Origin: Levilactobacillus bambusae | GTDB lineage: Bacteria > Bacillota > Bacilli > Lactobacillales > Lactobacillaceae | Assembly (NCBI RefSeq): GCF_003124125.1 | Contig: NZ_QCXQ01000002.1 | Span: 658,645 to 722,644, forward strand | Length of the DNA stretch: 64,000 bases | Direction: 5' to 3' | Part shown: in pieces, positions 1 through 64,000 of the stretch | Position numbering within the stretch: the stretch's first letter is position 1 | Layout of the letters: every line of letters starts with the position of its first letter | The notes under the pieces: model-generated | What the model saw: only the letters and a program-made list of their open reading frames with translations | Told to the model about the DNA's origin: nothing | Database searches by the model: none | Made by a program: the position numbers and the translations under genes

Positions 1-17
1 TCTGGAGCTTATTTTAT

Positions 18-55
18 GGTTGTCCTTGCCAAAACCGGTTTATGTTTGCCACTAA
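18..55. repeat. 38-bp direct repeat, left copy of the tatD 3' end
   Basis: This copy is identical to 1052-1089. Read on the minus strand it encodes the last residues of the TatD-like protein (VANINRFWQGQP) followed by a TAA stop. The sequences on both sides of the two copies do not match, so the identity covers only the 38 bp plus the stop position. It looks like one end of an insertion, or the displaced original 3' end of tatD. Confidence 0.8.
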
Positions 56-171
56 TGACCGAATCCCTTTACTCCCAAATTAGAATCCAAACAGTGAGTT
101 ATCTGGTAGAATAAGCTACGTAAGAAATAACTAGACGTTGGTCAAAATTTGCTACTAAAGGAGCCGTTATA

Positions 172-357
172 ATGACAAACCAAACTAAAATGGAAGATAT
201 TTTAAAAAATCCTGAACGGCAAGACTTACAAGACCTATTCGAAAAATCACTATATGATCCTGATCCCGATAAGCGTAAGGTTTATAACGCCCTGTATACT
301 TACGTTTTAGATAAACGGCAGGAGGAATTACTCAAACAACCAGGATTTAACATTTAA
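172..357 (+). CDS. Small antitoxin-like protein paired with a zeta-like kinase
   Basis: This is a 61-residue acidic and basic, helix-prone protein that I do not recognise as a named family. The start ATG follows a good ribosome binding site (AAGGAG at about 159-164). Its TAA stop lies one base before the ATG of the zeta-like gene, so the two are almost certainly translated together. A small protein directly upstream of a zeta-type toxin is the usual place of the antitoxin (epsilon in the epsilon-zeta systems), so an antitoxin role is inferred from position only. The pair lies between two copies of the tatD 3' end, which suggests it arrived as a cassette. Confidence 0.6.
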   Translation: MTNQTKMEDILKNPERQDLQDLFEKSLYDPDPDKRKVYNALYTYVLDKRQEELLKQPGFNI

Positions 358-358
358 A

Positions 359-943
359 ATGACTAAGACCGAATATATTATTATTGCCGGAGTAAATGGA
401 GCGGGTAAAAGTACCCTATTTCAAATTCAGCCAAATTTATTTGCTCATACCAAACGAATTAATGCTGACGAAATCTTACATCAAATGCATGGTGATTGGC
501 GAAAAAATAGTGATAACTTTAAAGCAATGCGTGAAGAAGTAAAGCAATTGCATGCCGCATTAGCTGAAAAACTAAGTATTCATCAAGAAACGACCCTTTC
601 TGGTACCGGAAAAGCCCAACTTAATTTAATCAACCAGGCTCATAAAAATGGATTTAAAGTGACCCTACTCTATGTTGCACTGGACAGTGCCAACACCGCA
701 ATTGAACGCGTTCAAAATCGAGTTAGTCGAGGTGGTCACGGGATTCCGACAAAAACAATTGCATTGCGTTATCAACAATCTAATCGTAATTTATTCACCA
801 TTGCTTCGAAAGCCGATAAAGTCATTATTTATGATAATACAGATAGATTTGTTAAAGTTTACGCTCGTGAGAACGGACAAACGATTCAAGATGATCTAAA
901 AAATTTCCCTTGGATCGATCAAAGATTATCACATCTAAATTAA
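359..943 (+). CDS. Zeta-toxin-like P-loop kinase
   Basis: The protein has 194 residues. A Walker A motif (GVNGAGKST, residues about 11-19) is followed by NADEI, where zeta toxins bind substrate, and by a basic RVxxRVxxGGHGIP stretch (about 117-130) typical of the zeta/UDP-N-acetylglucosamine kinase family. Known zeta toxins phosphorylate UDP-GlcNAc and block cell wall synthesis. Many homologues of this short form are annotated only as zeta toxin family proteins, so toxicity is inferred. The start overlaps the end of the small upstream gene and has no strong ribosome binding site of its own, which fits translational coupling. A strong terminator follows. Confidence 0.75.
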   Translation: MTKTEYIIIAGVNGAGKSTLFQIQPNLFAHTKRINADEILHQMHGDWRKNSDNFKAMREEVKQLHAALAEKLSIHQETTLSGTGKAQLNLINQAHKNGFKVTLLYVALDSANTAIERVQNRVSRGGHGIPTKTIALRYQQSNRNLFTIASKADKVIIYDNTDRFVKVYARENGQTIQDDLKNFPWIDQRLSHLN

Positions 944-958
944 CCATACGTCAATAAT

Positions 959-1014
959 CCTAACCATAAAAACTTGATTCTTTAATCAGTTTTTATGGTT
1001 AGGGTTATTTTTTT
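959..1014 (+). terminator. Rho-independent terminator after the zeta-like gene
   Basis: A perfect 16-bp stem (959-974 with 988-1003) is followed by a T-rich run at 1006-1014. It lies 15 bases after the stop codon of the zeta-like gene and inside the region bounded by the 38-bp repeats. Confidence 0.85.
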
Positions 1015-1047
1015 ACTAGTCTTGCATGTAAATAAATTTATACATTT

Positions 1048-1773
1048 TTACGGTTGTCCTTGCCAAAACCGGTTTATGTTTGCCACTAACTGTTGTCCCA
1101 TTGCGTCAATTGATATGTGATGCCGATCAGCTAAAGTTTGAATCATCTTGATCATGAATGGTTGATAGTCATTAATATCAACCGGTTGATCCAGCGCCCA
1201 CGCAAGACTTTCAAGACCGTCAGATTCCACAAGAACTTTTTCCCGTGGCACCAGTTGGATCAGCTGTTTCACACTTGCTTCGGTTGCAAATGAGGGCCCA
1301 ATACTAAAGTAACAACCCAACTTTAAGAATTCTGAAACGTAAGCCGGGCTAGAATACCAGTGGATGAAATAAGTATTCGGATATTTTCTCAGGAGTTTCA
1401 AGGTTTCCAGCTCGAGGCCCTTCGTATGAATAATAACCGGTTTACTTACTTCACGTGCATAGGCCAATTGATGTTCAAACACGTTTTTTTGCTGCACAAC
1501 GGAATTTTTAGTCCAAACGTTATCTAACCCAACTTCACCAATTACGGGAACTTGAGCCATGATCGGTTGCATTGCCGACCAGGTAACAGACTCTACGCTC
1601 CAAGGATGAATTCCTGCGCTCAATTTTATCCGGTCGTATCCCAGCGTCCAACTGAGATTCCGTTTAAACTCAACTGGTGACGCACAATTCAGGGTTGCAT
1701 AACTGTTAGTTTGCTGCAATTGGTTCACCATATCGTCGGTTTCAATGTGCGTGTGAGCATCAATAAGTAGCAT
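1048..1773 (-). CDS. TatD-family metal-dependent hydrolase
   Basis: A 241-residue protein opening with the metal-binding DAHTH motif (residues 5-9). Further motifs are EVGLD (about 99), a conserved His in HTKG (about 145), and the acidic VESDG motif near residue 209, in the order expected for TatD-type amidohydrolases with a two-metal site. Relatives are DNases or phosphoesterases; the substrate here is unknown. The start has a strong GGAGG site. It lies 86 bases downstream of the tetR gene in the same direction and may be co-transcribed with it. The last 12 codons coincide with the 38-bp repeat that also occurs at 18-55, so the current 3' end may have been supplied by the inserted cassette. 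Confidence 0.85.
   Translation of the reverse strand: MLLIDAHTHIETDDMVNQLQQTNSYATLNCASPVEFKRNLSWTLGYDRIKLSAGIHPWSVESVTWSAMQPIMAQVPVIGEVGLDNVWTKNSVVQQKNVFEHQLAYAREVSKPVIIHTKGLELETLKLLRKYPNTYFIHWYSSPAYVSEFLKLGCYFSIGPSFATEASVKQLIQLVPREKVLVESDGLESLAWALDQPVDINDYQPFMIKMIQTLADRHHISIDAMGQQLVANINRFWQGQP
1052..1089. repeat. 38-bp direct repeat, right copy (within tatD 3' end)
   Basis: Identical to 18-55 and forming the last coding bases of the tatD-family gene, so the reading frame is intact at this side. The interval between the copies (996 bp) holds only the small gene, the zeta-like gene and their terminator. No recombinase gene is present. Confidence 0.8.
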
Positions 1774-1859
1774 GATGCATTCCTCCCCCCTGGCTCATGC
1801 AAATCATCCAAGAATCCGGCTCAGTCCAGATTTCATTTCATCCATTTTTACTCGTTTGA

Positions 1860-2435
1860 TTAAACTAATAACCAGTCGACCGCTAATAAAGCAACGTCAT
1901 CAACCGATAGTTCCCTTGATTTTAATTCATCTAATGAGATTGCTAACAAATAATTATTTACAATTGAAAAAACACCTTCCATTAAAAATTCAGCAGCAAC
2001 TGGTTTAACAATTTTTTCTTGCTGATACTGCTGCATCAAGCGAAAGAGCTCATTAAAAAAGGGATCATCAGACACCTTGGGAAGAACCGGCCGTATCGCT
2101 GGCTGCGCCCGAAAAATAGCAATAATTCGCATCGTATCAAAGTGGGTCTGTCCAAATTGTAGGAGGCCCAAAATCAGCTGGTTAATTTGTTCCACGGGAG
2201 CTAGGGAACTGGTTAAGTTGGGGGCTAGTGCCTCAATTAACAGGTGCTGATGGTAGTCGAACACCGCAAGCAATAATTGTTGCCGATTCTTAAAGTAGGA
2301 ATAGATATTTGATTGCGACATCTCAATCTTTTTAGCCACCTTCACCGTTGAGGTTCCCTCAATCCCCTCTGCAATAATGAGGGTAGTTGCTGCCAGTAAG
2401 ATTTTCTGTCGTAACTGTTCATTTTTTAATTTCAT
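1860..2435 (-). CDS. TetR-family transcriptional regulator
   Basis: A 191-residue protein with an N-terminal helix-turn-helix (residues about 10-57; STVKVAKKIEMSQSNIYSYFKNR), followed by a helical ligand-binding domain. It is divergent from the SDR gene and the gap holds two matching inverted repeats, one inside the SDR promoter. By analogy with TetR pairs it probably represses the SDR gene and itself. The inducer is unknown. The start ATG has an AGAGGTGA site just upstream. Confidence 0.88.
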   Translation of the reverse strand: MKLKNEQLRQKILLAATTLIIAEGIEGTSTVKVAKKIEMSQSNIYSYFKNRQQLLLAVFDYHQHLLIEALAPNLTSSLAPVEQINQLILGLLQFGQTHFDTMRIIAIFRAQPAIRPVLPKVSDDPFFNELFRLMQQYQQEKIVKPVAAEFLMEGVFSIVNNYLLAISLDELKSRELSVDDVALLAVDWLLV

Positions 2436-2470
2436 AGTTCACCTCTAAGTAGATTATACCCGGTTTTTGC

Positions 2471-2500
2471 TTGACAGGCGATAGAACTATCGCTTATAAT
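2471..2500 (+). promoter_or_regulatory. Promoter of the SDR gene
   Basis: A consensus TTGACA (2471-2476) and TATAAT (2495-2500) are separated by 18 bp. The spacer contains a 16-bp TetR-type operator, so repressor binding would block polymerase. Confidence 0.85.
2478..2493. promoter_or_regulatory. TetR-type operator O1
   Basis: Perfect 7-2-7 inverted repeat GCGATAG-AA-CTATCGC lying between the -35 and -10 boxes. Confidence 0.8.
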
Positions 2501-2516
2501 TCGTCCCGTGTTATTA

Positions 2517-2532
2517 GCGATAGTTCTATCGA
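2517..2532. promoter_or_regulatory. TetR-type operator O2
   Basis: The same inverted repeat in the opposite orientation (GCGATAG-TT-CTATCGA, one end base different), centred 39 bp from O1 and lying just after the expected transcription start. Two copies of the same site support specific control by the divergent TetR protein. Confidence 0.75.
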
Positions 2533-2552
2533 TAAAAAGGAGACCAATATTA

Positions 2553-3359
2553 ATGAAAAAAATTGCAGTCGTTACCGGTGCTTCATCAGGCATAGGCAAG
2601 CAAACGGCATTCCAACTTCAACGTGCTGGCTACCAGGTCATTGGCGGGGCCCGGCACATCAATGATTCTGAGCTTAATTCAATGGGGATAATTACCCGTT
2701 CGCTAGATATTACGGACCCGGAAAGTAACCAGGCGTTTGCCAATGCTGTTTTATCTCGGTTTCACCGGATCGATCTGATCGTGAATTCGGCGGGTTACGG
2801 TCTATTTGGGGCTCTTGAAGAAGTGGATTCCGATGCGGCCAAACACCAACTGGATGTGAACGTATTCGGAACGATGGATCTGACTAGACGTTTCATCCCC
2901 ACAATGCGTTCTCAGGGATTCGGGCGAATCATTAATGTGTCTTCATTAGCCGGTCAAAGTTACACGCAACTTGCAGGATGGTACCACGTCTCAAAGCACG
3001 CACTGGAAACGATGAGCGACGTTCTTCGATTAGAGCTGGCTCCGTTTGGCCTTCAAGTCGTTATTGTAGAGCCCGGGATTACCAAAACAAACTGGGCCAA
3101 CGTGACTAACCAACTGCTTTTAAAGACGACAAAGCCTGATTCTCCCTACCGCCGGCTAGCTGAAAAGCAGGCCCAAACGATCACTCAGGCCTCCCAAACC
3201 GCTGAAGAAGTCGCCCAAATCATTACTAAGGCTGCCTTGTCTAAACACCCAAAAATTCGCTACCAAATTACCCGGACGGATCGGATAATGATGCATCTAT
3301 CGTCCCCCAAGCTTGGGTACCGACTTCAAGATTGGTTTGCAAAGCGAATGATGAATTAA
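2553..3359 (+). CDS. Short-chain dehydrogenase/reductase (SDR)
   Basis: A 268-residue classical SDR. The cofactor motif TGASSGIG is at residues 8-15, NSAG near 80, and the catalytic YxxxK appears as YHVSK with the upstream catalytic Ser in NVSSLAG. Such enzymes oxidise or reduce alcohols and ketones with NAD(P)H. The ATG at 2553 is chosen because it follows AAAAGGAG at the right spacing and gives the usual family N terminus; an upstream in-frame start would run through operator O2. The gene is expected to be induced when the divergent TetR protein is released. Confidence 0.88.
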   Translation: MKKIAVVTGASSGIGKQTAFQLQRAGYQVIGGARHINDSELNSMGIITRSLDITDPESNQAFANAVLSRFHRIDLIVNSAGYGLFGALEEVDSDAAKHQLDVNVFGTMDLTRRFIPTMRSQGFGRIINVSSLAGQSYTQLAGWYHVSKHALETMSDVLRLELAPFGLQVVIVEPGITKTNWANVTNQLLLKTTKPDSPYRRLAEKQAQTITQASQTAEEVAQIITKAALSKHPKIRYQITRTDRIMMHLSSPKLGYRLQDWFAKRMMN

Positions 3360-3467
3360 GGTAAACCACACCTTTAACAACCGAATTTATACCCAATCGA
3401 GTTTGTTAATCACCGTCAATGATCGTCCTTAAGACAGTGACGCTAGTGGACTGCTCCTAAATCTAAA

Positions 3468-3518
3468 AGCGCAAGTTCAAGAATCCCTCCCTTGAGGAAA
3501 ATAAGTTGAACTTGCGCT
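3468..3518. terminator. Hairpin between two convergent genes
   Basis: A perfect 13-bp inverted repeat (3468-3480 with 3506-3518) with a 25-base loop lies between the ends of the SDR and metal-binding lipoprotein genes. It lacks a clear T run, so it is a weak candidate for a bidirectional terminator. Confidence 0.45.
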
Positions 3519-3569
3519 AGTTAATAAACGATTTAGTTTAGCAAACTTGATTGTTCCTTCAACGTTTCG

Positions 3570-4508
3570 CTACTTTACAGCCTGATCCTGCTTCGTCAAA
3601 ATCTGACTTAGGTCCTGATACTGCGACATCATCCATGACTTATACGTCATCCCCTTCGGCAACGTTTCCGTCACCTTTAACACGGGAACGTTGCTGGCCT
3701 GAGCCGTTTTAACCAGTGCCTCGACGTTCTGATTTGAAACCTGTTTATTATCCACGAAGAAGGCAATCTGCCGGTGCTTAATGCCATTCTGCATTGCCAC
3801 AATCTCCTTAGGGGCCGGATCCGTTCCCCGTTCAACGGCCGCCTCAAAGTTTTTATCGCCCACTTTATACCCCAGGGCGTTAATCGCATAGTCAAACACT
3901 GGCTCGCTGACGTAAACTTGGTTCGTAGTTTTTCGATGAGCGGCCTGCTGCTTTAACTGCGCCATTAGTGTCTTAATTGGCTTTAATGATTGAACGTACT
4001 TCTGAGCGTTTTTGTGGAAGTAAGCCTTATTTTGAGGTTGAATTTTACCGAGTTGATCGGCTAAGTAATTGGCGTACTTCGGCATCGTTGTCGGATCATA
4101 CCAGATATGGGGGTTATCACCCGCTTTTTTATGCATGACGGTTTCCCCAATTTTAACGTAGCGGCCTTTGCCATCCTTGGCTAGCCGGTTCATCCAGGAA
4201 TCGTACCCTAGCCCATTAGCGACAACCACGTTAGCGTCACTAACTTCACTGGCAATTTTCGACGTGGGTTCATAATCATGGGGGTCCACCGCTGGATTAT
4301 TAATCACGGCCGTCACCGTCCCCTTATTGCCCGCAACCGCTCTAGCGGCTTCACCGTAAAAATCGGTTGTCGTGATAATTTTAAGTTTGTCCTTCGTCGC
4401 CGCTTGATTGGTTCGTTTACCATTTTGGCACGCCGTTAATAGCGCACCGATTAAAACAACCAAACCTATAAGTCCTAACCACCGCAGTCCACTTCGTCTA
4501 TTCTTCAA
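3570..4508 (-). CDS. Zinc/manganese ABC transporter substrate-binding lipoprotein
   Basis: A 312-residue protein with a signal peptide and lipobox LTAC (Cys27), so it is anchored outside the membrane. It belongs to the cluster A-I (ZnuA/PsaA) metal-binding family: PHDYEP and NPHIWYDP carry the two ligand histidines and SEP(VF) supplies the likely Glu ligand, as in the Mn/Zn PsaA type. It lacks the His-rich loop of many ZnuA proteins. No permease or ATPase gene is next to it, so it must use a transporter encoded elsewhere. A Zur-type palindrome lies about 80 bases upstream, which points to zinc control. Ligands and operator together leave Zn favoured but Mn possible. Confidence 0.88.
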   Translation of the reverse strand: MKNRRSGLRWLGLIGLVVLIGALLTACQNGKRTNQAATKDKLKIITTTDFYGEAARAVAGNKGTVTAVINNPAVDPHDYEPTSKIASEVSDANVVVANGLGYDSWMNRLAKDGKGRYVKIGETVMHKKAGDNPHIWYDPTTMPKYANYLADQLGKIQPQNKAYFHKNAQKYVQSLKPIKTLMAQLKQQAAHRKTTNQVYVSEPVFDYAINALGYKVGDKNFEAAVERGTDPAPKEIVAMQNGIKHRQIAFFVDNKQVSNQNVEALVKTAQASNVPVLKVTETLPKGMTYKSWMMSQYQDLSQILTKQDQAVK

Positions 4509-4584
4509 GATTCTAACCTCTCCTATGTGTTTAAATCCAAGTTAACCCACCAATTAACGTTGTAAGGCGCATCACCTACTATCG

Positions 4585-4613
4585 ATTTAAATAGTAATCA
4601 TTACTATTTAAAT
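4585..4613. promoter_or_regulatory. Fur-family (Zur-like) operator
   Basis: A perfect 29-bp palindrome centred on 4599. Its core half-site AAATAGTAAT followed by a single C and the mirrored half matches the Bacillus Zur box (AAATCGTAAT-N-ATTACGATTT) at all but two symmetric positions. It lies upstream of the metal-binding lipoprotein gene. Confidence 0.75.
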
Positions 4614-4806
4614 TTACCGGTCATTCTTGCCCCTGTCAATCTTTTTTTAAAACCGGAGACTAAGTTAATGATTCTTTGATCATTTTTGGGCCTTCAAGAT
4701 AGCTTGATTAGTCGGTCTTCACATTCACCATTCCCGCTTAGCGAGAACTGCTATAATAGACCATGACTGTTTTACGGGATCGAAACTAACTTATGAGGTG
4801 ACCCAC

Positions 4807-5985
4807 ATGAAAGAAATGAACAAAGTTTTAAAGGCCCAGTTTTTTGTTGATGACCTATCTGACGATCAAAAGGCGGTCATTACAGACATCAACGGGTACA
4901 TTAAACAGGGGCTGAACCAGAAGGAACACTCTGTCGCCATCATTGAAGGCGCCGCGGGAACCGGAAAGTCCGTTGTTTTAATGGAACTCGTTCGTCAATA
5001 CATGACGGATAGCCGCTACGAAACGGCCTTGGTGGTGAACCACCCCGAACTGTATAAGGCCTACCGGGAAATGGGTTCGGCCATCCCAAACATGAACGTC
5101 AAATCCATTTTGCGGCCGACCGCCCTTATTAACCACGCCCAGAAGGATCACAAGAAATACGACATTATTTTTGTGGATGAGGCCCACTTATTGTATTCAA
5201 AATCGGAACCCTATGCGCACTACCGCGGTCAAAATCAGCTCACTGATTTGATGGATCTCGCAAAAGTCGTAGTCGTCGTTTATGATTTTGAACAGGTCTT
5301 CCAATCTAAAATGTACTGGGATAAGGACTTGCTGTTTAAAACGATTGGCAAGCACCCCTACCACCTGTTTAAAATGGATTTCCAATATCGGATGGTCGCC
5401 AGCGACGATCAAGTCGACTGGATGAACGACCTCACCGCGGAAAAACCGATGACTCCCTTCCCCTACGACAGCGACTTTGAGTTTAAGGTGTTTGATAAAG
5501 CCGGGGATATGTTTGACGCAATTAAAAGCCGCAACCAAGAAGTCGGCATGAGTCGGATGGTCGCCACGTCTGGGTTCCCCCGAATTGACGGCCGCCACAA
5601 CGTTGAGATGGATACCTTCAGCCTCCCCTGGGATGAATGGGATCCCCAACGTACCCCATGGGCTAAACGGGAAGGTTCCATCACCCAAGTCGGTACCATC
5701 TACACCCTTCAAGGTTTTGACTTAAACTACGTCGGCATGATCATCGGCCCATCGTTTGGTTACGATGCCAAAACAGATACCATGACCATCATTCCTGAAA
5801 AATACTCCCACAAGGAAATTTTCAAGAAGCGGAAGGACCGGAAGTTCACCGAGGAAGAATATAAAGTCTTCATCGCTAACGTCCTAAACGTTCTCATGAA
5901 GCGCGGTAAATATGGGCTCTATTTGACAGCGTACGATGACGCACTGCGTAAGCGACTGCTGGAGTTAGGGAAACACGGCGATTAA
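4807..5985 (+). CDS. DUF2075 P-loop ATPase (paralogue A, no nuclease domain)
   Basis: A 392-residue member of the DUF2075/COG3410 helicase-like family. Walker A is GAAGTGKS (residues 48-55), Walker B is VDEAH (123-127), and a C-terminal IYTLQGFDLNYVG block resembles helicase motifs V-VI. ATG 4807 is preferred to GTG 4798 because the GAGGTG binding site overlaps the GTG. It is clearly paralogous to the DUF2075 part of the protein at 17798-19477 (shared NHPE, VDEAHLL, SKSxPY, YRGxNQL and NVLMKRG blocks) but lacks the GIY-YIG domain. It has its own TATAAT (4752-4757) and terminator, so it is probably a single-gene unit. The function is unknown; a nucleic-acid translocase with a defence or repair role is inferred. 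Confidence 0.8.
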   Translation: MKEMNKVLKAQFFVDDLSDDQKAVITDINGYIKQGLNQKEHSVAIIEGAAGTGKSVVLMELVRQYMTDSRYETALVVNHPELYKAYREMGSAIPNMNVKSILRPTALINHAQKDHKKYDIIFVDEAHLLYSKSEPYAHYRGQNQLTDLMDLAKVVVVVYDFEQVFQSKMYWDKDLLFKTIGKHPYHLFKMDFQYRMVASDDQVDWMNDLTAEKPMTPFPYDSDFEFKVFDKAGDMFDAIKSRNQEVGMSRMVATSGFPRIDGRHNVEMDTFSLPWDEWDPQRTPWAKREGSITQVGTIYTLQGFDLNYVGMIIGPSFGYDAKTDTMTIIPEKYSHKEIFKKRKDRKFTEEEYKVFIANVLNVLMKRGKYGLYLTAYDDALRKRLLELGKHGD

Positions 5986-5995
5986 TACAGAATGT

Positions 5996-6038
5996 AAAAA
6001 AGCGACTTTCCATTTGGTGGTGGAAAGTCGCTTTTTTT
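5996..6038 (+). terminator. Terminator after the DUF2075 gene
   Basis: A 12-bp perfect stem (6001-6012 with 6021-6032) flanked by an A run and a T run; it could act in both directions. Confidence 0.88.
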
Positions 6039-6043
6039 GGTGA

Positions 6044-6059
6044 TGTTTCATGTGAAACA
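6044..6059. other. parS-like site 1
   Basis: TGTTTCATGTGAAACA differs by one base from the ParB/Spo0J consensus TGTTTCACGTGAAACA. The same 16-mer occurs in reverse orientation at 20831. ParB-binding sites cluster around origins, and oriC is about 55 kb away. Confidence 0.65.
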
Positions 6060-6065
6060 TTCTTG

Positions 6066-6145
6066 AAATTGGCCCCATGGATATGGGGAATACAAGTCGC
6101 GCTGTGTGTATGTGTAAGGATCACCCCCATATTTATGGGGAATAC
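6066..6145 (-). repeat. Degenerate CRISPR repeat pair (left edge)
   Basis: Two diverged copies of the array 1 repeat lie at 6066-6093 and 6118-6145. Both keep the CCCCAT...ATGGGGAATAC core. The gap between them is 24 bases, shorter than the 33-base spacers of the main arrays. The pair is separated from array 1 by a lipoprotein gene whose stop codon lies three bases beyond the second repeat. Confidence 0.8.
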
Positions 6146-6148
6146 TAG

Positions 6149-6778
6149 CTATTCTTCGCTGACAACGTTTCCGTTGCGATTGACCTCAACATCGCCACCG
6201 TGATCTCCTGTAACTGTCACAGTACCATTGTGGTCACTATCAGCCTTGGCAAAATCATCCTCCGAAGAAGATGATGAGTCGGTATCGTTAGAATCATCAG
6301 TTCCATCAGTATCATAGCCATGTGTCAAGGCATACTCTGTTTGCTTCTCTCCAGAGGTCTCCAGGTAGTCTGGGGTAGCTATTAGGGCATCCTTGATTGA
6401 CATACCGTAATGTTCTGACTTATAAAGGGCAGGTGACTCACCGTATTCATTAAGGAATGCTGTTAATGTTGTTGGCCCATTAGATGGATCAGAACTTGTG
6501 CTGGATGAGACAGTACTGGAGCTAGAAGTGCTACTTGCCGTTTCACTTTGAGATGTAACCTCTTTAGTTGCCATCTTACTACTTTCTTTAGCCTTAGATT
6601 CTGACTCACCTTTACTCTTTTTCTTAGAGTCCTTTTTGACCTGTTTTTTGTTAGATAATGATGCCTCGCTGTATTTCTTGCTACTACTATCATTTTTTGA
6701 TGATGTGGTTGAGTTTCCACACCCCCCTAAAATAAGCACTATGGTAAGTGAAACTACGATAACTGATATTTTTTTCAT
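6149..6778 (-). CDS. Ser/Lys-rich lipoprotein of unknown function
   Basis: A 209-residue protein with a signal peptide and lipobox (LGGC, Cys near residue 20). A long low-complexity Ser/Lys/Thr linker follows (about 22-105), then a globular stretch with NEYGESPALYKSEHYGMS, an acidic Asp/Ser tract and a Gly/Val-rich tail. The ATG at 6778 is chosen over one 36 bases upstream because it follows AGGAGTGG and starts a proper signal peptide. It is placed between a degenerate repeat pair and CRISPR array 1 in the same direction as the cas genes, which is unusual. I do not recognise a family. The linker suggests a surface-exposed domain on a cell-wall-spanning stalk. Confidence 0.72.
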   Translation of the reverse strand: MKKISVIVVSLTIVLILGGCGNSTTSSKNDSSSKKYSEASLSNKKQVKKDSKKKSKGESESKAKESSKMATKEVTSQSETASSTSSSSTVSSSTSSDPSNGPTTLTAFLNEYGESPALYKSEHYGMSIKDALIATPDYLETSGEKQTEYALTHGYDTDGTDDSNDTDSSSSSEDDFAKADSDHNGTVTVTGDHGGDVEVNRNGNVVSEE

Positions 6779-6842
6779 ACTTTCCACTCCTGATATGTAC
6801 AGCTTTTTTGTCATCAGTGTTTGGACAGTTAGAACCGACTAG

Positions 6843-7298
6843 GAATCATCTCCATATGTATGGGGAATACCTATGCGGGTTATTTGAGTTGAACTCACTG
6901 ACGGGACCATCCCCATATGCATGGGGAATACAGCAGACCGCCCGCAAAAGCAGCGAGAGCGTTAGGATCATCCCCATATGCATGGGGAATACGCTATCAT
7001 CTTCGTAGATGAAGCCCACCACGCGGGATCATCCCCATATGCATGGGGAATACTTCAATGGCCTCATACACTAGTTCTTTAAAGGCGGGATCATCCCCAT
7101 ATGCATGGGGAATACTAAAGGAGGGACTCATCATGACCGAAACCACTAGGATCATCCCCATATGCATGGGGAATACCGGTCCAGTTCAAACTCAACGTGC
7201 GTTCTAATAGGATCATCCCCATATGCATGGGGAATACATTACTTGAAGTTGGCTCCAGATAAACAGGCTAGGATCATCCCCATATGCATGGGGAATAC
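6843..7298 (-). CRISPR. Type I-E CRISPR array 1 (8 repeats, 7 spacers)
   Basis: 28-bp repeats start at 6843, 6904, 6965, 7026, 7088, 7149, 7210 and 7271. On the plus strand they open with GGATCATCCCCATATG and end CATGGGGAATAC. Six spacers are 33 bases and one (7054-7087) is 34. The two leftmost repeats are mutated, so that end is the old (trailer) end and the leader is at the right, next to cas2. The transcript runs on the minus strand with repeats starting GTATTCCCC. The spacer at 6993-7025 reads as a helicase DEAH motif, and 7116-7148 contains a ribosome binding site and start codon, consistent with phage or plasmid sources. Confidence 0.97.
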
Positions 7299-7333
7299 AC
7301 TAAATAAATCCCGTGGTTAAGCTGTTTCAAAAA

Positions 7334-9162
<1,829 letters not shown>

Positions 9163-9166
9163 TCAT

Positions 9167-9850
9167 TTAGCCCTCCGGTATGACCGTCATCATTCCCATT
9201 CCAAAGGCTTTTTCACGTCCAATTCCATGGGTTAATGCGTTCCTAAAAACGTCCGCATCCGTTACTTGGAGGAGGCCCTCAAACGTTACCTGACTCAGCT
9301 TAACTTGCCGGCCACTTTTGTTTTTATTTCGATGTAGGATCTGATACTGGCGGTCAACAATGTCAAACGCCAACGGACTAAAAATACCGTCATCCGTATC
9401 AACGGCTGGATTAGTAACTATCGCAAACCCATTTTTATCCGCCTTTTTCATCAGCCACCCCCGTTGCTGTTCAACCGTCACATGGGGGAAAATTTGGTGC
9501 TTCGTTTCCCCCGCCTTCGTCACGGCATAAGTGGGGTTGGCAACCAACCGAAACTGGAACACTTGCCCCGTTTGAATACGATCTAAAAATTGATCATACG
9601 ATTTCACCATAGCGGTCCCAGCGACCCCATAATGTTCTAGTCTTTCCTTATCCGGCTGGTTTTCGCTTAAAACGAGCAGGTATTTCTTACCACCCAGTTG
9701 ATCAATTCGCCAAAGATGGCGGGTTCGCTGGTTAGCCGCAATTTCATCAGGAAAACTTTGTTCAACCCAGTTGTGATAAGCACCAAGGTGGGTTAAATCC
9801 TTAATCTTGGCGCGATTATTAGTATCAACTTCAACTCTTGATAAATACAT
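9167..9850 (-). CDS. cas6e: Cas6e (CasE) crRNA-processing endoribonuclease
   Basis: A 227-residue protein. The ATG at 9850 (MYLSRVEVD) is chosen because it is 7 bases from GGGAGG; an ATG two codons upstream is too close to that site. It has the double ferredoxin-like fold pattern of Cse3/CasE, with the N-terminal Tyr-Leu-Ser-Arg strand, the active-site region AYHNWVEQSFP and the C-terminal glycine-rich GIGREKAFGMGMM loop. It cuts the CRISPR transcript within each repeat and stays bound to the 3' hairpin. The gene lies between cas5e and cas1 in the standard order. Confidence 0.95.
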   Translation of the reverse strand: MYLSRVEVDTNNRAKIKDLTHLGAYHNWVEQSFPDEIAANQRTRHLWRIDQLGGKKYLLVLSENQPDKERLEHYGVAGTAMVKSYDQFLDRIQTGQVFQFRLVANPTYAVTKAGETKHQIFPHVTVEQQRGWLMKKADKNGFAIVTNPAVDTDDGIFSPLAFDIVDRQYQILHRNKNKSGRQVKLSQVTFEGLLQVTDADVFRNALTHGIGREKAFGMGMMTVIPEG

Positions 9851-9863
9851 CGTCATACCTCCC

Positions 9864-10580
9864 TTAAAGTGCGTCCATAGCATCGTGCTGAGTTGATTGT
9901 TTTGGGGTATAACTGGGATTTTCGACCTTAATCCGTTCGCTGGCTACGGAACGGAACCCATACTGTCGGTCACGTTGATCAAAGGACTTCACTTGATCCT
10001 TAACTAACCGAGTCACATTAATGGGATGGTCGTCATCAAATAAATTAGCATCAGCAACTAAGCCAACGGAAACTTGATTTTCATCCCGATGTTTTTTCTG
10101 ATACCACTCTGAAGCGGCCCACTCGTTGTTTTCTAATACCTCTAATGGATTGCCATCTACTACCCTAATTTCAAGCGGACCGGCTGGAGCGTTCGAACGC
10201 CGTCCCAAAAACAACGGAAAGTACGGATGTTTTAGGGCATCAGCAATTTCGTTAATTAGTGGTTCATTTTCACTCCCAATGGCCACCAAAAAGACGGCAT
10301 CCTGAATGTAGTCCCGGTAGGTCACTTTTCGTTTATCTTTAGCCCACTCCACCGTTTGGTAATCTTGTAAAACCGTTCCCGGTTGATCTAACCGGACGGC
10401 AAAGGCTAAGTTATTGAGGTCCAGAATTCGGGCATCTTCTCGGGCATAGCCAAGGGCAGCAGCAATCATGCCAATAATGGCACTCTTTGAGGGGTAACGA
10501 CTCGTTGTTCGGCGGTCAAAATTAGCTTCATTTCCGTAAGATTGAAGCGGTGCCGTTAATCTAATCGTTAGTGTTTTCAT
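9864..10580 (-). CDS. cas5e: Cas5e (CasD) Cascade subunit
   Basis: A 238-residue Cas5 family protein (MKTLTIRLTAPLQSYG, the typical start; RRTTSRYPSKSAIIGMIAAALG glycine loop follows). It caps the 5' handle of the crRNA in the Cascade surveillance complex and contacts Cse1. Its start overlaps the cas7e end by 20 bases, which suggests coupled translation. Confidence 0.96.
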   Translation of the reverse strand: MKTLTIRLTAPLQSYGNEANFDRRTTSRYPSKSAIIGMIAAALGYAREDARILDLNNLAFAVRLDQPGTVLQDYQTVEWAKDKRKVTYRDYIQDAVFLVAIGSENEPLINEIADALKHPYFPLFLGRRSNAPAGPLEIRVVDGNPLEVLENNEWAASEWYQKKHRDENQVSVGLVADANLFDDDHPINVTRLVKDQVKSFDQRDRQYGFRSVASERIKVENPSYTPKQSTQHDAMDAL

Positions 10581-11649
10581 CCTGCACCGCCTTTGTTAAT
10601 GCGTCACTAACCTGGTTCAGTAAGTCAGTGAAACTCGTGGCTTGTTCTCCTAACTTTTGGTCATCCAAATCCTCGTCATTTGCACTCAAGACGATATTAA
10701 ATACGGGAGCTTCAACAAATTTCTCTGCGGCTTCATATCCCTTATTAAGTCGCTTAATGGATGTGCTCGTGTAACCTTCACCAGCTTTAACCGGATTTTC
10801 AAACGCCGATGCCAGGTTAACGGGGGTGTCTTGCCGGATAGTAACCATCACGTAATTGGGGAGGGTCTTATTGGCAAACGTATTTTGTTTCCCCGTTGGC
10901 ATCGTCAGGATAAATTCCTTAATAAAGGCCACAGCACCCTTAATTGCATCTTGGTCGCCTAGGTTATGAATTAATTCATTCACGTTTAGATTTGCATAAC
11001 GGTACAGTGTAGCCGAATTAAATTCGATCGTGCCAATCATAGACGAACCCGTTTGATCATCTGGTTGTTCGTCATCAACCGCCGTATAGTAATCAAATTC
11101 TGGCACAATTTCATGGGTTGAAATGGCATGAGCCACTTGGGCAGAACCTTCAACGTTTAATTCTGGACTATCCGCCACCATTCGTCCAAATAGTGCTAGA
11201 TCAAGGGAATGATCTGCGTTAAAAGCTTTCTTAAGTTCTTTACTATCTAGTTCTTCGTTGTCTAGGACATACTGAGCAATCTTTTCAATTTGACCGGGAC
11301 TCACAAAAAGTAACGCCTTTGTATTATTGTCTTTATCTAGCCCGATTTTAACCGTCTTAAACACCTCAACAGCTTTTTCTGTTGCGGCTTCCTCATCCAG
11401 TGACGAGTCTAAATCTCTTAATTTTTGACTTAGCAGTTGGACAGCATCTGTGGTCCGCGAACCATTTTTAATTCCATCATTTTCAAATCCCTTGCGGACC
11501 GCGCGCTTCCAACTTTGCGAGGAAACCCGTGATCGGGTCACTCCTCCATAAACGGCGGTCTTGGGTGCCCCGGTGTCATCTCGGTTGATATTTGATGATG
11601 GAACGGTTTGGATCACATTGAGGTCGATGTATAAGTTTTGTTTAGTCAT
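10561..11649 (-). CDS. cas7e: Cas7e (CasC) Cascade backbone subunit
   Basis: A 362-residue Cas7 protein (NLYIDLNVIQTVPSSNINRDD start; GVTRSRVSSQSWKRAVR is a family hallmark). Six copies normally form the helical backbone that holds the crRNA. Length is close to the E. coli protein (363). Overlaps cse2 by 8 bases and cas5e by 20. Confidence 0.96.
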   Translation of the reverse strand: MTKQNLYIDLNVIQTVPSSNINRDDTGAPKTAVYGGVTRSRVSSQSWKRAVRKGFENDGIKNGSRTTDAVQLLSQKLRDLDSSLDEEAATEKAVEVFKTVKIGLDKDNNTKALLFVSPGQIEKIAQYVLDNEELDSKELKKAFNADHSLDLALFGRMVADSPELNVEGSAQVAHAISTHEIVPEFDYYTAVDDEQPDDQTGSSMIGTIEFNSATLYRYANLNVNELIHNLGDQDAIKGAVAFIKEFILTMPTGKQNTFANKTLPNYVMVTIRQDTPVNLASAFENPVKAGEGYTSTSIKRLNKGYEAAEKFVEAPVFNIVLSANDEDLDDQKLGEQATSFTDLLNQVSDALTKAVQDENTND

Positions 11650-12268
11650 TAGTCTGGCTTCCTTTCAATTTGTCACTGTTAAATTGCCGAAAATATTGTT
11701 GGCCCCACCGAATCCGAACCCGATTGGCCGCCTCATAACCAAATTGGAAATTGTAAAGGTCACTTGCGAGTTGGGCATAGTCAATGGGAGACTTTAAGTT
11801 AGAGGCTTTCACCATTGAAACAAGATGGGACATTTCATTAATCACTCGATCAGCGTTAGTAGATTCTAAGAGGATTCGAACCCGGCGATTAAGTCGTTTG
11901 CGATCCTTTTCCTTTGCTCGCATGAGTGCCAACGTGTGAAATAACGTTTCTCCTGGTGCCTCTTCACCTTTTGGCGCCCAAGACGTTGCATAAGTTAAGT
12001 GATCATAGTTTCCCTGTTGTGAAACAGCATAGAATCGCAACGCCGCATAAATTGCTGTTTCTGCGTAAGTTGGTTCACCCGTGGTACTTAACATTTCTGG
12101 GGTTAAATGGTTGAACATGATTGGCCACACTTTTTGAGCCTGGGGACTCGCAAATGAAGCCGCATTCCGAATGCTAGCTAATACCGCTGCGTTAGGTTTC
12201 CCGTTCCCGTAAAGTTCCCGGATTATCGTAGCGGTGATTGTTCTGATGTCTAAACTGTTAACCGTCAT
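11642..12268 (-). CDS. cse2: Cse2 (CasB) Cascade small subunit
   Basis: A 208-residue, helical, basic protein of the Cse2 family (pattern LxxxRNAASFASPQAQKVWPIMFNHL and RRVRILLESTNADRVINEMSHLV). Two copies normally lie along the inner side of Cascade and stabilise the displaced strand. It is longer than E. coli CasB (160), like other Gram-positive forms. It starts one base after the end of cse1. Confidence 0.94.
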   Translation of the reverse strand: MTVNSLDIRTITATIIRELYGNGKPNAAVLASIRNAASFASPQAQKVWPIMFNHLTPEMLSTTGEPTYAETAIYAALRFYAVSQQGNYDHLTYATSWAPKGEEAPGETLFHTLALMRAKEKDRKRLNRRVRILLESTNADRVINEMSHLVSMVKASNLKSPIDYAQLASDLYNFQFGYEAANRVRIRWGQQYFRQFNSDKLKGSQTND

Positions 12269-12269
12269 C

Positions 12270-14027
12270 TTAATTCGTTCCTTTCTGGCCTAAATTCAAA
12301 TGATTCTTGACGTAATAGGCGAGTCGGTTTCGCAAAGTGAAAACATTAATCAACTGTTCTGTTCCGCCGCGATTCTCTGTAATAACGCCACTAATATCCC
12401 GTGGAGAGCTGACTTTCATCACCTTATCTGCAGCCGCAAGTACAATTTGCTGAAGCTGAATTTTCCATTCATTGACCTTATCATCACGATCATCGTCATT
12501 TGATAGTCCAGCCAACCACGCGGTAAAGGGCTCGTTCAGTTGGTCGTACAGTTGTGCCACCCTTTTGCTAGTTTCACCGTCTTGTTTACGATTTCGGACC
12601 GCAGCAATGCCATCAATGAACTGTTTGTAATCACTACCCACCATTTGGGTTAACTTAATGGTCTCTTCAATTCTAGTCGGCCAATGATTAGCATTATTTT
12701 CATCAAATAAAACATCCGCCTTAATCTGCATGTCATCGTAGACTTCCGCTGCTGGTAACCGTGAGGACGCATTGTCATCATGAATCATCGTAGCTGAGGC
12801 TAGCGTAATGTTCATTTGTTCTGGAAGGGCGTGTTCAGTCCGCTTGAGATACCTTAACCAGGTTACAATTCCTGCTTCGCGCTTGTCATCCTCATCCGAA
12901 CTAGTTCGGACGTAGTTGCCAAAATCGCGCCACATTGCGCGATCAAGGGAGCTTAACCACCGGGTTGCTGGTCGGAAACGATCCGTCTTCTTATCGAATC
13001 GCCACGTTGTCATGGGCTCTAAGAAAACGTCATCGGCGGCAAAAATAGGCAGGGCTGCACTAAACACAATGGGTTGGTCGTGACTATCCCACTCAACGTG
13101 TAATAATCTTGCCCACGTCGTATACAGTTCGGCTAAGTTATCCGGCACTAACTGGTCCTTTCGTTCGTTAATATAAGTCATATCATTCTTAAATTCCCAC
13201 ACGGGTTTTTGATTCTGATAGATCTGTTCATTATTAGGTACGGGGTCTACTAAAACCAGGTTGAGCATCAAAGTTTCAAACAGGTTGCGCCCCTTTGCGT
13301 AGACCGAGTTTAAACTGTATAGCCACCCCAAGGGATCAGTAAATTTACTATCTGCCTCAATCTTAGTTTTATCGGTCACCCCCGCAAAATCTTGATACGT
13401 TAGAATCCACCGCGCTAATTCATCTAGCGTCAGTTTATTCTTGGCCTCGCCCACCTTGGGTGAAAAAAGGGAGACCGAGTTCCCGCTTTCTGAAATTCGC
13501 CGGTTAATTTGTTTAATTCCGACGGCTCCCTTAGGCTTATCCACCGAAATCTGTTTATTATCAGGCACAAAAAAATTATAGTCAGTCTGATTAACCTGGT
13601 AAAACGGATGAATTCCCAGTAAATCAAACCGATCCTGATAGTGTTCTAAGTATTGGACAATAATGTTAGAAAACTGACCAGCTTGATAAAGCTGCTTCCA
13701 GGTTTCCATTAGGCTATCTCGTCCCTCACCCTGATAGTCGTATTCATCCACCTCTTCAGCCAATTGCATGGTTGCGGGATCCAGTTCTAACCAGTCATAA
13801 GCCTCGTCATTAGCATCAAACCGCGAATAAACGGTTGTCAAAATGGCCAGCAAGAGCCGCAGCACCGCTAAATCTTGGGCGTGCATGTCTCCAGCTAACT
13901 GACGGTAACTTTGGGCGTTTTGAAACAGATCAATTAATGACACCGTTTTTTCCTGGTTAGTCGCTGACTCAATGACCTTAATCCATGGTTCCGTCGTTAA
14001 GTTAAACGTTGATTCAATCACGTTCAT
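12270..14027 (-). CDS. cse1: Cse1 (CasA) Cascade large subunit
   Basis: A 585-residue Cse1/Cas8e protein (FNLTTEPWIKVIE start). It recognises the PAM and recruits Cas3. The conserved loop region around residues 140-175 (YNFFVPDNKQISVDKPKGAVGIKQINRR, given only as a location guide) is where L1 and PAM-sensing residues lie in relatives. Length is a little above E. coli CasA (502). Overlaps the cas3 end by 14 bases and precedes cse2 by one base. Confidence 0.94.
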   Translation of the reverse strand: MNVIESTFNLTTEPWIKVIESATNQEKTVSLIDLFQNAQSYRQLAGDMHAQDLAVLRLLLAILTTVYSRFDANDEAYDWLELDPATMQLAEEVDEYDYQGEGRDSLMETWKQLYQAGQFSNIIVQYLEHYQDRFDLLGIHPFYQVNQTDYNFFVPDNKQISVDKPKGAVGIKQINRRISESGNSVSLFSPKVGEAKNKLTLDELARWILTYQDFAGVTDKTKIEADSKFTDPLGWLYSLNSVYAKGRNLFETLMLNLVLVDPVPNNEQIYQNQKPVWEFKNDMTYINERKDQLVPDNLAELYTTWARLLHVEWDSHDQPIVFSAALPIFAADDVFLEPMTTWRFDKKTDRFRPATRWLSSLDRAMWRDFGNYVRTSSDEDDKREAGIVTWLRYLKRTEHALPEQMNITLASATMIHDDNASSRLPAAEVYDDMQIKADVLFDENNANHWPTRIEETIKLTQMVGSDYKQFIDGIAAVRNRKQDGETSKRVAQLYDQLNEPFTAWLAGLSNDDDRDDKVNEWKIQLQQIVLAAADKVMKVSSPRDISGVITENRGGTEQLINVFTLRNRLAYYVKNHLNLGQKGTN

Positions 14028-16773
14028 CCTCCTTTACATAACTTAAACCTAAATGTAATGAATAATGAAGCTGCCACTTTCCGAGCGTGGCTTCATTATT
14101 CTCGTCTAACGTCAAGGCAAGCGCCCCCTTTAGCCATACGCTATCTTGCCAGTCAGGGTAATTAGAATAGGTGGATTTTTCTAACTCTTTAATCGTCCGA
14201 TCAATCGCCCCATCAAAATTTGGTGTCACAGCTGAAGGAATGCGAATTGTCTGCTGTGCAATGACTTTAGGCGACACAGTGCTTAATTCTCGCCCGTCCA
14301 CTAAATAATCTTTTCCATCAATTTGCTGCGTTAAAACTACTTCGATGGTTTCTTTAATGTCACGAACAGCCGCAGCGGCACGTGAGTCACTGTTACTAAC
14401 ATCACTATGATTGCGACTCAACCAACCATGAATGGACCTATCACCAGTCAATAGTGGGGGGCCAATTTGAAATCCCTTTGCTTTTTGTTCCTCTTTCTTC
14501 TGATCCCGCTGAAATGTAGCCCAGCATTGGTCAATCCCATCAATCTCATCGTTGGTTTTTGGATCATATACCGCTTGAACTAGCGGCGAAATATCATCCG
14601 GCAACTTAATCTGATCCGGTAGGAAGTGATCCGTCTTCATTAATAAATAATCACCATAAACCGCTGTGCTACCCTCGTCATAACCCTCTTCATTGATCCC
14701 CAAAACAAATAGTTGGGGGTCTTGAAGGCCGCTTGGTCGGACAATATCATGCCGGTGTAGCCGACCAATCCGCTGCAGAATTAAATCCATGGGGGCAATA
14801 TCTGTATACATCACATCGAAATCAACGTCTAATGACTGTTCCAAAACTTGGGTTCCAATGACGATCATCTTAGTTGGTCGATCAGCATGTTTCCCAATTT
14901 TGGCCATTAACTCGCTTTCCCGGCGCGCCCGATCTGGTGCTAAAAAGGCCGAATGGAGCACCATTAATTCAACATCATCCGGGACTAATTTGGCTAGTTT
15001 CTGCGCCCGTTTGACCGTGTTAACAATAAGTCCGGCAACGCCCCCATTTTTGATTTGATGTAGGACGTGTTGGATTAATTCGGAATCATCTAAGGTGAGT
15101 CGACTAACCTGAACTTCGGTAGTTGATTGATCCCCTAAGCCATCAAAATCAGAAACCTGCGTCAGCGTTAAACCATCCAACAAACTCAACAGCGGGTAAG
15201 CCTGGGTCGTTTCCCAACCATCAGGAGCAATTAACCGTTTGCGACTCTTAGTGTATTTGCCCGCTTGGTAGGCCATCAACAGCCGCTTCCGCTTTTCTGC
15301 TGGCAAAGTGGCGGATAACACGACTACTGGCACGTGGTAAGCCCCCAACCAATTTAAAACTTTATATAAATATTTATTCATATAGGCATCATATCCATGG
15401 GCTTCATCAATAATGACGACCTTGCCACTAAAACCTAAGTGGCGAAGAAAAAGATGCTTTTGTTTTAATCCCATCAGTAAGAGATGATCAATTGTGCCCA
15501 CCGTAAACTTCGTTAAGATCGATTTTTTCCCGGAGAACCAACTATTAACGGTTACCGCATCGGGCGCCACGTCGGGATCACCAATGTTGCCTGCCTGGGG
15601 GAGCTCCTGATACGTCTTATTGAACTGCGCCTTACCGTGCATCAGATTTATGGAATAGCTAGCCTCGTTATCACCCGCCGTTTTTTCCAACCAGGTCTCC
15701 GCCCGATCAAACATGGCGTTAGTCGTTGCTTGGGTTGGGAGGCCAATAAAGACACCGTCGCGGCCCGTTGCATAAGCCATCTGTTCCGCTGCCAGTAACG
15801 CAATCTCAGTTTTACCAATTCCCATTGGAGCTTCAATAATGGCCATTCCTGGATCAATCGCCTGCCCGATCGTTTCAGACATTTTAGCTTGCACGGGACG
15901 AGCCTTAAATCCCCACCGTTCTTGGTAAGGATCCGTTTGTTCATCAACCTTAGCGGGAGCCCATTCATCATCAAGTGTCCAGGTTTGAATGGCATTTTGA
16001 AACCGACCCTGTCGATCAATATCCGCAACCGTTTGATCTAAACGAATTAACGGAAATAAGGGTTTAGCCGGATCATCATTAAAATACTCACTAGATGCCA
16101 ACCAGTCGGCCATTATTAATAACCCTTCTAATAGCACGGCTTGAGGCTGTAAAATTGATGGCACTTCTTCAACACTTTGATAGCCAGAAGATTGGAGTGC
16201 TTCATCAAATAATTCCCGCTGGACAGCCCTCCAAATTTCTTGGGTTTCAGAATCACTATTTTCACTCTGATAATAGTTTTTGGTATGTATCTCTAGATCC
16301 GTTTGAACCCCGTCGTCATTTTCCGGTTTGCCATGATGACCACCTATGATAGCGCATACAGTTTCTGGGACCTTAAAATTTCCGAGTAAAGCTTCACCTG
16401 CTTTAGCGTGGGGTGATTCATTACTGGATGATAAATTAAGGCAATCCAAATCCTGGAATCCATTTCGAACCAAAGTTTCCATTAAGTCATGGTCTAATGA
16501 TAGGTCGCCGTTGTAAGACGTCTTCACCTGAAACGCCGGCGTAGCCTTTCCTAAATCATGACTAAACCCCACAAACTTAACGAGTCGGTGGGCATCTTCA
16601 TCCGATAAATCTCCAGCAATTGCTTGACGTTGCCCATCGCTTAACCAATGGTCATACAAATGATTAATAACAGCCTGGGCATCCCTTAAATGAGTCACTA
16701 ATGGTAACCATAACTGGTCACCGTCTTCGGAGCGTTTCTTTGCCCATAGGGCGTTCACTTCGTCTGTAACCAA
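14014..16773 (-). CDS. cas3: Cas3 helicase-nuclease (type I-E)
   Basis: A 919-residue protein. The N-terminal HD nuclease domain shows THLRDA (His28), FSHDLGK (His72-Asp73) and GGHHG near residue 170. The SF2 helicase domain follows, with GIGKTEIAL (Walker A, about 320), IIDEAHGYDAYM (DEAH box), LSATLP and QRIGRLHRH. Cas3 is recruited by Cascade to nick, unwind and degrade target DNA. The start is a TTG six bases after GGGGTGG; no in-frame ATG fits better. It is the first gene of the cas operon, and the 115-bp gap to array 2 must contain the operon promoter. Confidence 0.95.
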   Translation of the reverse strand: MVTDEVNALWAKKRSEDGDQLWLPLVTHLRDAQAVINHLYDHWLSDGQRQAIAGDLSDEDAHRLVKFVGFSHDLGKATPAFQVKTSYNGDLSLDHDLMETLVRNGFQDLDCLNLSSSNESPHAKAGEALLGNFKVPETVCAIIGGHHGKPENDDGVQTDLEIHTKNYYQSENSDSETQEIWRAVQRELFDEALQSSGYQSVEEVPSILQPQAVLLEGLLIMADWLASSEYFNDDPAKPLFPLIRLDQTVADIDRQGRFQNAIQTWTLDDEWAPAKVDEQTDPYQERWGFKARPVQAKMSETIGQAIDPGMAIIEAPMGIGKTEIALLAAEQMAYATGRDGVFIGLPTQATTNAMFDRAETWLEKTAGDNEASYSINLMHGKAQFNKTYQELPQAGNIGDPDVAPDAVTVNSWFSGKKSILTKFTVGTIDHLLLMGLKQKHLFLRHLGFSGKVVIIDEAHGYDAYMNKYLYKVLNWLGAYHVPVVVLSATLPAEKRKRLLMAYQAGKYTKSRKRLIAPDGWETTQAYPLLSLLDGLTLTQVSDFDGLGDQSTTEVQVSRLTLDDSELIQHVLHQIKNGGVAGLIVNTVKRAQKLAKLVPDDVELMVLHSAFLAPDRARRESELMAKIGKHADRPTKMIVIGTQVLEQSLDVDFDVMYTDIAPMDLILQRIGRLHRHDIVRPSGLQDPQLFVLGINEEGYDEGSTAVYGDYLLMKTDHFLPDQIKLPDDISPLVQAVYDPKTNDEIDGIDQCWATFQRDQKKEEQKAKGFQIGPPLLTGDRSIHGWLSRNHSDVSNSDSRAAAAVRDIKETIEVVLTQQIDGKDYLVDGRELSTVSPKVIAQQTIRIPSAVTPNFDGAIDRTIKELEKSTYSNYPDWQDSVWLKGALALTLDENNEATLGKWQLHYSLHLGLSYVKEDERD

Positions 16774-16888
16774 CCATTACCACCCCTTCTTAACCTTTTA
16801 TTTATTACACTCGTTACAAACTTACCATAATACGTACCGTGATTCATCCATAATTTGTAAAAATGGTCTTGTTATTATTAACTTTTCA

Positions 16889-17633
16889 AAACTTCCCCCA
16901 TGTATATGGGGAATATCATATCAGATTAAGTGTTAATTAGGATCAACCCCATAAATTTGGGGAATAAAGAACTCTTTGTAAATCTAGGCCAGGAGCATCC
17001 CCATATACATGGGGAGTACTGCTGGTTCATGACGTCCCGGGCATAGCCGGAAGGATCATCCCCATATACATGGGGAGTACGAAAAATCGGCCTTGTTTGA
17101 AATAGCGAATAAAGGATCATCCCCATATACATGGGGAGTACTAGCGTTGTTGATCGCCTTGCTCGTGTACTGCTGGGATCATCCCCATATACATGGGGAG
17201 TACGCAAACGTTAGTGTATGTGCACTATTCGAACCAGGATCATCCCCATATACATGGGGAGTACCACAAAGTCAACTGGCTATTGCAAGATATAATGCAG
17301 GATCATCCCCATATACATGGGGAGTACTGCCTCAACATTAGTATGTAAAGCTTCATGATAGGATCATCCCCATATACATGGGGAGTACTTTTATTTCCAT
17401 ATCCAGCGGTAGTCCTCTTTGGGATCATCCCCATATACATGGGGAGTACCATGTTGTCCAACAGTGCATGATAAACTTTTTGGGATCATCCCCATATACA
17501 TGGGGAGTACTACATGAAACTGCTTAGCGCAATCGATAATTCCGGGATCATCCCCATATACATGGGGAGTACCCTTGAGCAATTCAAGAGCGGTGGTAAT
17601 GCTGGGGATCATCCCCATATACATGGGGAGTAC
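16889..17633 (-). CRISPR. Type I-E CRISPR array 2 (13 repeats including 3 degenerate)
   Basis: 28-bp repeats start at 16889, 16940, 16992 (degenerate) and 17053, 17114, 17176, 17237, 17300, 17361, 17422, 17483, 17545, 17606. Intact copies differ from array 1 at two positions (CATATA and GGGGAGTAC). Spacers are 33-35 bases, but the two oldest gaps are 23 and 24. The leader end is at the right, as shown by the decay at the left and by similarity to the array 1 leader. The two oldest repeats still carry the GAAT form found in array 1. The array lies upstream of cas3 and is transcribed in the same direction. Confidence 0.97.
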
Positions 17634-17708
17634 ACTAAAAAAATCCCGTCACTAAGCTCTTTTGAAAATACCAATGGTCAGTTTTACATGAGTTTGGTTT
17701 CTAATAAC
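17634..17708 (-). promoter_or_regulatory. Leader of CRISPR array 2 with a relic of the cas2 3' end
   Basis: About 75 bp matching the array 1 leader. On the minus strand the far half reads as a mutated copy of the last cas2 codons (AACTCATGTAAAAC against AACTCATGGAAAAC), with a premature TAA. The array and leader were therefore probably copied from an arrangement next to cas2. Confidence 0.7.
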
Positions 17709-17797
17709 TTATCAAACTGCCCAACTTTTTCATTGATCACATTATATCCTTAAATACTTTAGCACACTATATTTTTATAAACTATCACTCCACAATA

Positions 17798-19477
17798 TTA
17801 GTGATCATTTTTCATATCATTTAGTTTCTTTCTTAATGCGGGATCATGGGCATAAATATATAGTCCATGTACACCACGTTTCATCAAAACATTAATGGAG
17901 TTTAAAATAATTCTTTCTTTTTCCAAATCAATATCATTAGCTAAATCTTGCCGACCCTTAAAGGCCTCACTATCCTGATACGCCTGCAGCTCCAATTCAA
18001 TTTGATTGGTTGCTGGATTGAATTTTACTGATGGCCCTAAAATGACCCCAACGTAGTTTAGGTCAAAACCCTGAATGGTATAAATGGAACCCACTTCGTT
18101 AATTGTTTCTGGTCGTTCAGCCCACGTTTCTTTTGAGTTCGTCGTATTCCAAACATGTTTAAAACTTCCCTCCTGAATATAATGAGGGGATGAATCCACG
18201 GTACTATAGGCGTAGTCAAACGTAGCAACTATCCGAGACAATTGACTCTCCTGATCCCGTTTTCGAATTAATTGATCCATCTCTTCTGCATGCTCAAATA
18301 CCCTAAAATCAAACTTAGCATCCTTGGGAATGGCATCAACCTGCCGCCTTTTTGTAAAATCATCAATCCATTGCAAGGTGGCTTTACCACCTTGAATACG
18401 AAACTGATCTTCCAACTCAAATTTAGTTGATGGATGATTTAGTAATAATTGATTTAACATCCCTTGATCCCAGTGACTTTTTAGCTTCAGTACTTGGTTA
18501 GGATCAAATACAGCAATTACAATTTTCCCAAGCTTCATCAGGTCCTCTAACTGATTTGTCCCCCGGTAATTGTTGTATGGATCGGACTTTGATAATAAAA
18601 GATGTGCCTCATCTACTAAAATAATATCAGCTTGTTGTTCTTCCTTTGTCATCTTATTAATGAAAGGGGTAGGTTTATTAAAGTCCCCCACTTTTAACGT
18701 TGGTAACTTTTTCGCCAATGTGCGGTAAGTTTTCAACATCTCCGGATGATTAACCAGTAGGTAGTTATGCGTCCCCTGCAAGGGATCGGATTCCACATCC
18801 CGAGCCTTACTGCGGGCAATCGTTTGAATAGTATTAAAAATCGAACTAAGGACAACGCTTTTGCCTGTCCCTGCATCTCCTTCAATAAGGAAAAGTGACG
18901 ATTCCTTATTGGAGATATTGGCTCGACAAAATTCTAGCACTTGCTCCTTTAACTGACTTTGACTCTTACTCAGTGATTTAAACGGTGAAACCTTATAAAT
19001 ATCATTGTTCTCAATCTGTTCCAAAGATTGGTTGGCTAAACCCCGATCAATTAATTCTTGCCACAGTGTCTGAAAAACTTCTTGGTCGTAATATTGTTTA
19101 TCATAGTAATCATTAGTGGTGTTCATCATCGTTTGTGACTTGTTCAAAATTTTATTAAACCGATTATCACCGATAAAGTTATTAATCAGATTAGTTTCAA
19201 TGTTATATGTCGCAGACTGATTAAATTTTTCCTGCCCAATAACGGTTATTTTAGTCATATTTCGGCCAACGTCTTCACTTTTTAAGTGTTCCTTTGTCCG
19301 TCGTTCAATTGAAATGGTTTCACCAATATAGGCCGAATCACGTCCATTATGAATGATGTAGTCTACAGGCCAATCAGTTAAAATCGCCTCTGCCCGATCA
19401 TCTGATACACAATGTAAATTCACCATTCCTTCTAGTGAATAATCGACTTCTTCTATGTAAATTCCAACATTACTCAT
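17798..19477 (-). CDS. GIY-YIG nuclease fused to DUF2075 P-loop ATPase (paralogue B)
   Basis: A 559-residue two-domain protein. Residues about 38-105 form a GIY-YIG-type nuclease: VDYIIHN and AYIGET (49-54) are the two strands, with Arg59/Arg60 and the metal-binding Glu94 in NIETNLI. A helical linker leads to the DUF2075 ATPase with Walker A GDAGTGKS (200-207), VDEAH (288-292) and IYTIQGFDLNYVG near 460. A nuclease joined to a helicase-like motor is a common design in anti-phage and restriction systems, but this protein has no tested function that I know of. Its start overlaps the MazG-type gene by 8 bases. The operon runs toward CRISPR array 2 and I see no strong terminator before the leader. 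Confidence 0.82.
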   Translation of the reverse strand: MSNVGIYIEEVDYSLEGMVNLHCVSDDRAEAILTDWPVDYIIHNGRDSAYIGETISIERRTKEHLKSEDVGRNMTKITVIGQEKFNQSATYNIETNLINNFIGDNRFNKILNKSQTMMNTTNDYYDKQYYDQEVFQTLWQELIDRGLANQSLEQIENNDIYKVSPFKSLSKSQSQLKEQVLEFCRANISNKESSLFLIEGDAGTGKSVVLSSIFNTIQTIARSKARDVESDPLQGTHNYLLVNHPEMLKTYRTLAKKLPTLKVGDFNKPTPFINKMTKEEQQADIILVDEAHLLLSKSDPYNNYRGTNQLEDLMKLGKIVIAVFDPNQVLKLKSHWDQGMLNQLLLNHPSTKFELEDQFRIQGGKATLQWIDDFTKRRQVDAIPKDAKFDFRVFEHAEEMDQLIRKRDQESQLSRIVATFDYAYSTVDSSPHYIQEGSFKHVWNTTNSKETWAERPETINEVGSIYTIQGFDLNYVGVILGPSVKFNPATNQIELELQAYQDSEAFKGRQDLANDIDLEKERIILNSINVLMKRGVHGLYIYAHDPALRKKLNDMKNDH

Positions 19478-19784
19478 TATTATCCAACTTCCACGTTCGA
19501 CCTTGGTTAATGGTCATTTTTTTCCCGGCAAGTTCTAGGGGCGTAACGTGCAGCTTCTCACACATATAAGCCAAATAAATAAACACATCCGCCAGTTCCA
19601 TTTCTAAATCATTGGTTTCCCGATTAGTTAACGGCTGTTTTTCATCCTTCCACTGGAAAACTTCTGACACTTCACTAGCTTCAAGATTTAATGACAACGC
19701 TAAGTCCTTGAGATTATGGTACTGATCCCAATTACGTTGATAAGTAAAGTCCATAATCATCTGTTCAAAGTTTTGATAGTCCAT
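19470..19784 (-). CDS. MazG-like nucleotide pyrophosphohydrolase
   Basis: A 104-residue all-alpha NTP pyrophosphohydrolase of the MazG/RS21-C6 type. Its core reads FTYQRNWDQYHNLKDLALSL, then the metal-binding ExxE in EASEVSE (about 36-42) and ExxxD in ELADVF (about 63-68). Relatives hydrolyse dCTP, modified dNTPs or (p)ppGpp-related nucleotides. It has its own TATAAT (19812-19817, minus strand) and a GAGGTG site, and its stop overlaps the start of the GIY-YIG-DUF2075 gene, so the two form a tight operon. The pairing suggests nucleotide depletion or signalling coupled to a nuclease-motor protein. Confidence 0.85.
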   Translation of the reverse strand: MDYQNFEQMIMDFTYQRNWDQYHNLKDLALSLNLEASEVSEVFQWKDEKQPLTNRETNDLEMELADVFIYLAYMCEKLHVTPLELAGKKMTINQGRTWKLDNNE

Positions 19785-19841
19785 TATTTCACCTCAATAT
19801 TGTTTAGGATAATTATACCAAAGTGCTATTTCGGCAAAAAA

Positions 19842-19876
19842 AGGCATAAAAGCATCAATATCCTGCTTTTATGCCT
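19842..19876 (-). terminator. Terminator upstream of the MazG operon
   Basis: A 13-bp perfect stem (19842-19854 with 19864-19876). On the minus strand it ends in a run of seven T. It would stop transcripts arriving from the decayed region to the right. Confidence 0.8.
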
Positions 19877-19882
19877 AAAATA

Positions 19883-19973
19883 ATTACCCCCATATATATA
19901 TGGGGAATAAGCTGAGTGATAAATACAACAAAAAAGCACTCTTTGGATCACCCCTTATGTATCAAGGGAATAT
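19883..19973 (-). repeat. Degenerate CRISPR repeat pair (right edge)
   Basis: A diverged repeat at 19883-19910 (CCCCATATATATATGGGGAAT) and a second at 19945-19973 (GGATCACCCC...AAGGGAAT), separated by 34 bases. They mark a third place where CRISPR repeats border a DUF2075 gene, and may be the remains of an older array. Confidence 0.7.
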
Positions 19974-20162
19974 GTTTCTTACATCTATCTTTTCTATACT
20001 AACACAAATGTAAAAAACAGATTTACAAGAAAGTATCGAGTGTTTTTATAACATCTCGTAATTTATACGCTATAACATCTTAATTAATTTTAAAAATCAA
20101 TTATAAATTAACCTTATAACATATAATTTAAGCAATAATCGTTCCATTAACTTTTTCGTTCT

Positions 20163-20416
20163 TTATTTTTTCTTATTTAACATATACCAAACATGCCTTA
20201 GACGAATTAGTGACCAAGTTAACGCGGCTAGAGATTGTATAGTCATTGTGATCCACAAAATAACTCTATTGAGTAAGAACAAATCAAAAATAATTATTGA
20301 TACAGTCCCAATAATATAGTTTTCCAAATGTAATAAGCCCCTCGTCTAAAATTTTTAGCCCCTGCAAAATAGTCACAAAAAACACAGTAAACTACTGAAG
20401 AGTAAGTTACTAACAT
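20163..20416 (-). pseudogene. Frameshifted remnant of a small membrane protein gene
   Basis: Two overlapping reading frames on the minus strand look like halves of one gene. The first starts at ATG 20416 (MLVTYSSVVYCVFCDYF) and ends in GAYYIWKTILLG. The second continues as GTVSIIIFDLFLLNRVILW and ends SLIRLRHVWYMLNKKK at the TAA 20163-20165. A single frameshift near 20300 would join them into a roughly 84-residue protein with two or three membrane segments. I do not recognise the family, and nothing else in the 19.98-20.82 kb stretch, which is very AT-rich, looks coding. Confidence 0.4.
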
Positions 20417-20830
20417 ACATAAAAAAATAAAACACTCTTATTCATAAAAAAATTATCGTTGAATCTAGTTTATCACAAACATAGTTATGTATCCCTATTT
20501 ATTTTAATTAAAAGTGGAAAATGATCTGAATTATTTTATCATTTATAAGAATCACCAATTTTTAAGGTTTATTGCTTTGCGAGATTATTGGGCATATAAC
20601 AATAATCAATATGATAAAAGTGATCAATACCCTATCTTTTCATAACTCCCAAAAATTTCACGTCATCAGCACTAAAGGAAATAAAATATTGCAAATAATA
20701 ATTTTTTCAAAAACATGATTCTTTCTACATAATGCTAATAATCCATTTTTACTTCCCAAGATACTTCATTAAACGGAACTACGCCCGTACGAAGCAAAAG
20801 TATTTTTATTTAAATAGGTCAGAACTAGGT

Positions 20831-20846
20831 TGTTTCACATGAAACA
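20831..20846. other. parS-like site 2
   Basis: TGTTTCACATGAAACA is the exact reverse complement of the site at 6044 and one base from the parS consensus. The two sites lie on either side of the CRISPR-Cas locus. Confidence 0.65.
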
Positions 20847-20870
20847 ATTGTTAAAAAATAACCTTCAAAA

Positions 20871-20914
20871 ACGCGGTATACTCAAAATTTGTGTGAATTT
20901 TGAGTATACCGCGT
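20871..20914. terminator. Perfect 19-bp hairpin
   Basis: 20871-20889 pairs perfectly with 20896-20914 around a 6-base loop, with an A run on the left and TTTAAG on the right. Probably a bidirectional terminator for the broken tetR gene to the right. Confidence 0.75.
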
Positions 20915-20978
20915 TTAAGTTGACGCTAATTATATTTTCTAACTACCGGCCTAACTTCCACTTACCAAGCAACAATTC

Positions 20979-21416
20979 CTAGTGTCCCGGTAAATATCCC
21001 TTCACCTTGCGGATCATTTCGGCGACGGATGTCGTTTCTGACGCCACTCACTGAAGCCCAACGGCGGTCAATCCCGCGTTAGCTAAATGAGCCACGTAGA
21101 AGTTGTTTGCCATTAAAATCCGATAGTGGTCCCGTTTATTCGCCAAGTGGGCAAAGTATTGTTGCAGGAAAACGGTCGACTTTTCGGGTTGCTGCCGATG
21201 TTCTAATTGCCGAATGAGGCGGCTAAAACCGTAGTCAAAGTACTGGGCAATCACGTCAACCTTCGAACTAAAGTGCCGGTAAAAATAGTTCCGCGAAATA
21301 CCGCTACGGGCCGTCAACTCTGAAACGGTCACCTCAGCAATCGTTTCCGTTCGCAAGAGTTCAATTAACGTTTGGTATCATTTTTCTAACTTTGGCTGAG
21401 GACTAGCGTCAAACAT
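20979..21416 (-). pseudogene. TetR-family regulator broken by two in-frame TGA codons
   Basis: From ATG 21416 the frame reads MFDASPQPKLEK, then TGA (21378-21380), then YQTLIELLRTETIAEVTVSELTARSGISRNYFYRHF, a clear TetR helix-turn-helix. It continues to GLQ and a second TGA (21048-21050), and then in the same frame SETTSVAEMIRKVKGYLPGH to a TAG at 20979. Only the central 102 codons are open. Both stops could come from single-base changes (for example TGG to TGA). The restored length, about 145 codons, is short but plausible for the family. No complete protein can be made from the normal start. Confidence 0.7.
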
Positions 21417-21434
21417 GGTACAAATTACCCCAAT

Positions 21435-21638
21435 GTGTTTCAGTATACTGGGGTCAACTGGATTGACCCCATGTATCCCATGGTCCAAAGCATCTTCCAC
21501 ACCCACTACCAGGTTGGCACCGACCAAGCCAACTTTATTCAATTAGGTTTAATTAGCCTAGTTGGCCTTCTCATCCTTTTGCTAATCGTCAAAATTAAAT
21601 TTCGTATTAGTATTGGCCAACCGGACCAAAACCGTTAA
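21435..21638 (+). pseudogene. C-terminal fragment of a membrane protein
   Basis: A 67-residue frame, divergent from the broken tetR gene, with one strong membrane segment (FIQLGLISLVGLLILLLIVKI) and a short basic tail. There is no convincing ribosome binding site, and the first residues look like the middle of a longer extracytoplasmic domain. It may be the remnant of the transporter or Pip/YhgE-type protein once controlled by the TetR gene. That identity is a guess. Confidence 0.35.
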
Positions 21639-21769
21639 TCAATTTAATCGGGTAATGCTAGCGCCCTAAGTTCTTCGCTCCCCTGTTGTGCTACACTAGA
21701 TAAATGTTTAATTAACCACTAGATCAACCCAAAACACCATAAGCTGATCTGAAAACGAGGGGCTAGAGA

Positions 21770-22639
21770 ATGCAGCACTTATTAATTATTGCCATTATTT
21801 TAATTAACTCACTTTTTATCTTAGTTTTTATCCGCGACCTGATTCGGCACCGCACGGAAGTTATGGCAGAACCCGCCAATCCAGTTTGGACACCAATTGC
21901 CCAAATCGGGATTTTCTTCCTGTCGACGTTTGGCGTTTCGGACTTTGCCATCTCGACGGCCATTTATTCAAAGGCGAAGTGGGTCTCCATGAAAAAGTTG
22001 CCGGGAACCCTTAACGCTCAGGACGTTATCCCCGTGTTCGTCATGTCGCTCGCCTACATTTCCAGCGTCAAAGTCGGGATCACAACCCTGCTGGTTTGCA
22101 TCATCTGTCAGGCCCTCGGTGCGTTTCTGGGTCCCTACGTGGTCATCCGCTTACCTGAAAAGCGGATTCGTCAATTTGTCATTATTGGTCTACTGGTCGC
22201 AACCGGCTTAATCCTCGGTGGCAAACTAGGTTGGATCCCCGATGGCGGGACTGCGACTGAACTATACGGTTGGAAACTGTGGCTGACTGGCGTTTTGATG
22301 TTCGTCTTCGGCGCCCTTAACAACGTTGGAATTGGATCTTTTTCCCTCACGATGGCCACCGTTTACGCTATGGGCATGAACCCCATCGCCGCTTTCCCCA
22401 TCATGATGGGCGGCTGCACGGTCTCCCTCCCCATTGGCAGCATGCAATTTATCCGGCTCAACGATTACTCCCGAAAAATTACCCTGTTTTCCATTTTTGG
22501 GATTATCGGCGTTTTAATTGCCGTTTTCCTCGTCAAAAGCCTCAATACCAGCCTCATTCAATGGGTCGTCATTGTGGTCCTCCTCTACTCCGCGTTTGGG
22601 TTGTACCAGGAAAACCGAAAGCACGAATGGATGGCCTAA
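21770..22639 (+). CDS. TauE/SafE-family sulfite exporter-like permease
   Basis: A 289-residue membrane protein with about eight membrane segments in two similar halves, as in the TauE/SafE family, which exports sulfite, sulfoacetate or related organosulfur anions. Two glycine- and proline-rich repeats (FFLSTFGVSDFAISTAI near 45, and GALNNVGIGSFSLTMATVYAMGMNPIAAFPIMMGG near 185) match the paired family motifs. It has its own terminator, so it is monocistronic. The substrate cannot be read from the sequence. Confidence 0.82.
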   Translation: MQHLLIIAIILINSLFILVFIRDLIRHRTEVMAEPANPVWTPIAQIGIFFLSTFGVSDFAISTAIYSKAKWVSMKKLPGTLNAQDVIPVFVMSLAYISSVKVGITTLLVCIICQALGAFLGPYVVIRLPEKRIRQFVIIGLLVATGLILGGKLGWIPDGGTATELYGWKLWLTGVLMFVFGALNNVGIGSFSLTMATVYAMGMNPIAAFPIMMGGCTVSLPIGSMQFIRLNDYSRKITLFSIFGIIGVLIAVFLVKSLNTSLIQWVVIVVLLYSAFGLYQENRKHEWMA

Positions 22640-22685
22640 AAAACGGCCAAGCTATATCAATTCCTGATTTGGCTTGGCCGTTTTT
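22638..22685 (+). terminator. Terminator after the TauE-like gene
   Basis: Strong GC-rich stem (AACGGCCAAGC with GCTTGGCCGTT) starting at the stop codon and ending in five T. Confidence 0.9.
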
Positions 22686-22794
22686 ATGAGGTAGCTCAAA
22701 ATTATTCCCTTTTATTCCCCGTTTAAGCTATGATAGGGATGATATCAGAAAACGTTTTCAATAAATAATCACTGCTTTCCGGGGAGGAATTGAA

Positions 22795-23316
22795 ATGTCC
22801 ATTACCATTCGCCAAGTTCAACTCAGTGAACTTGCGGTGCTCCAAGCCATTAGTCGCGAAACCTTTGCGGACACGTTTGGCCCGTTTAATACCGCTAGGA
22901 ATATCCAAGCCTACCTGAACCGCGCCTATTCATCTGAACAACTGACCACGGAATTACAAACTGAGAACTCAAAATTCTACTTTTTATTCGTCAATCACCA
23001 GCTGGCCGGCTACCTTAAGTTGAACGTTGAGACCGCCCAATCTGAACCAATGCCGGCAACCCATCTTGAAGTTGAACGGATTTATATTCGCCAACCCTTT
23101 AAACGCCAGGGGTTGGGAACCCGGTTAATTGATTTTGCCGTATTAGAAGCGACTAACCAGGCGAAAACTCACCTTTGGCTTGGCGTTTGGGAACACAATG
23201 ATGCCGCGCAACAGTTTTACCGGCGCATGGGTTTTCAGCCGTTTAGTGAGCACGTCTTTCATATTGGGCAGGCCTCCCAAAGGGACCTCCTAATGAGCCG
23301 ACGCCTCGCAAAGTAA
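22795..23316 (+). CDS. GNAT-family N-acetyltransferase
   Basis: A 173-residue GNAT protein. The acetyl-CoA binding loop is RQPFKRQGLGTRLID (about 102-116), preceded by the strand LEVERIYI and followed by LWLGVWEHNDAAQQFYRRMGF, the classic C-terminal motif B. This form is close to spermidine/spermine or protein acetyltransferases of the PaiA type. Start ATG follows GGGGAGG. Stands alone between two terminators or repeats. Confidence 0.85.
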   Translation: MSITIRQVQLSELAVLQAISRETFADTFGPFNTARNIQAYLNRAYSSEQLTTELQTENSKFYFLFVNHQLAGYLKLNVETAQSEPMPATHLEVERIYIRQPFKRQGLGTRLIDFAVLEATNQAKTHLWLGVWEHNDAAQQFYRRMGFQPFSEHVFHIGQASQRDLLMSRRLAK

Positions 23317-23328
23317 GGATCAACACGA

Positions 23329-23553
23329 AAAAGAGGTTGGAACATTAGGCCCGCTTCGCTTAGAAATGCGACTCTTGCAACATGGCCCGAAAGCCTTTCA
23401 TCCTTAACAGGATGCTTTCGGACCTGTAGTTACGGGACATAAGACAGACCACAGCCAAATAGGGCAACGGACCAAATCCGATCAAAATACAATCGAACCT
23501 GGTCCGTTGCCCTATTTGGCATGGCCTGAACGTCTTATGTCCCTGCCTTTTTA
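23329..23553. repeat. Interspersed hairpin repeat, composite of families A and B
   Basis: The left part (family B) contains GCTTCGCT, TCTTGCAACATGG and CTTTCGGACC, and matches 49053-49157. The right part (family A, reverse orientation) is a long hairpin whose outer stem pairs CCAAATAGGGCAACGGA with its complement around the core TTCGATTG...TTGATCGG. It ends in GGCCTGAACGTCTTATG. It separates the convergent GNAT and arcB genes and probably ends transcription of arcB. Confidence 0.8.
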
Positions 23554-23554
23554 A

Positions 23555-24556
23555 TTAGTTTTCACCCAAGGTCGCAACCATAACGGATTTAATGGTGTGC
23601 ATCCGATTTTCGGCTTCCCGGAAGACAACTGACTGTTTGCTTTCGAAGACTTCGTCCGTGACTTCCATTTCAGTAATCCCGTACTTATCAGCAATTTCCT
23701 TCCCCACTTCGGTATCATCGTTGTGGAAGGCTGGTAAACAGTGTTCAAAAATGGCGTTCGGATTTTGAGTTGCTTGCATCACGTGCGAGTTAACTTGGTA
23801 AGGCTTCAACAACTTAATCCGTTGTTCCCAAATGCTGTCAGGTTCGCCCATGGAAACCCAGACATCGGTATAAACAACGTCGGCGCCCTTTACACCTTCA
23901 TCAACATCGTTGAAGACCTTGATTTCAGCGCCCGTTTCCTTAGCGATGGCGTTACACTTGTCTAACAGGTCCTGGTTCGGGTTCAATTCCTTAGGGCAAA
24001 CAACGTGGTAGCTCATCCCTAACTTAGCGGCTCCGATCATCAAAGCGTTTGAAACGTTATCTTGACCGTCACCAACGAAGGCGTACTTGATATCCTTGTA
24101 TTCCTTCTTCAAAACTTCCTTAGCGGTTAAGAAGTCCGCTAAGACTTGAGTTGGGTGATCTTCATCCGTTAACCCATTCCATACGGGAACACCTGAGTAT
24201 TCAGCTAACGTTTCAGCGGTCCGTTGGGAGAACCCCCGGTATTCGATTCCGTCGTACATGCCACCGAGTACCCGGGCCGTATCCTTAGCGGTTTCTTTAT
24301 GTCCCATGTGGGAACCCGAAGGCCCTAAGTACGTAATATGGGCACCCTGATCCTGCGCCCCAACTTGGAACGCACAACGGGTTCTCGTAGAAGCCTTTTC
24401 AAAGATTAAGACAATCTCTTTACCCTTAAGTGTTTGCTGTTCCGTCCCATCGTACTTGGCCTTCTTTAAATCTTCGGCTAAGTCCAATAAATATTCGATT
24501 TGACGTGGTGTCCAGTCCATGAGCGTTAAAAAGTCTTTATTACGTACATTAAACAT
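23555..24556 (-). CDS. arcB: Ornithine carbamoyltransferase
   Basis: A 333-residue OTCase. Carbamoyl phosphate is bound by STRTRCAF (about residues 56-63) and by HPTQVLADF; ornithine is bound by the VWVSMGE and HCLPAFH motifs. Catabolic OTCases make ornithine and carbamoyl phosphate from citrulline in the arginine deiminase pathway, which gives ATP and acid resistance in heterofermentative lactobacilli. No arcA or arcC is adjacent, so the role (catabolic ArcB or biosynthetic ArgF) is not settled by context; the sequence length and the CcpA-type site upstream favour the catabolic one. Confidence 0.93.
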
Positions 24557-24612
24557 AGCTGATTACCCCTTTATAAGTTTTGAGATTACCTTCCATGGTA
24601 CATACTTATTAT

Positions 24613-24626
24613 AGTAAACGGTTTCA
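24613..24626. promoter_or_regulatory. Candidate CcpA (cre) site in the arcB promoter
   Basis: AGTAAACGGTTTCA matches the cre consensus TGWAANCGNTNWCA at 13 of 14 positions. It overlaps a -10 box (TATAAT on the minus strand, 24608-24613) of arcB, a position expected to cause glucose repression. Confidence 0.6.
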
Positions 24627-24789
24627 TTTAGATTTGCAAGGATCCGCAATTTTTATGTCAGCTTATTTTTAGCAACTAAAATTTTAATTAATCGATTGGG
24701 AACCGTTGTGGATAATCGAACTGTTTCACACAGAAAACATAATTTTTACCATCCTATTTAAAATAGTCTAAACATCCTATATCAAACGG

Positions 24790-25242
24790 TTAATCCAACC
24801 AATCCAAAATATCATAGGCGCGGTTGCCATTATAGAACCGATGCTTACCATTATGCGTAATCTCAACAACGGGTTCTTCCTTAGAAAATTTAGGGGCAAT
24901 CTTCTTATCAAACCAGGCCTGCCAGTCTTGATCCGTTCCCCCGTTTTCTAACCGATCTGTGAGCAGATCGACCGGTCGGCGCCAAATTTCAATCTCCACC
25001 TGGGCGTCCTTAAGAAATTGGGGGTCATTCATATAGGCCCGAACCCCATCCAGCCGGTTCAATAACTTGTTGATGCGATGGCGTTCCTTGATAAGCGCTT
25101 CGAATTCCACCAAATCGGCTTCAGTTGCATAGCTCCGAATAAAGGTCCGGGCTGAATTACGGTATGAGGTGACCTTACGCTTCTCTTTGTTTTTCGCGTT
25201 ATATTTCTGTTGCGCCCGTTTTTGGGCTTCCGTTTGAGCCAT
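24790..25242 (-). CDS. Conserved hypothetical protein with basic N terminus
   Basis: A 150-residue, strongly charged protein. It begins AQKRAQQKYNAKNKEK, a pattern seen in many small phage- or plasmid-type proteins of lactobacilli. A long helical region follows (LIKERHRINKLLNRLDGVRAYM) and it ends in a compact C terminus (HNGKHRFYNGNRAYDILDWLD). No catalytic motif is visible. It lies 9 bases after the epimerase pseudogene in the same direction and may be read from the same promoter. I cannot assign a function. Confidence 0.65.
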   Translation of the reverse strand: MAQTEAQKRAQQKYNAKNKEKRKVTSYRNSARTFIRSYATEADLVEFEALIKERHRINKLLNRLDGVRAYMNDPQFLKDAQVEIEIWRRPVDLLTDRLENGGTDQDWQAWFDKKIAPKFSKEEPVVEITHNGKHRFYNGNRAYDILDWLD

Positions 25243-25251
25243 TCTAATTCC

Positions 25252-26181
25252 TCATTTCTGCATGCTTTTAATTGTCGCAGTTAGACCAATCTGCCACGGC
25301 GTTGCTGGTACCGGACCAAATTGCGCCTCGTACTTGTGGTGACTGAGATATAGTGGGCGCCGAGTTAAATAGTACATCTCCGCAATCTCACCGACGTTGG
25401 CATCCCGGAGGCCAACTATCCGGATCAACGGTTTGGTTAAGGTCAGGACTGGCTTCGTGTCCCCCGAAATCTGTTTAGCGATTTTAATCAGGTCATTTCC
25501 AGTGATCGTTTGACCCGGAATATTCCAAACCTGATTATAAGCACGACTCGCTAGCGCAATGTTAACAACCATTTTAGCTGCATCAGGCAGGTAGACGTAT
25601 TCACGAACCCTATTCTTCGGTCCAACGTAAAAGGTTAACTGCCGGTTAGCGATTCCATCCAGTGTCATCCCTAAGTAGGTTGCGGACCGCATACTTGGCC
25701 CGTAGTAGTCGGGCAGGCGCAGCAACGTTTTATCAATATCCTCATATTGCGGACTAAAAATCAGTTCAGACAATGCTTTCTTCGCTTTGCCCTTGCGACT
25801 ATTAGGCACTAACGGTGAGTTTTCATCCACCAGGCCGTTAGCGTCACCGTAAGCATAGATGCCATCAAGAAAAACAACCTTTGTCCTTGATTGTAAAGCA
25901 GCTTCCATCACATTTCTACCCAGTGGCACCTATTTTATCGCTGTCTGACTGTAAGGGATGGCCGCGCATTGGATAACCACATCCACAGCCTGCATCGCTC
26001 TAATTAGATCAGCTAAATTAAAAATGTCGCCCATAACAGTCTCAACGTTCGGCCACAAAGATTCAAGCCGCTGACGGTTACGCCCAAATACCCGTACCTT
26101 CACGTCTCGCATAAGAAGTTCGTGGACAATGGCCTGCCCCGTACCCCCGGTCGCACCTAAAACCAAAACGGTTTGTGTCAT
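25252..26181 (-). pseudogene. NAD-dependent epimerase/NmrA-like gene broken by an amber codon
   Basis: A single frame of about 309 codons is interrupted by TAG at 25930-25932. The first part has the Rossmann motif GATGGTG (residues 9-15) and ends PYSQTAIK. The second continues directly with VPLGRNVMEAALQ, the expected middle of an epimerase/NmrA-type protein, then YGP and REYVYLPDAAKMVV. A GTG right after the stop could in principle restart translation of the C-terminal 225 residues, but without the cofactor site. The intact gene would have been the second in an operon with the small membrane protein upstream. Confidence 0.75.
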
Positions 26182-26196
26182 CGTTTCAGCCCCCTT

Positions 26197-26361
26197 CTAA
26201 ATACTGAGCCAAATAATTAAACTTGCAACGGTTTCAATCAGAGCAATGCGCCCAATGTTAGCCAGCTGATCCGGTTTATTCCCATAAACAACGTAAATAA
26301 AAATGGTTAAAATAACTAAGATAATAACGGCAATACTAGTAATCATTAATCCTGATTTCAT
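26197..26361 (-). CDS. Small two-segment membrane protein
   Basis: A 54-residue protein with two hydrophobic segments (ITSIAVIILVILTIFIYVVY and IALIETVASLIIWLSI). ATG 26361 is chosen because it follows AAAGGGGATTGG. It is the first gene of a short operon with the broken epimerase gene. A perfect 18-bp palindrome upstream suggests control by a TetR- or MarR-like repressor. No function is known to me. Confidence 0.6.
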   Translation of the reverse strand: MKSGLMITSIAVIILVILTIFIYVVYGNKPDQLANIGRIALIETVASLIIWLSI

Positions 26362-26476
26362 AATCCAATCCCCTTTTTGGTTTTCTTTATATAACATGTG
26401 CTATAATTCCTATTAAGGCATCTCTGTTTCTAAATAAGCTTATTTTAAAACGGTATGTTAAGAACAATGTCTTTAA

Positions 26477-26494
26477 TATAGTACATGTACTATA
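26477..26494. promoter_or_regulatory. Perfect 18-bp palindrome, likely operator
   Basis: TATAGTACATGTACTATA is fully symmetric. A related half (ATAACATGTGCTATAAT) occurs at about 26391-26407, nearer the start of the small membrane protein gene. The cognate regulator is not evident; the broken TetR gene at 21 kb is one candidate. Confidence 0.6.
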
Positions 26495-26536
26495 TAACGT
26501 CAACTATTTCATTAAATTAATTAACTAAGGCCAACT

Positions 26537-26585
26537 AAAAAAGCAGTCGAATCCGTGATATGACACGGACTCGGCTGCTTTTTTA
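26537..26585. terminator. Bidirectional terminator
   Basis: A long stem (AAAAAAGCAGTCGAATCCGTG with a near-perfect partner ending TGCTTTTTT), flanked by A and T runs, between the response regulator gene and the small-membrane-protein operon. Confidence 0.85.
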
Positions 26586-26642
26586 GTTTTTTTATTTTCA
26601 TTTAAAACTCACCACACTTATTATGGTTCATAGCACTGGGAT

Positions 26643-27251
26643 TTAAACCAACCACTTATTTTGCTGCGCTAAATTAATCGCTTCAGTTCGGCTATGAATG
26701 CCCAATTTACTAAAGATTGCAGAAAGATAATTGCGAACGGTGCCATCCGAGAGATAAAGCTCAGCCGCAATTTTTTTATTCGATGCCCCCTGTGCTACCC
26801 ATTTCAAAATGTCCATCTCACGGTCGGTTAAAGGATTATTTTCTTCTGTTACCATATTCCGAACTAGTTCAGGTGCATAAATAACCTCACCGGTTTGAAC
26901 ACGACGAATGACGGCAACAAGTTCGTCAGTTGGACTATCCTTAAGCAAATAAGCAGCTACGTCAGCTTTGACCGCTTGATTAAAATAAGTCCGTTGGGCA
27001 AACGTTGTTAGGATAATCGCTCGTGTCGGTAATGCTTCATTTTTCATCTTGGCGGCCACTGTCAACCCAGACTGGTATGGCATTTCGATATCTAAAATTG
27101 CAATATCGGGCTTTACTGCTTGAATTTCCTGCCAGGCTTGCCGGCCATCCGTTGCACTGCCAACAACCTTCATATCATCTTCCAGATTCAATAATTGTTG
27201 CATCGCAGTGTTGAGTAATTCCTGATCTTCCGCTAAATAAAGTGTAATCAT
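26643..27251 (-). CDS. LuxR/NarL-type response regulator (YvfU-like)
   Basis: A 202-residue protein. The receiver domain has the phospho-acceptor Asp in DIAILDIEMP (near residue 54) and the conserved Lys in LLKDSPTDEL. The C-terminal LuxR helix-turn-helix reads LTDREMDILKWVAQGASNKKIAAELYLSDGTVRNYLS. The start overlaps the end of the kinase gene by 4 bases. With the kinase, permease and ATPase genes it forms a set like yvfRSTU of Bacillus, where the regulator controls the ABC exporter. The ATPase gene here is broken, so the regulator may have lost its main target. Confidence 0.88.
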   Translation of the reverse strand: MITLYLAEDQELLNTAMQQLLNLEDDMKVVGSATDGRQAWQEIQAVKPDIAILDIEMPYQSGLTVAAKMKNEALPTRAIILTTFAQRTYFNQAVKADVAAYLLKDSPTDELVAVIRRVQTGEVIYAPELVRNMVTEENNPLTDREMDILKWVAQGASNKKIAAELYLSDGTVRNYLSAIFSKLGIHSRTEAINLAQQNKWLV

Positions 27252-28369
27252 CCGTTCTCCTTTGGCTGTAAAAGTATAATCAACGTACCATTATTATTGC
27301 CTTGAATAGTAAACTGACCACCAGCAGCCTGCATCCGCGATTGCATTCCGGTCATCCCATTAGAACCAGACCGGGTATATTGGCCACCGTGCCCGTCATC
27401 ACTTAGTTGAACACGGTAACCAACATCTGTTTCTTCAAAAACAATCCTAACTTCTTGCGCATGTGCATGCCGGATAACGTTAGTGGTCGCTTCAGTAATC
27501 ACAGCGGCTAACTGTGCTTGAGTTTTACTCGGCCAATTATTGGCACGATCTTCGTTCACCGTTTGCAGTTCCACACCTGCATCCTCTAATTGTTGATCCT
27601 GATTAAGTAGTACTTCGCTAATGGATTGATCATGTAAATCATTCACGATTTGACGCACTAGTTGCAGGTTTTTGCGACTAACGGCCGCAATATCATCCAG
27701 CTCTGCAGGGACTTGTTTTGGGGCTTTGGTCAATAACTTTTTAGCTAATTCCGTTTTGATCGTAATCATTGAGAAACTCTGGCCAAGTGTATCATGAAGA
27801 TCCCGGGCAATTCGTTCGCGTTCATCACGTTGAATAATGGCTTCTAGCCGCCGATTCGTTTGATTTAACGAACGTCTTTGCCACATGGATCGTGAAAATA
27901 CATAGGCTAAGAACGGTGAAGCGACCGGGAAAAACAGCCCTTCAATATCAGGATTGCTCATTGTCAAAACGCCCGGATGATAACTGTTAAACCGAATTAA
28001 ACCGCCGATCAAAATAAGTTCATAGGCCATCGCAAACACGATAAAATGACGTTTTGTCCGTCTACCAAGTAAAAATGACACCTGCCATGCTGGAAAAATA
28101 ATCATATAGTTGTTAAATCCAAAAATTGAAAACGCACCTGTAACGATAAGCTCTAATGGAATTGTCACGGACCACCAACGTGGAATTTCAGCCACTAACA
28201 CATAAATAATGAAGAAAACGGCAATCATCCCCAACCAAAACCAATCAGAGGGCCGATGTGCTGGTAAATAAATTAGCATATTAAATGGTAAATAGAAAAG
28301 CCAAACATAATTGGTCCACTTTAAGTTTTCAAGTTTCGCTTGCCATTTAGGCTTTGCCAAGCACACCAC
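27248..28369 (-). CDS. DesK-type sensor histidine kinase (YvfT-like)
   Basis: A 373-residue membrane kinase with about five or six N-terminal membrane segments and no large extracellular domain. The HisKA_3 dimerisation helix has the phospho-acceptor in ERIARDLHDTLGQSFS (His near residue 192). The ATP-binding domain follows with TEATTNVIRHAHA and SDDGHGG. Members sense membrane state or lipid- and peptide-type stress. The GTG start overlaps the permease end by 23 bases; a TTG three codons on is an alternative. Confidence 0.87.
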   Translation of the reverse strand: MVCLAKPKWQAKLENLKWTNYVWLFYLPFNMLIYLPAHRPSDWFWLGMIAVFFIIYVLVAEIPRWWSVTIPLELIVTGAFSIFGFNNYMIIFPAWQVSFLLGRRTKRHFIVFAMAYELILIGGLIRFNSYHPGVLTMSNPDIEGLFFPVASPFLAYVFSRSMWQRRSLNQTNRRLEAIIQRDERERIARDLHDTLGQSFSMITIKTELAKKLLTKAPKQVPAELDDIAAVSRKNLQLVRQIVNDLHDQSISEVLLNQDQQLEDAGVELQTVNEDRANNWPSKTQAQLAAVITEATTNVIRHAHAQEVRIVFEETDVGYRVQLSDDGHGGQYTRSGSNGMTGMQSRMQAAGGQFTIQGNNNGTLIILLQPKENG

Positions 28370-29111
28370 CCCACTTCATTTTGATCCGAAGAACACTATA
28401 TAGTATCCCAATAATCAGAAGAAACCAACCTAGTAACCCCCAGATATAACTCATTGATAGTGTACCATTGTCCGCCACCGCATTTAATAACTGGTTAGTA
28501 AAATAAGGCGGTAACCACTTACCGATGTGTTGCACCCACGTTGGCAGCATAGAGATCGGCCACCAAAGACCACTAATAATTGCCAACGGAAAGGTAATCA
28601 GATTACTCAAAAGACTGAGTGTTTCTTCCCGCGATACAAATGAAATCAAGGCACTAACACCAAGGATAGGGAGCTGGCCCAATAATGATAGACTACCAAT
28701 TGCCAACCAGTCACCAACCGAAAGTGAGACCTGATTTACCGTCACCGCTAAAACACCAATGAGAATGACAGCCGCTAAGTTCATCAAAAGTGCCCAACAA
28801 AAGATAATCGTGTAGTAAATTCCTAGTCCGGATGGTGATTGCGACAACAGTTGTGTAAAGCCTGCTTTCCGATCATGCATCAAAACGCTGGCAATACTAA
28901 ATAGACCATTTATCAACCCACTGTAAACAATCATATTTCCCATATAACTAAGGTAAAAATGGCTCATCTGAGATTGATCACCAGTAATCAGGATCTTAGT
29001 AAATAAAAGATAAAATCCGGCCGGCATCAAAAGTGAAAAAAATAGGAATGAGCCGTTGCGCAGGACTAACCGTTTACCGTCAAAACTAAATTCTTGCTTG
29101 AGTCGCTTCAT
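28347..29111 (-). CDS. ABC-2 type exporter permease (YvfS-like)
   Basis: A 254-residue membrane protein with six segments in the ABC-2 layout, and the short cytoplasmic motif DRKAGFTQLLSQSPS between segments 2 and 3. A WWPISMLPTWVQHIGKWLPPYF stretch near residue 190 is typical of the family. It probably pairs with the upstream ATPase, but that gene has two in-frame stops, so the exporter is likely inactive unless another ATPase substitutes. Overlaps the ATPase gene by 26 bases and the kinase gene by 23. Confidence 0.85.
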   Translation of the reverse strand: MKRLKQEFSFDGKRLVLRNGSFLFFSLLMPAGFYLLFTKILITGDQSQMSHFYLSYMGNMIVYSGLINGLFSIASVLMHDRKAGFTQLLSQSPSGLGIYYTIIFCWALLMNLAAVILIGVLAVTVNQVSLSVGDWLAIGSLSLLGQLPILGVSALISFVSREETLSLLSNLITFPLAIISGLWWPISMLPTWVQHIGKWLPPYFTNQLLNAVADNGTLSMSYIWGLLGWFLLIIGILYSVLRIKMKWGGVLGKA

Positions 29112-29994
29112 TAGCTTTCTCCCTCTTAGATAATGTTATAAATAATTCTTCAAGCGACTCCTTCATAATGACTAAGTTTGAAATATAGGCTAATTTAGGC
29201 ACCAGTGCTCGAACTGTCGCATCACTGTCCCGACTTGATAATACAATTCGACCGCCCACGTACGTTGCATCAATTACCTGATCAAGACGATCAAAATCCG
29301 CTAATGGCAGAGTCGTTTTAAAACTGATTTGTGTTTGCTGGTATCTTTCCTGTAGTTGAGCAAAACTCCCCTGAAAAATGAACCGTCCCTTTTGTAAAAT
29401 CATCAGACGATCCGCAACTGATTGAATCTCTTCTAAATAGTGAGACGTAATGACGATGGTTTTGCCTTGGTCTCGCATTGCGGTGATTCGCTTCCAAAAT
29501 CATTGTCGAGCAGTCACATCCATCCCCACAGTAGGTTCATCTAAAAATAACAAGTCTGGATTACCAACTAAGGTCAACGCAAAAGTCACTTGCCGTAATT
29601 GACCACCAGACAATGTCGTGAGGGCCTTGTGCTGAATAGCTGTAAGATTGAGGCTCTGCAAAATTGCAGTTATTTCATTTGGGTTTTGGTAAGCTGATGC
29701 CATTTCCTGCAAAAAATCACTAACTGTTATCCCTTGTAGAACGACATCCCCCTGTAACATCGATCCAGTTTTCTTCCTGGCAATTTTATTACCGGGTTGC
29801 CCACCAAAAATACATATCTCTCCTTGTGCCGGTAATACACCAAGCAAACTATTTAATAACGTCGTTTTACCCGCTCCATTTTACCCAATCAATCCAATAA
29901 TTTCTCCCTGATTAATTGTAAAATTCAACTTGCTAAATACTTTATTTTGCCCATAACTCACGGTTACATTTCGTGCTGAAATAATCTGCATCAT
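29086..29994 (-). pseudogene. ABC exporter ATPase with stop codons in Walker A and after the D-loop
   Basis: In one frame from ATG 29994: MMQIISARNVTVSYGQNK, then EIIGLIG, a TAA, and NGAGKTTLLN, so the stop falls inside the Walker A motif (about 29881-29883). The frame continues through LSGGQLRQ and LLFLDEPTVGMDVTARQ to a TGA (29500-29502 region). It then reads FWKRITAMRDQGKTIVITSHYLEE to the end at 29086. All family motifs are present and in frame, so the two stops are the only visible damage. The restored protein would have about 302 residues, as expected for YvfR-type ATPases. Confidence 0.85.
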
Positions 29995-30093
29995 TATCAC
30001 CTCTAATTACCATCGTAATTGAGTTTGACTAGTAGTTATAGTCACGGTTGTCATGAAGTTAGCGTGACATTTGTCATCAATTAGTATGGATAT

Positions 30094-30220
30094 AAAAAAG
30101 AGGCAGGGACTTAAGACGTTCAGACCATGCCAAATAGGCAAAAGGACCAGGTTCGATTGTCATTTGATCGGATTTGGTCCCTTTGCTTATTTGGTTGTGG
30201 TCCCCGTAACTACTGGCCCA
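30094..30220. repeat. Interspersed hairpin repeat, family A with part of family B
   Basis: Forward family A copy: AGAGGCAGGGAC, AAGACGTTCAGACCATG, then an outer stem (CCAAATAGGCAAAAGGA with its partner TCCCTTTGCTTATTTGG) around TTCGATTG...TTGATCGG. The right end contains GTAACTACTGG, the reversed tail of family B. It lies between the ABC pseudogene promoter and the next tetR gene. Confidence 0.8.
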
Positions 30221-30407
30221 ATCTCCGCCAAACTAAATCAGCTTAGTTAAAAAATGGGTATCAATTGTCTTCAACAGTACTGGGATAGTTCTATTACCTA
30301 TGATAAGGTAGAGCCGTTTTAGTTTTTCGATAAACCATTCATGATTATCAAAAAGGAAAAAGTCATCTATACTTTACTTAACAATAAATTTACTCAAGGA
30401 GAAAGTT

Positions 30408-30965
30408 TTGGATCACGTTAAATCAGACAAGCGAACACAACGTTCCGCACTAAAAATATATCGGAGTCTAGTAAGTTGCTTACATAAAAAAGACTTTTCA
30501 GAAATCACTGTGACCGATATTCAAAGAGATTCAGGTATTGCCAGATCTACGTTTTATCGTAGTTTTGATAATCTCCTTGATGTCCTAACGTGGTACTGTA
30601 ACCTCTGCTTTCAACAGATTCTATCTCAACTAACACAGGATATGTTTTTTGATGAAATAAGGTTTTTGCCAACCTATTTTAGTTTTTGGCTAACTAGAAG
30701 TGACGTTCTAGAGACCCTTCTCGCAATCAACCGTCCAGACATTATTTATGCTAGTCACTTAAAAAACGCTGAACTGTTATGGGATAAATTTCCTTACCCA
30801 AAGGTTATCCCACAAAACGCTGAGTATTTCATGGCAATTCGCACCGGTGTCACAATCAGCATTTTACTAACTTGGATTAAAAATGGAAAACAAGAGACTC
30901 CCGAAGAACTAACTAAAATTGTTAAAAACCAACTTAAAATTCTGTCCCAAAACACTGTCGATTAG
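30408..30965 (+). CDS. TetR-family transcriptional regulator
   Basis: A 185-residue protein. The N-terminal helix-turn-helix reads ITVTDIQRDSGIARSTFYRSFDN (about 34-56), with a helical C-terminal domain. The start is a TTG nine bases after AAGGAGAAAG; no ATG fits. It converges on the HXXEE membrane protein gene with a gap of zero bases. That gene has a perfect inverted repeat in its promoter region and is the likely target. Confidence 0.8.
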   Translation: MDHVKSDKRTQRSALKIYRSLVSCLHKKDFSEITVTDIQRDSGIARSTFYRSFDNLLDVLTWYCNLCFQQILSQLTQDMFFDEIRFLPTYFSFWLTRSDVLETLLAINRPDIIYASHLKNAELLWDKFPYPKVIPQNAEYFMAIRTGVTISILLTWIKNGKQETPEELTKIVKNQLKILSQNTVD

Positions 30966-31616
30966 TCATTTTTTAAATTGTTGATACCAACCTTGATTAT
31001 CAAAAGCATACGGATTAATTGGGTTCTTCAGCACTTTCTCGGGTAATTGAACAATAAAAAAGGTCATCAATAATAGGATTAATACTCCCTGGCTAAATAT
31101 TTTCAATGATGGCTGATGCTGATTAAAATAAACCACAAAACCAATATCCAGTGGTAACCAACATAAAGTCGCCGTTATCAATCCTGGCGCATAATATACA
31201 TTTTGACCAACCCTTCCAAATGCAGCTAAGGACTGGAGGGCTAGAAAATTATGAATAATGAATTCAAAGAAGCTAAACAATGCCGTTGCCACCCCCATTC
31301 TGGGGTCAAAATGTTTTGTTTCCGTCAGGCTAAACCATAGCAAACCACCTAAAAAGTTAGTTAACATATCTGTTAATTCACTCATTGGATAACGATCAGG
31401 AAACTGAGAATGAAGATTATAAATAACATGAAAGCCACCTGGAATAACCCATTCTTCCCAAACGTGCAAAGTCAGTACAATCACAGTAAACGCCCCTAGC
31501 TTAGTTAACGTATTCCAGGACCGCCAATTAAGAATTAGTTGAACACTCAAAAGGATACTCATTGCTAGCATGCAGTATAACCATCCCCACCGCACGAACC
31601 ACAACCAAATTGTCAT
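30966..31616 (-). CDS. HXXEE-domain membrane protein
   Basis: A 216-residue membrane protein with six or more segments. It carries the signature LHVWEEW (His, then Glu-Glu, near residue 50) and a second conserved His in EFIIHNFLAL (about 122), the two hallmarks of the HXXEE family (PF13787). The family is widespread but uncharacterised; the conserved polar residues inside membrane segments suggest an enzyme or metal site. Start ATG follows a GGAGGTAGG site. Probably repressed by the convergent TetR protein. Confidence 0.75.
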   Translation of the reverse strand: MTIWLWFVRWGWLYCMLAMSILLSVQLILNWRSWNTLTKLGAFTVIVLTLHVWEEWVIPGGFHVIYNLHSQFPDRYPMSELTDMLTNFLGGLLWFSLTETKHFDPRMGVATALFSFFEFIIHNFLALQSLAAFGRVGQNVYYAPGLITATLCWLPLDIGFVVYFNQHQPSLKIFSQGVLILLLMTFFIVQLPEKVLKNPINPYAFDNQGWYQQFKK

Positions 31617-31679
31617 TGAACCTACCTCCTAAACTTAACTTACTGACAATAGTAATTGCAGTCCACAATGCTTTTCAAT

Positions 31680-31708
31680 CCAATAATGTAGTTTCGCTAC
31701 ATTATTGG
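31680..31708. promoter_or_regulatory. Operator-like inverted repeat upstream of the HXXEE gene
   Basis: CCAATAATGTAG and its exact complement are separated by five bases. It lies 64 bases before the start codon, in the promoter region of a gene paired with a TetR regulator. Confidence 0.6.
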
Positions 31709-31785
31709 AAAAAGTTGGAGTGCATTGGAAAATTTACTCTTTAACTTTATTTTTTAGTTGTTTTATCCATGTAAACCCAATCTCA

Positions 31786-31839
31786 CGACAAGCAAAAAGA
31801 GGAAGTCCATTTTGGAACGCTTCCTCTTTTTGCTTGTCG
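31786..31839. terminator. 20-bp perfect hairpin, probably the original rlmH terminator
   Basis: 31786-31805 pairs without mismatch with 31820-31839 around a 14-base loop, with internal A and T runs (GCAAAAAGAGG). It lies 34 bases beyond the left copy of the rlmH 3' end, where the rlmH terminator would be if the island were absent. Confidence 0.8.
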
Positions 31840-31872
31840 ATTATTCTCTAGCTTTTTATATGTCCATGACTT

Positions 31873-31892
31873 CGTCACTTATGGTACGGACT
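31873..31892. repeat. 20-bp direct repeat, left copy of the rlmH 3' end (att-like)
   Basis: Identical to 33560-33579. On the minus strand it encodes SPYHK and the TGA stop of RlmH. It extends into a short palindrome TACGGA-CT-TCCGTA (31885-31898) that the other copy lacks. It defines one end of the island that contains the Abi_C gene. Confidence 0.8.
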
Positions 31893-32004
31893 TCCGTATC
31901 GATTCTCACTGCAGCTAATTCAAGTACCTAAATCACATTGAAACAACTTTATAGTACGAAAATTTCATTTCCAATACTAGAAGGTCATCTTAATCTATTC
32001 TTTT

Positions 32005-32865
32005 TTAGAAAATTCCCCCACCCTGTTGATCGGGATATTCCATAGTAATGTAAATTTGAGTTCCATCCTTCGGCTTTAAAGACTCAATAATTATTGAGAC
32101 GTAAAGATCACACTGTTCAGAATAGTAATAATATTTATACACGGAATCTTTATTAAGCTCCGGAGCTAGTCTAACATCATTTGGTAAGTATGGTTGGACA
32201 ATATTATGAAGCGTCTCAACATCTAGTCCAGGTGTCAAAATAACTTTGGTCGTTATACAAATTTGCTGAATAATTCTAGTATCTTTCTCAAGATTATAAG
32301 TAACAGCGTCATTACTTTTTCTATCATTCACGATATAGTCATTATCACGTGCAAGTTCGAAACCATTCTTCATTTTAATATGGGAACCAATTATATTATC
32401 CTTCGTTCCCTTAGTTGAAAAAAACAGCTCCAGTAGCATATTACAGATAGCGGTCGATGTTGTTGCAATAAATTCAGCCTGAACTTCAGAGTGTCGTACC
32501 TTACGACTAGCTTGCCCATGAGATTCTGAAGTGTTATTGCGTATCTTTCCAATTTTTAAAGACATGTCTTGAATCATCTGCTTAAACAGTTTATCATCTG
32601 CTGATTGCACTTCTAAAGTATCTATAGCCCCCATAACTTTTTGTTTCAACTCCATGTTCTTAGGCAAATCACGACCGATCTTCTGTTTATAAATCCACCG
32701 ACTACAAGCCTCAAGCATACTTTTACTATAATTTATTGCACTATCATATCGTCCATCACTAAGCGCGGCCACTACATCATCAAAGCTTTCATTAACTGTA
32801 ATAACATCGTACTGCTTCAATTCTGGCAACATAAGCCGTCTTTCAATTTCTTGTTTCTGTAACAT
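32005..32865 (-). CDS. Abortive infection protein with Abi_C-type domain
   Basis: A 286-residue protein. Residues about 25-135 fit the Abi_C (PF14355) pattern: YDSAINYSKSMLEACSRWIYKQKIG, a Leu-rich helical middle, and the ending KIGKIRNNTSESHGQ with the conserved RN...HG. The C-terminal half is not recognised. Abi_C proteins are linked to phage exclusion, in several cases by RNase-like or growth-arrest activity; this one is untested. A good promoter precedes it (TTGAAA 32977-32982, TATAAT 32953-32958). The start is not certain, as ATG 32865 lacks a strong site and Met12 is an alternative. It is the only gene of the rlmH-flanking island. Confidence 0.78.
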   Translation of the reverse strand: MLQKQEIERRLMLPELKQYDVITVNESFDDVVAALSDGRYDSAINYSKSMLEACSRWIYKQKIGRDLPKNMELKQKVMGAIDTLEVQSADDKLFKQMIQDMSLKIGKIRNNTSESHGQASRKVRHSEVQAEFIATTSTAICNMLLELFFSTKGTKDNIIGSHIKMKNGFELARDNDYIVNDRKSNDAVTYNLEKDTRIIQQICITTKVILTPGLDVETLHNIVQPYLPNDVRLAPELNKDSVYKYYYYSEQCDLYVSIIIESLKPKDGTQIYITMEYPDQQGGGIF

Positions 32866-33559
32866 ATTTTCGATATGGTACGTCTCCTTTTCTGTAATCG
32901 GTTACATTTATTTTTAAAAAAATATGTTCCGATTCACTTTTATTTAATATGTATTATAACATAAAATGAAATTAATTTCAACAAAATTTTCATTGTTATT
33001 ATTATTTTATGAAAGCTTTGTTTCATTAGATAAATGTTAATATTTATTCACATAACTCCGCTAACATTACCTGTTTAGATTCTTAGAATGCCAGGGTGCT
33101 AGTAATTACAGCCCTAATTAGTTAGGTGGAATTAGTATTAACTCCCACATTTTCCCGTCCTTTTTGCGTATGAAATTAGCACTTATTAGAATTAATTTAT
33201 ATTTTTTTCTTTTGCATTTTACTAGTTAATAGAATATCTTTTTACATTTGTTGATTTGACAGTATTTGAATTTCTGTTTTATGACTTTTATTTCGATTTT
33301 TGGGTCTAATAGTGCACCTCAAATACCCACGAGTTCATTTATTATGTAGGTTTAGATTAATTTATGATTTTCACAACTATAGATAAGTACTATTAAGATA
33401 AAGTGATCCAATTTCTATATTAAGTTAATTATTTAGACAAATAAAAACCCATTCAGTTCTCTGGATGAGTTTCATAGTTAGAATATATATATTTATAGAA
33501 TTGACTAGAACTCTATTCTAGATAAATTGTAGTGTGAAGTTCCTTAATTATTTCACCCC
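32866..33559. other. AT-rich non-coding part of the rlmH island
   Basis: About 690 bases without a plausible gene. It holds the promoter of the Abi_C gene, an imperfect palindrome TGTAATCGGTTACA (32893-32906) in its leader, and a terminator-like hairpin at 33446-33473. The base composition is clearly more AT-rich than the flanking htrA-rlmH region, which fits foreign origin. Confidence 0.6.
33446..33473 (-). terminator. Hairpin downstream of rlmH inside the island
   Basis: A 12-bp stem with two G-T pairs (AAACCCATTCAG with CTGGATGAGTTT) followed on the minus strand by TTTTTATTT. It could now end the rlmH transcript in place of the displaced terminator at 31786-31839. Confidence 0.55.
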
Positions 33560-33579
33560 CGTCACTTATGGTACGGACT
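33560..33579. repeat. 20-bp direct repeat, right copy (3' end of rlmH)
   Basis: Forms the last five codons and stop of the intact rlmH gene. The matching copy lies 1687 bp away at 31873-31892. Confidence 0.8.
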
Positions 33580-34041
33580 CCCCTCATTAATCATAAACGC
33601 CCGGTAAATCTGCTCCGTCAGCACCAGCCGCATTAATTGATGCGGAAGCGTGAACTTGCCGAATGAAATTTGGGTGTTTGCCCGCTTTAAAACTTCTGGT
33701 GCGAGTCCAAGGGATCCGCCGATGACAAACGTGAGGTCGGAATGGCCGTACGTTGTAAGGTCCTTAATTTCCTTAGCAAACGCCTCGGAAGTCCGTTCCT
33801 GACCTAAGATGGCGAGGGCAAACACGTACTCGCGGTCCTTAATCTTGCTGAGGATGCGATCCCCCTCAGCCTGCATTACTTGATCCATCTGCGCCGAAGA
33901 AAGCGATTCAGGCGCTTTTTCATCCGGAACTTCGACAATGGTGAACTTGCAGAAGCGGGAGAGGCGCTTAGCGTATTCAGCGATTCCCTGTTTGTAATAC
34001 TTTTCCTTTAACTTACCGACAACGACTAATTTAATGTTCAT
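33562..34041 (-). CDS. rlmH: RlmH, 23S rRNA pseudouridine-1915 methyltransferase
   Basis: A 159-residue SPOUT methyltransferase, full length. It has [14 protein letters not shown], the AdoMet-binding loop [10 protein letters not shown], and the family C terminus [13 protein letters not shown]. It methylates Psi1915 in helix 69 of 23S rRNA. In staphylococci the same gene (orfX) is the attachment site of SCC elements, whose core covers the codons just before the stop. Here the equivalent codons are duplicated across the Abi_C island. The gene lies downstream of htrA in the usual wal-htrA-rlmH order. Confidence 0.96.
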
Positions 34042-34062
34042 AACTACTCCTTAATTCACAGG

Positions 34063-34385
34063 TTATCCACAAAGTTTTCCACAGGTACTTGTAAGAGGCA
34101 AAATCCTTGCATTTTCTGGATTTACGGCTAAAACTTCTATTTTGAGATCGATTTCAGACCAAAAATAAAGTTATCCACAGTTACCAACAGAACGTGCATT
34201 CGTGACACACACGGAAAAATACGATGATATCAGCATTTGAAGCGGATTATTTTGTTCGATTTTAAAGTTTTGCACAGTTACCAACATATCCTGTGGATAA
34301 CTTTAATTTTGTAACAAATGCCCATTTTACTTTGTTTCTTTTCTTATTTTACCGAAGTCACAAGTTATCCACAACGTTATCCACA
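34063..34385. other. Cluster of five perfect DnaA boxes between htrA and rlmH
   Basis: TTATCCACA occurs at 34063-34071, 34171-34179, 34365-34373 and 34377-34385, and its complement at 34292-34300. Several near matches lie between (for example TTTTCCACA at 34075). The density equals that around dnaA itself. The whole 555-base gap contains no gene. Confidence 0.8.
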
Positions 34386-34597
34386 GATTAATCCACTAAA
34401 AGTTTTCCTTTACTTTTTCGGTCTGAATGGTCACGTTTTATTATCTCATCTTTGTTCGCATTCTTAAATGGCAATTGCCCGTTTAGTGGTAGCAAGCAAC
34501 CACTGGACCGGTCCAATATTCGGATTTTTAAATGAAACCGTCAAAAAACGGGACACCCTCAAATGAGCGACCCGTTTTTTGATGTAAACACCTGTTT

Positions 34598-35905
34598 TTA
34601 ACTTTCGGCACTTGATTTACTGGAACTCGACATCTGTGACGTTGTTTCAGTCAGTTTGACATCGGCCGTTTTCTTAGAACCGTTCCGATAATACGTCAGC
34701 TTGATCGTATCCCCAACGTCGTACTTATAGAGGAGGTCCTGCAAGGTCGACGTATCGGAAATCTTCTTGCCGTTCATTTCGGTAATGACGTCGTACTTCT
34801 TCAATCCGGCCGCCCGAGCTGGTGAGTTAGATGAGCTGGTTCCCATCACAACGACCCCGGAACTGACGTCTGACGGCAGCTTTAGAATGGACTTCTGCTG
34901 GCTCGTGGAAACATTCGTTAAGTCAACGTATGTAATTCCTAACGCGGGCCGTTCAACCTTTCCCTTAGATACCAGTTGATTAATGATCTTGACCACTTCG
35001 TTACTTGGGATGGCAAACCCGATCCCTTCCACGCTGGTCCCGTCGTCGTCACTGGCAATCTTGCTCGAGTTTATCCCGATCACCTGACCGGCAATATTCG
35101 TCAAGGGGCCCCCAGAGTTGCCGGGATTAATGGCGGCATCCGTTTGAATGGCCGTGGCGTTCCCCGTTTGGGCGCCGGATGAATTCGTTGTTTGAACGGT
35201 CCGTTTCTTAGCGGAAATAATCCCTTCCGTTAGCGTTGAAGCGTACTGGGTCCCGAGTGGCGAACCAATGGCTAAGGCCGTTTCGCCCACCTTAATATCA
35301 TCGGAATTACCAAACGACGCAACCGTCTTAACGTCGGCGCCGTTAATTTTCAGGACGGCGAGGTCGGTAACGGAATCCTTCCCAACGAGGTCGGCGTCAA
35401 TTTTCTTGCCGTTGCTTAAGACCACTTCGAGACTGTTAGCTCCCGAGACCACATGGTTATTCGTGACGATATAAGCCACGTTCTTACTCTTCTTATAAAT
35501 TACCCCTGAACCCTCTGAGGCGGCCTGTAAGGCCCCTGATTTAGAGCTAGAGGAGCTGCCATTCCCAAAGATCGCTTCTAATCCGTTTGAGCTGCTCGTA
35601 TTTTCCCGTTGCAGGTTAATGACGGAAACGACGGCCCCCTTAATGGAGTTGTAGGCCTTATTGGCTTGAGTCGAAACGTTCACCGTGACATTGGACGTCT
35701 TGGTGTTGCCCGACTTGTTGCTGCTGACGGGAACCGCCGTATCGGAAGCCTCGTTGGCGTTCGCAAAGTAGTTCGCACCACCGTAAGCAATCCCCCCGCC
35801 GAGTAACCCGGCTAACAGTGCCACTCCAGCTACCTTACCAAGTGAAAACGACCCGTGTTGTTTTGGCCGTTGATTATTATTTTGTTGATTATCGTTATTA
35901 TCCAT
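34598..35905 (-). CDS. htrA: HtrA/DegP-like membrane-anchored serine protease
   Basis: A 435-residue protein. It has a cytoplasmic Asn/Gln-rich N terminus, one membrane anchor (about residues 22-45) and a Ser/Thr/Asn-rich linker. The trypsin-like domain has His in TNNHVV, Asp in TDLAVLKI and the nucleophile in NPGNSGGPL. A single C-terminal PDZ domain (AAGLKKYDVITEMNGKKI) is followed by a Ser-rich tail. It degrades misfolded exported proteins at the cell surface. Its place after walJ is standard for lactobacilli, and WalR may control it. Confidence 0.95.
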   Translation of the reverse strand: MDNNDNQQNNNQRPKQHGSFSLGKVAGVALLAGLLGGGIAYGGANYFANANEASDTAVPVSSNKSGNTKTSNVTVNVSTQANKAYNSIKGAVVSVINLQRENTSSSNGLEAIFGNGSSSSSKSGALQAASEGSGVIYKKSKNVAYIVTNNHVVSGANSLEVVLSNGKKIDADLVGKDSVTDLAVLKINGADVKTVASFGNSDDIKVGETALAIGSPLGTQYASTLTEGIISAKKRTVQTTNSSGAQTGNATAIQTDAAINPGNSGGPLTNIAGQVIGINSSKIASDDDGTSVEGIGFAIPSNEVVKIINQLVSKGKVERPALGITYVDLTNVSTSQQKSILKLPSDVSSGVVVMGTSSSNSPARAAGLKKYDVITEMNGKKISDTSTLQDLLYKYDVGDTIKLTYYRNGSKKTADVKLTETTSQMSSSSKSSAES

Positions 35906-36036
35906 ACCTAATCACGCAATTAAGCGTTCTTCCCTCCTTCGTAAGATCGAAAGGACCCCACTGCAGTTTATATTATCTATCATATAGTGAGAATATGAAA
36001 ATTTCTTGAATTTAGTCTCAAGATTATTAAAAGGTC

Positions 36037-36846
36037 TTAAATAACGATCAAATTCGAAGCCTGCTCAGCCTCGGTGTCCAGCAGTTCGAAATCGTGTCCC
36101 ACCCCGTAGTCGTTGTCTTCCATCATGGAAGCAACCGTTAAGTGAGCGAGCGACTTCATGTTATTATGCTGGCTGCGGTGACCCAAAAAAATATGTTTCG
36201 TGTGGTTACCCATGACATCCATTAAAACGTTGGCACCGTCCACGTTGGATAAATGCCCGTGGTCACTCATGATCCGTTGTTGCAGCGACCACGAGTAGTC
36301 CCCGTTTTCTAACATTTGAATGTCGTGGTTGCACTCTACGAGGTAGCCATCCGCGTCCGAAATGACCCCCTCCATGTGATCCGTCACCTGACCCGTATCC
36401 GTTAAGATAACGAAGGTCTTATTATGGTGGTGGAGGGCGTAAAACTGGGGTTCGGCGGCATCATGCGACACCGCAAAACTTTCCACGTCGATGTCGCCCA
36501 ACGTCTGGACGGTTCCGGGTGCAAACAGATTTTCCTGTTCCAAGCTGACCTTCCCGATCCGGGGGGCCATCGCATCCCACGTTCCCTTATTGGCATACAC
36601 GTTTAACTTCGGGTAGCGACGGGCAAGAATTCCGACGCTTTTGCGGTGATCACTGTGTTCGTGGGTCACCAGTAGACTATCAACGTCGTTCATGGTGCGC
36701 CCAATTGAAGCCATTAAGCCCTCAATTTTCTTGCCGCTGAGGCCAGCGTCCACCAGAATCCGTTCCTGGTCCGTTTCAATGTAACACGCGTTACCCGTAC
36801 TTCCACTGGCTAACACGCTTACCCTCATTGTATCGTCTGAATTCAT
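36037..36846 (-). CDS. walJ: WalJ (YycJ/VicX) metallo-beta-lactamase-fold hydrolase
   Basis: A 269-residue MBL-fold protein with the metal motif THEHSDH (residues about 61-67), a downstream His in SHDAAEP and a second in LGHRSQHN. The ASGSTGN start is typical of YycJ. Proposed roles are in DNA replication-linked repair and cell wall homeostasis. It has a modest AAAGGA site. A hairpin repeat of family A type (36950-37005) separates it from walI, so it may be expressed partly on its own. Confidence 0.93.
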   Translation of the reverse strand: MNSDDTMRVSVLASGSTGNACYIETDQERILVDAGLSGKKIEGLMASIGRTMNDVDSLLVTHEHSDHRKSVGILARRYPKLNVYANKGTWDAMAPRIGKVSLEQENLFAPGTVQTLGDIDVESFAVSHDAAEPQFYALHHHNKTFVILTDTGQVTDHMEGVISDADGYLVECNHDIQMLENGDYSWSLQQRIMSDHGHLSNVDGANVLMDVMGNHTKHIFLGHRSQHNNMKSLAHLTVASMMEDNDYGVGHDFELLDTEAEQASNLIVI

Positions 36847-36949
36847 GTCGTCCTATCCTTTCAAAATCATAAGACCATTCTAGCGCATCGCTTGCCCGTT
36901 GCCAATTATTCGCGGAAAAATTAGCCTAAAAAAGTCCCCACTAACAAAC

Positions 36950-37005
36950 CAGGCAGCCTAACCAACTTCGATTACGATTTTAATCGGAGTTGGTTAGGCT
37001 GCCTG
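36950..37005. repeat. Interspersed hairpin repeat of family A type inside the wal operon
   Basis: An outer stem (CAGGCAGCCTAACCAAC with its exact complement) encloses TTCGATTACG...TTAATCGG, the core seen in the other family A copies. The flanking GGCAGGGAC/ACGTTCAG module is missing. Confidence 0.7.
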
Positions 37006-37036
37006 ATTGCAGTGCCATAACTCTATTTCGTTCAGT

Positions 37037-37876
37037 CTAAGAGGTTGTTGTATCCGTTGTTTTGGCGTCACCGTCTGAACTATCGGACATAATGGCCCCG
37101 GTAAAGGCGTTCACCTTTTTAAGGGTGGTTGAGCCGCTTTCCATTTTAATTTCAACCATCCACGTTGGAATATAGATGCTAGCGTTTTTTAACGTAAAGT
37201 ACTGGGTATAACCTAGCTTTGCCCACTTGACCTTGGCGTTATTCGGAATTTGATTATACTGGTACAGCCAGGAGAGGGCCTTTTCCTGCGAAATGATCGT
37301 TGCCCGTTCCCGCAGCGTCTTCACGTTGGCGAGGTACCCCTGAGAATACCCTAAAACATTTCCGTTATCATTAAGGGAAAACCGAATCTCACCGGCCCGT
37401 GACATCACGTTGCCGCCCGTGACTTGTTGGACGTACACCACGGTATTCGTCGATGACAGCTGTTGACTGTACTGGTACTCATCACCGTGTAGAATATTGA
37501 CCGGATTATCAACGACCGTATCCAGCACCTTTTCCGGTGATTTTCGGTTAACCGTAATATTGTTTTTAAACGTACTGATGATGTTTTTGGCGTCGTCTAG
37601 GCGGGCTGTCTGACCCTGGAGTGTCCCGAGTTCAGACCGCAAATCTGGATCCGCCGTGGCCGAAATATAGTAACCGTCATCTTCCTCGGTAGACAGCTTC
37701 GGCAGGGAAATACTATCGTTTTTCATTTCCCTAACCACTGTGATATTTGCGTTCGAACTTTTTGACGTTTGAGACGTCAATTGCGATGTCCGATCGTGTT
37801 GAAACGCCACGAATAAAAAAATATCAATCATGATGAACCCCACTAAGAAGATCCATTCAATCCGGCGAAAGTTCAT
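37037..37876 (-). CDS. walI: WalI (YycI) membrane regulator of WalK
   Basis: A 279-residue protein with one N-terminal membrane segment (WIFLVGFIMIDIFLFVAF) and an extracellular domain of the YycI family, including the KALSWLYQYNQIPNNAKVKWAKLGY block. With WalH it binds the WalK sensor in the membrane and tunes its activity. Located in order after walH, 20 bases downstream. Confidence 0.9.
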   Translation of the reverse strand: MNFRRIEWIFLVGFIMIDIFLFVAFQHDRTSQLTSQTSKSSNANITVVREMKNDSISLPKLSTEEDDGYYISATADPDLRSELGTLQGQTARLDDAKNIISTFKNNITVNRKSPEKVLDTVVDNPVNILHGDEYQYSQQLSSTNTVVYVQQVTGGNVMSRAGEIRFSLNDNGNVLGYSQGYLANVKTLRERATIISQEKALSWLYQYNQIPNNAKVKWAKLGYTQYFTLKNASIYIPTWMVEIKMESGSTTLKKVNAFTGAIMSDSSDGDAKTTDTTTS

Positions 37877-37896
37877 GCCGTTTCTCCTTTCTTACA

Positions 37897-39195
37897 TCAC
37901 TCACCCATGAGATCCTGGTAGGTCTCCCAGCGACCATCGTAGTTAATATACCAAGTTGGCGCCAGGTTCACAACCTTATCCGAGGAACTTGATTCCGACC
38001 ATTTATAGCCCAGCTGCAGACCGTTAATCTTAGCCTTATCAAGTCCCGCTGCGGTTAAGCGATTCAAAACGGTATCGGTCGAAGCCAGGGTTTTATCGGC
38101 TTCGTCAGCGGGTACCGGAACTTGTAAACTGTATAACGAAAAGTTGAAACGGTGAACGTTTCCGGATAGGGCCGAAATTTGGACGGCCCCGTAATTCGTT
38201 TGGTTAAAGATGGGGAATCCTTCCACGTAACTGCGGTAGGTTAACTTTTTCCCCCGGGCGTTATAGTCAAAGAACCGAACGTTTTCCATCGGCACCCCAG
38301 TTGAAACGAGGCTTTGGTAACCATACTGCAGCCGATCCGTGTAGGTCGTCAGCGACTTCATGGTCCCATAATCCTCAAAAATTGCGGTATTATCCCGGTT
38401 GACGATGGTCAGGTTCCGGGTTGATCCGTCAGAATAGGTCACACTATCCTTATTTCGTTTGACGTTAATATTTGTATTTTCGCCGGAATTCATCAGTCGG
38501 TTAACGAAGTAATCGGCCGACTGATGATTCATTAGGTAGCTGTACGACGCCATCTTCACGCTGGACGTGTAGTATGTCATCGCCTGGTTGTTTAACCAAT
38601 CCCACCGAACGGGTAACCGGACGAGGTCCCCCTTTAAGAGCATCGTCAACGCTTCCGGATTAGACCGTTTAATCTGAATCCGGTAAACATGATACCCGCT
38701 GTCGCTAAGGAAGTAGAACGTGTCCGGTTCCGTCTGAGGGATCATAATCCGGTTAACCTCCGTATTCGGTGCGAGCCGCACGTTAAACTTAAACACCTTA
38801 TTCAAGGTTTTAACGGTAACCGCCGACGGGTAGGACAGCGTCAAGCTATCCTTTTGCTTCAGGTAAGCCATGTACGTCCGCCGGCTCACCTGGCTTTCTT
38901 TGACCGTCGTATGGTCCTGCCACCCCTGAATTTGGGATCGAATTTCAGACATTAAATTAACTTTTCGGTTGCTGAGCTGTTCAGCGTGACCCGCCTCCGT
39001 GGTGTAAACGGCCTGGGTCGGCAAGTAAATATCCTGCATTGGGCGCGAGTTCAAATTGGTTGAAGTACTCGTTCCGCTGCTCTGGTGGTTACGTTCTAAG
39101 TGGGCTGGGTTAGTCCAGATCAGCCCGGAAAGAATGATACTGATGATCACCGTAATCCCTAACGTAATTGGCAGCAAGGATTTAGTCAGTTTCAT
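37897..39195 (-). CDS. walH: WalH (YycH) membrane regulator of WalK
   Basis: A 432-residue protein with an N-terminal membrane segment (LLPITLGITVIISIILSGLIW) and a large extracellular domain. The ATG at 39195 is chosen because it follows GGAGG and starts directly before the membrane segment; it overlaps the walK end by 14 bases, so translation is coupled. It acts with WalI on WalK. Sequence is only weakly conserved in the family and identification relies on both order and the C-terminal pattern LQLGYKWSESSSSDKVVNLAPTWYI. Confidence 0.9.
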   Translation of the reverse strand: MKLTKSLLPITLGITVIISIILSGLIWTNPAHLERNHQSSGTSTSTNLNSRPMQDIYLPTQAVYTTEAGHAEQLSNRKVNLMSEIRSQIQGWQDHTTVKESQVSRRTYMAYLKQKDSLTLSYPSAVTVKTLNKVFKFNVRLAPNTEVNRIMIPQTEPDTFYFLSDSGYHVYRIQIKRSNPEALTMLLKGDLVRLPVRWDWLNNQAMTYYTSSVKMASYSYLMNHQSADYFVNRLMNSGENTNINVKRNKDSVTYSDGSTRNLTIVNRDNTAIFEDYGTMKSLTTYTDRLQYGYQSLVSTGVPMENVRFFDYNARGKKLTYRSYVEGFPIFNQTNYGAVQISALSGNVHRFNFSLYSLQVPVPADEADKTLASTDTVLNRLTAAGLDKAKINGLQLGYKWSESSSSDKVVNLAPTWYINYDGRWETYQDLMGE

Positions 39196-41077
39196 CCCAT
39201 AAATCCTCCTCATAAGGTTGGTACGGTAACGAAATGTAGAAGGTTGAGCCGCGGCCTTCACGACTATCAACCCAAATTTTTCCGCCTAGCATTTGAATGA
39301 CTTCTCGGGAAATTGCGAGTCCTAATCCCGTTCCACCTTGAGCCCGTGACCGCGCCTTATCCACCCGGTAGAACCGGTCGAAAATGTGCGGAACATCTGC
39401 CCGGGGAATGCCAAGGCCTTGGTCTGATACGCTTAAAATCACATTGTTATGCGTTTCAATCAACCGGCAAGTAATGACACTGCCGTCTGGGGAATACTTG
39501 ATGGCGTTATTCATTAAATTATCAAGCACCTGGGTAAACCGGTCGGTATCTAAGTCAACCCATAGATCCCGCTGGGTAAACTCCCGTTTGATGGTGTATT
39601 TCTTACCGACCCCCTCTTTATTCGGGTCATCTAACCGGGTGTTCTGATGCTCCGGACTATCATCCTGTTTCAGCATCATGTCGTACCGGTCTAACACGTA
39701 GTTAAAGAGTTCGTTAATGTTCGTTAACTCAATATCCAGCTTTTGGGTACCAGAATCCATCCGGGATAGCGTTAAAAGATCATTAATCATCCGAATCATC
39801 CGGTCCGTTTCATCCTGGGCAACCTTTAAGAATTGGGGCGCCACTTCGGGATCCTGCCAAGCCCCCTCGGATAAGGCTTCAACGTAGGAATGCACGCTCG
39901 TTAACGGCGTCCGTAATTCATGGGACACGTTAGAAACGAACTGCTTTCGGTCAGCGTCAATCTTTTGCTGTTCCGTAACATCATGCAGGACACACACTAA
40001 CCCGGAAATAAAACCGGATTCCCGTTGAATCAGCGAGAAGTAAGCTTGAAGGATCAAATCATGCCGATCAGACGAAAAGTCCAAGATCAGATCGTCTGGG
40101 TTCTCTAATAGATCCCGCAACGTATGATCGGAGCGGATTTTTAGAATATCTAGGATGGATTTACCAACGGCTTCGTCGGTTTCGGTATCTAAGTAGTCAA
40201 CAGCCGTTTCATTAATGATTGTCACGTTACCCCGTCGGTCGGTCGCAATCACCCCATCACTCATGTGGGACATCACGGAATCCAACCGCCGACGTTCCGA
40301 TTCGGTCGACTCCTGGGCTTCTTCCACCCGGACGGATAGGTTGTTAATGGCGCTCCCTAGTTGGCCTAATTCATCTTGACCGTAAACGTGGACTTGACCG
40401 GAGTAGTCGCCCCGGGCAATCCGCATCGTTTGTTTCTTCATTTCATCGATTGGGCGGGTTATTGCCCGGGAAATAACGATCGCCATAATTAACCCTAACG
40501 CAATGGCCACGAGGGCTGCGGACAGGTAAATCAGCGTCACACTATTAATCGTCTGGTACACGGAATCTAAGTTGGCCCGCTGGTAAATAACCCCCACTAA
40601 GGTACTATTATTTCCCTGGGTCTTAATCAACCGGGTAATGGTGACGTAGTACCGGCTGTTATTGTTGCTGACGGTCGTTTTTGAAACGTCACGGTTATTG
40701 TAAATGGCGTTTTTAATCGCCGTATCCGTCGTCTTTTGTCCAATAATCCCTTGGTTTTCCGCTTGATTCGTGCCCCGAATGGTTCCCTTATTGTCAATAA
40801 TCTGAATTTGGGCGCTGGAAGTATTATTAATTTCGGATAACGTACTATTAATTTGTTTGTTGGCCTGGGTGGTACTCGTCTCCGTTAACTCATCAGCTAA
40901 CCGATTATCAATGTAGGTTGGCACCTCCATCGTTGATTTGAAAGTGTTAAGGCTTTGTCGTTCAAGTTGGCGGACAAACACGGCCCCCACAATCTCTAAC
41001 GTCAACAACAATAAGAGTGCAAAAACCAGCGCAATTTTGAAGTGAATTGACTGGTACCATTTAATTTTACTTTTCAC
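39182..41077 (-). CDS. walK: WalK sensor histidine kinase
   Basis: A 631-residue kinase. It has two membrane segments (about 12-34 and 183-205) around an extracellular domain, then HAMP (AITRPIDEMKKQTMRIARGDY), PAS (MSDGVIATDRRGNVTIIN), the HisKA box FVSNVSHELRTPLTSV and the HATPase domain (NLMNNAIKYSP, DQGLGIP, GTGLGLAI). It controls cell wall hydrolase genes and is essential in most relatives. Lies 40 bases after walR. Confidence 0.97.
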   Translation of the reverse strand: MKSKIKWYQSIHFKIALVFALLLLLTLEIVGAVFVRQLERQSLNTFKSTMEVPTYIDNRLADELTETSTTQANKQINSTLSEINNTSSAQIQIIDNKGTIRGTNQAENQGIIGQKTTDTAIKNAIYNNRDVSKTTVSNNNSRYYVTITRLIKTQGNNSTLVGVIYQRANLDSVYQTINSVTLIYLSAALVAIALGLIMAIVISRAITRPIDEMKKQTMRIARGDYSGQVHVYGQDELGQLGSAINNLSVRVEEAQESTESERRRLDSVMSHMSDGVIATDRRGNVTIINETAVDYLDTETDEAVGKSILDILKIRSDHTLRDLLENPDDLILDFSSDRHDLILQAYFSLIQRESGFISGLVCVLHDVTEQQKIDADRKQFVSNVSHELRTPLTSVHSYVEALSEGAWQDPEVAPQFLKVAQDETDRMIRMINDLLTLSRMDSGTQKLDIELTNINELFNYVLDRYDMMLKQDDSPEHQNTRLDDPNKEGVGKKYTIKREFTQRDLWVDLDTDRFTQVLDNLMNNAIKYSPDGSVITCRLIETHNNVILSVSDQGLGIPRADVPHIFDRFYRVDKARSRAQGGTGLGLAISREVIQMLGGKIWVDSREGRGSTFYISLPYQPYEEDLWDETD

Positions 41078-41117
41078 GCTGCACGAACTCCTAGTCTCCG
41101 ATTGAATCTAATTCGAA

Positions 41118-41840
41118 TTATTTTGCTTCGTCACTTTCGGGGTTACGCAAATAGTATCCGACACCCCGCCGTGTGATCAGCCATTCTGGGTGGCTGGGGT
41201 TATCCTCAATTTTTTCACGCAGCCGCCGAACCGTAACATCTACCGTCCGGACGTCACCAAAGTAATCGTAGCCCCAAACGGTTTGTAACAAGTGTTCTCG
41301 CGTCATTACCTGCCCAATATGTTGAGCCAAATAATGCAGGAGTTCAAACTCACGGTGCGTGAGGTCGATGTTCTTCCCCCGTTTTGAAACGGAATAAGCT
41401 TCTGGGTGAATTACAAGGTCACCGATAACAATATCCTTGTTTTCTGGCTGATCGTCATCATTCTGCGCTGCAGACGGTGAATCTTCCCGGCGTAAGTTAG
41501 CCTTGACCCGGGCCACCAGTTCCCGGTTAGAGAAGGGCTTTGTCACGTAATCATCTGCGCCCAGTTCCAATCCCAGAACCTTATCTAACTCGGAATCCTT
41601 GGCCGTTACCATAATAATTGGCATGCTATGGTTGCGCCGAATTTGGCGGGCCACTTCTAACCCGTCAACTTTGGGCAGCATTAAATCAAGAATCACTAAA
41701 TCAGGATCAACTTCATCGACCTGTTTGATGGCTTCTTCACCATCGTAAGCGGTATAGACTTCATACCCTTCCTTGGTCAGGTTAAACTTAATAATGTCAC
41801 TAATTGGTTTTTCATCGTCAACAACAAGAATTTTTTTCAT
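41118..41840 (-). CDS. walR: WalR response regulator
   Basis: A 240-residue OmpR-type regulator. Receiver domain: [10 protein letters not shown] at the start, phospho-acceptor Asp in [10 protein letters not shown] (about 53) and Lys in YVTKPF. The winged helix follows ([50 protein letters not shown]). ATG 41840 has AAGGAGG at the right distance and gives the family N terminus; the longer frame to 41927 is not needed. First gene of the walRKHI operon. Confidence 0.97.
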
Positions 41841-42177
41841 AATCTTTAATTTCCTCCTTAAGGAAGTCCAGTAACGACGATATTTCGTCGCGGGCCAGCC
41901 AATGGACGTTAACATACCGCCTAGCATTGGGGCACTCTTTACGTATAAGTGGCGAGCCGGTTGGTTTGATTGGCTCGGCTAATTTTATTATTTTAGGCGC
42001 ATTAAACGGTTCGCGCTGAATCAATTATAACACATGAAAGCTAGAGTTCTAGGGGATTGGACCGCACTTTAGAAATGGTTAATCAGTCAAAAAATGAATA
42101 AAAAATGACTTTCTCGCCTAAAAAAGGTTGCGTGATCAGTATCCACATGATATTATATTAAAGTTGATTCATGACAT

Positions 42178-42250
42178 GGGCAGTTAGCTCAGCTGGCAGA
42201 GCAACGGACTCTTAATCCGTGGGTCCAGGGTTCGATCCCCTGACTGCCCA
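42178..42250 (+). tRNA. tRNA-Lys (anticodon CTT), copy 1
   Basis: A 73-base cloverleaf: acceptor GGGCAGT/ACTGCCC, D arm AGCTCAGCTGGCAGAGC, anticodon loop CTCTTAA with anticodon CTT, T arm GGTTCGATCC, and discriminator A. CCA is not encoded. A TATATTA-type -10 lies just upstream and a terminator follows. Confidence 0.96.
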
Positions 42251-42261
42251 TCCTTAACCCG

Positions 42262-42315
42262 AAACCATCAATTTGGTGCATGATGTATGCATTGAATTGA
42301 TGGTTTTTTATTTTT
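42262..42315 (+). terminator. Terminator after tRNA-Lys copy 1
   Basis: AAACCATCAATT pairs with AATTGATGGTTT, followed by a T run. Confidence 0.85.
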
Positions 42316-42432
42316 AATGTTCCCTATTATCTCATATTCATTGTGTGGCCTGGCCATGCAAGACAAAAAAGTGATTTTTATGTTGCACCGGTGTAACATT
42401 CATGATATTATAATATAGTTGATTCATGACAT

Positions 42433-42505
42433 GGGCAGTTAGCTCAGCTGGCAGAGCAACGGACTCTTAATCCGTGGGTCCAGGGTTCGATCCCCTGACT
42501 GCCCA
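42433..42505 (+). tRNA. tRNA-Lys (anticodon CTT), copy 2
   Basis: Identical in sequence to copy 1. The identity extends about 16 bases upstream (GTTGATTCATGACAT) and about 10 downstream, so the pair is a tandem duplication with separate promoters (TATTATAAT near 42408-42416) and separate terminators. Confidence 0.96.
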
Positions 42506-42510
42506 TCCTT

Positions 42511-42538
42511 AACCCACCACTAGTTGGTGGGTTTTTTT
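42511..42538 (+). terminator. Terminator after tRNA-Lys copy 2
   Basis: AACCCACCAACT-type stem (42511-42532) followed by seven T. Confidence 0.88.
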
Positions 42539-42554
42539 GTATGACTATATAGAT

Positions 42555-42594
42555 TAGGACCCCAACTAGATATCAAGTTGGGGTCCTATTTTTG
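42555..42594. terminator. Bidirectional terminator before the small secreted protein gene
   Basis: TAGGACCCCAACT pairs perfectly with AGTTGGGGTCCTA across an 8-base loop, followed by ATTTTT on the plus strand. It lies 9 bases beyond the stop of the minus-strand gene. Confidence 0.85.
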
Positions 42595-42602
42595 ATAAAC
42601 AC

Positions 42603-42830
42603 TTATTGATTAACGTCATGGGTGGGTACGTGGCCCGTATCGTGCTTCGGTTGATCCTCCGGTGGGTTTACGGAAACCCGCCCCTTATGGTTATGGAGCG
42701 TCGTTTCCCCTCTTCCGGGTTGGATCACCGTAATCCAATTCCCAAACGTTTGCCCCTCACTAACGGGTAGTGGCAGCATCCCCAGAATAAAACCTGCCAC
42801 TACAAATAACCCAATTCGAAACTTCTTCAT
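42603..42830 (-). CDS. Small secreted or membrane-anchored hypothetical protein
   Basis: A 75-residue protein. A hydrophobic segment (IGLFVVAGFILGMLPLP) acts as signal peptide or anchor, followed by a polar region rich in His, Pro and Asp (PPEDQPKHDTGHVPTHDVNQ) that could bind metal. It has a GGGGAG site upstream and its own terminator. No family is recognised. Confidence 0.6.
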   Translation of the reverse strand: MKKFRIGLFVVAGFILGMLPLPVSEGQTFGNWITVIQPGRGETTLHNHKGRVSVNPPEDQPKHDTGHVPTHDVNQ

Positions 42831-43012
42831 GTGACTCTCCCCTTTAAATCCATCGTTCCCCTAGTATCTGCGATCAGTATAGCACTAATGTCAGTTAGTT
42901 GATGGGCTTTTTTCAATTTTATGTGATTCCGATTGGTAGTCATTTATAATTGATCATGCTAGAATGATCGCATAATGAGTTGACAGGAAAATTCCAAAGG
43001 GGGAAACGTCAT

Positions 43013-43258
43013 ATGTTAGCAGAAACATCGTTGATTCTAAAAGCCGTTGACCGTTTGAATGCCGGCTACGAAGTTACCATTACCACCACTAATCACGATC
43101 AAATTCACGTTATGCCGTTACTGGTGAACGGGCAGATTACGGGGAATTATGCTAGTTCTGCACTACCAGGGATTACGTACGATGATTCTCGCATCATTAT
43201 GAAGGAAACCATTGACGACCTCGATAACAAGGGACTTCAAATCGAGTCCATTAAGTAA
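43013..43258 (+). CDS. Conserved hypothetical protein
   Basis: An 81-residue protein. ATG 43013 follows AAAGGGGG and is preferred over a start 33 bases upstream. The predicted pattern is a helix (LILKAVDRLNAGYEV), then beta strands (TITTTNHDQIHVMPLLVNGQ) and a last helix. It resembles small stand-alone proteins seen near walR or dnaB in lactobacilli, but I know no function. Confidence 0.65.
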   Translation: MLAETSLILKAVDRLNAGYEVTITTTNHDQIHVMPLLVNGQITGNYASSALPGITYDDSRIIMKETIDDLDNKGLQIESIK

Positions 43259-43268
43259 AGTAATGTCT

Positions 43269-43362
43269 AAGAGGCTGGAACATAAAACGTTCAAGCCGTG
43301 CTAAAAAACAAGGGACCAGGTTCGATTGTGTTTTGATCGGAGTTGGTCCCTTGCTTTTTTAG
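43269..43362. repeat. Interspersed hairpin repeat, family A
   Basis: Forward copy: AGAGGCTGGAACATAAAACG, GTTCAAGCCGTG, then stem CTAAAAAACAAGGGACCAGG with a matching partner around TTCGATTG...TTGATCGG. Confidence 0.8.
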
Positions 43363-43424
43363 TCGGGTTCCTCCGTTCAACCCTCTGCGGTTCTGTTGCC
43401 TGCTACGTTGTCGAAATGAACTCT

Positions 43425-43522
43425 GGCAGTCAAACCTCTGCGGCTACTACGCAATAGGGACTATGCTCCAACCCAAGCACACTCCCTATTGCTAGGTAGT
43501 CCTCGAGGTTTAATCGACTGCC
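43425..43522. repeat. Long imperfect inverted repeat
   Basis: GGCAGTCAAACCTC pairs with GAGGTTTAATCGACTGCC, and inside it GCAATAGGGA pairs with TCCCTATTGC, giving a roughly 98-base branched or bulged hairpin. No coding frame is present. It could be a small RNA or a repeat remnant. Confidence 0.55.
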
Positions 43523-43538
43523 TCCGTTCTCTCCACAC

Positions 43539-43571
43539 AAAAAAGGCCACCGCTCGGGGAAGCGGTGACCA
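43539..43571 (-). terminator. Terminator hairpin
   Basis: GGCCACCGCT pairs with AGCGGTGACC and is followed on the minus strand by seven T. It probably ends a minus-strand transcript that passes the dnaB terminator. Confidence 0.75.
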
Positions 43572-43640
43572 TCGGAGTAGGGGTAACGTCATATAAGAAT
43601 GACGTTATATTTTTTCATTATTCCAGGGGAGGAGGAGTAC

Positions 43641-43709
43641 ATGAAAAAAGATTTTAATCTTTGCAAGAAATCATTAACTGATTTCTATGTTGACTATATT
43701 AACCATTAA
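43641..43709 (+). CDS. Possible 22-residue microprotein
   Basis: ATG 43641 follows an unusually strong GGGGAGGAGGAG site and opens a frame MKKDFNLCKKSLTDFYVDYINH ending in TAA (given here because it is the whole product; it is 22 residues). An inverted repeat TAACGTCAT...ATGACGTTA (43584-43607) followed by a T run lies just before it. The strong site is the main evidence. It may be a peptide, a leader, or chance. Confidence 0.35.
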   Translation: MKKDFNLCKKSLTDFYVDYINH

Positions 43710-43741
43710 ATATGACGAAAGTATGAAGATTCTGTCATAAA

Positions 43742-43778
43742 ACATAAAAAAAGTTTCAAAAGTCAAACTTTTTGCATT
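43742..43778 (-). terminator. Terminator after dnaB
   Basis: AAAAGTTTGAC...GAAACTTTTTTT hairpin on the minus strand, just past the dnaB stop codon. Confidence 0.7.
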
Positions 43779-43789
43779 TTTTCGTCAAT

Positions 43790-45184
43790 TTAAGCCGGTT
43801 GACCCGGATCATAGGCAATTGATGAGAACTTGTTATAGGATTTAACGAAGAGCAGCTTAACGGTTCCCCGGGCCCCGGACCGGTTCTTTTCAATAATGAC
43901 TTCAACGGGACCCACGTTTTCGTCGCCTTCATCCTGCTGAGGCGTGCTGCCTCCGCCGTCTTCGTCATCGCCATCACGTTCGTAATAGTCATCCCGATAA
44001 AGGAAGGCCACGATATCCGCATCTTGTTCAATGGATCCAGATTCCCGGATATCCGATAGGACGGGCCGCTTATCCTGACGTTGTTCCACTCCCCGGGACA
44101 GTTGGGAAAGCGCAATTACGGGAACGTGCAGTTCCTTAGCGAGCTTTTTTAACTGCCGGGAAATGTCAGACACTTCCTGCTGCCGGTTTTCCTTATTATT
44201 ACCTTCAATTAATTGAAGATAATCGATAATGACCAGACCTAGGTTGCCCGTTTCCTTTGCCAATCGCCGGCACTTAGCCCGAATTTCGGTAATTTTATTT
44301 CCAGCCGTATCATCAATGTACACACTCGCTTGACTAAGGCTTCCCATGGCAACCATGAGGTTATTCCACTCTTCTTGGTTAAGCTGACCCGTTCTTAAGT
44401 GATTGGCATCAATGGAGCCTTCTGAACACAGCATCCGATCGACCAAGGACTCTGCGGACATTTCCAGACTAAAAATTGCCACCGTCGTATCCGTCTTGGT
44501 CCCCACATTTTGAGCGATATTTAGTGCAAACGCGGTCTTACCCACCCCGGGCCGGGCCGCTAGAATGACTAATTCATCGTCGTGAAAACCGGTGGTCATT
44601 TTATCTAACTCAGGGTAGCCCGTGGCCAAACCCGTGACAACATCGTCGTTTTGAGACAGCTGATCAATTTCAGCTAAGGCGGAGCTTAGGGCTTCTTGGA
44701 TGTTAATAAACCCTGATTGACTGCGACTTTGTGCCACGTTCATCACGTCGCGTTCGGCACCATCCAACATGTCTTCCACGGAGTCCTCTCCCGTATAAGC
44801 CGTTGTGACGATGTTAGTGGCCGTTTGAATTAACCGCCGCCGAACCGACATATCCTGCACAATTTTAGCGTAGTAAACGATGTTGGCCGCCGTTGGGACG
44901 GACGTTGCTAACTCACCAATGTAGGCAATTCCACCCACGTCATCTAGCTGATTTCGCTGGGTTAACTGGTTGGTTACCGTCACGGCATCAATCGCTTCAT
45001 CCTGATTATTTAAGTCCATCATGACTTGGAAGATAATCTGGTGGGCGCGCCGGTAAAAATCATCCGGCTCCAAAATTTCCATGGCATCCACAATCGCTTC
45101 AGCGTTCAAAAAAATAGCCCCTAAAACGGCCTTTTCGGCGTCCAGGTTCTGTGGTGGGGTCTGATCAATTGGGACGTTATCCAA
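43790..45184 (-). CDS. dnaB: Replicative DNA helicase DnaB (DnaC of Bacillus)
   Basis: A 464-residue hexameric helicase. The N-terminal domain (PPQNLDAEKAVLGAIFL) is followed by a linker and the RecA-like domain with Walker A ARPGVGKTAFAL (about residue 205), Walker B LVIIDYLQLI and the SQLSRGVEQR loop. An acidic Gly/Asp/Glu insert (DGDDEDGGGSTPQQDEGDENVG) near residue 415 is somewhat unusual. It unwinds DNA at the fork. Downstream of rplI and gdpP in the usual order. Confidence 0.97.
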   Translation of the reverse strand: MDNVPIDQTPPQNLDAEKAVLGAIFLNAEAIVDAMEILEPDDFYRRAHQIIFQVMMDLNNQDEAIDAVTVTNQLTQRNQLDDVGGIAYIGELATSVPTAANIVYYAKIVQDMSVRRRLIQTATNIVTTAYTGEDSVEDMLDGAERDVMNVAQSRSQSGFINIQEALSSALAEIDQLSQNDDVVTGLATGYPELDKMTTGFHDDELVILAARPGVGKTAFALNIAQNVGTKTDTTVAIFSLEMSAESLVDRMLCSEGSIDANHLRTGQLNQEEWNNLMVAMGSLSQASVYIDDTAGNKITEIRAKCRRLAKETGNLGLVIIDYLQLIEGNNKENRQQEVSDISRQLKKLAKELHVPVIALSQLSRGVEQRQDKRPVLSDIRESGSIEQDADIVAFLYRDDYYERDGDDEDGGGSTPQQDEGDENVGPVEVIIEKNRSGARGTVKLLFVKSYNKFSSIAYDPGQPA

Positions 45185-45274
45185 TTGGAAGTCCCTCCTT
45201 TCATCTCATTGAATATTAGGTCTATTCTAACAGAAATTGATCCCCTCGAATACTAATTTTAGGCAGGCAAATGA

Positions 45275-45360
45275 AATAAGGGTGGTAACCAAATCCGATC
45301 AAAATCGAATCCGGTCACCACCCTTACTAACACGGCCTGAACGTCTTATGCTCCTGCCTA
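45275..45360. repeat. Interspersed hairpin repeat, family A (reverse)
   Basis: Reverse copy between dnaB and rplI. The outer stem pairs AAGGGTGGT with ACCACCCTT around CCGATCAAAATCGAA, and the right side carries GGCCTGAACGTCTTATGC and TCCTGCC. It probably ends the rplI transcript. Confidence 0.8.
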
Positions 45361-45361
45361 A

Positions 45362-45817
45362 TTATCCCTGTTCAATCACGTGGACCCGAATCTTAGCCGT
45401 CACGTCCTTGTGGAGTTTGACGGGAACGTTCGTGTAACCGAGTGACCGAATGGGTTGTGGCAGTTCAATTTTGTGTTTATCAAGCTTTAAGCCAAACTGT
45501 TTATTAAGTGCCGTTGCAATCTGCTTTGATGGGATGGAACCGAATAACCGGCTGTCTGTGCCCGCTTTAGCTTGGATTTGAACGACCGTTTTATCGTCCT
45601 CTAACTTAGTCTTTAATGCTTCCGCATCGGCTAATTCTTCGGCTTCTTCACGTGCCTCTGCCCGTTGTTGACCCTTTAGTTGACTCATGGCTTTCGCATC
45701 AGCGGCCTTAGCAAGGCCCTTTTTAATTAAGAAGTTTTGGGCGTATCCATCGGGCACGTTCTTGACTTCGCCCCGTTTGCCCTTACCACGAACATCCTGC
45801 GTAAAAATTACTTTCAC
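45362..45817 (-). CDS. rplI: 50S ribosomal protein L9
   Basis: A 151-residue L9 with the N-terminal rRNA-binding domain ([30 protein letters not shown], typical), a long connecting helix rich in Ala/Glu/Lys, and the C-terminal domain ([14 protein letters not shown]). Lies after gdpP as in other Firmicutes. Confidence 0.97.
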
Positions 45818-45879
45818 TGTGAGTCACTCCTCGCTAATTTCTACCCTCTATCCTACCCTAGATTCGGGTGGGTTTCAAA

Positions 45880-47904
45880 CTAATCCGCAGAGGGTTCGCT
45901 AGGTTCATCACCGTCCTGCTTGGCAATTTCATCCAGCAGCTGCTGTTTGACTTCACCAACGGTTTGGCCCTCAATTTGGGTGGCCGCATTCGACAGGTGG
46001 CCGCCACCGCCCATAGCTTCCATCACTAATTGGACGTTGACATCACCAGTACTTCTGGCGCTAATTCCGATCTTACCGTCGTTTCGTTTAGTAATGACAA
46101 ACGACGCATCCACGCCGGACATCCCCAGTAAGCTGTCCGCCGCCTGAGCTGCCGTAACGTTATCGTACGTTTTATCTTCTTCCCCGGTAATCAACGCCAT
46201 ATTTTGGTTAATAAACTCAACTAACCCGATTAAATGGTTGCGCTGAAGGAAACTGTCCACGTTTTCCTTCATAAACTGCTGCATTTCTTCTGGATCGGCA
46301 CCCGCAGACCGCAAGTAACTTGCCGCATCAAACGTCCGGGTCCCGGTCCGCAGTGAAAATTCTTTGGTATCAATTGTGATTCCCGTCAGCATAGCCGTTG
46401 CTTCAATTCGCGTAATGGGCTCGCTTTGGGACTGGTATTCAAACATTTCCGTAATGAGTTCACAGGTTGAACTGGCGTAGGGTTCGATGTAAACCAGAAT
46501 TGGATTTTCAGGGAACTCCTCACCGCGCCGGTGGTGGTCAATGATCATCACCCGGTTTTCCAGCCGCTTATAGAGCTCTGGTGACATGGAAAGGGATGGT
46601 TTAGAGTGGTCCACCATAATGAGCAGACTCTGATCCGTCGCCTTTTCTAAGGCCTCAGCGGGCGTAATAATGGCGTCCCGGATTTCGGGATCGTCCTTCA
46701 CCGCATCCAGCAACCGCTGAATATCGGAGTGGAGATTCTCACTATCGAGGACAATCCAACACTGCTTATGGTTCATTTGGGCAATCCGTCGAATCCCCAA
46801 GCAGGCACCTACGGCATCCATATCAGGCCGAACGTGGCCCATAACAAAGACCTGGTCGGAATCGTTCATCAATTCCTGAAGCGCCTGGGAGATCATCCGG
46901 GCCCGGACCCGCGTCCGTTTTTCCATCGGATTCGTTCGTCCACCGTAGAACCGGGCTTCCCCGTCCTGCGATTTGACCACAACTTGGTCTCCCCCGCGCC
47001 CTAGAGCGAGGTCTAGGTTACTCTGGGCCAGATCAGCTAACGTATTGAGATCGGGATCCCCGTATGCGATCCCAACGCTCAGCGTTAACGGGAAATTTTG
47101 TTTCGACGTGGTTTCCCGGATCGCATCCAAGATTTTAAACTTGTCGCTTTCAATGGCTCTTAGTGACCGAGCGTAGGCAATCAAGAAGTAATGGTCGTCG
47201 TCCAGGCGCTTAATGTACATATCAAACCGTTGGGCCCACGTTGATAACTCATTCGTCACGTAGTTTCTGAGGTTAGAAATGTCCTTATCCGTCATGGACT
47301 GGGTAATTTCATCATAGTTATCCAAGAAAACCTGACCAATGGCCACTTTTTCAGCATCGTACTGCTCCTGAATGAGTTGGTAGTGGGTCACGTCCATTAG
47401 ATAAACGGTATGCTGTTCCGGTTGAACCAACAGGGAAAACCGGTAACTGCGCCAGCGAACGTTGACGGGCCGATCATCATCTCTGTGGGCCTTAATCAGT
47501 TCCGTTAATTCCGGGTCTAAATCTGATAGGCGGCGTCCCAACACCTCAGTATCGCCAAAGTACCGCTGAAGGTAGGGATTTACCCAGTCAATCACGTGAT
47601 CGTCGCTTAGCACCATGACGCCCAGTGGCATGTGAAGAAGCGCCGCCTGTTCGCCGTGCCGCACGTAAAAGGATAGGTCGGTAATGTACTGATTAGTATC
47701 GGCGCTAATCGCCGCCATCATGTTGAAGATGACGACCATTGCAACGCCCACAACAATGAGCACCCCTAGCCCAAAAATCCAGTTCACCACAAAGGCCAGG
47801 ACAATGCCTAAAATCGCCAGAACTGAATTGAAGGCCGCGATCCACCGCAGCCGTTTATTCCTTAAAAACTCTGGAATCGTTTCTCTCGAAAAGAATCTTT
47901 TCAT
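45880..47904 (-). CDS. gdpP: GdpP, cyclic di-AMP phosphodiesterase
   Basis: A 674-residue protein. Two N-terminal membrane segments precede a PAS domain and a degenerate GGDEF domain (LTLSVGIAYGDPDLNTLADLAQSNLDLALGRGGDQV). The DHH/DHHA1 phosphodiesterase follows, with GHVRPDMDAVGA, MVDHS and MIIDHHRRGE. It lowers c-di-AMP and so affects potassium uptake, osmotic balance and beta-lactam tolerance. Located upstream of rplI and dnaB, the usual arrangement. Confidence 0.96.
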   Translation of the reverse strand: MKRFFSRETIPEFLRNKRLRWIAAFNSVLAILGIVLAFVVNWIFGLGVLIVVGVAMVVIFNMMAAISADTNQYITDLSFYVRHGEQAALLHMPLGVMVLSDDHVIDWVNPYLQRYFGDTEVLGRRLSDLDPELTELIKAHRDDDRPVNVRWRSYRFSLLVQPEQHTVYLMDVTHYQLIQEQYDAEKVAIGQVFLDNYDEITQSMTDKDISNLRNYVTNELSTWAQRFDMYIKRLDDDHYFLIAYARSLRAIESDKFKILDAIRETTSKQNFPLTLSVGIAYGDPDLNTLADLAQSNLDLALGRGGDQVVVKSQDGEARFYGGRTNPMEKRTRVRARMISQALQELMNDSDQVFVMGHVRPDMDAVGACLGIRRIAQMNHKQCWIVLDSENLHSDIQRLLDAVKDDPEIRDAIITPAEALEKATDQSLLIMVDHSKPSLSMSPELYKRLENRVMIIDHHRRGEEFPENPILVYIEPYASSTCELITEMFEYQSQSEPITRIEATAMLTGITIDTKEFSLRTGTRTFDAASYLRSAGADPEEMQQFMKENVDSFLQRNHLIGLVEFINQNMALITGEEDKTYDNVTAAQAADSLLGMSGVDASFVITKRNDGKIGISARSTGDVNVQLVMEAMGGGGHLSNAATQIEGQTVGEVKQQLLDEIAKQDGDEPSEPSAD

Positions 47905-48079
47905 TTTAATGCCTCATCTGACTTTCACGACTTAAATTTCGTTCAATCATGAAGATAGTCTACTAGTGTTATTTTAGCACACCTAGCGGGAATCCGCTTC
48001 TGATGACCAGCCGGTGAATTTCCCCCGCTCCCCCCGCCTAAATCTGCTATGATAGAAGCCATTAATGGAGGTTTCAATC

Positions 48080-48943
48080 ATGAAAAAACTAAAGGAACGC
48101 CTTGATGCGTTCAGTGACGCCATCATCGCAATTATTATCACAATTATGGTATTAGAGCTCCCCGTGACCGTCCATAACGGCAACGTTAATTTCGTCCAGC
48201 TCTTTCAATCAATTGGGATTTACATCGTCAGTTTCTGTTTCGTTGCGGACTTATGGTACCAGCATGCCATCGCCTTTGACGCCGTGGATGAGGTCCCAAA
48301 CAAAATTGTGATTAAAGATCTGATCTTCCTACTGCTTCTTTCATTAACCCCAACGTTAACCCGCCTAATGACGCAGGATACGGTTCGGCAAACGGTCATG
48401 TTATATGGTACCCTCTACCTTCTGATCGAGGGAGTATTCCGGTCGCTCGCCCAAGATCTGGTTCACCTCAAGTTTACGGATAAGGCGAACATGAAAAAAA
48501 TGTACCAATCGATTTATGGCAACCGTGACATGGGCCGAATGTTTGGCATGATCTTAACCATTATCGTTCTAGCTTACTTTTATCCCAAAATCGCCCTTGT
48601 CTTTTTCTTAATTATTCCCATCCGGTCCTTCTTCACCAACGCCTTAAATAGCGAGGAAATGCAGGATCTTTCACAGATGCCAATTGAAGGTCAGAAAAGC
48701 TTCGATCAAATGTCTGGCGCAGACAAACGCAAGTACAGCCAAATGATTCGCCGCTACATTCAGCGGGTTCACCGCATTGGTCACGACCAAGAAAAGCAGC
48801 AGGCCGCCTGGAATGAATTTGCCAAACGGGCCCAACAGGAATTCAACATCTCGGAATCCCAATCCAACGCTTGGTTTCGACAGTACCAAAAATACCGGCA
48901 GCCCAATCAGCGTAATCGGTCTTCCCGTCACTCCCAAAGCTAG
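48080..48943 (+). CDS. TMEM175-family potassium channel
   Basis: A 287-residue membrane protein. The signature RLDAFSDAIIAIIITIMVLEL at the N terminus matches the RxxxFSD motif of the TMEM175/DUF1211 family, which forms leak-type K+ channels. Six membrane segments are followed by a long, basic helical cytoplasmic tail (about 185-287). ATG 48080 is chosen after GGAGG. It is divergent from gdpP; since c-di-AMP controls potassium, the neighbourhood may be functional. Confidence 0.85.
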   Translation: MKKLKERLDAFSDAIIAIIITIMVLELPVTVHNGNVNFVQLFQSIGIYIVSFCFVADLWYQHAIAFDAVDEVPNKIVIKDLIFLLLLSLTPTLTRLMTQDTVRQTVMLYGTLYLLIEGVFRSLAQDLVHLKFTDKANMKKMYQSIYGNRDMGRMFGMILTIIVLAYFYPKIALVFFLIIPIRSFFTNALNSEEMQDLSQMPIEGQKSFDQMSGADKRKYSQMIRRYIQRVHRIGHDQEKQQAAWNEFAKRAQQEFNISESQSNAWFRQYQKYRQPNQRNRSSRHSQS

Positions 48944-48992
48944 GCCAATCTGACAGCATGTCACCCCTTGACAACTGAATTACAGGCTCTAC

Positions 48993-49040
48993 GGCGGTCC
49001 GATCCCTTCCGAATATCTTCGGGTGGATCGGACCGCCTTT
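48993..49040 (+). terminator. Terminator after the TMEM175 gene
   Basis: GGCGGTCCGATCC pairs perfectly with GGATCGGACCGCC, followed by TTTT. Confidence 0.88.
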
Positions 49041-49052
49041 TGTCGATGGCAT

Positions 49053-49157
49053 AAAAAGACTGGGTCATTAGGTCCGCTTCGCTAAAAAATGTGTCTCTTG
49101 CAACATGGTCCGAAAGTATCCTTAACAGGATGCTTTCGGACCAGTAGTTACAGGACA
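49053..49157. repeat. Interspersed repeat, family B
   Basis: Matches the left part of the repeat at 23329: GGTCCGCTTCGCT, TCTTGCAACATGG, CCGAAAG, ATCCTTAACAGGATG, CTTTCGGACC, GTAGTTACAGGAC. The internal stem pairs GGTCCGAAAG with CTTTCGGACC. Confidence 0.75.
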
Positions 49158-49202
49158 GGGTGTGGAACTTCTCGCTTACTTTCGAGGATTAACGGTGCTC
49201 AC

Positions 49203-49236
49203 AAAAAAAGGGACCCGGATTTTCATCCGAATCCCT
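49203..49236 (-). terminator. Terminator of the rpsF-ssb-rpsR operon
   Basis: AGGGATTCGGAT pairs with ATCCGGGTCCCT on the minus strand with two mismatches, followed by seven T. Confidence 0.85.
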
Positions 49237-49251
49237 CACCGAAACTAAAGA

Positions 49252-49488
49252 CTAGTCTTCAGTAACGAATGGCATTAAGCCCATGATACGTGAACGCTTG
49301 ATAGCGATCGTTAACTTACGTTGGTTCTTAGCGCTAGTGCCCGTAACACGACGAGGTAAAATCTTACCACGTTCTGAAACGAACCGCTTTAATAAGTCAG
49401 TATCTTTGTAATCGATGTAATCGATGTGGTTGGCTGCAATAAAGTCAACCTTACGACGGCGACGGCCGCCACGACGTTGGTTAGCCAT
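49252..49488 (-). CDS. rpsR: 30S ribosomal protein S18
   Basis: A 78-residue S18 ([37 protein letters not shown] pattern, without the leading Cys). It is a basic protein of the 30S platform that pairs with S6. Last gene of the rpsF-ssb-rpsR operon. Confidence 0.97.
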
Positions 49489-49509
49489 AGTTGTCCCTCC
49501 TCAGATTAA

Positions 49510-50073
49510 TTAGAATGGTAAATCATCATCAGAGATATCAATCTGGTCACCAGAGTTAGCAAATGGATCGGCTGGGGCATTCCCACCGTTATTGTTGCTT
49601 GGTGCGGAATTTCCACCGCGGTTACCGCCATTATTGCTGCCTCCAGCAAATGGATTTACGTCTCCTTGAGGAGCGTTGTAGTTATTGTTGTTATTGGTAT
49701 TACCACCATTATTGTTACCATAGTTGCCGTTATTTCCAGAGTTGGAATTAGCGGACCGGGGTTCCAAGAATGACCAGTTATCAACCACAACTTCAGTGAC
49801 GTATACGCGCTGACCCTGTTGGTTTTCGTAGTTCCGGGTTTGGAGCCGGCCTTCGAGTCCAACGAGGGATCCCTTATGCATGTAGTTTGCAAAGGTTTCC
49901 GCTGGTTTACGCCAAATAACACAACTGATGAAGTCAGCTCCGCGTTCACCGCTTGAGTTGGTGAAACGCTGATCGACGGCTAACGTAAATGTTGCTACGG
50001 CAGCACCGCTTTGTGTGTATCGCAATTCCACATCCCGCGTAAGGCGTCCAGTAAGTACGACTCGGTTGATCAT
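49510..50073 (-). CDS. ssb: Single-stranded DNA-binding protein
   Basis: A 187-residue SSB. The OB fold ([20 protein letters not shown]) covers about residues 1-110. A long Gly/Asn-rich disordered linker follows, and it ends in the conserved acidic tip DISDDDLPF, which recruits replication and repair proteins. Lies between rpsF and rpsR as in other Firmicutes. Confidence 0.97.
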
Positions 50074-50109
50074 AGCTGAAATCTCCTCTCAATTAAAACA
50101 GTTTAGTGA

Positions 50110-50412
50110 TTAGTTTTTGTCATCGCGCTTAACGATCATGTGACGTAAAATGCCATCATTGATCTTTGAAAGACGGTCAAATTCGTTTAGGGCTTCATCG
50201 TTAGATGCAGTCACATTAGTAATGTGGTATACACCTTCGTTGTAGCCTCCAATTTCGTAAGCAAACTTACGCTTAGACCAGTCTTTGGAATCAACAATTG
50301 TTGCACCATTGTCAGACAAGATCTTGTCAAAACGGTCGATCAAGGCCGTCTTGTCGTCATCGTTTAAGTCTGGACGAACGATGTAAGTAATTTCGTAATT
50401 AGTCGTTTCCAT
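50110..50412 (-). CDS. rpsF: 30S ribosomal protein S6
   Basis: A 100-residue S6 ([41 protein letters not shown]). Binds S18 in the 30S subunit. The AAGGAGG site lies in a leader that can fold to hide it (see the leader feature). First gene of the operon. Confidence 0.97.
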
Positions 50413-50510
50413 GAATGTTACACCTCCTTATGGACTTTAGGCTCCCTCCCAATGAAGGGAGCAAGGAGAGTTATCTATCAAATGATAGATACTCACGAAT
50501 TAATAGTATA
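50413..50510 (-). promoter_or_regulatory. Structured leader and promoter of rpsF
   Basis: On the minus strand a TATACT -10 box (50505-50510) precedes the leader. It first forms a small hairpin ATCTATCA/TGATAGAT. Then GCTCCCT pairs with AGGGAGC (50441-50447 with 50456-50462), and CTCCTT, part of the Shine-Dalgarno sequence (50424-50429), pairs with AAGGAG (50463-50468). Feedback by S6:S18 on such leaders is known in many bacteria; whether this one has the known motif is not certain. Confidence 0.5.
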
Positions 50511-50604
50511 GCAGAATATTAAGGTTAAGGCAAGGCCGTCTTGGGATGTTAGAATTGCGATCTATCATATAGGTTCGCACCGAATCCCTAATTTGACGAA
50601 AAAA

Positions 50605-50650
50605 ACGCAAAAAAAAGCAATCAGCTCCCCCCGGACACTGATTGCTTTTA
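50605..50650 (-). terminator. Terminator of the tetR gene
   Basis: AAAGCAATCAG pairs with CTGATTGCTTT; a long A-rich stretch on the left gives a T run on the minus strand. The rest of the 50413-50990 gap (rpsF promoter to tetR) contains nothing else that I recognise. Confidence 0.75.
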
Positions 50651-50990
50651 CGCCGTAAATTGGTTTGCCATTTGATTCCCGCTCAGGAATCAAAGTAACG
50701 TTAAGATACGATTAAGAGGTTAAGAAATTAAGATTAAATTATCAATTACGATAATTACCCAACCACGGCTTGATAATAGGACATGGGAATTTGAGTAGAA
50801 ACAGTGAACAACTCCATCTACAAGTATTATATTAACAAATATTTGCAGGGTCGCTGAACACTTCAGCCGTTCGTTGTCCAATTTTCACGAACGTTTTTCT
50901 AACATAGTGTTCTTTTTACGTGAACAATACAAAACACTGTGACAAGTTTCACTGAACATTTATGTGCATTTATGTCCAGTTCACCCTTGT

Positions 50991-51578
50991 TTACGCCTTC
51001 TGCATATCGGAAATAATCCGCCGGAGCATCTTTGTTTCGCTTATTGCTAGCTCTTCTGGCGTATGCCGGCGTTCCTTAGGCATTAAAAGCCAATAGTAAA
51101 TCGCATTATAAATTCCGCCAACGTAAAATTGTAAATAGAAATCATCTTCGGTAACTTCGCGGTGAATCTGACGACCGACGAATGACGCACAGGACGCCCC
51201 GAGCACCGTTGTAAACTTTTGCCGGAACATCATGGACCCGTGCATCCCCATGAACGCTGCATATAACGACTCATGAAGTAAAATATACCGGTGCATTTTG
51301 AGCAGTGGTGTAAAGGGTTCGTTCGGACTAAACGCCCGAAAATCCAGGTAGCGCCAGTCGTTTAATATTGATTCCATCCCGCCAAGCGCAATTTCTTCCA
51401 GATACCGATACAAGCCATCAATATCGGAAAAATAAGTGTAGAAGGTAGTTCGCGAGATATGCGCGGAATCACAAATTTTACGAACCGTAATTTGACTGGC
51501 ATCCATTTGCTGTAACAGAGTTGAAAACGCTGTTTGAATCTTCTGTTCCGTATCTGTATTCAAGTTCAAGCACCCCAA
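50991..51578 (-). CDS. TetR-family transcriptional regulator
   Basis: A 195-residue protein with helix-turn-helix (ASQITVRKICDSAHISRTTFYTYFSDIDGLYRYLEE, about 28-62) and a C-terminal domain of the TetR_C_8 (DhaS-like) type (YDS/FMGMHGSMMFRQKF, then YAIYYWLL-like ending NAIYYWLLMPKERRHTPEELA). It lies alone between gyrA and rpsF, with its own terminator. The target is unknown. Confidence 0.82.
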   Translation of the reverse strand: MGCLNLNTDTEQKIQTAFSTLLQQMDASQITVRKICDSAHISRTTFYTYFSDIDGLYRYLEEIALGGMESILNDWRYLDFRAFSPNEPFTPLLKMHRYILLHESLYAAFMGMHGSMMFRQKFTTVLGASCASFVGRQIHREVTEDDFYLQFYVGGIYNAIYYWLLMPKERRHTPEELAISETKMLRRIISDMQKA

Positions 51579-51666
51579 GTTCTATAACCAAATTGGTCGT
51601 TCAAGATAGCGTTCTGACGCCTAGACTTGTTCCCTCTTAATCTCTAACAACAGAGCTTACCAAATT

Positions 51667-51712
51667 AAAATGGGAACGTCTACAAGTTTTTCACCTGCAG
51701 CGTTCCCATTGA
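51667..51712 (-). terminator. Terminator of gyrA
   Basis: AATGGGAACG pairs with CGTTCCCATT and is followed on the minus strand by TTTAATTT. It lies just past the gyrA stop. Confidence 0.8.
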
Positions 51713-51720
51713 GTCATTCT

Positions 51721-54360
51721 TTAACGATCGAGGTCGGAACCATCAGACTGGTTTTCCGCTTCCTCTTCTTCATGTTTAATTTCACGATCCGCAAGTGCCT
51801 GAATGTCGCTAGGATCGGCGGCATTCGCAGCGGGCGCAACTGGTCGGGCAGCATCCGAAACAGCCTCACGGGTCATTTCTTCGGCACTCAACTCTGCATC
51901 CACGGCATCCACAGGCTGATCATCTTCCTTATCAACCTTGGCCATTGTGGCAACCTTAGACTCTTCGTTCATCCGCATCAGATGAACCCCGACGGTTGCC
52001 CGACCCGTGGTTGAGACATCGTTCACGTCAAACCGAATCATGACCCCGGAATCGGTGACCAGCATAATATCTTCGTCACCGCGAACGGTTGTTAACCCGG
52101 CTAACGGTCCGTTCTTTTCAACGATATTCGCCGTCTTAATCCCTTTACCACCCCGACCCTTAATTGGGTATTCGGTCGCAGGGGTCTGTTTGCCATAACC
52201 CTTTTCGGAGATGACAAAGACGTTATCATCCGGGTGCAGAACGCTCGCGCCAATTACATAGTCGTTATCGCGCAGGCGAATTCCGCGAACCCCTGAGGCA
52301 CTCCGGCCCATGGACCGAACGGCACCTACGTTAAAACTAACGGCGTAACCTTCGTGGGTCCCGATAATCATGTTCATTTCCTTCGTGACGATGGAAACGT
52401 CGATGAGTTCGTCACCCTCCTTGAGGTTGATGGCCTTCAGTCCGTTACTCCGGATGTTTTCAAACTCAGCAACTGCCGTCCGCTTAACCGTCCCGTTTAC
52501 CGTGGTAAAGAAGAGATCCCGGTCACCATTATCACCCGTTTGCTGAACATCAATCACGTCTTGAATATGTTCATCGTTATTAATGCCTAACAGGTTGATA
52601 ATCGGAATTCCCTTGGCGGTCCGACCGTACTCAGGGATTTCGTACCCCTTCATCCGGTAAACCTTCCCGGTATTGGTAAAGAAGAGCAGGGCATCGTGCG
52701 TTGAGCCGGAAACGAGGTGTTCGATGAAGTCATCATCGTGCACCCCCATCCCCTGGACGCCCTTGCCACCCCGGTTTTGGGCCTTAAAATCAGACGTTTT
52801 TAACCGTTTAATGTAGCCGTTATGCGTCAGAGAAATCACAATGTCTTCCTGAGCAATGAGGTCTTCATCTTCTAGGCTAGTTACTTCACCCACCATAAGT
52901 TCGGTTCTGCGGTCGTCCCCGTATTTATCAGCAATTTCCATCAATTCGTTGTAGATGAGGGCCTGCTGCTTTTCGCGGGATGCCAGGATGGATTTGTACT
53001 CAGCGATGTCCTTTAACAGGCCTTCGTACTCCTTTTCCACCTTGTCACGTTCCAAACCGGTTAACCGAACCAGTCGCATGTCTAAGATGGCTTGCGCCTG
53101 TTTGTCAGATAAGCTGAACCGGCTCATTAATTCATTCTTGGCAATTTCAGAGGTTTGAGACTGCCGGATGAGGGTCACAATTTCATCAATGTGATCGAGG
53201 GCAATCTGTAACCCTTCCAAGATATGAGCCCGGGCTTCCGCCTTCTTTAAGTCAAACTGGGTCCGGCGAACAATGACCTCAAGTTGGAATTCCAAGTAAT
53301 GCTGCAGGATTTCCTTTAGCCCCATCACTTTCGGTGCACCGTTGACAATTGCCAGCATATTAATCCCAAAGGTGGTTTGCATCAAGGTTTCCTTGAACAG
53401 GTTGTTTAAAACGACTTCTGCGCTTGAGTCACGCCGAATGTCGATCACAACCCGTTCGCCATCCCGGTCAGACTCATCGTTAATGTCGGTGATTCCCTCT
53501 AACCGTTTGTCACGCACGAGCTCAGCAATGTGTTCGATTAACCGGGCCTTATTCACCATGTACGGTAATTCAGTCACGATTATCCGCTGTTTGCCGGTCT
53601 TACTGGTTTCAATCTCCGTCTTAGACCGTAAGATAATGGTTCCCCGACCCGTTTCATAGGCCTTCCGAATGGCGGATTTGCCCATCACAATGGCCCCAGT
53701 TGGGAAGTCTGGCCCAGGTAAAACATCCATCAAGTCAGCCGTAGTGGCATCGGGGTTATCCATTAACACGTGAATGGCGTTGATAACTTCCTGCAGGTTA
53801 TGAGGCGGCACGTTCGTTGCCATCCCAACCGCAATTCCGGATGCTCCGTTAACCAATAAGTTAGGGAACCGGGACGGTAAAACAACGGGTTCGCGCTCCG
53901 TACCATCGTAGTTATCTTGGTAATCAATCGTATCTTTATTGATGTCCCGAATCATTTCCCGGGAAATTTTACTTAATCGGGCTTCGGTATACCGCATTGC
54001 GGCAGCCTTATCTCCATCAACCGACCCAAAGTTTCCGTGGCCGTCAACCAGCATATACCGGTAAGAAAAGTCCTGGGCCATCCGCACCATGGCTTCGTAA
54101 ATCGACGAATCACCGTGGGGGTGGTACTTACCCATGACGTCCCCGACAATTCTGGCTGACTTACGGTACGGTTTATCAGGGGTAACCCCTAATTCATGCA
54201 TATCATAGAGAATCCGGCGGTTAACCGGCTTCATCCCGTCCCGAACATCAGGCAAAGCCCGCGCCACAATAACACTCATAGCGTAGTCCAAGAAGGACGA
54301 CTTCATCGTGTTCGAGAGGTTGACATTGGTAATCCGACCAGATGTGTTTTCATCTGCCAA
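51721..54360 (-). CDS. gyrA: DNA gyrase subunit A
   Basis: An 879-residue GyrA. The winged-helix and catalytic Tyr are in [13 protein letters not shown] (near residue 120); the quinolone-resistance region reads [19 protein letters not shown] with Ser and Glu at the sensitive positions. Six C-terminal beta-pinwheel repeats (for example GKGVQGMGV, the GyrA box) follow, with a long acidic Ala/Asp/Glu tail. The start is placed at a TTG that follows GGAGGG; an ATG five codons upstream overlaps that site. Downstream of gyrB. Confidence 0.96.
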
Positions 54361-54391
54361 ACTGTTACCCTCCATTCATCAATTCCAAGCT

Positions 54392-56341
54392 TTAAACATC
54401 GAGATCCGCAAACCGTGCGTTGTCTTCGATGAATTGACGCCGTGGCGCCACTTTATCACCCATCAGCATTTGGAAAACGTCGTCCGCATCCTCAGCGTCG
54501 CGGGGATCAACCCGCAATAGCCGCCGGGTTTCCGGATCCATCGTGGTTTCCCACAGCTGTTCGGCATCCATTTCACCTAACCCCTTGTACCGTTGAATTT
54601 GGGGCTTAGGAGTTGGTGGCAGCTGACCCAGCAGTTCGCTTAACTCTTCGTCACTATCGACATACTTTTGCATTTTACCCTGCCGAACCCGGTATAGCGG
54701 TGGCTGAGCAATGTAAACAAATCCCGCTTCTAAGAGTGGCCGCATATAACGGTAAATGAGCGTCAAGAGCAGCGTCCGAATGTGGGCACCATCAACATCG
54801 GCATCGGTCATGATAATTAATTTATGGTAATTTGCCTTTTCAGCATCGAAGTCCTTGCCAAACCCGGTTCCCATCGCCGTAAATAACGACCGAATTTCTT
54901 CGTTGGCTAAGATCCGATCCATTGACGCCTTTTCGACGTTTAAGATCTTCCCCCGAATGGGTAGGATCGCCTGGGTCAATCGCGACCGACCCTGTTTTGC
55001 GGATCCGCCGGCGGAATCCCCCTCGACGATAAACAGTTCTGAAACGGCGGGATCCTTTGACGTATTATCGGCTAACTTACCGGGCAGGTTGCTAATTTCC
55101 AACCCGCTCTTCTTCCGGGTAACTTCACGCGCCCGCTTAGCTGCTACCCGCGCCTTGGAAGCCAACTGGCCCTTTTCAATGATGTCCTTTCCGACATCCG
55201 GGTGTTCGAGCAGAAACTTCTTAAAGTGCTCGGAGAAAATCCGGTCAACAGCGGTCCGAGCGTCAGAATTGCCTAACTTCGTCTTCGTTTGGCCCTCAAA
55301 TTGGGGGTCCGGGTGCTTAATGGAAATGACGGCGGTCATTCCTTCCCGAACGTCATCCCCGCTCAAGTTAGGGTCCTTATCCTTCATGGCCCCAATCTGC
55401 CGGGCATAATCGTTAATGACCCGAGTAAGCGCCCGTTTAAACCCTTCTTCGTGGGTTCCACCTTCGTAGGTGTGAATGTTATTAGCAAACGTCAGCATGT
55501 GGCTCTGGTAGCCGGACGTGTACTGCAGGGACACTTCAACCGTGATGTCACTTTCTTGCCCCTCAACGTAAATTGGGGGTTCAAACAACGTTTCCTTGTC
55601 TTTATCGAGGTACTCAACGTAATGCCGAATTCCGCCTTCGTACAAGAAGTCCTCTTCCGTTGGTTCCTCCGGACGGTTATCCCGGATCGTAATCCGCAGT
55701 CCCTTGTTCAAGAAGGCAAGTTCCCGAATCCGGTTCGTTAACACCTTAATGTCGTAAGTGGTGGTTTCAAGGAAAATATCAGAATCTGGCTTAAAGTGAA
55801 CCTTCGTTCCGTGCTCGGTTTCAGGGGCATTCTCATCAATAACCTTCATGCCCGTCTTCACGTGACCGCGTTCAAAGTCCATGTAATACGTTTTGCCGCC
55901 CCGGGTAACTGAAACGTCCAGTTCTTCCGAAAGAGCGTTCACAACGGACGCTCCGACCCCGTGGAGGCCCCCAGAAACCTTGTATCCGCCGCCGCCAAAC
56001 TTACCGCCCGCATGCAGGACGGTATAAACCGTTTCTAGCGCCGACTTCCCGGTCTTTTTCTGAGTACCGACTGGGATTCCCCGACCATCATCGGTCACGG
56101 TAATACTATTATCCTTTTCAACGATGACGTGAATTTCGTCGGCAAACCCGGCCAACGCTTCATCAATCCCGTTATCCACGATTTCCCAAACCAAGTGGTG
56201 AAGGCCTTGGGAACTCGTTGTTCCAATGTACATCCCCGGCCGTTTACGAACGGCTTCTAGGCCTTCCAAAACTTGAATCTGGCTGGCATCGTATTCCGCT
56301 GCCCGCTCAGCCTTGGTTTCTTCCATCTTGTCTTCAGCCAA
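54392..56341 (-). CDS. gyrB: DNA gyrase subunit B
   Basis: A 649-residue GyrB with the GHKL ATP-binding domain ([32 protein letters not shown]), the transducer domain, and Toprim with [13 protein letters not shown] and [12 protein letters not shown]. The TTG start lies seven bases after AGGAGG; Met6 is an alternative but is too far from the site. Supplies energy for negative supercoiling with GyrA. Confidence 0.97.
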
Positions 56342-56367
56342 TATTTTTCCTCCTTACAGTGCCAAAC

Positions 56368-57486
56368 TTACTTTTCAGGTGTTAACTGTCCCCCGTCAAT
56401 ATTAAAAATCGTGGGGTCATGGACCAGTTTACGGGCAATGCCACTCAGGCTCGTCGTGGTTAAAAACGTCTGCACCTTATCCTGGATTGCCGTTAATAAG
56501 TGGGTTTGACGTGCATCATCCAGCTCGGACAGCACGTCATCCAGTAAGAGTACCGGATACTCCCCCGTTTCTTCCTTCATCAGATCAATTTCCGCCAGCT
56601 TCACGCTTAATGCGGTCGTCCGCTGTTGACCCTGCGAACCAAACGTCTGCACGTTTTTACCGTTTACGAAAAATTGAAGGTCATCACGGTGAGCTCCAAA
56701 CAGCGTCGTTCCCCGTTCAATTTCCTTATCCTGGTTGTCCGCGTAGAGCTTTTGGAGCGCAGCGTAAATCGTCTCCGTATTGGTTAACTGATCCACGGGA
56801 ATTTTGGTATCGTACTTAAAACTAAGCTGTTCACGCTCCTGTGAAATCTCAAAGTGCAGCTTCTGGGCCCACTTCTCAAGCTTTTTCAGCATATCTAGCC
56901 GTTGAAAAACGACTTCGGCGCCGTATGCCGCTAGCTGATCCGACAGGACGCCTAAATAAACCAAATCCTTAGCTCTGTGGTGCTGTAACAAACGCAAATA
57001 ACGATTCCGCTGCTTTAAAACGTCCCGGTACTGGGCCAGGTTGTAGAGGTACCGGCTGCTCATTTGGCCAAACTCCATATCCACAAACCGGCGCCGAATT
57101 GCAGGCGCCCCCTTTACGAGGGATAGATCCTCCGGGGCAAACAAAATAACGTTGAACTGTCCCACATACTGTGAAAGCCTTGCCTGCTCTAAGTGATTGA
57201 TCTTCGCCTTTTTTCCCCGGGCAGAAAAATCCAGCTCAATCGGTGTCGTCCCCGTTACCTTGACGATTTTGCCACGGACTTGAGCTGTCTTAGCTTCCCA
57301 GTTAATCAAATCATGATCATTATGGGTCCGATGACTTCGCGTCAACGCTAAAACGTAAATGGCTTCGAGGAGGTTGGTTTTTCCCTGGGCATTCTCACCC
57401 AGTAAAACATTTACTCCGCGACCAAACTGAACGTCAACGTCATCGTAATTTCGAAAATCATGTAACTGCAACTCCTGCAAATACAT
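56368..57486 (-). CDS. recF: RecF recombination mediator
   Basis: A 372-residue SMC-like ATPase. It has Walker A GENAQGKTNLLEAI (residues 31-44), the QGQQRTTALSVKLAE signature and Walker B VLLLDDVLSELD. Loads RecA at gaps with RecO and RecR. Its start overlaps the yaaA stop by one base. Confidence 0.96.
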   Translation of the reverse strand: MYLQELQLHDFRNYDDVDVQFGRGVNVLLGENAQGKTNLLEAIYVLALTRSHRTHNDHDLINWEAKTAQVRGKIVKVTGTTPIELDFSARGKKAKINHLEQARLSQYVGQFNVILFAPEDLSLVKGAPAIRRRFVDMEFGQMSSRYLYNLAQYRDVLKQRNRYLRLLQHHRAKDLVYLGVLSDQLAAYGAEVVFQRLDMLKKLEKWAQKLHFEISQEREQLSFKYDTKIPVDQLTNTETIYAALQKLYADNQDKEIERGTTLFGAHRDDLQFFVNGKNVQTFGSQGQQRTTALSVKLAEIDLMKEETGEYPVLLLDDVLSELDDARQTHLLTAIQDKVQTFLTTTSLSGIARKLVHDPTIFNIDGGQLTPEK

Positions 57487-57713
57487 TATTCACCCTGCTT
57501 TGAGCGTATAAAAAATAATCCGACGTCTGGTACGTCGACTGTATCGCCAGGATACAGCTTCCGACCGCGGCGATCATCAGGTTCTGAGTTTACGTTAACA
57601 ACGTGTTCCCTCAAATACCATTTCGCTTGGCCGCCCGTACTGACTACGGATTCTTCTTTAAGCAATTGACCTAACGTGATGTAGGGCGTGTCGATGAAAA
57701 CCTCATTTTTCAT
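57486..57713 (-). CDS. yaaA: S4-domain protein YaaA (RlbA)
   Basis: A 75-residue S4-like RNA-binding protein (ITLGQLLKEESVVSTGGQAKWYLREHVVNVNSEPDDRRGRKLYPGD). ATG 57713 follows GAGGGG and gives the usual length. It always lies between dnaN and recF in Firmicutes and is linked to ribosome assembly. Confidence 0.93.
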   Translation of the reverse strand: MKNEVFIDTPYITLGQLLKEESVVSTGGQAKWYLREHVVNVNSEPDDRRGRKLYPGDTVDVPDVGLFFIRSKQGE

Positions 57714-58080
57714 GATTTCACCCCTCTTTTTTCTTATATTATAAGCTTTTTTTATGAAAAAGTACATGGATATCGCAATTTTAAGCACTTATAGCCCTTA
57801 AACAATTTTTTGATAAATTTATCGTTTTGCCCAAAAACGAGCTCAAACGGAAAATTAGCCCCTTTTACCCCGTTTTTAGCTTAAATTTAAGCTGCTCCCC
57901 CGTGCCCCTGCCAAGAATGGGGTAAACAGCCAGGGTAGACCAATTATAAAGTTCAGTTTCACAAGCGTAGTTCCGCTTGTTTCAGGCATCATAACAGTTA
58001 TTTTCACAAACTCGATAAAACGAGCAAAATCGGCAAGTTTAGCTTCACAAACTTTGCCGGTTTCAAAAATTGGTATACAT
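57714..58080. other. Gap between yaaA and dnaN
   Basis: About 370 bases without a gene. It contains the yaaA-recF-gyrBA promoter region (AT-rich near 57720-57790, with TATTATAAG) and several repeats of TTCACAAAC/GTTTGTGAA type around 57955-58055 whose role I cannot tell. Confidence 0.4.
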
Positions 58081-58110
58081 AAAAAAGCGGGTCCCAGAGG
58101 GGACCCGCTT
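58081..58110 (-). terminator. Terminator of dnaN
   Basis: AAGCGGGTCCC pairs with GGGACCCGCTT; six T follow on the minus strand. Confidence 0.9.
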
Positions 58111-58142
58111 GATTTTGATTACATTAAATTTAGTTTGTGAAA

Positions 58143-59282
58143 TTAGAATGTCCGAACGGGCGTAATCAACTGAATAAAGTTCTCGGTATCCTCGGTTGGC
58201 ACTAGGGTAAAGGGCCGAAGAGCAGAGGTAAACGAGACCTTAATTTCCGTTTGACCAAAGGAACGCAGGGCGTCCTTCATGTAATCAGGGTTGAAGGAAA
58301 TTTCTAGGTCGTTCCCAGTAAGGTTCTGAGATTCCAACTCCTCTTCCACGTTCCCAACGTCTGGTGAATTTCCGAAGATGGTCACCGCACCATCCGATGG
58401 TTTCAACGTTAGTTTCACCACGTTGTTCCGGGATTCGTGGGATAACAGGGAGGCCCGTTCAATGGCGGCTAAAAGTTCCGGTGCATTGAAATCAACCGTC
58501 GTATCGCCGTCCTTTGGAATTAACCGGGACGTATCCGGGTAATTTCCCTCCAGTAACCGGGAGTAAAAGGACAGGTCGCCCAGTAAAAAGAGTACCTGGT
58601 TTTCCGAAAGCCGCATTTCAACGTCCGGATTGTCTTCACCGATCATCTTTGAAAGTTCGGTCAGACTCTTACCGGGAATAATGACGTCATACGTTTCACT
58701 GGTTGGGGCGGGCAGGGCCACTTTGCGTTGGCTCAGTCGGTGACTATCCGTCGCTACGGCCATGAACTGATCGCCGTCCAGTATAAAGTGGACTCCGGTT
58801 AAGATTGGTCGGCTTTCCTGGGTGGAAACGGCAATGACCGTTTGGCGAATAATTTCTTTAAAGACATCGCCAGACAGGGTGATGGAATCCGTGGTATCAA
58901 TTTCTGGTAGGTGAGGGTAGTTATTGGCATCTAGTCCATTGATGGTAAAGGATGCCGTCCCCGAAGTAATTTCAGTTTGAAACCCATCCACAACGTTTAG
59001 GGTCATGGTATCCGTAGGTAATCGTTTGACAATTTCACTGAAAAACCGGGCGGGGAGCACAATGGCCCCCGTATCTTCAATGTCTAACTGGTTATCGGCA
59101 TCATCCGTATGAATTAACGTTTCGATAGAAATGTCAGCGTTGGACCCCGTTAAGGTAAGGCCATTTTCAGCAGCAACAATCTTTAACCCCGTTAAAATCG
59201 GGATGGTCGTCTTAGACGAAATAGCACGCGACACGTTATTAAGCTCTTTAACAAATGAGGCTCGGTTAATGGAAAACTTCAT
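58143..59282 (-). CDS. dnaN: DNA polymerase III beta subunit (sliding clamp)
   Basis: A 379-residue clamp (MKFSINRASFVKELNNVSRAIS start; C-terminal FTLVPTEDTENFIQLITPVRTF). Three similar domains form a ring around DNA and tether the polymerase. Start ATG follows GGAGTG. Separated from dnaA by a DnaA-box region. Confidence 0.97.
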   Translation of the reverse strand: MKFSINRASFVKELNNVSRAISSKTTIPILTGLKIVAAENGLTLTGSNADISIETLIHTDDADNQLDIEDTGAIVLPARFFSEIVKRLPTDTMTLNVVDGFQTEITSGTASFTINGLDANNYPHLPEIDTTDSITLSGDVFKEIIRQTVIAVSTQESRPILTGVHFILDGDQFMAVATDSHRLSQRKVALPAPTSETYDVIIPGKSLTELSKMIGEDNPDVEMRLSENQVLFLLGDLSFYSRLLEGNYPDTSRLIPKDGDTTVDFNAPELLAAIERASLLSHESRNNVVKLTLKPSDGAVTIFGNSPDVGNVEEELESQNLTGNDLEISFNPDYMKDALRSFGQTEIKVSFTSALRPFTLVPTEDTENFIQLITPVRTF

Positions 59283-59366
59283 GACGAAGGAACACTCCTT
59301 TATGACAGGTTAGGTTATTTAATTTAAGTAATTAAAAGATAGAAGCAGTAGTAGGGCGGTGGATAA

Positions 59367-59459
59367 TGTGGATAACTATGGTTGATTAACGTCACATATG
59401 GGGTTGCAAGGTGTGGATAACTTGTGGATAACTTTTTGAGTTACGCACCTTTATCCACA
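59367..59459. other. DnaA-box cluster between dnaA and dnaN
   Basis: TGTGGATAA at 59367-59375, 59412-59420 and 59423-59431, and TTATCCACA at 59451-59459. This is one half of the usual bipartite Firmicutes origin; it may also regulate dnaN. Confidence 0.85.
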
Positions 59460-59512
59460 CCACCTTATTTCTCGCCGCCTCAATTTTACTTCAAATTCGG
59501 GTAAATTAAACC

Positions 59513-59568
59513 CAAAAAGAGCAGCCAAACCACTTTTTTCTGATCAAAATGGTTATTTTGGCTGCTTC
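59513..59568 (-). terminator. Terminator of dnaA
   Basis: AGCAGCCAAA...TTTGGCTGCT hairpin on the minus strand followed by CTTTTTGGG, just past the dnaA stop. Confidence 0.8.
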
Positions 59569-59597
59569 GGGGTAAGAAAGGGCGGTACCCGAGTTAA

Positions 59598-60941
59598 TTA
59601 ATGCTGTAATTCACTCTTTAAATCGCCAATTTCTTTTTGCAACGCATCGTCGGATTTTAGCTGGTCGGCAATTTTATCGTACGCGTGAATAACCGTTGTA
59701 TGGTCCTTTCCGCCAAACTCGTTGCCGATTTTAGGCAGGGATGAATCGGTTAGTTCTCGGGATAAGTACATCGCAATTTGCCGGGGCATAACGATGGTTT
59801 TGACCCGTTTTTTACCCTTCAGGTCCGCAACGGAAACGTGGTAGTAATTGGCGACCTTAGTCATAATGACGGGAATCGTCAGTTGAGTCACTTTATCCGT
59901 CAGGTTGAGACTTTGAAGGGCGTCCGCGACTAGATCCGTTGTAATTGGGGCGCTTTTAAGGCGGGAATAGGCCTGAACCCGGGCTAATGCCCCCTCGAGT
60001 TCACGCACGTTGGAATCAATTTGGCCCGCAATGTAACTGAGTGTGTCATCAGGGATGTCAATTCGGTCAGCATTGGCCTTGTTACGCAGAATGGCAATCC
60101 GGGTTTCTAAGTCGGGTGGGGTAATATCAACGGATAAGCCCCATGCGAACCGGGAAACGAGCCGGTCCTGCAGCTTAGGAATTTCGTTTGGCAACCGGTC
60201 AGACGTTAATACGATCTGCTTGTTGTCGTTATACAATGAATTGAAGGTATGGAAAAATTCTTCTTGGGTACCCTCTTTATCAGCAAAAAATTGAATATCA
60301 TCAACCAGTAAAAGGTCGACGTTGCGGTATTCTTGACGAAATTCTTCCTGCGAGTGGGTTTGAATTGCATTAATAAAGTCATTTGTGAAGGCTTCGCTTG
60401 TCACGTACTTTACTTTAGTGCTTGGATTATCATCGATCATTTTGTTGCCAATCGCGTGCATCAAGTGGGTTTTCCCCAGTCCGACGCCTCCATAAAGCAA
60501 AAGCGGATTGTACATGGCGCCGGGTTCCTCGGAGACAACCAACGCCGCTGCGTGGGCCATCTGATTCCCCTTACCAATAACAAACGTGTCAAACGTATAC
60601 TTTGAATTCAGCTGAATATCCTTACGGAAAGTTGGCGTGTCGCTGTTAGCTGTAGTCGAGGCTGGCGCTTTAGCAACAGGCCGCTTTAACTCTTCTTCGA
60701 GAACTAAAACCGGCTGAATGTCTTCGTGAGTGGCTTGGTATGCATATTCTACCAATTGCTGGTCCATCTTATTTGACTTCCAGTAATCACGATGCAGGGC
60801 TGACGGTAGTTCAATCGTCAGTTGATTTCCATCAAGTGCAACTGGCTTGGCAGTATTGACCCAGGTTTCGTAGGCAGTTGGCGCACTGCGCTTTTTAAAC
60901 TGCTCAGCAACCTCGGCCCACAATGTTTCCATATCGAGCAC
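59598..60941 (-). CDS. dnaA: Chromosomal replication initiator DnaA
   Basis: A 447-residue DnaA: N-terminal helicase-interaction domain, AAA+ core with Walker [16 protein letters not shown] (about 150) and Walker [11 protein letters not shown], and a C-terminal DNA-binding domain ending [11 protein letters not shown]. The start is GTG 60941, eight bases after GGGGG; ATG three codons later is further from the site. Binds the DnaA boxes on both sides of the gene to open oriC. Confidence 0.97.
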
Positions 60942-61421
60942 TGATGAATCCCCCTAATTTGAAATGTAAGTTCAGTGTATCATGCGAAAAAAAAGTTTTC
61001 CACAGGCATTTTTAGACTGTGACTAATGTTTCACAGGGAGTGCACAAGTTATCCACAAGCGAAATTTACATGTGGATAACTAGAGACGAAAAAGAAGTTA
61101 TGCCCAGTAACATGTGAATAAGTATCGTTGACGTACCAATCGATCAACATGTTTTCCACAAAAAAATGAAAGCTGTTTAAAAAATTGTTAACGGGGTGTG
61201 GAATGGTGGATAACTCTGTGGGTTACCTGTGATTTACGTTTGAAAGAATTTCGAGTTTTCCACAAGCATTGTTCATGAAACAAATTTTTACCCACAAGTT
61301 TTTTTCCGTTAAGCTTTAATTTCAGGTTTTCAGGGAGTAAGTTTTGTGATACTATATTCTAGAAATGCATTTCGTGAGAGATTCATTTGTTTAGAAAAAA
61401 GAATAAGGAGGTGTTTCAATA
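60942..61421. other. oriC region upstream of dnaA
   Basis: The gap between dnaA and rpmH has perfect boxes TTATCCACA (61049-61057) and TGTGGATAA (61071-61079), plus many near matches (TTTTCCACA at about 60995 and 61152, GGTGGATAA near 61206). A-T-rich stretches that could open lie at 61165-61190 and 61280-61320. The rpmH promoter (TATATT 61353-61358) is at its right end. With the dnaA-dnaN cluster it forms a bipartite origin. Confidence 0.9.
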
Positions 61422-61556
61422 ATGAAACGGACTTTCCAACCAAAGAAGCGTCACCGTTCACGTGTACACGGCTTCCGTAAGCGGATGAGCACCAGCAATG
61501 GTCGTAGTGTCTTAGCACGTCGTCGTCGCAAAGGACGCAAAGTTTTGTCTGCATAG
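61422..61556 (+). CDS. rpmH: 50S ribosomal protein L34
   Basis: A 44-residue, very basic protein ([21 protein letters not shown]; ends [12 protein letters not shown]). ATG 61422 follows AAGGAGGTG. Always next to oriC in Firmicutes and first in the rpmH-rnpA-yidC-jag order. Confidence 0.98.
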
Positions 61557-61586
61557 GCCACTGACCGTCAGTGGTCTTTTTATTTT
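61557..61586 (+). terminator. Terminator or attenuator after rpmH
   Basis: CCACTGA pairs with TCAGTGG, followed by TCTTTTTATTTT. As rnpA lies downstream in the same direction, it may set the L34-to-RnpA ratio. Confidence 0.7.
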
Positions 61587-61734
61587 ATCTGGGACGGTAC
61601 TGGAACTCTAATGCCGCTCGGACTATAACTGATCATTCAGTTAAGCCGGGCGGATTTCTTGTTTATAAGGAATTTGCCCGGCATCGTACATGTTAATGTA
61701 AATAATAGAAGTTTTTCTATGTTGGAGATGTACC

Positions 61735-62097
61735 ATGCGAAAATCTTACCGGATAAAGAAAGAGTCGGAATTCCAGGCGGTATTTAACCTCAAGAATTCG
61801 GTAGCTAACCGGATGTTTGTGGTTTATACGATGGAAAAGCCGGGCCAGCCGCATTTTCGGGTCGGAATCTCCGTTGGTAAGAAAATTGGTAACGCTGTCC
61901 ACCGAAACTGGGTTAAACGCCGGATTCGGCAGTCTTTGTTAGAGTTAAAACCCTACATCAAGCCGGACGTTGATTTTCTGGTCATCGCTCGTAAGCGGGC
62001 CGATGGCATATCAATGGCGGATGCCAAACAAAATCTGATCCACGTGCTTAAGCTGGCACATTTGTTAGATCCTAACTACAGTGAGGAAGAAAAGTGA
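61735..62097 (+). CDS. rnpA: Ribonuclease P protein component
   Basis: A 120-residue RnpA ([17 protein letters not shown]; RNxVKRRIR appears as [15 protein letters not shown]). Helps the RNase P RNA mature tRNA 5' ends. Overlaps the yidC start by 4 bases. Confidence 0.97.
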
Positions 62098-62930
62098 AAA
62101 CGAAAAACAAAAAAACGCGAGCAATGCTTGCGATTTCTAGTTTAGCCTTCCTGCTAGCGGCCTGTGGAACCACGCCAATTACGAACCATAGCTCTGGATT
62201 ATGGGACGGATTAATTGTCCTGAACTTCTCCCGGGCCATCATCTGGTTAGCAGATCTCTTTGGCGGGTCATATGGAATGGGAATTATCGTCTTCACGGTG
62301 ATTGTGAAGATCCTTCTGTTGCCACTGATGATTTTCCAAACGCGCAGCATGCAAAAGACGCAGGAAATTCAGCCGCAGTTAAAGGCGTTACAGAAAAAGT
62401 ATTCATCTCGTGACCGTGAAACGATGGCAAAATTACAAGAAGAACAGCAGAAGCTCTACTCCGAGTCAGGGGTGCATCCCTTAGCTGGATGTCTGCCATT
62501 AGTTGTTCAGCTTCCCATTATTTGGGCCTTGTATCAAGCTATTTCCCGGACACATGTGTTGAGAACAGGTTCGTTCTTATGGATGAACTTGGGACAACCT
62601 GATCCTTACTTCATCATGCCAATCTTGGCGGCGTTCTTCACGTTCGTGACCTCTTGGTTATCCATGAAGTCACAACCAGAATCAAACGCCATGAGCACGA
62701 CGATGATCGTCTTTATGCCAATCGTGATCTTCTTTACGGCCCTCAATGTTCCTTCCGCTATCTCCCTTTACTGGGTGGTAACGAATGTGTTCCAAGCCTT
62801 CCAAACGTTATTGATTCAGAACCCTTGGAAGATTCAACGGGACCGGGACGAAAAAGCTCAGGAAGAGGAACGCCGGCAACGCGAAATTAGGAATGCCGTT
62901 CGGAAAGCTAAGCGAAGCAAACGGAAATAA
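62094..62930 (+). CDS. yidC: Membrane protein insertase YidC (SpoIIIJ type)
   Basis: A 278-residue lipoprotein insertase: signal peptide with lipobox LLAAC (Cys about 22), five membrane segments and a basic C-terminal tail ([25 protein letters not shown]). The conserved Arg of the hydrophilic groove is in the segment [16 protein letters not shown] region. GTG start overlaps rnpA. Inserts membrane proteins with or without SecYEG. Confidence 0.95.
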
Positions 62931-62933
62931 CCA

Positions 62934-62990
62934 GGAACGACGTTTTCTGATGACTGTCGAAACAGTCATTGGGAAATGTCGTTTTTTTTG
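62934..62990 (+). terminator. Terminator after yidC
   Basis: ACGACGTTTTC...GAAATGTCGT hairpin with an inner GACTGT/ACAGTC stem, followed by eight T. Confidence 0.82.
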
Positions 62991-63136
62991 ATTATCTTTA
63001 GTTATAACTTTTAAACGAAACAATGATCATTATTGATAATAACTAAAAAGGCAAAGTGGCAGTCTATCTAGGGAATGGTATACTTAAGGAAGAAAATCAG
63101 CGGGTCCTCGTGGACGGCCCAAAAGGAGAATTGATA

Positions 63137-63877
63137 ATGACACGGTTTAAAGGTGAAACAGTTGAGGCAGCAGTACAAAAAGGCCTAGCGGATTTTGCGA
63201 CCCAAAGGGAAAACGTTAAAATAACGGTCGTTTCTGAACCGAAGAGGGGCTTTTTGGGGTTTGGCAAACGGCCGGCTGAGGTCGAGATAACTTTGATTTC
63301 TGCTCCTCAGTCAGAAGTTGCACCAGCTTTAACGACATCAGATCGAGCCCCTGAAACTATCACTCAACCTGGGGCGCCGAAGGAAGCAGATCAGACGTTA
63401 TCTGAGGCCACCCAGCAAGTTACGAAAATTACGGGAGCCGCGACGGAGGTCACAGCATATTTAACCGATATTATTAGTCACTTGGGGATTCCGGTTGATC
63501 TCACGGATCAAACGACTCATCGACACATTAAAGTTGATATTCAAACGCCGCAAGAGGGGTTATTGATTGGCAAGCACGGACGGACCATTAACGCCCTACA
63601 AACGTTGGCCCAAATGTACCTTAATCACCATCGAGCTTCCCATTTTACGGTGGAACTGGATATTGCGGGGTACCGCGAACGACGGGAACAAACCCTAGAA
63701 CAGCTAGCCGACCGGACGGCTCGAAGGGCAGTTGCGGATGGTAAGCCGGTTTATTTAGATCCCATGCCATCCTTTGAGCGCAAGGTGATTCACGCCACGC
63801 TAGCGGAAAATGAATTTGTCACCACTTATTCAGCTGGCCGCGAACCCCGTCGTTCCGTTGTTGTTGCCCCAAGGTAA
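63137..63877 (+). CDS. jag: Jag (KhpB/EloR) RNA-binding protein
   Basis: A 246-residue protein with N-terminal Jag-N (MTRFKGETVEAAVQKGLADF; RGFLGFGKRPAEVEI), a Pro/Thr-rich linker, a KH domain (LLIGKHGRTINALQTLAQMYLN) and R3H (REQTLEQLADRTARRAV ... FERKVIHATLAE). ATG 63137 follows AAAAGGAG and is preferred to a frame open from 63056. It works with KhpA to control cell length and wall synthesis. Confidence 0.95.
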   Translation: MTRFKGETVEAAVQKGLADFATQRENVKITVVSEPKRGFLGFGKRPAEVEITLISAPQSEVAPALTTSDRAPETITQPGAPKEADQTLSEATQQVTKITGAATEVTAYLTDIISHLGIPVDLTDQTTHRHIKVDIQTPQEGLLIGKHGRTINALQTLAQMYLNHHRASHFTVELDIAGYRERREQTLEQLADRTARRAVADGKPVYLDPMPSFERKVIHATLAENEFVTTYSAGREPRRSVVVAPR

Positions 63878-63901
63878 TTCTTCATTAAGCCGTTGTATAT
63901 T

Positions 63902-63938
63902 AAGCTAGTCGTCGCGTTAATTGGACGGCTAGCTTTTT
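63902..63938 (+). terminator. Terminator after jag
   Basis: AAGCTAGTCGTC pairs with GACGGCTAGCTT (one mismatch), followed by TTTTTG. Confidence 0.82.
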
Positions 63939-64000
63939 GTGTGGGCGTTATTAGTAGAAATAATTTAGGTGGGGGGAGTCTCACACATCCCATAACGTGC

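Follow-up and report, generated by a model that had tools for sequence, protein, structure and literature searches.

The window analysed here, a 64-kb stretch of the Levilactobacillus bambusae genome, contains rlmH on the minus strand (33562-34041; SPOUT_MTase, PF02590, 4.4e-58). The last codons of this gene (SPYHK and the stop) constitute a 20-bp attachment core at 33560-33579 on the minus strand, and the same 20-mer, CGTCACTTATGGTACGGACT, recurs as an exact far copy at 31873-31892, also on the minus strand. These are its only two places in the window; the 20-mer occurred in none of 100 dinucleotide shuffles, and no third copy within 3 mismatches was found in the 1,965,138-base assembly. The exact far copy described in the initial annotation was therefore confirmed by genome search and shuffles, and its concern that the 20-mer might be common elsewhere in the genome was removed. 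Read in the direction of rlmH, the order is rlmH, an AT-rich stretch, a 286-aa gene and the second copy of the rlmH end. From core to core, the cassette measures 1,687 bp (31876-33562, unstranded; 31% GC). GC content is 25.9% in the spacer (32866-33559, about 695 bp, unstranded), 35.7% in the Abi_C gene and 49.3% in rlmH. The Abi_C-family gene (32005-32865, minus strand; PF14355, 4.4e-7) is the single intact gene of the cassette, in which neither a second reading frame of at least 80 aa nor a recombinase between the cores was found. The earlier description of an Abi_C-type gene and about 690 bp of AT-rich DNA between the copies thus held. No recognisable genes or ccr remains were seen in the spacer, which gave no blastn match below E 0.1 against the rlmH loci compared and no trace of ccr or cch. 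A search of the L. bambusae genome for ccr-like serine recombinases, which had been suggested beforehand, gave no match to the large serine recombinase family PF07508 or to the CcrB model.

Both cores carry TACCATAA in place of the commoner TATCATAA. The corresponding repeats of staphylococcal elements in S. brunensis are given as GAAGC(A/G)TATCATAA(G/A)TGA in the available text of PMC10581047; both window copies read AGTCCGTACCATAAGTGA. That text also states that CcrAB needs a central GA and about 60-70 bp of site, and one C in TATCATAA is called essential for recombination in the accessible part of PMC6222049. This C and the GA are retained in both window cores; in the rlmH-proximal core, the crossover dinucleotide would be the GA of the TGA stop. 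The rlmH-side inner end of the cassette (CGGGGGTGAAAT) is a poor fit to the usual TGCGGTTTTTC.

To describe the site beyond its core, a motif was built from 28 sites (three probably noise) gathered from up to 19.9 kb downstream of rlmH in other genomes of the genus, with the window genome left out. The family consensus is roughly TTACGG-NNN-CCGTATCATAAGTGA-TGCGGTTTTTC. Scores were 34.2 bits for the far copy and 33.8 bits for the rlmH copy; elsewhere in the window the motif reached no more than -2.1 bits, and the best of 20 shuffles gave 9.2 bits. On the reverse strand of the same regions only two matches exceeded 10 bits, both below 11. Because the 20-mer supplied the pattern by which sites were gathered, a match in the core is expected; the conserved arms, including the TTAC/ATAC part, lay outside that pattern and provide independent support. 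In its extended form (31856-31909, minus strand), the far site consists of the element-side arm GATACGGAAGTCCGTACCATAAGTGA followed by a chromosome-side arm beginning CGAAGTC. Its element-side arm, GATACGGAAG (ATACGG..CCGTA), is typical of far ends in other species and is not the arm found at rlmH. Judged by its sequence, the far copy is a site end and not a stray repeat. That the rlmH tail was copied to the far position without a recombinase, through duplication or gene conversion, is very improbable: the cores are identical over 20 bp and share the rarer TACCATAA variant, as such an event would leave them, but what lies upstream of the far core is the arm common to far sites of other species rather than rlmH sequence, and 23 more genomes of the genus have further sites downstream of rlmH. 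The idea of another cassette to the left of this one in the window was also considered and was dropped, since the motif scan gave no further site.

Just beyond the far copy lies an unstranded perfect-stem hairpin (31786-31839; -35.4 kcal/mol, z -7.9), an exact 20-bp inverted repeat that starts 37 bases past the far core, and inverted repeats occur near the corresponding place in six sister genomes. This hairpin is the probable original terminator of rlmH. The perfect 20-bp stem noted previously was found as described; the role assigned to it is held at probable, because its U-run falls within the stem and a simple terminator scan of 31500-34100 returned no terminator. Within the cassette, about 90 bp past the end of rlmH, is a second, smaller hairpin with a U-rich tail (33436-33482, minus strand; -10.6 kcal/mol, z -2.2, a weak signal equalled by 6 of 200 shuffles), possibly a terminator that arrived with the cassette. 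No match to the genes immediately past the far copy was found in the rlmH regions of the relatives compared; the flank itself gave piecewise DNA matches in 13 other genomes, at loci other than the compared rlmH stretches. Further along the flank, at 30094-30219, lies a dispersed repeat of approximately 105-126 bp with seven more genomic copies at 82-88% identity.

The product of the cassette gene has an Abi_C Pfam match of 30.3 bits (cut-off 24) and a PADLOC AbiJ match (9.7e-10) over residues 24-147; no match was found among NCBIfam models or, by sequence, in the PDB. In its Abi_C domain and AbiJ match it resembles the AbiJ/Abi_C abortive infection proteins, whereas its C-terminal half (residues ~150-286) lies outside the AbiJ match and aligns with homologues at 21-27% identity. 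Across eight aligned sequences, three of them closely related to one another, R109, N110, H116 and G117 are invariant. These residues include an RN-x5-H motif of the catalytic R-x4-6-H type, which we take to be the HEPN RNase motif. A single-sequence structure model (pLDDT 42) was too poor for a fold search. On the basis of the Pfam match and the motif, the protein is probably a HEPN ribonuclease. The AT-rich region upstream contains 17 promoter-like sites compared with 9.5 (sd 3.3) in shuffles, the best of which, TTGAAA-17-TATAAT with a TG, lies at 32953-32981 on the minus strand, 88 bp upstream of the Abi_C start, and agrees with 11 of 12 consensus positions.

The Abi_C gene was not found in the other genus members among 397 genomes of the family or in the rlmH regions compared, which speaks against the idea, raised at the outset, that it is a fixed feature of this site in relatives. 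Its seven best homologues outside the genome are located off the rlmH contig or more than 1 Mb from rlmH. A phage origin was tried as well and found no favour, with no relative in viral contigs or phage records. It is doubtful that the gene is an addiction or regulatory function that keeps the cassette rather than a phage defence. Stand-alone HEPN proteins do occur also in toxin-antitoxin pairs, and distant homologues (24.6%) are carried on two L. sakei plasmids predicted to be conjugative; against this, the cassette offers no second reading frame of the size given above, and several neighbouring cassettes hold genes of known defence families.

Across the genus, 36 genomes were sampled, 35 of which contain a full rlmH. 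Further sites of at least 20 bits were found in 24 of the 35, the window genome and 23 others; the remaining 11 had no far site at this threshold, although three of these have less than 4 kb downstream, and one genome (G017) had weak sites only (15.8 bits). In all, the sites delimit 40 units, 14 of which measure only 56-61 bp (13 genomes) and 26 of which carry cargo (21 genomes; 1.6-13.5 kb, median 3.4 kb). Of the rlmH ends, 34 of 35 retain the GA dinucleotide; among the units, 24 of the 26 with cargo and 6 of the 14 short ones have kept it in the far core. As far as sequence comparison reaches, the 3' end of rlmH is a cassette hot spot in this genus, in agreement with the SCC-type hot spot proposed initially, and the other cargo anticipated between such sites was met with in 20 further genomes.

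How cassettes sit at this place can be seen in two groups of genomes. One cassette has its first 130-150 bases directly after rlmH in G029 and G033, and in G030 a 90% identical cassette start follows the second core, 61 bp on, so that the junction is exact at the core. Six genomes (G012, G015, G017, G020, G027 and G028) share one right-hand flank preceded by different cassettes. An inverted repeat marks the start of this common flank, at a distance of 10-16 bases from the last core except in G020, where it is 78 bases away; the repeat is short in G012 and G020 (9 exact pairs), and the last core is degenerate in G017 and G020. At seven further loci, the common flank lies 0.9-17.6 kb from rlmH with no detected core beside it. 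The comparison for an empty site that had been called for gave this one right flank behind different cassettes in six genomes; an empty site with the right flank of L. bambusae itself was not found in the rlmH regions of the relatives compared.

PADLOC was run on seventeen proteins, for the most part the largest, which came from 13 of the 26 cargo units; 9 of these 13 units gave a match at 1e-5 or better. The matches comprise an AbiJ-like protein (G000), Avs2 at 1,109 bits (G009), SIR2 with HerA (G015 and G023), a kinase (G032), an OLD/AriA-like protein (G007), PDC-S06 (G020), a short ThsA-like stretch (G028) and an RmrA-like protein (G001), the kinase and ATPase matches being generic. No PADLOC match was obtained for the scanned proteins of G002, G004, G011 and G035. 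Other units hold Pfam families outside defence, namely a transporter and a ROK regulator (G024), an acetyltransferase and an AraC-type regulator (G029), a LysR regulator and an S15 hydrolase (G018) and an Rrf2 regulator (G027). The hot spot is therefore mixed, with much defence among its cargo, a share that is biased by the choice of large genes for the scan. The cassette of G009 is 4.5 kb long and filled by a lone Avs2 gene of 1,488 aa (L086 869-5335).

Recombinase genes are rare among these units. In 24 of the 26 cargo units no PF07508 match was found, and in several units one or two long reading frames take up almost the whole length. The other two (G012 and G031) each contain, between cores at rlmH, a block of cch-ccrA-ccrB in that order, in which two genes for large serine recombinases come after a helicase gene of the DUF927/Cch1 type. 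NCBI models gave, for G012 and G031, respectively, 536 and 516 bits for CcrB, 160 and 172 for CcrA and 214 and 191 for Cch1, all below the cut-offs NCBI sets for staphylococcal proteins. The ccrB reading frame is shorter in G031 (490 aa) than in G012 (542 aa) and may be cut short. The helicase matches structure 5dgk (4.9e-53), presumably the SCC helicase Cch, and the G012 element includes a DUF1643 gene, a type we assume to be linked to SCC. In L. namurensis, a CcrB piece (L099 14084-14821) that the PF07508 search had missed is 63% identical to the CcrB of G012; it lies at the end of a contig, 3.6 kb downstream of rlmH. The absence of ccr stated in the initial annotation consequently stands for the L. 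bambusae genome and fails for the genus, in which two sister genomes have complete blocks at rlmH and a third a ccrB piece. Both ccr elements also contain what seems to be the same uncharacterised gene (L077 14282-15760 and L080 4032-6571; 492 aa in G012), which in G031 is in two pieces around a reading frame that looks transposase-like by eye. Beyond the last core of the G031 element lies an AIPR-family gene (L080 14528-15712; 6.3e-39).

In the wider family, CcrB matches of at least 300 bits numbered 7 in 397 genomes, from four genera, and all lie 4.9-12.3 kb downstream of rlmH; outside Levilactobacillus, three genera contributed five genomes with CcrB downstream of rlmH. A tree of 38 proteins placed the six high-scoring CcrB sequences that were included from the lactobacillus family in one group (99/99). 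This group stands beside nine above-cut-off CcrB sequences of genus g57, taken to be Staphylococcus, together with L231 (joint branch 100/100), and the joint branch is apart from 20 other Bacilli recombinases; two low-scoring CcrB sequences of the family fall elsewhere. Two other pieces were seen downstream of rlmH, one CcrB-like (32%; L137 12504-13124, Apilactobacillus ozensis) and one Cch-like (33%; L125 19458-20468, Lentilactobacillus senioris). Across 80 named loci, an additional site scoring above 15 bits was present in 15. Gene ends serve as targets of other integrases as well, and the window cassette might be an island of such an enzyme, for example of the tyrosine type, that uses the rlmH end by chance. 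This is scarcely credible: the genomes were searched for serine recombinases, and those lying between such sites are large serine enzymes of the CcrA/CcrB type; GA, the reported central dinucleotide of CcrAB, is kept in 24 of 26 far cores.

Methicillin resistance is the cargo for which SCC elements are mainly known. Like an SCC, the window cassette is inserted at the 3' end of rlmH and is flanked by direct repeats containing the attachment core; the ccr gene complex that an SCC has inside it is found in neither the cassette nor the genome, and the cassette thus falls short of a full SCC. As a ccr-less unit between cores at rlmH, it fits a pseudo-SCC, a very small one that is part of a genus-wide system; the name is staphylococcal and is applied to a lactobacillus cassette by analogy. 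This agrees with the minimal ccr-less cassette with probable defence cargo that had been proposed, given the Abi_C domain and the genome-wide lack of PF07508 and CcrB matches. Staphylococcal pseudo-SCC elements likewise have attachment repeats at the rlmH 3' end and no recombinase genes, according to the available parts of PMC3900703, PMC4651549 and PMC10581047, but where these give a length it is 10.3 or 26.6 kb, compared with 1.7 kb and one gene here. The window cassette differs also in its lactobacillus host and in having no recognised resistance or virulence gene. The G012 and G031 elements share with staphylococcal SCC the cch-ccrA-ccrB order between cores of the same type, whereas the G012 CcrB is 42-45% identical to the nine above-cut-off CcrB sequences of genus g57. 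The Enterococcus element ECC, as portrayed in the accessible part of PMC6222049, shares the insertion in rlmH, CcrAB, the core 5'-TATCATAA-3' and a variable cargo that includes restriction systems; transfer and circles were demonstrated for it. A complete ECC is defined there by ccrAB, which the window cassette lacks, and the one tested is 32 kb long.

SCC-like islands are known from staphylococci, enterococci and other Bacillota (available parts of PMC6222049 and PMC10061031). Those of other Bacillota lie mostly downstream of rlmH, encode large serine recombinases and are sometimes in tandem, but were selected for polymerase-SSB pairs (PMC10061031, as far as available); its main text contains no occurrence of 'lactobac'. 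In titles and abstract openings of the openly licensed PMC literature, no report of SCC or ccr in lactobacilli was found, which is a lead and not proof.

The window cassette is best explained, and this is considered likely, as a recombinase-less cassette of SCC type, that is, a pseudo-SCC, with a probable defence cargo and movable by CcrAB in trans. A CcrA/CcrB pair acting in trans would insert the cassette at the core made by the last rlmH codons, an event that would keep rlmH intact and put a copy of the core on either side. The one gene brought in this way, probably under its own promoter, has an Abi_C/HEPN-type product, most likely an RNase, that would stop the growth of phage-infected cells. 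Excision as a circle would be expected if a full element like those of the sister species supplied CcrAB, and in this sense the cassette may still be mobile; with no recombinase in the L. bambusae genome, it may be frozen now. Recombinases that act on SCC without travelling with it have been reported (ccrDE; available text of PMC10581047), and transfer of ECC needed a conjugative plasmid (available text of PMC6222049). Rather unlikely is the reading that the cassette is a decayed SCC, the relic of a larger ccr-bearing element from which the recombinases were deleted. The gene-free 695-bp stretch between rlmH and the Abi_C gene would suit such a history, and a ccr-less S. haemolyticus island has been called an SCC remnant (PMC3637587, part available); yet the spacer retains no trace of ccr or cch, the two cores are identical, and the prevalence of cargo units without a PF07508 match, several of them compact, points to a stable-looking lifestyle. 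On the pseudo-SCC reading, food bacteria would have, at the very gene used by SCC, both a CcrB sister lineage and numerous small cassettes that lack a recombinase, several of which encode phage defence; this would point to SCC-type elements as an old traffic system for defence genes in Bacilli. Lactobacilli offer non-pathogenic laboratory species for asking how ccr-less cassettes move, what the helicase does and how elements are transferred.

The short units have a character of their own. The 14 two-core units of 56-61 bp (in L077, L080, L081, L089, L072, L088 and others) have an outer core without GA in 8 cases, compared with 2 of 26 cargo units (Fisher p 0.001, a guide only, since the units are related by descent). 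This loss of GA weakens the view of them as ordinary mobile cassettes, and they are possibly a docking or accessory-binding part. As a tentative extension, Levilactobacillus, and probably other Lactobacillaceae as well, may have in the end of rlmH an integron-like platform. Short cassettes flanked by cores, each with one or a few genes and frequently concerned with phage defence, would be loaded onto it, shuffled and lost through CcrAB from rare full elements; the cassettes would then be satellites of SCC, with the short units as a fixed docking part. A second, partial rlmH 3' piece, encoding 57 aa at 88% identity and ending in a core, was observed in G016 (contig C65, L069 13131-14187) on a different contig from the full-length gene; the unit immediately preceding it holds a 929-aa gene.
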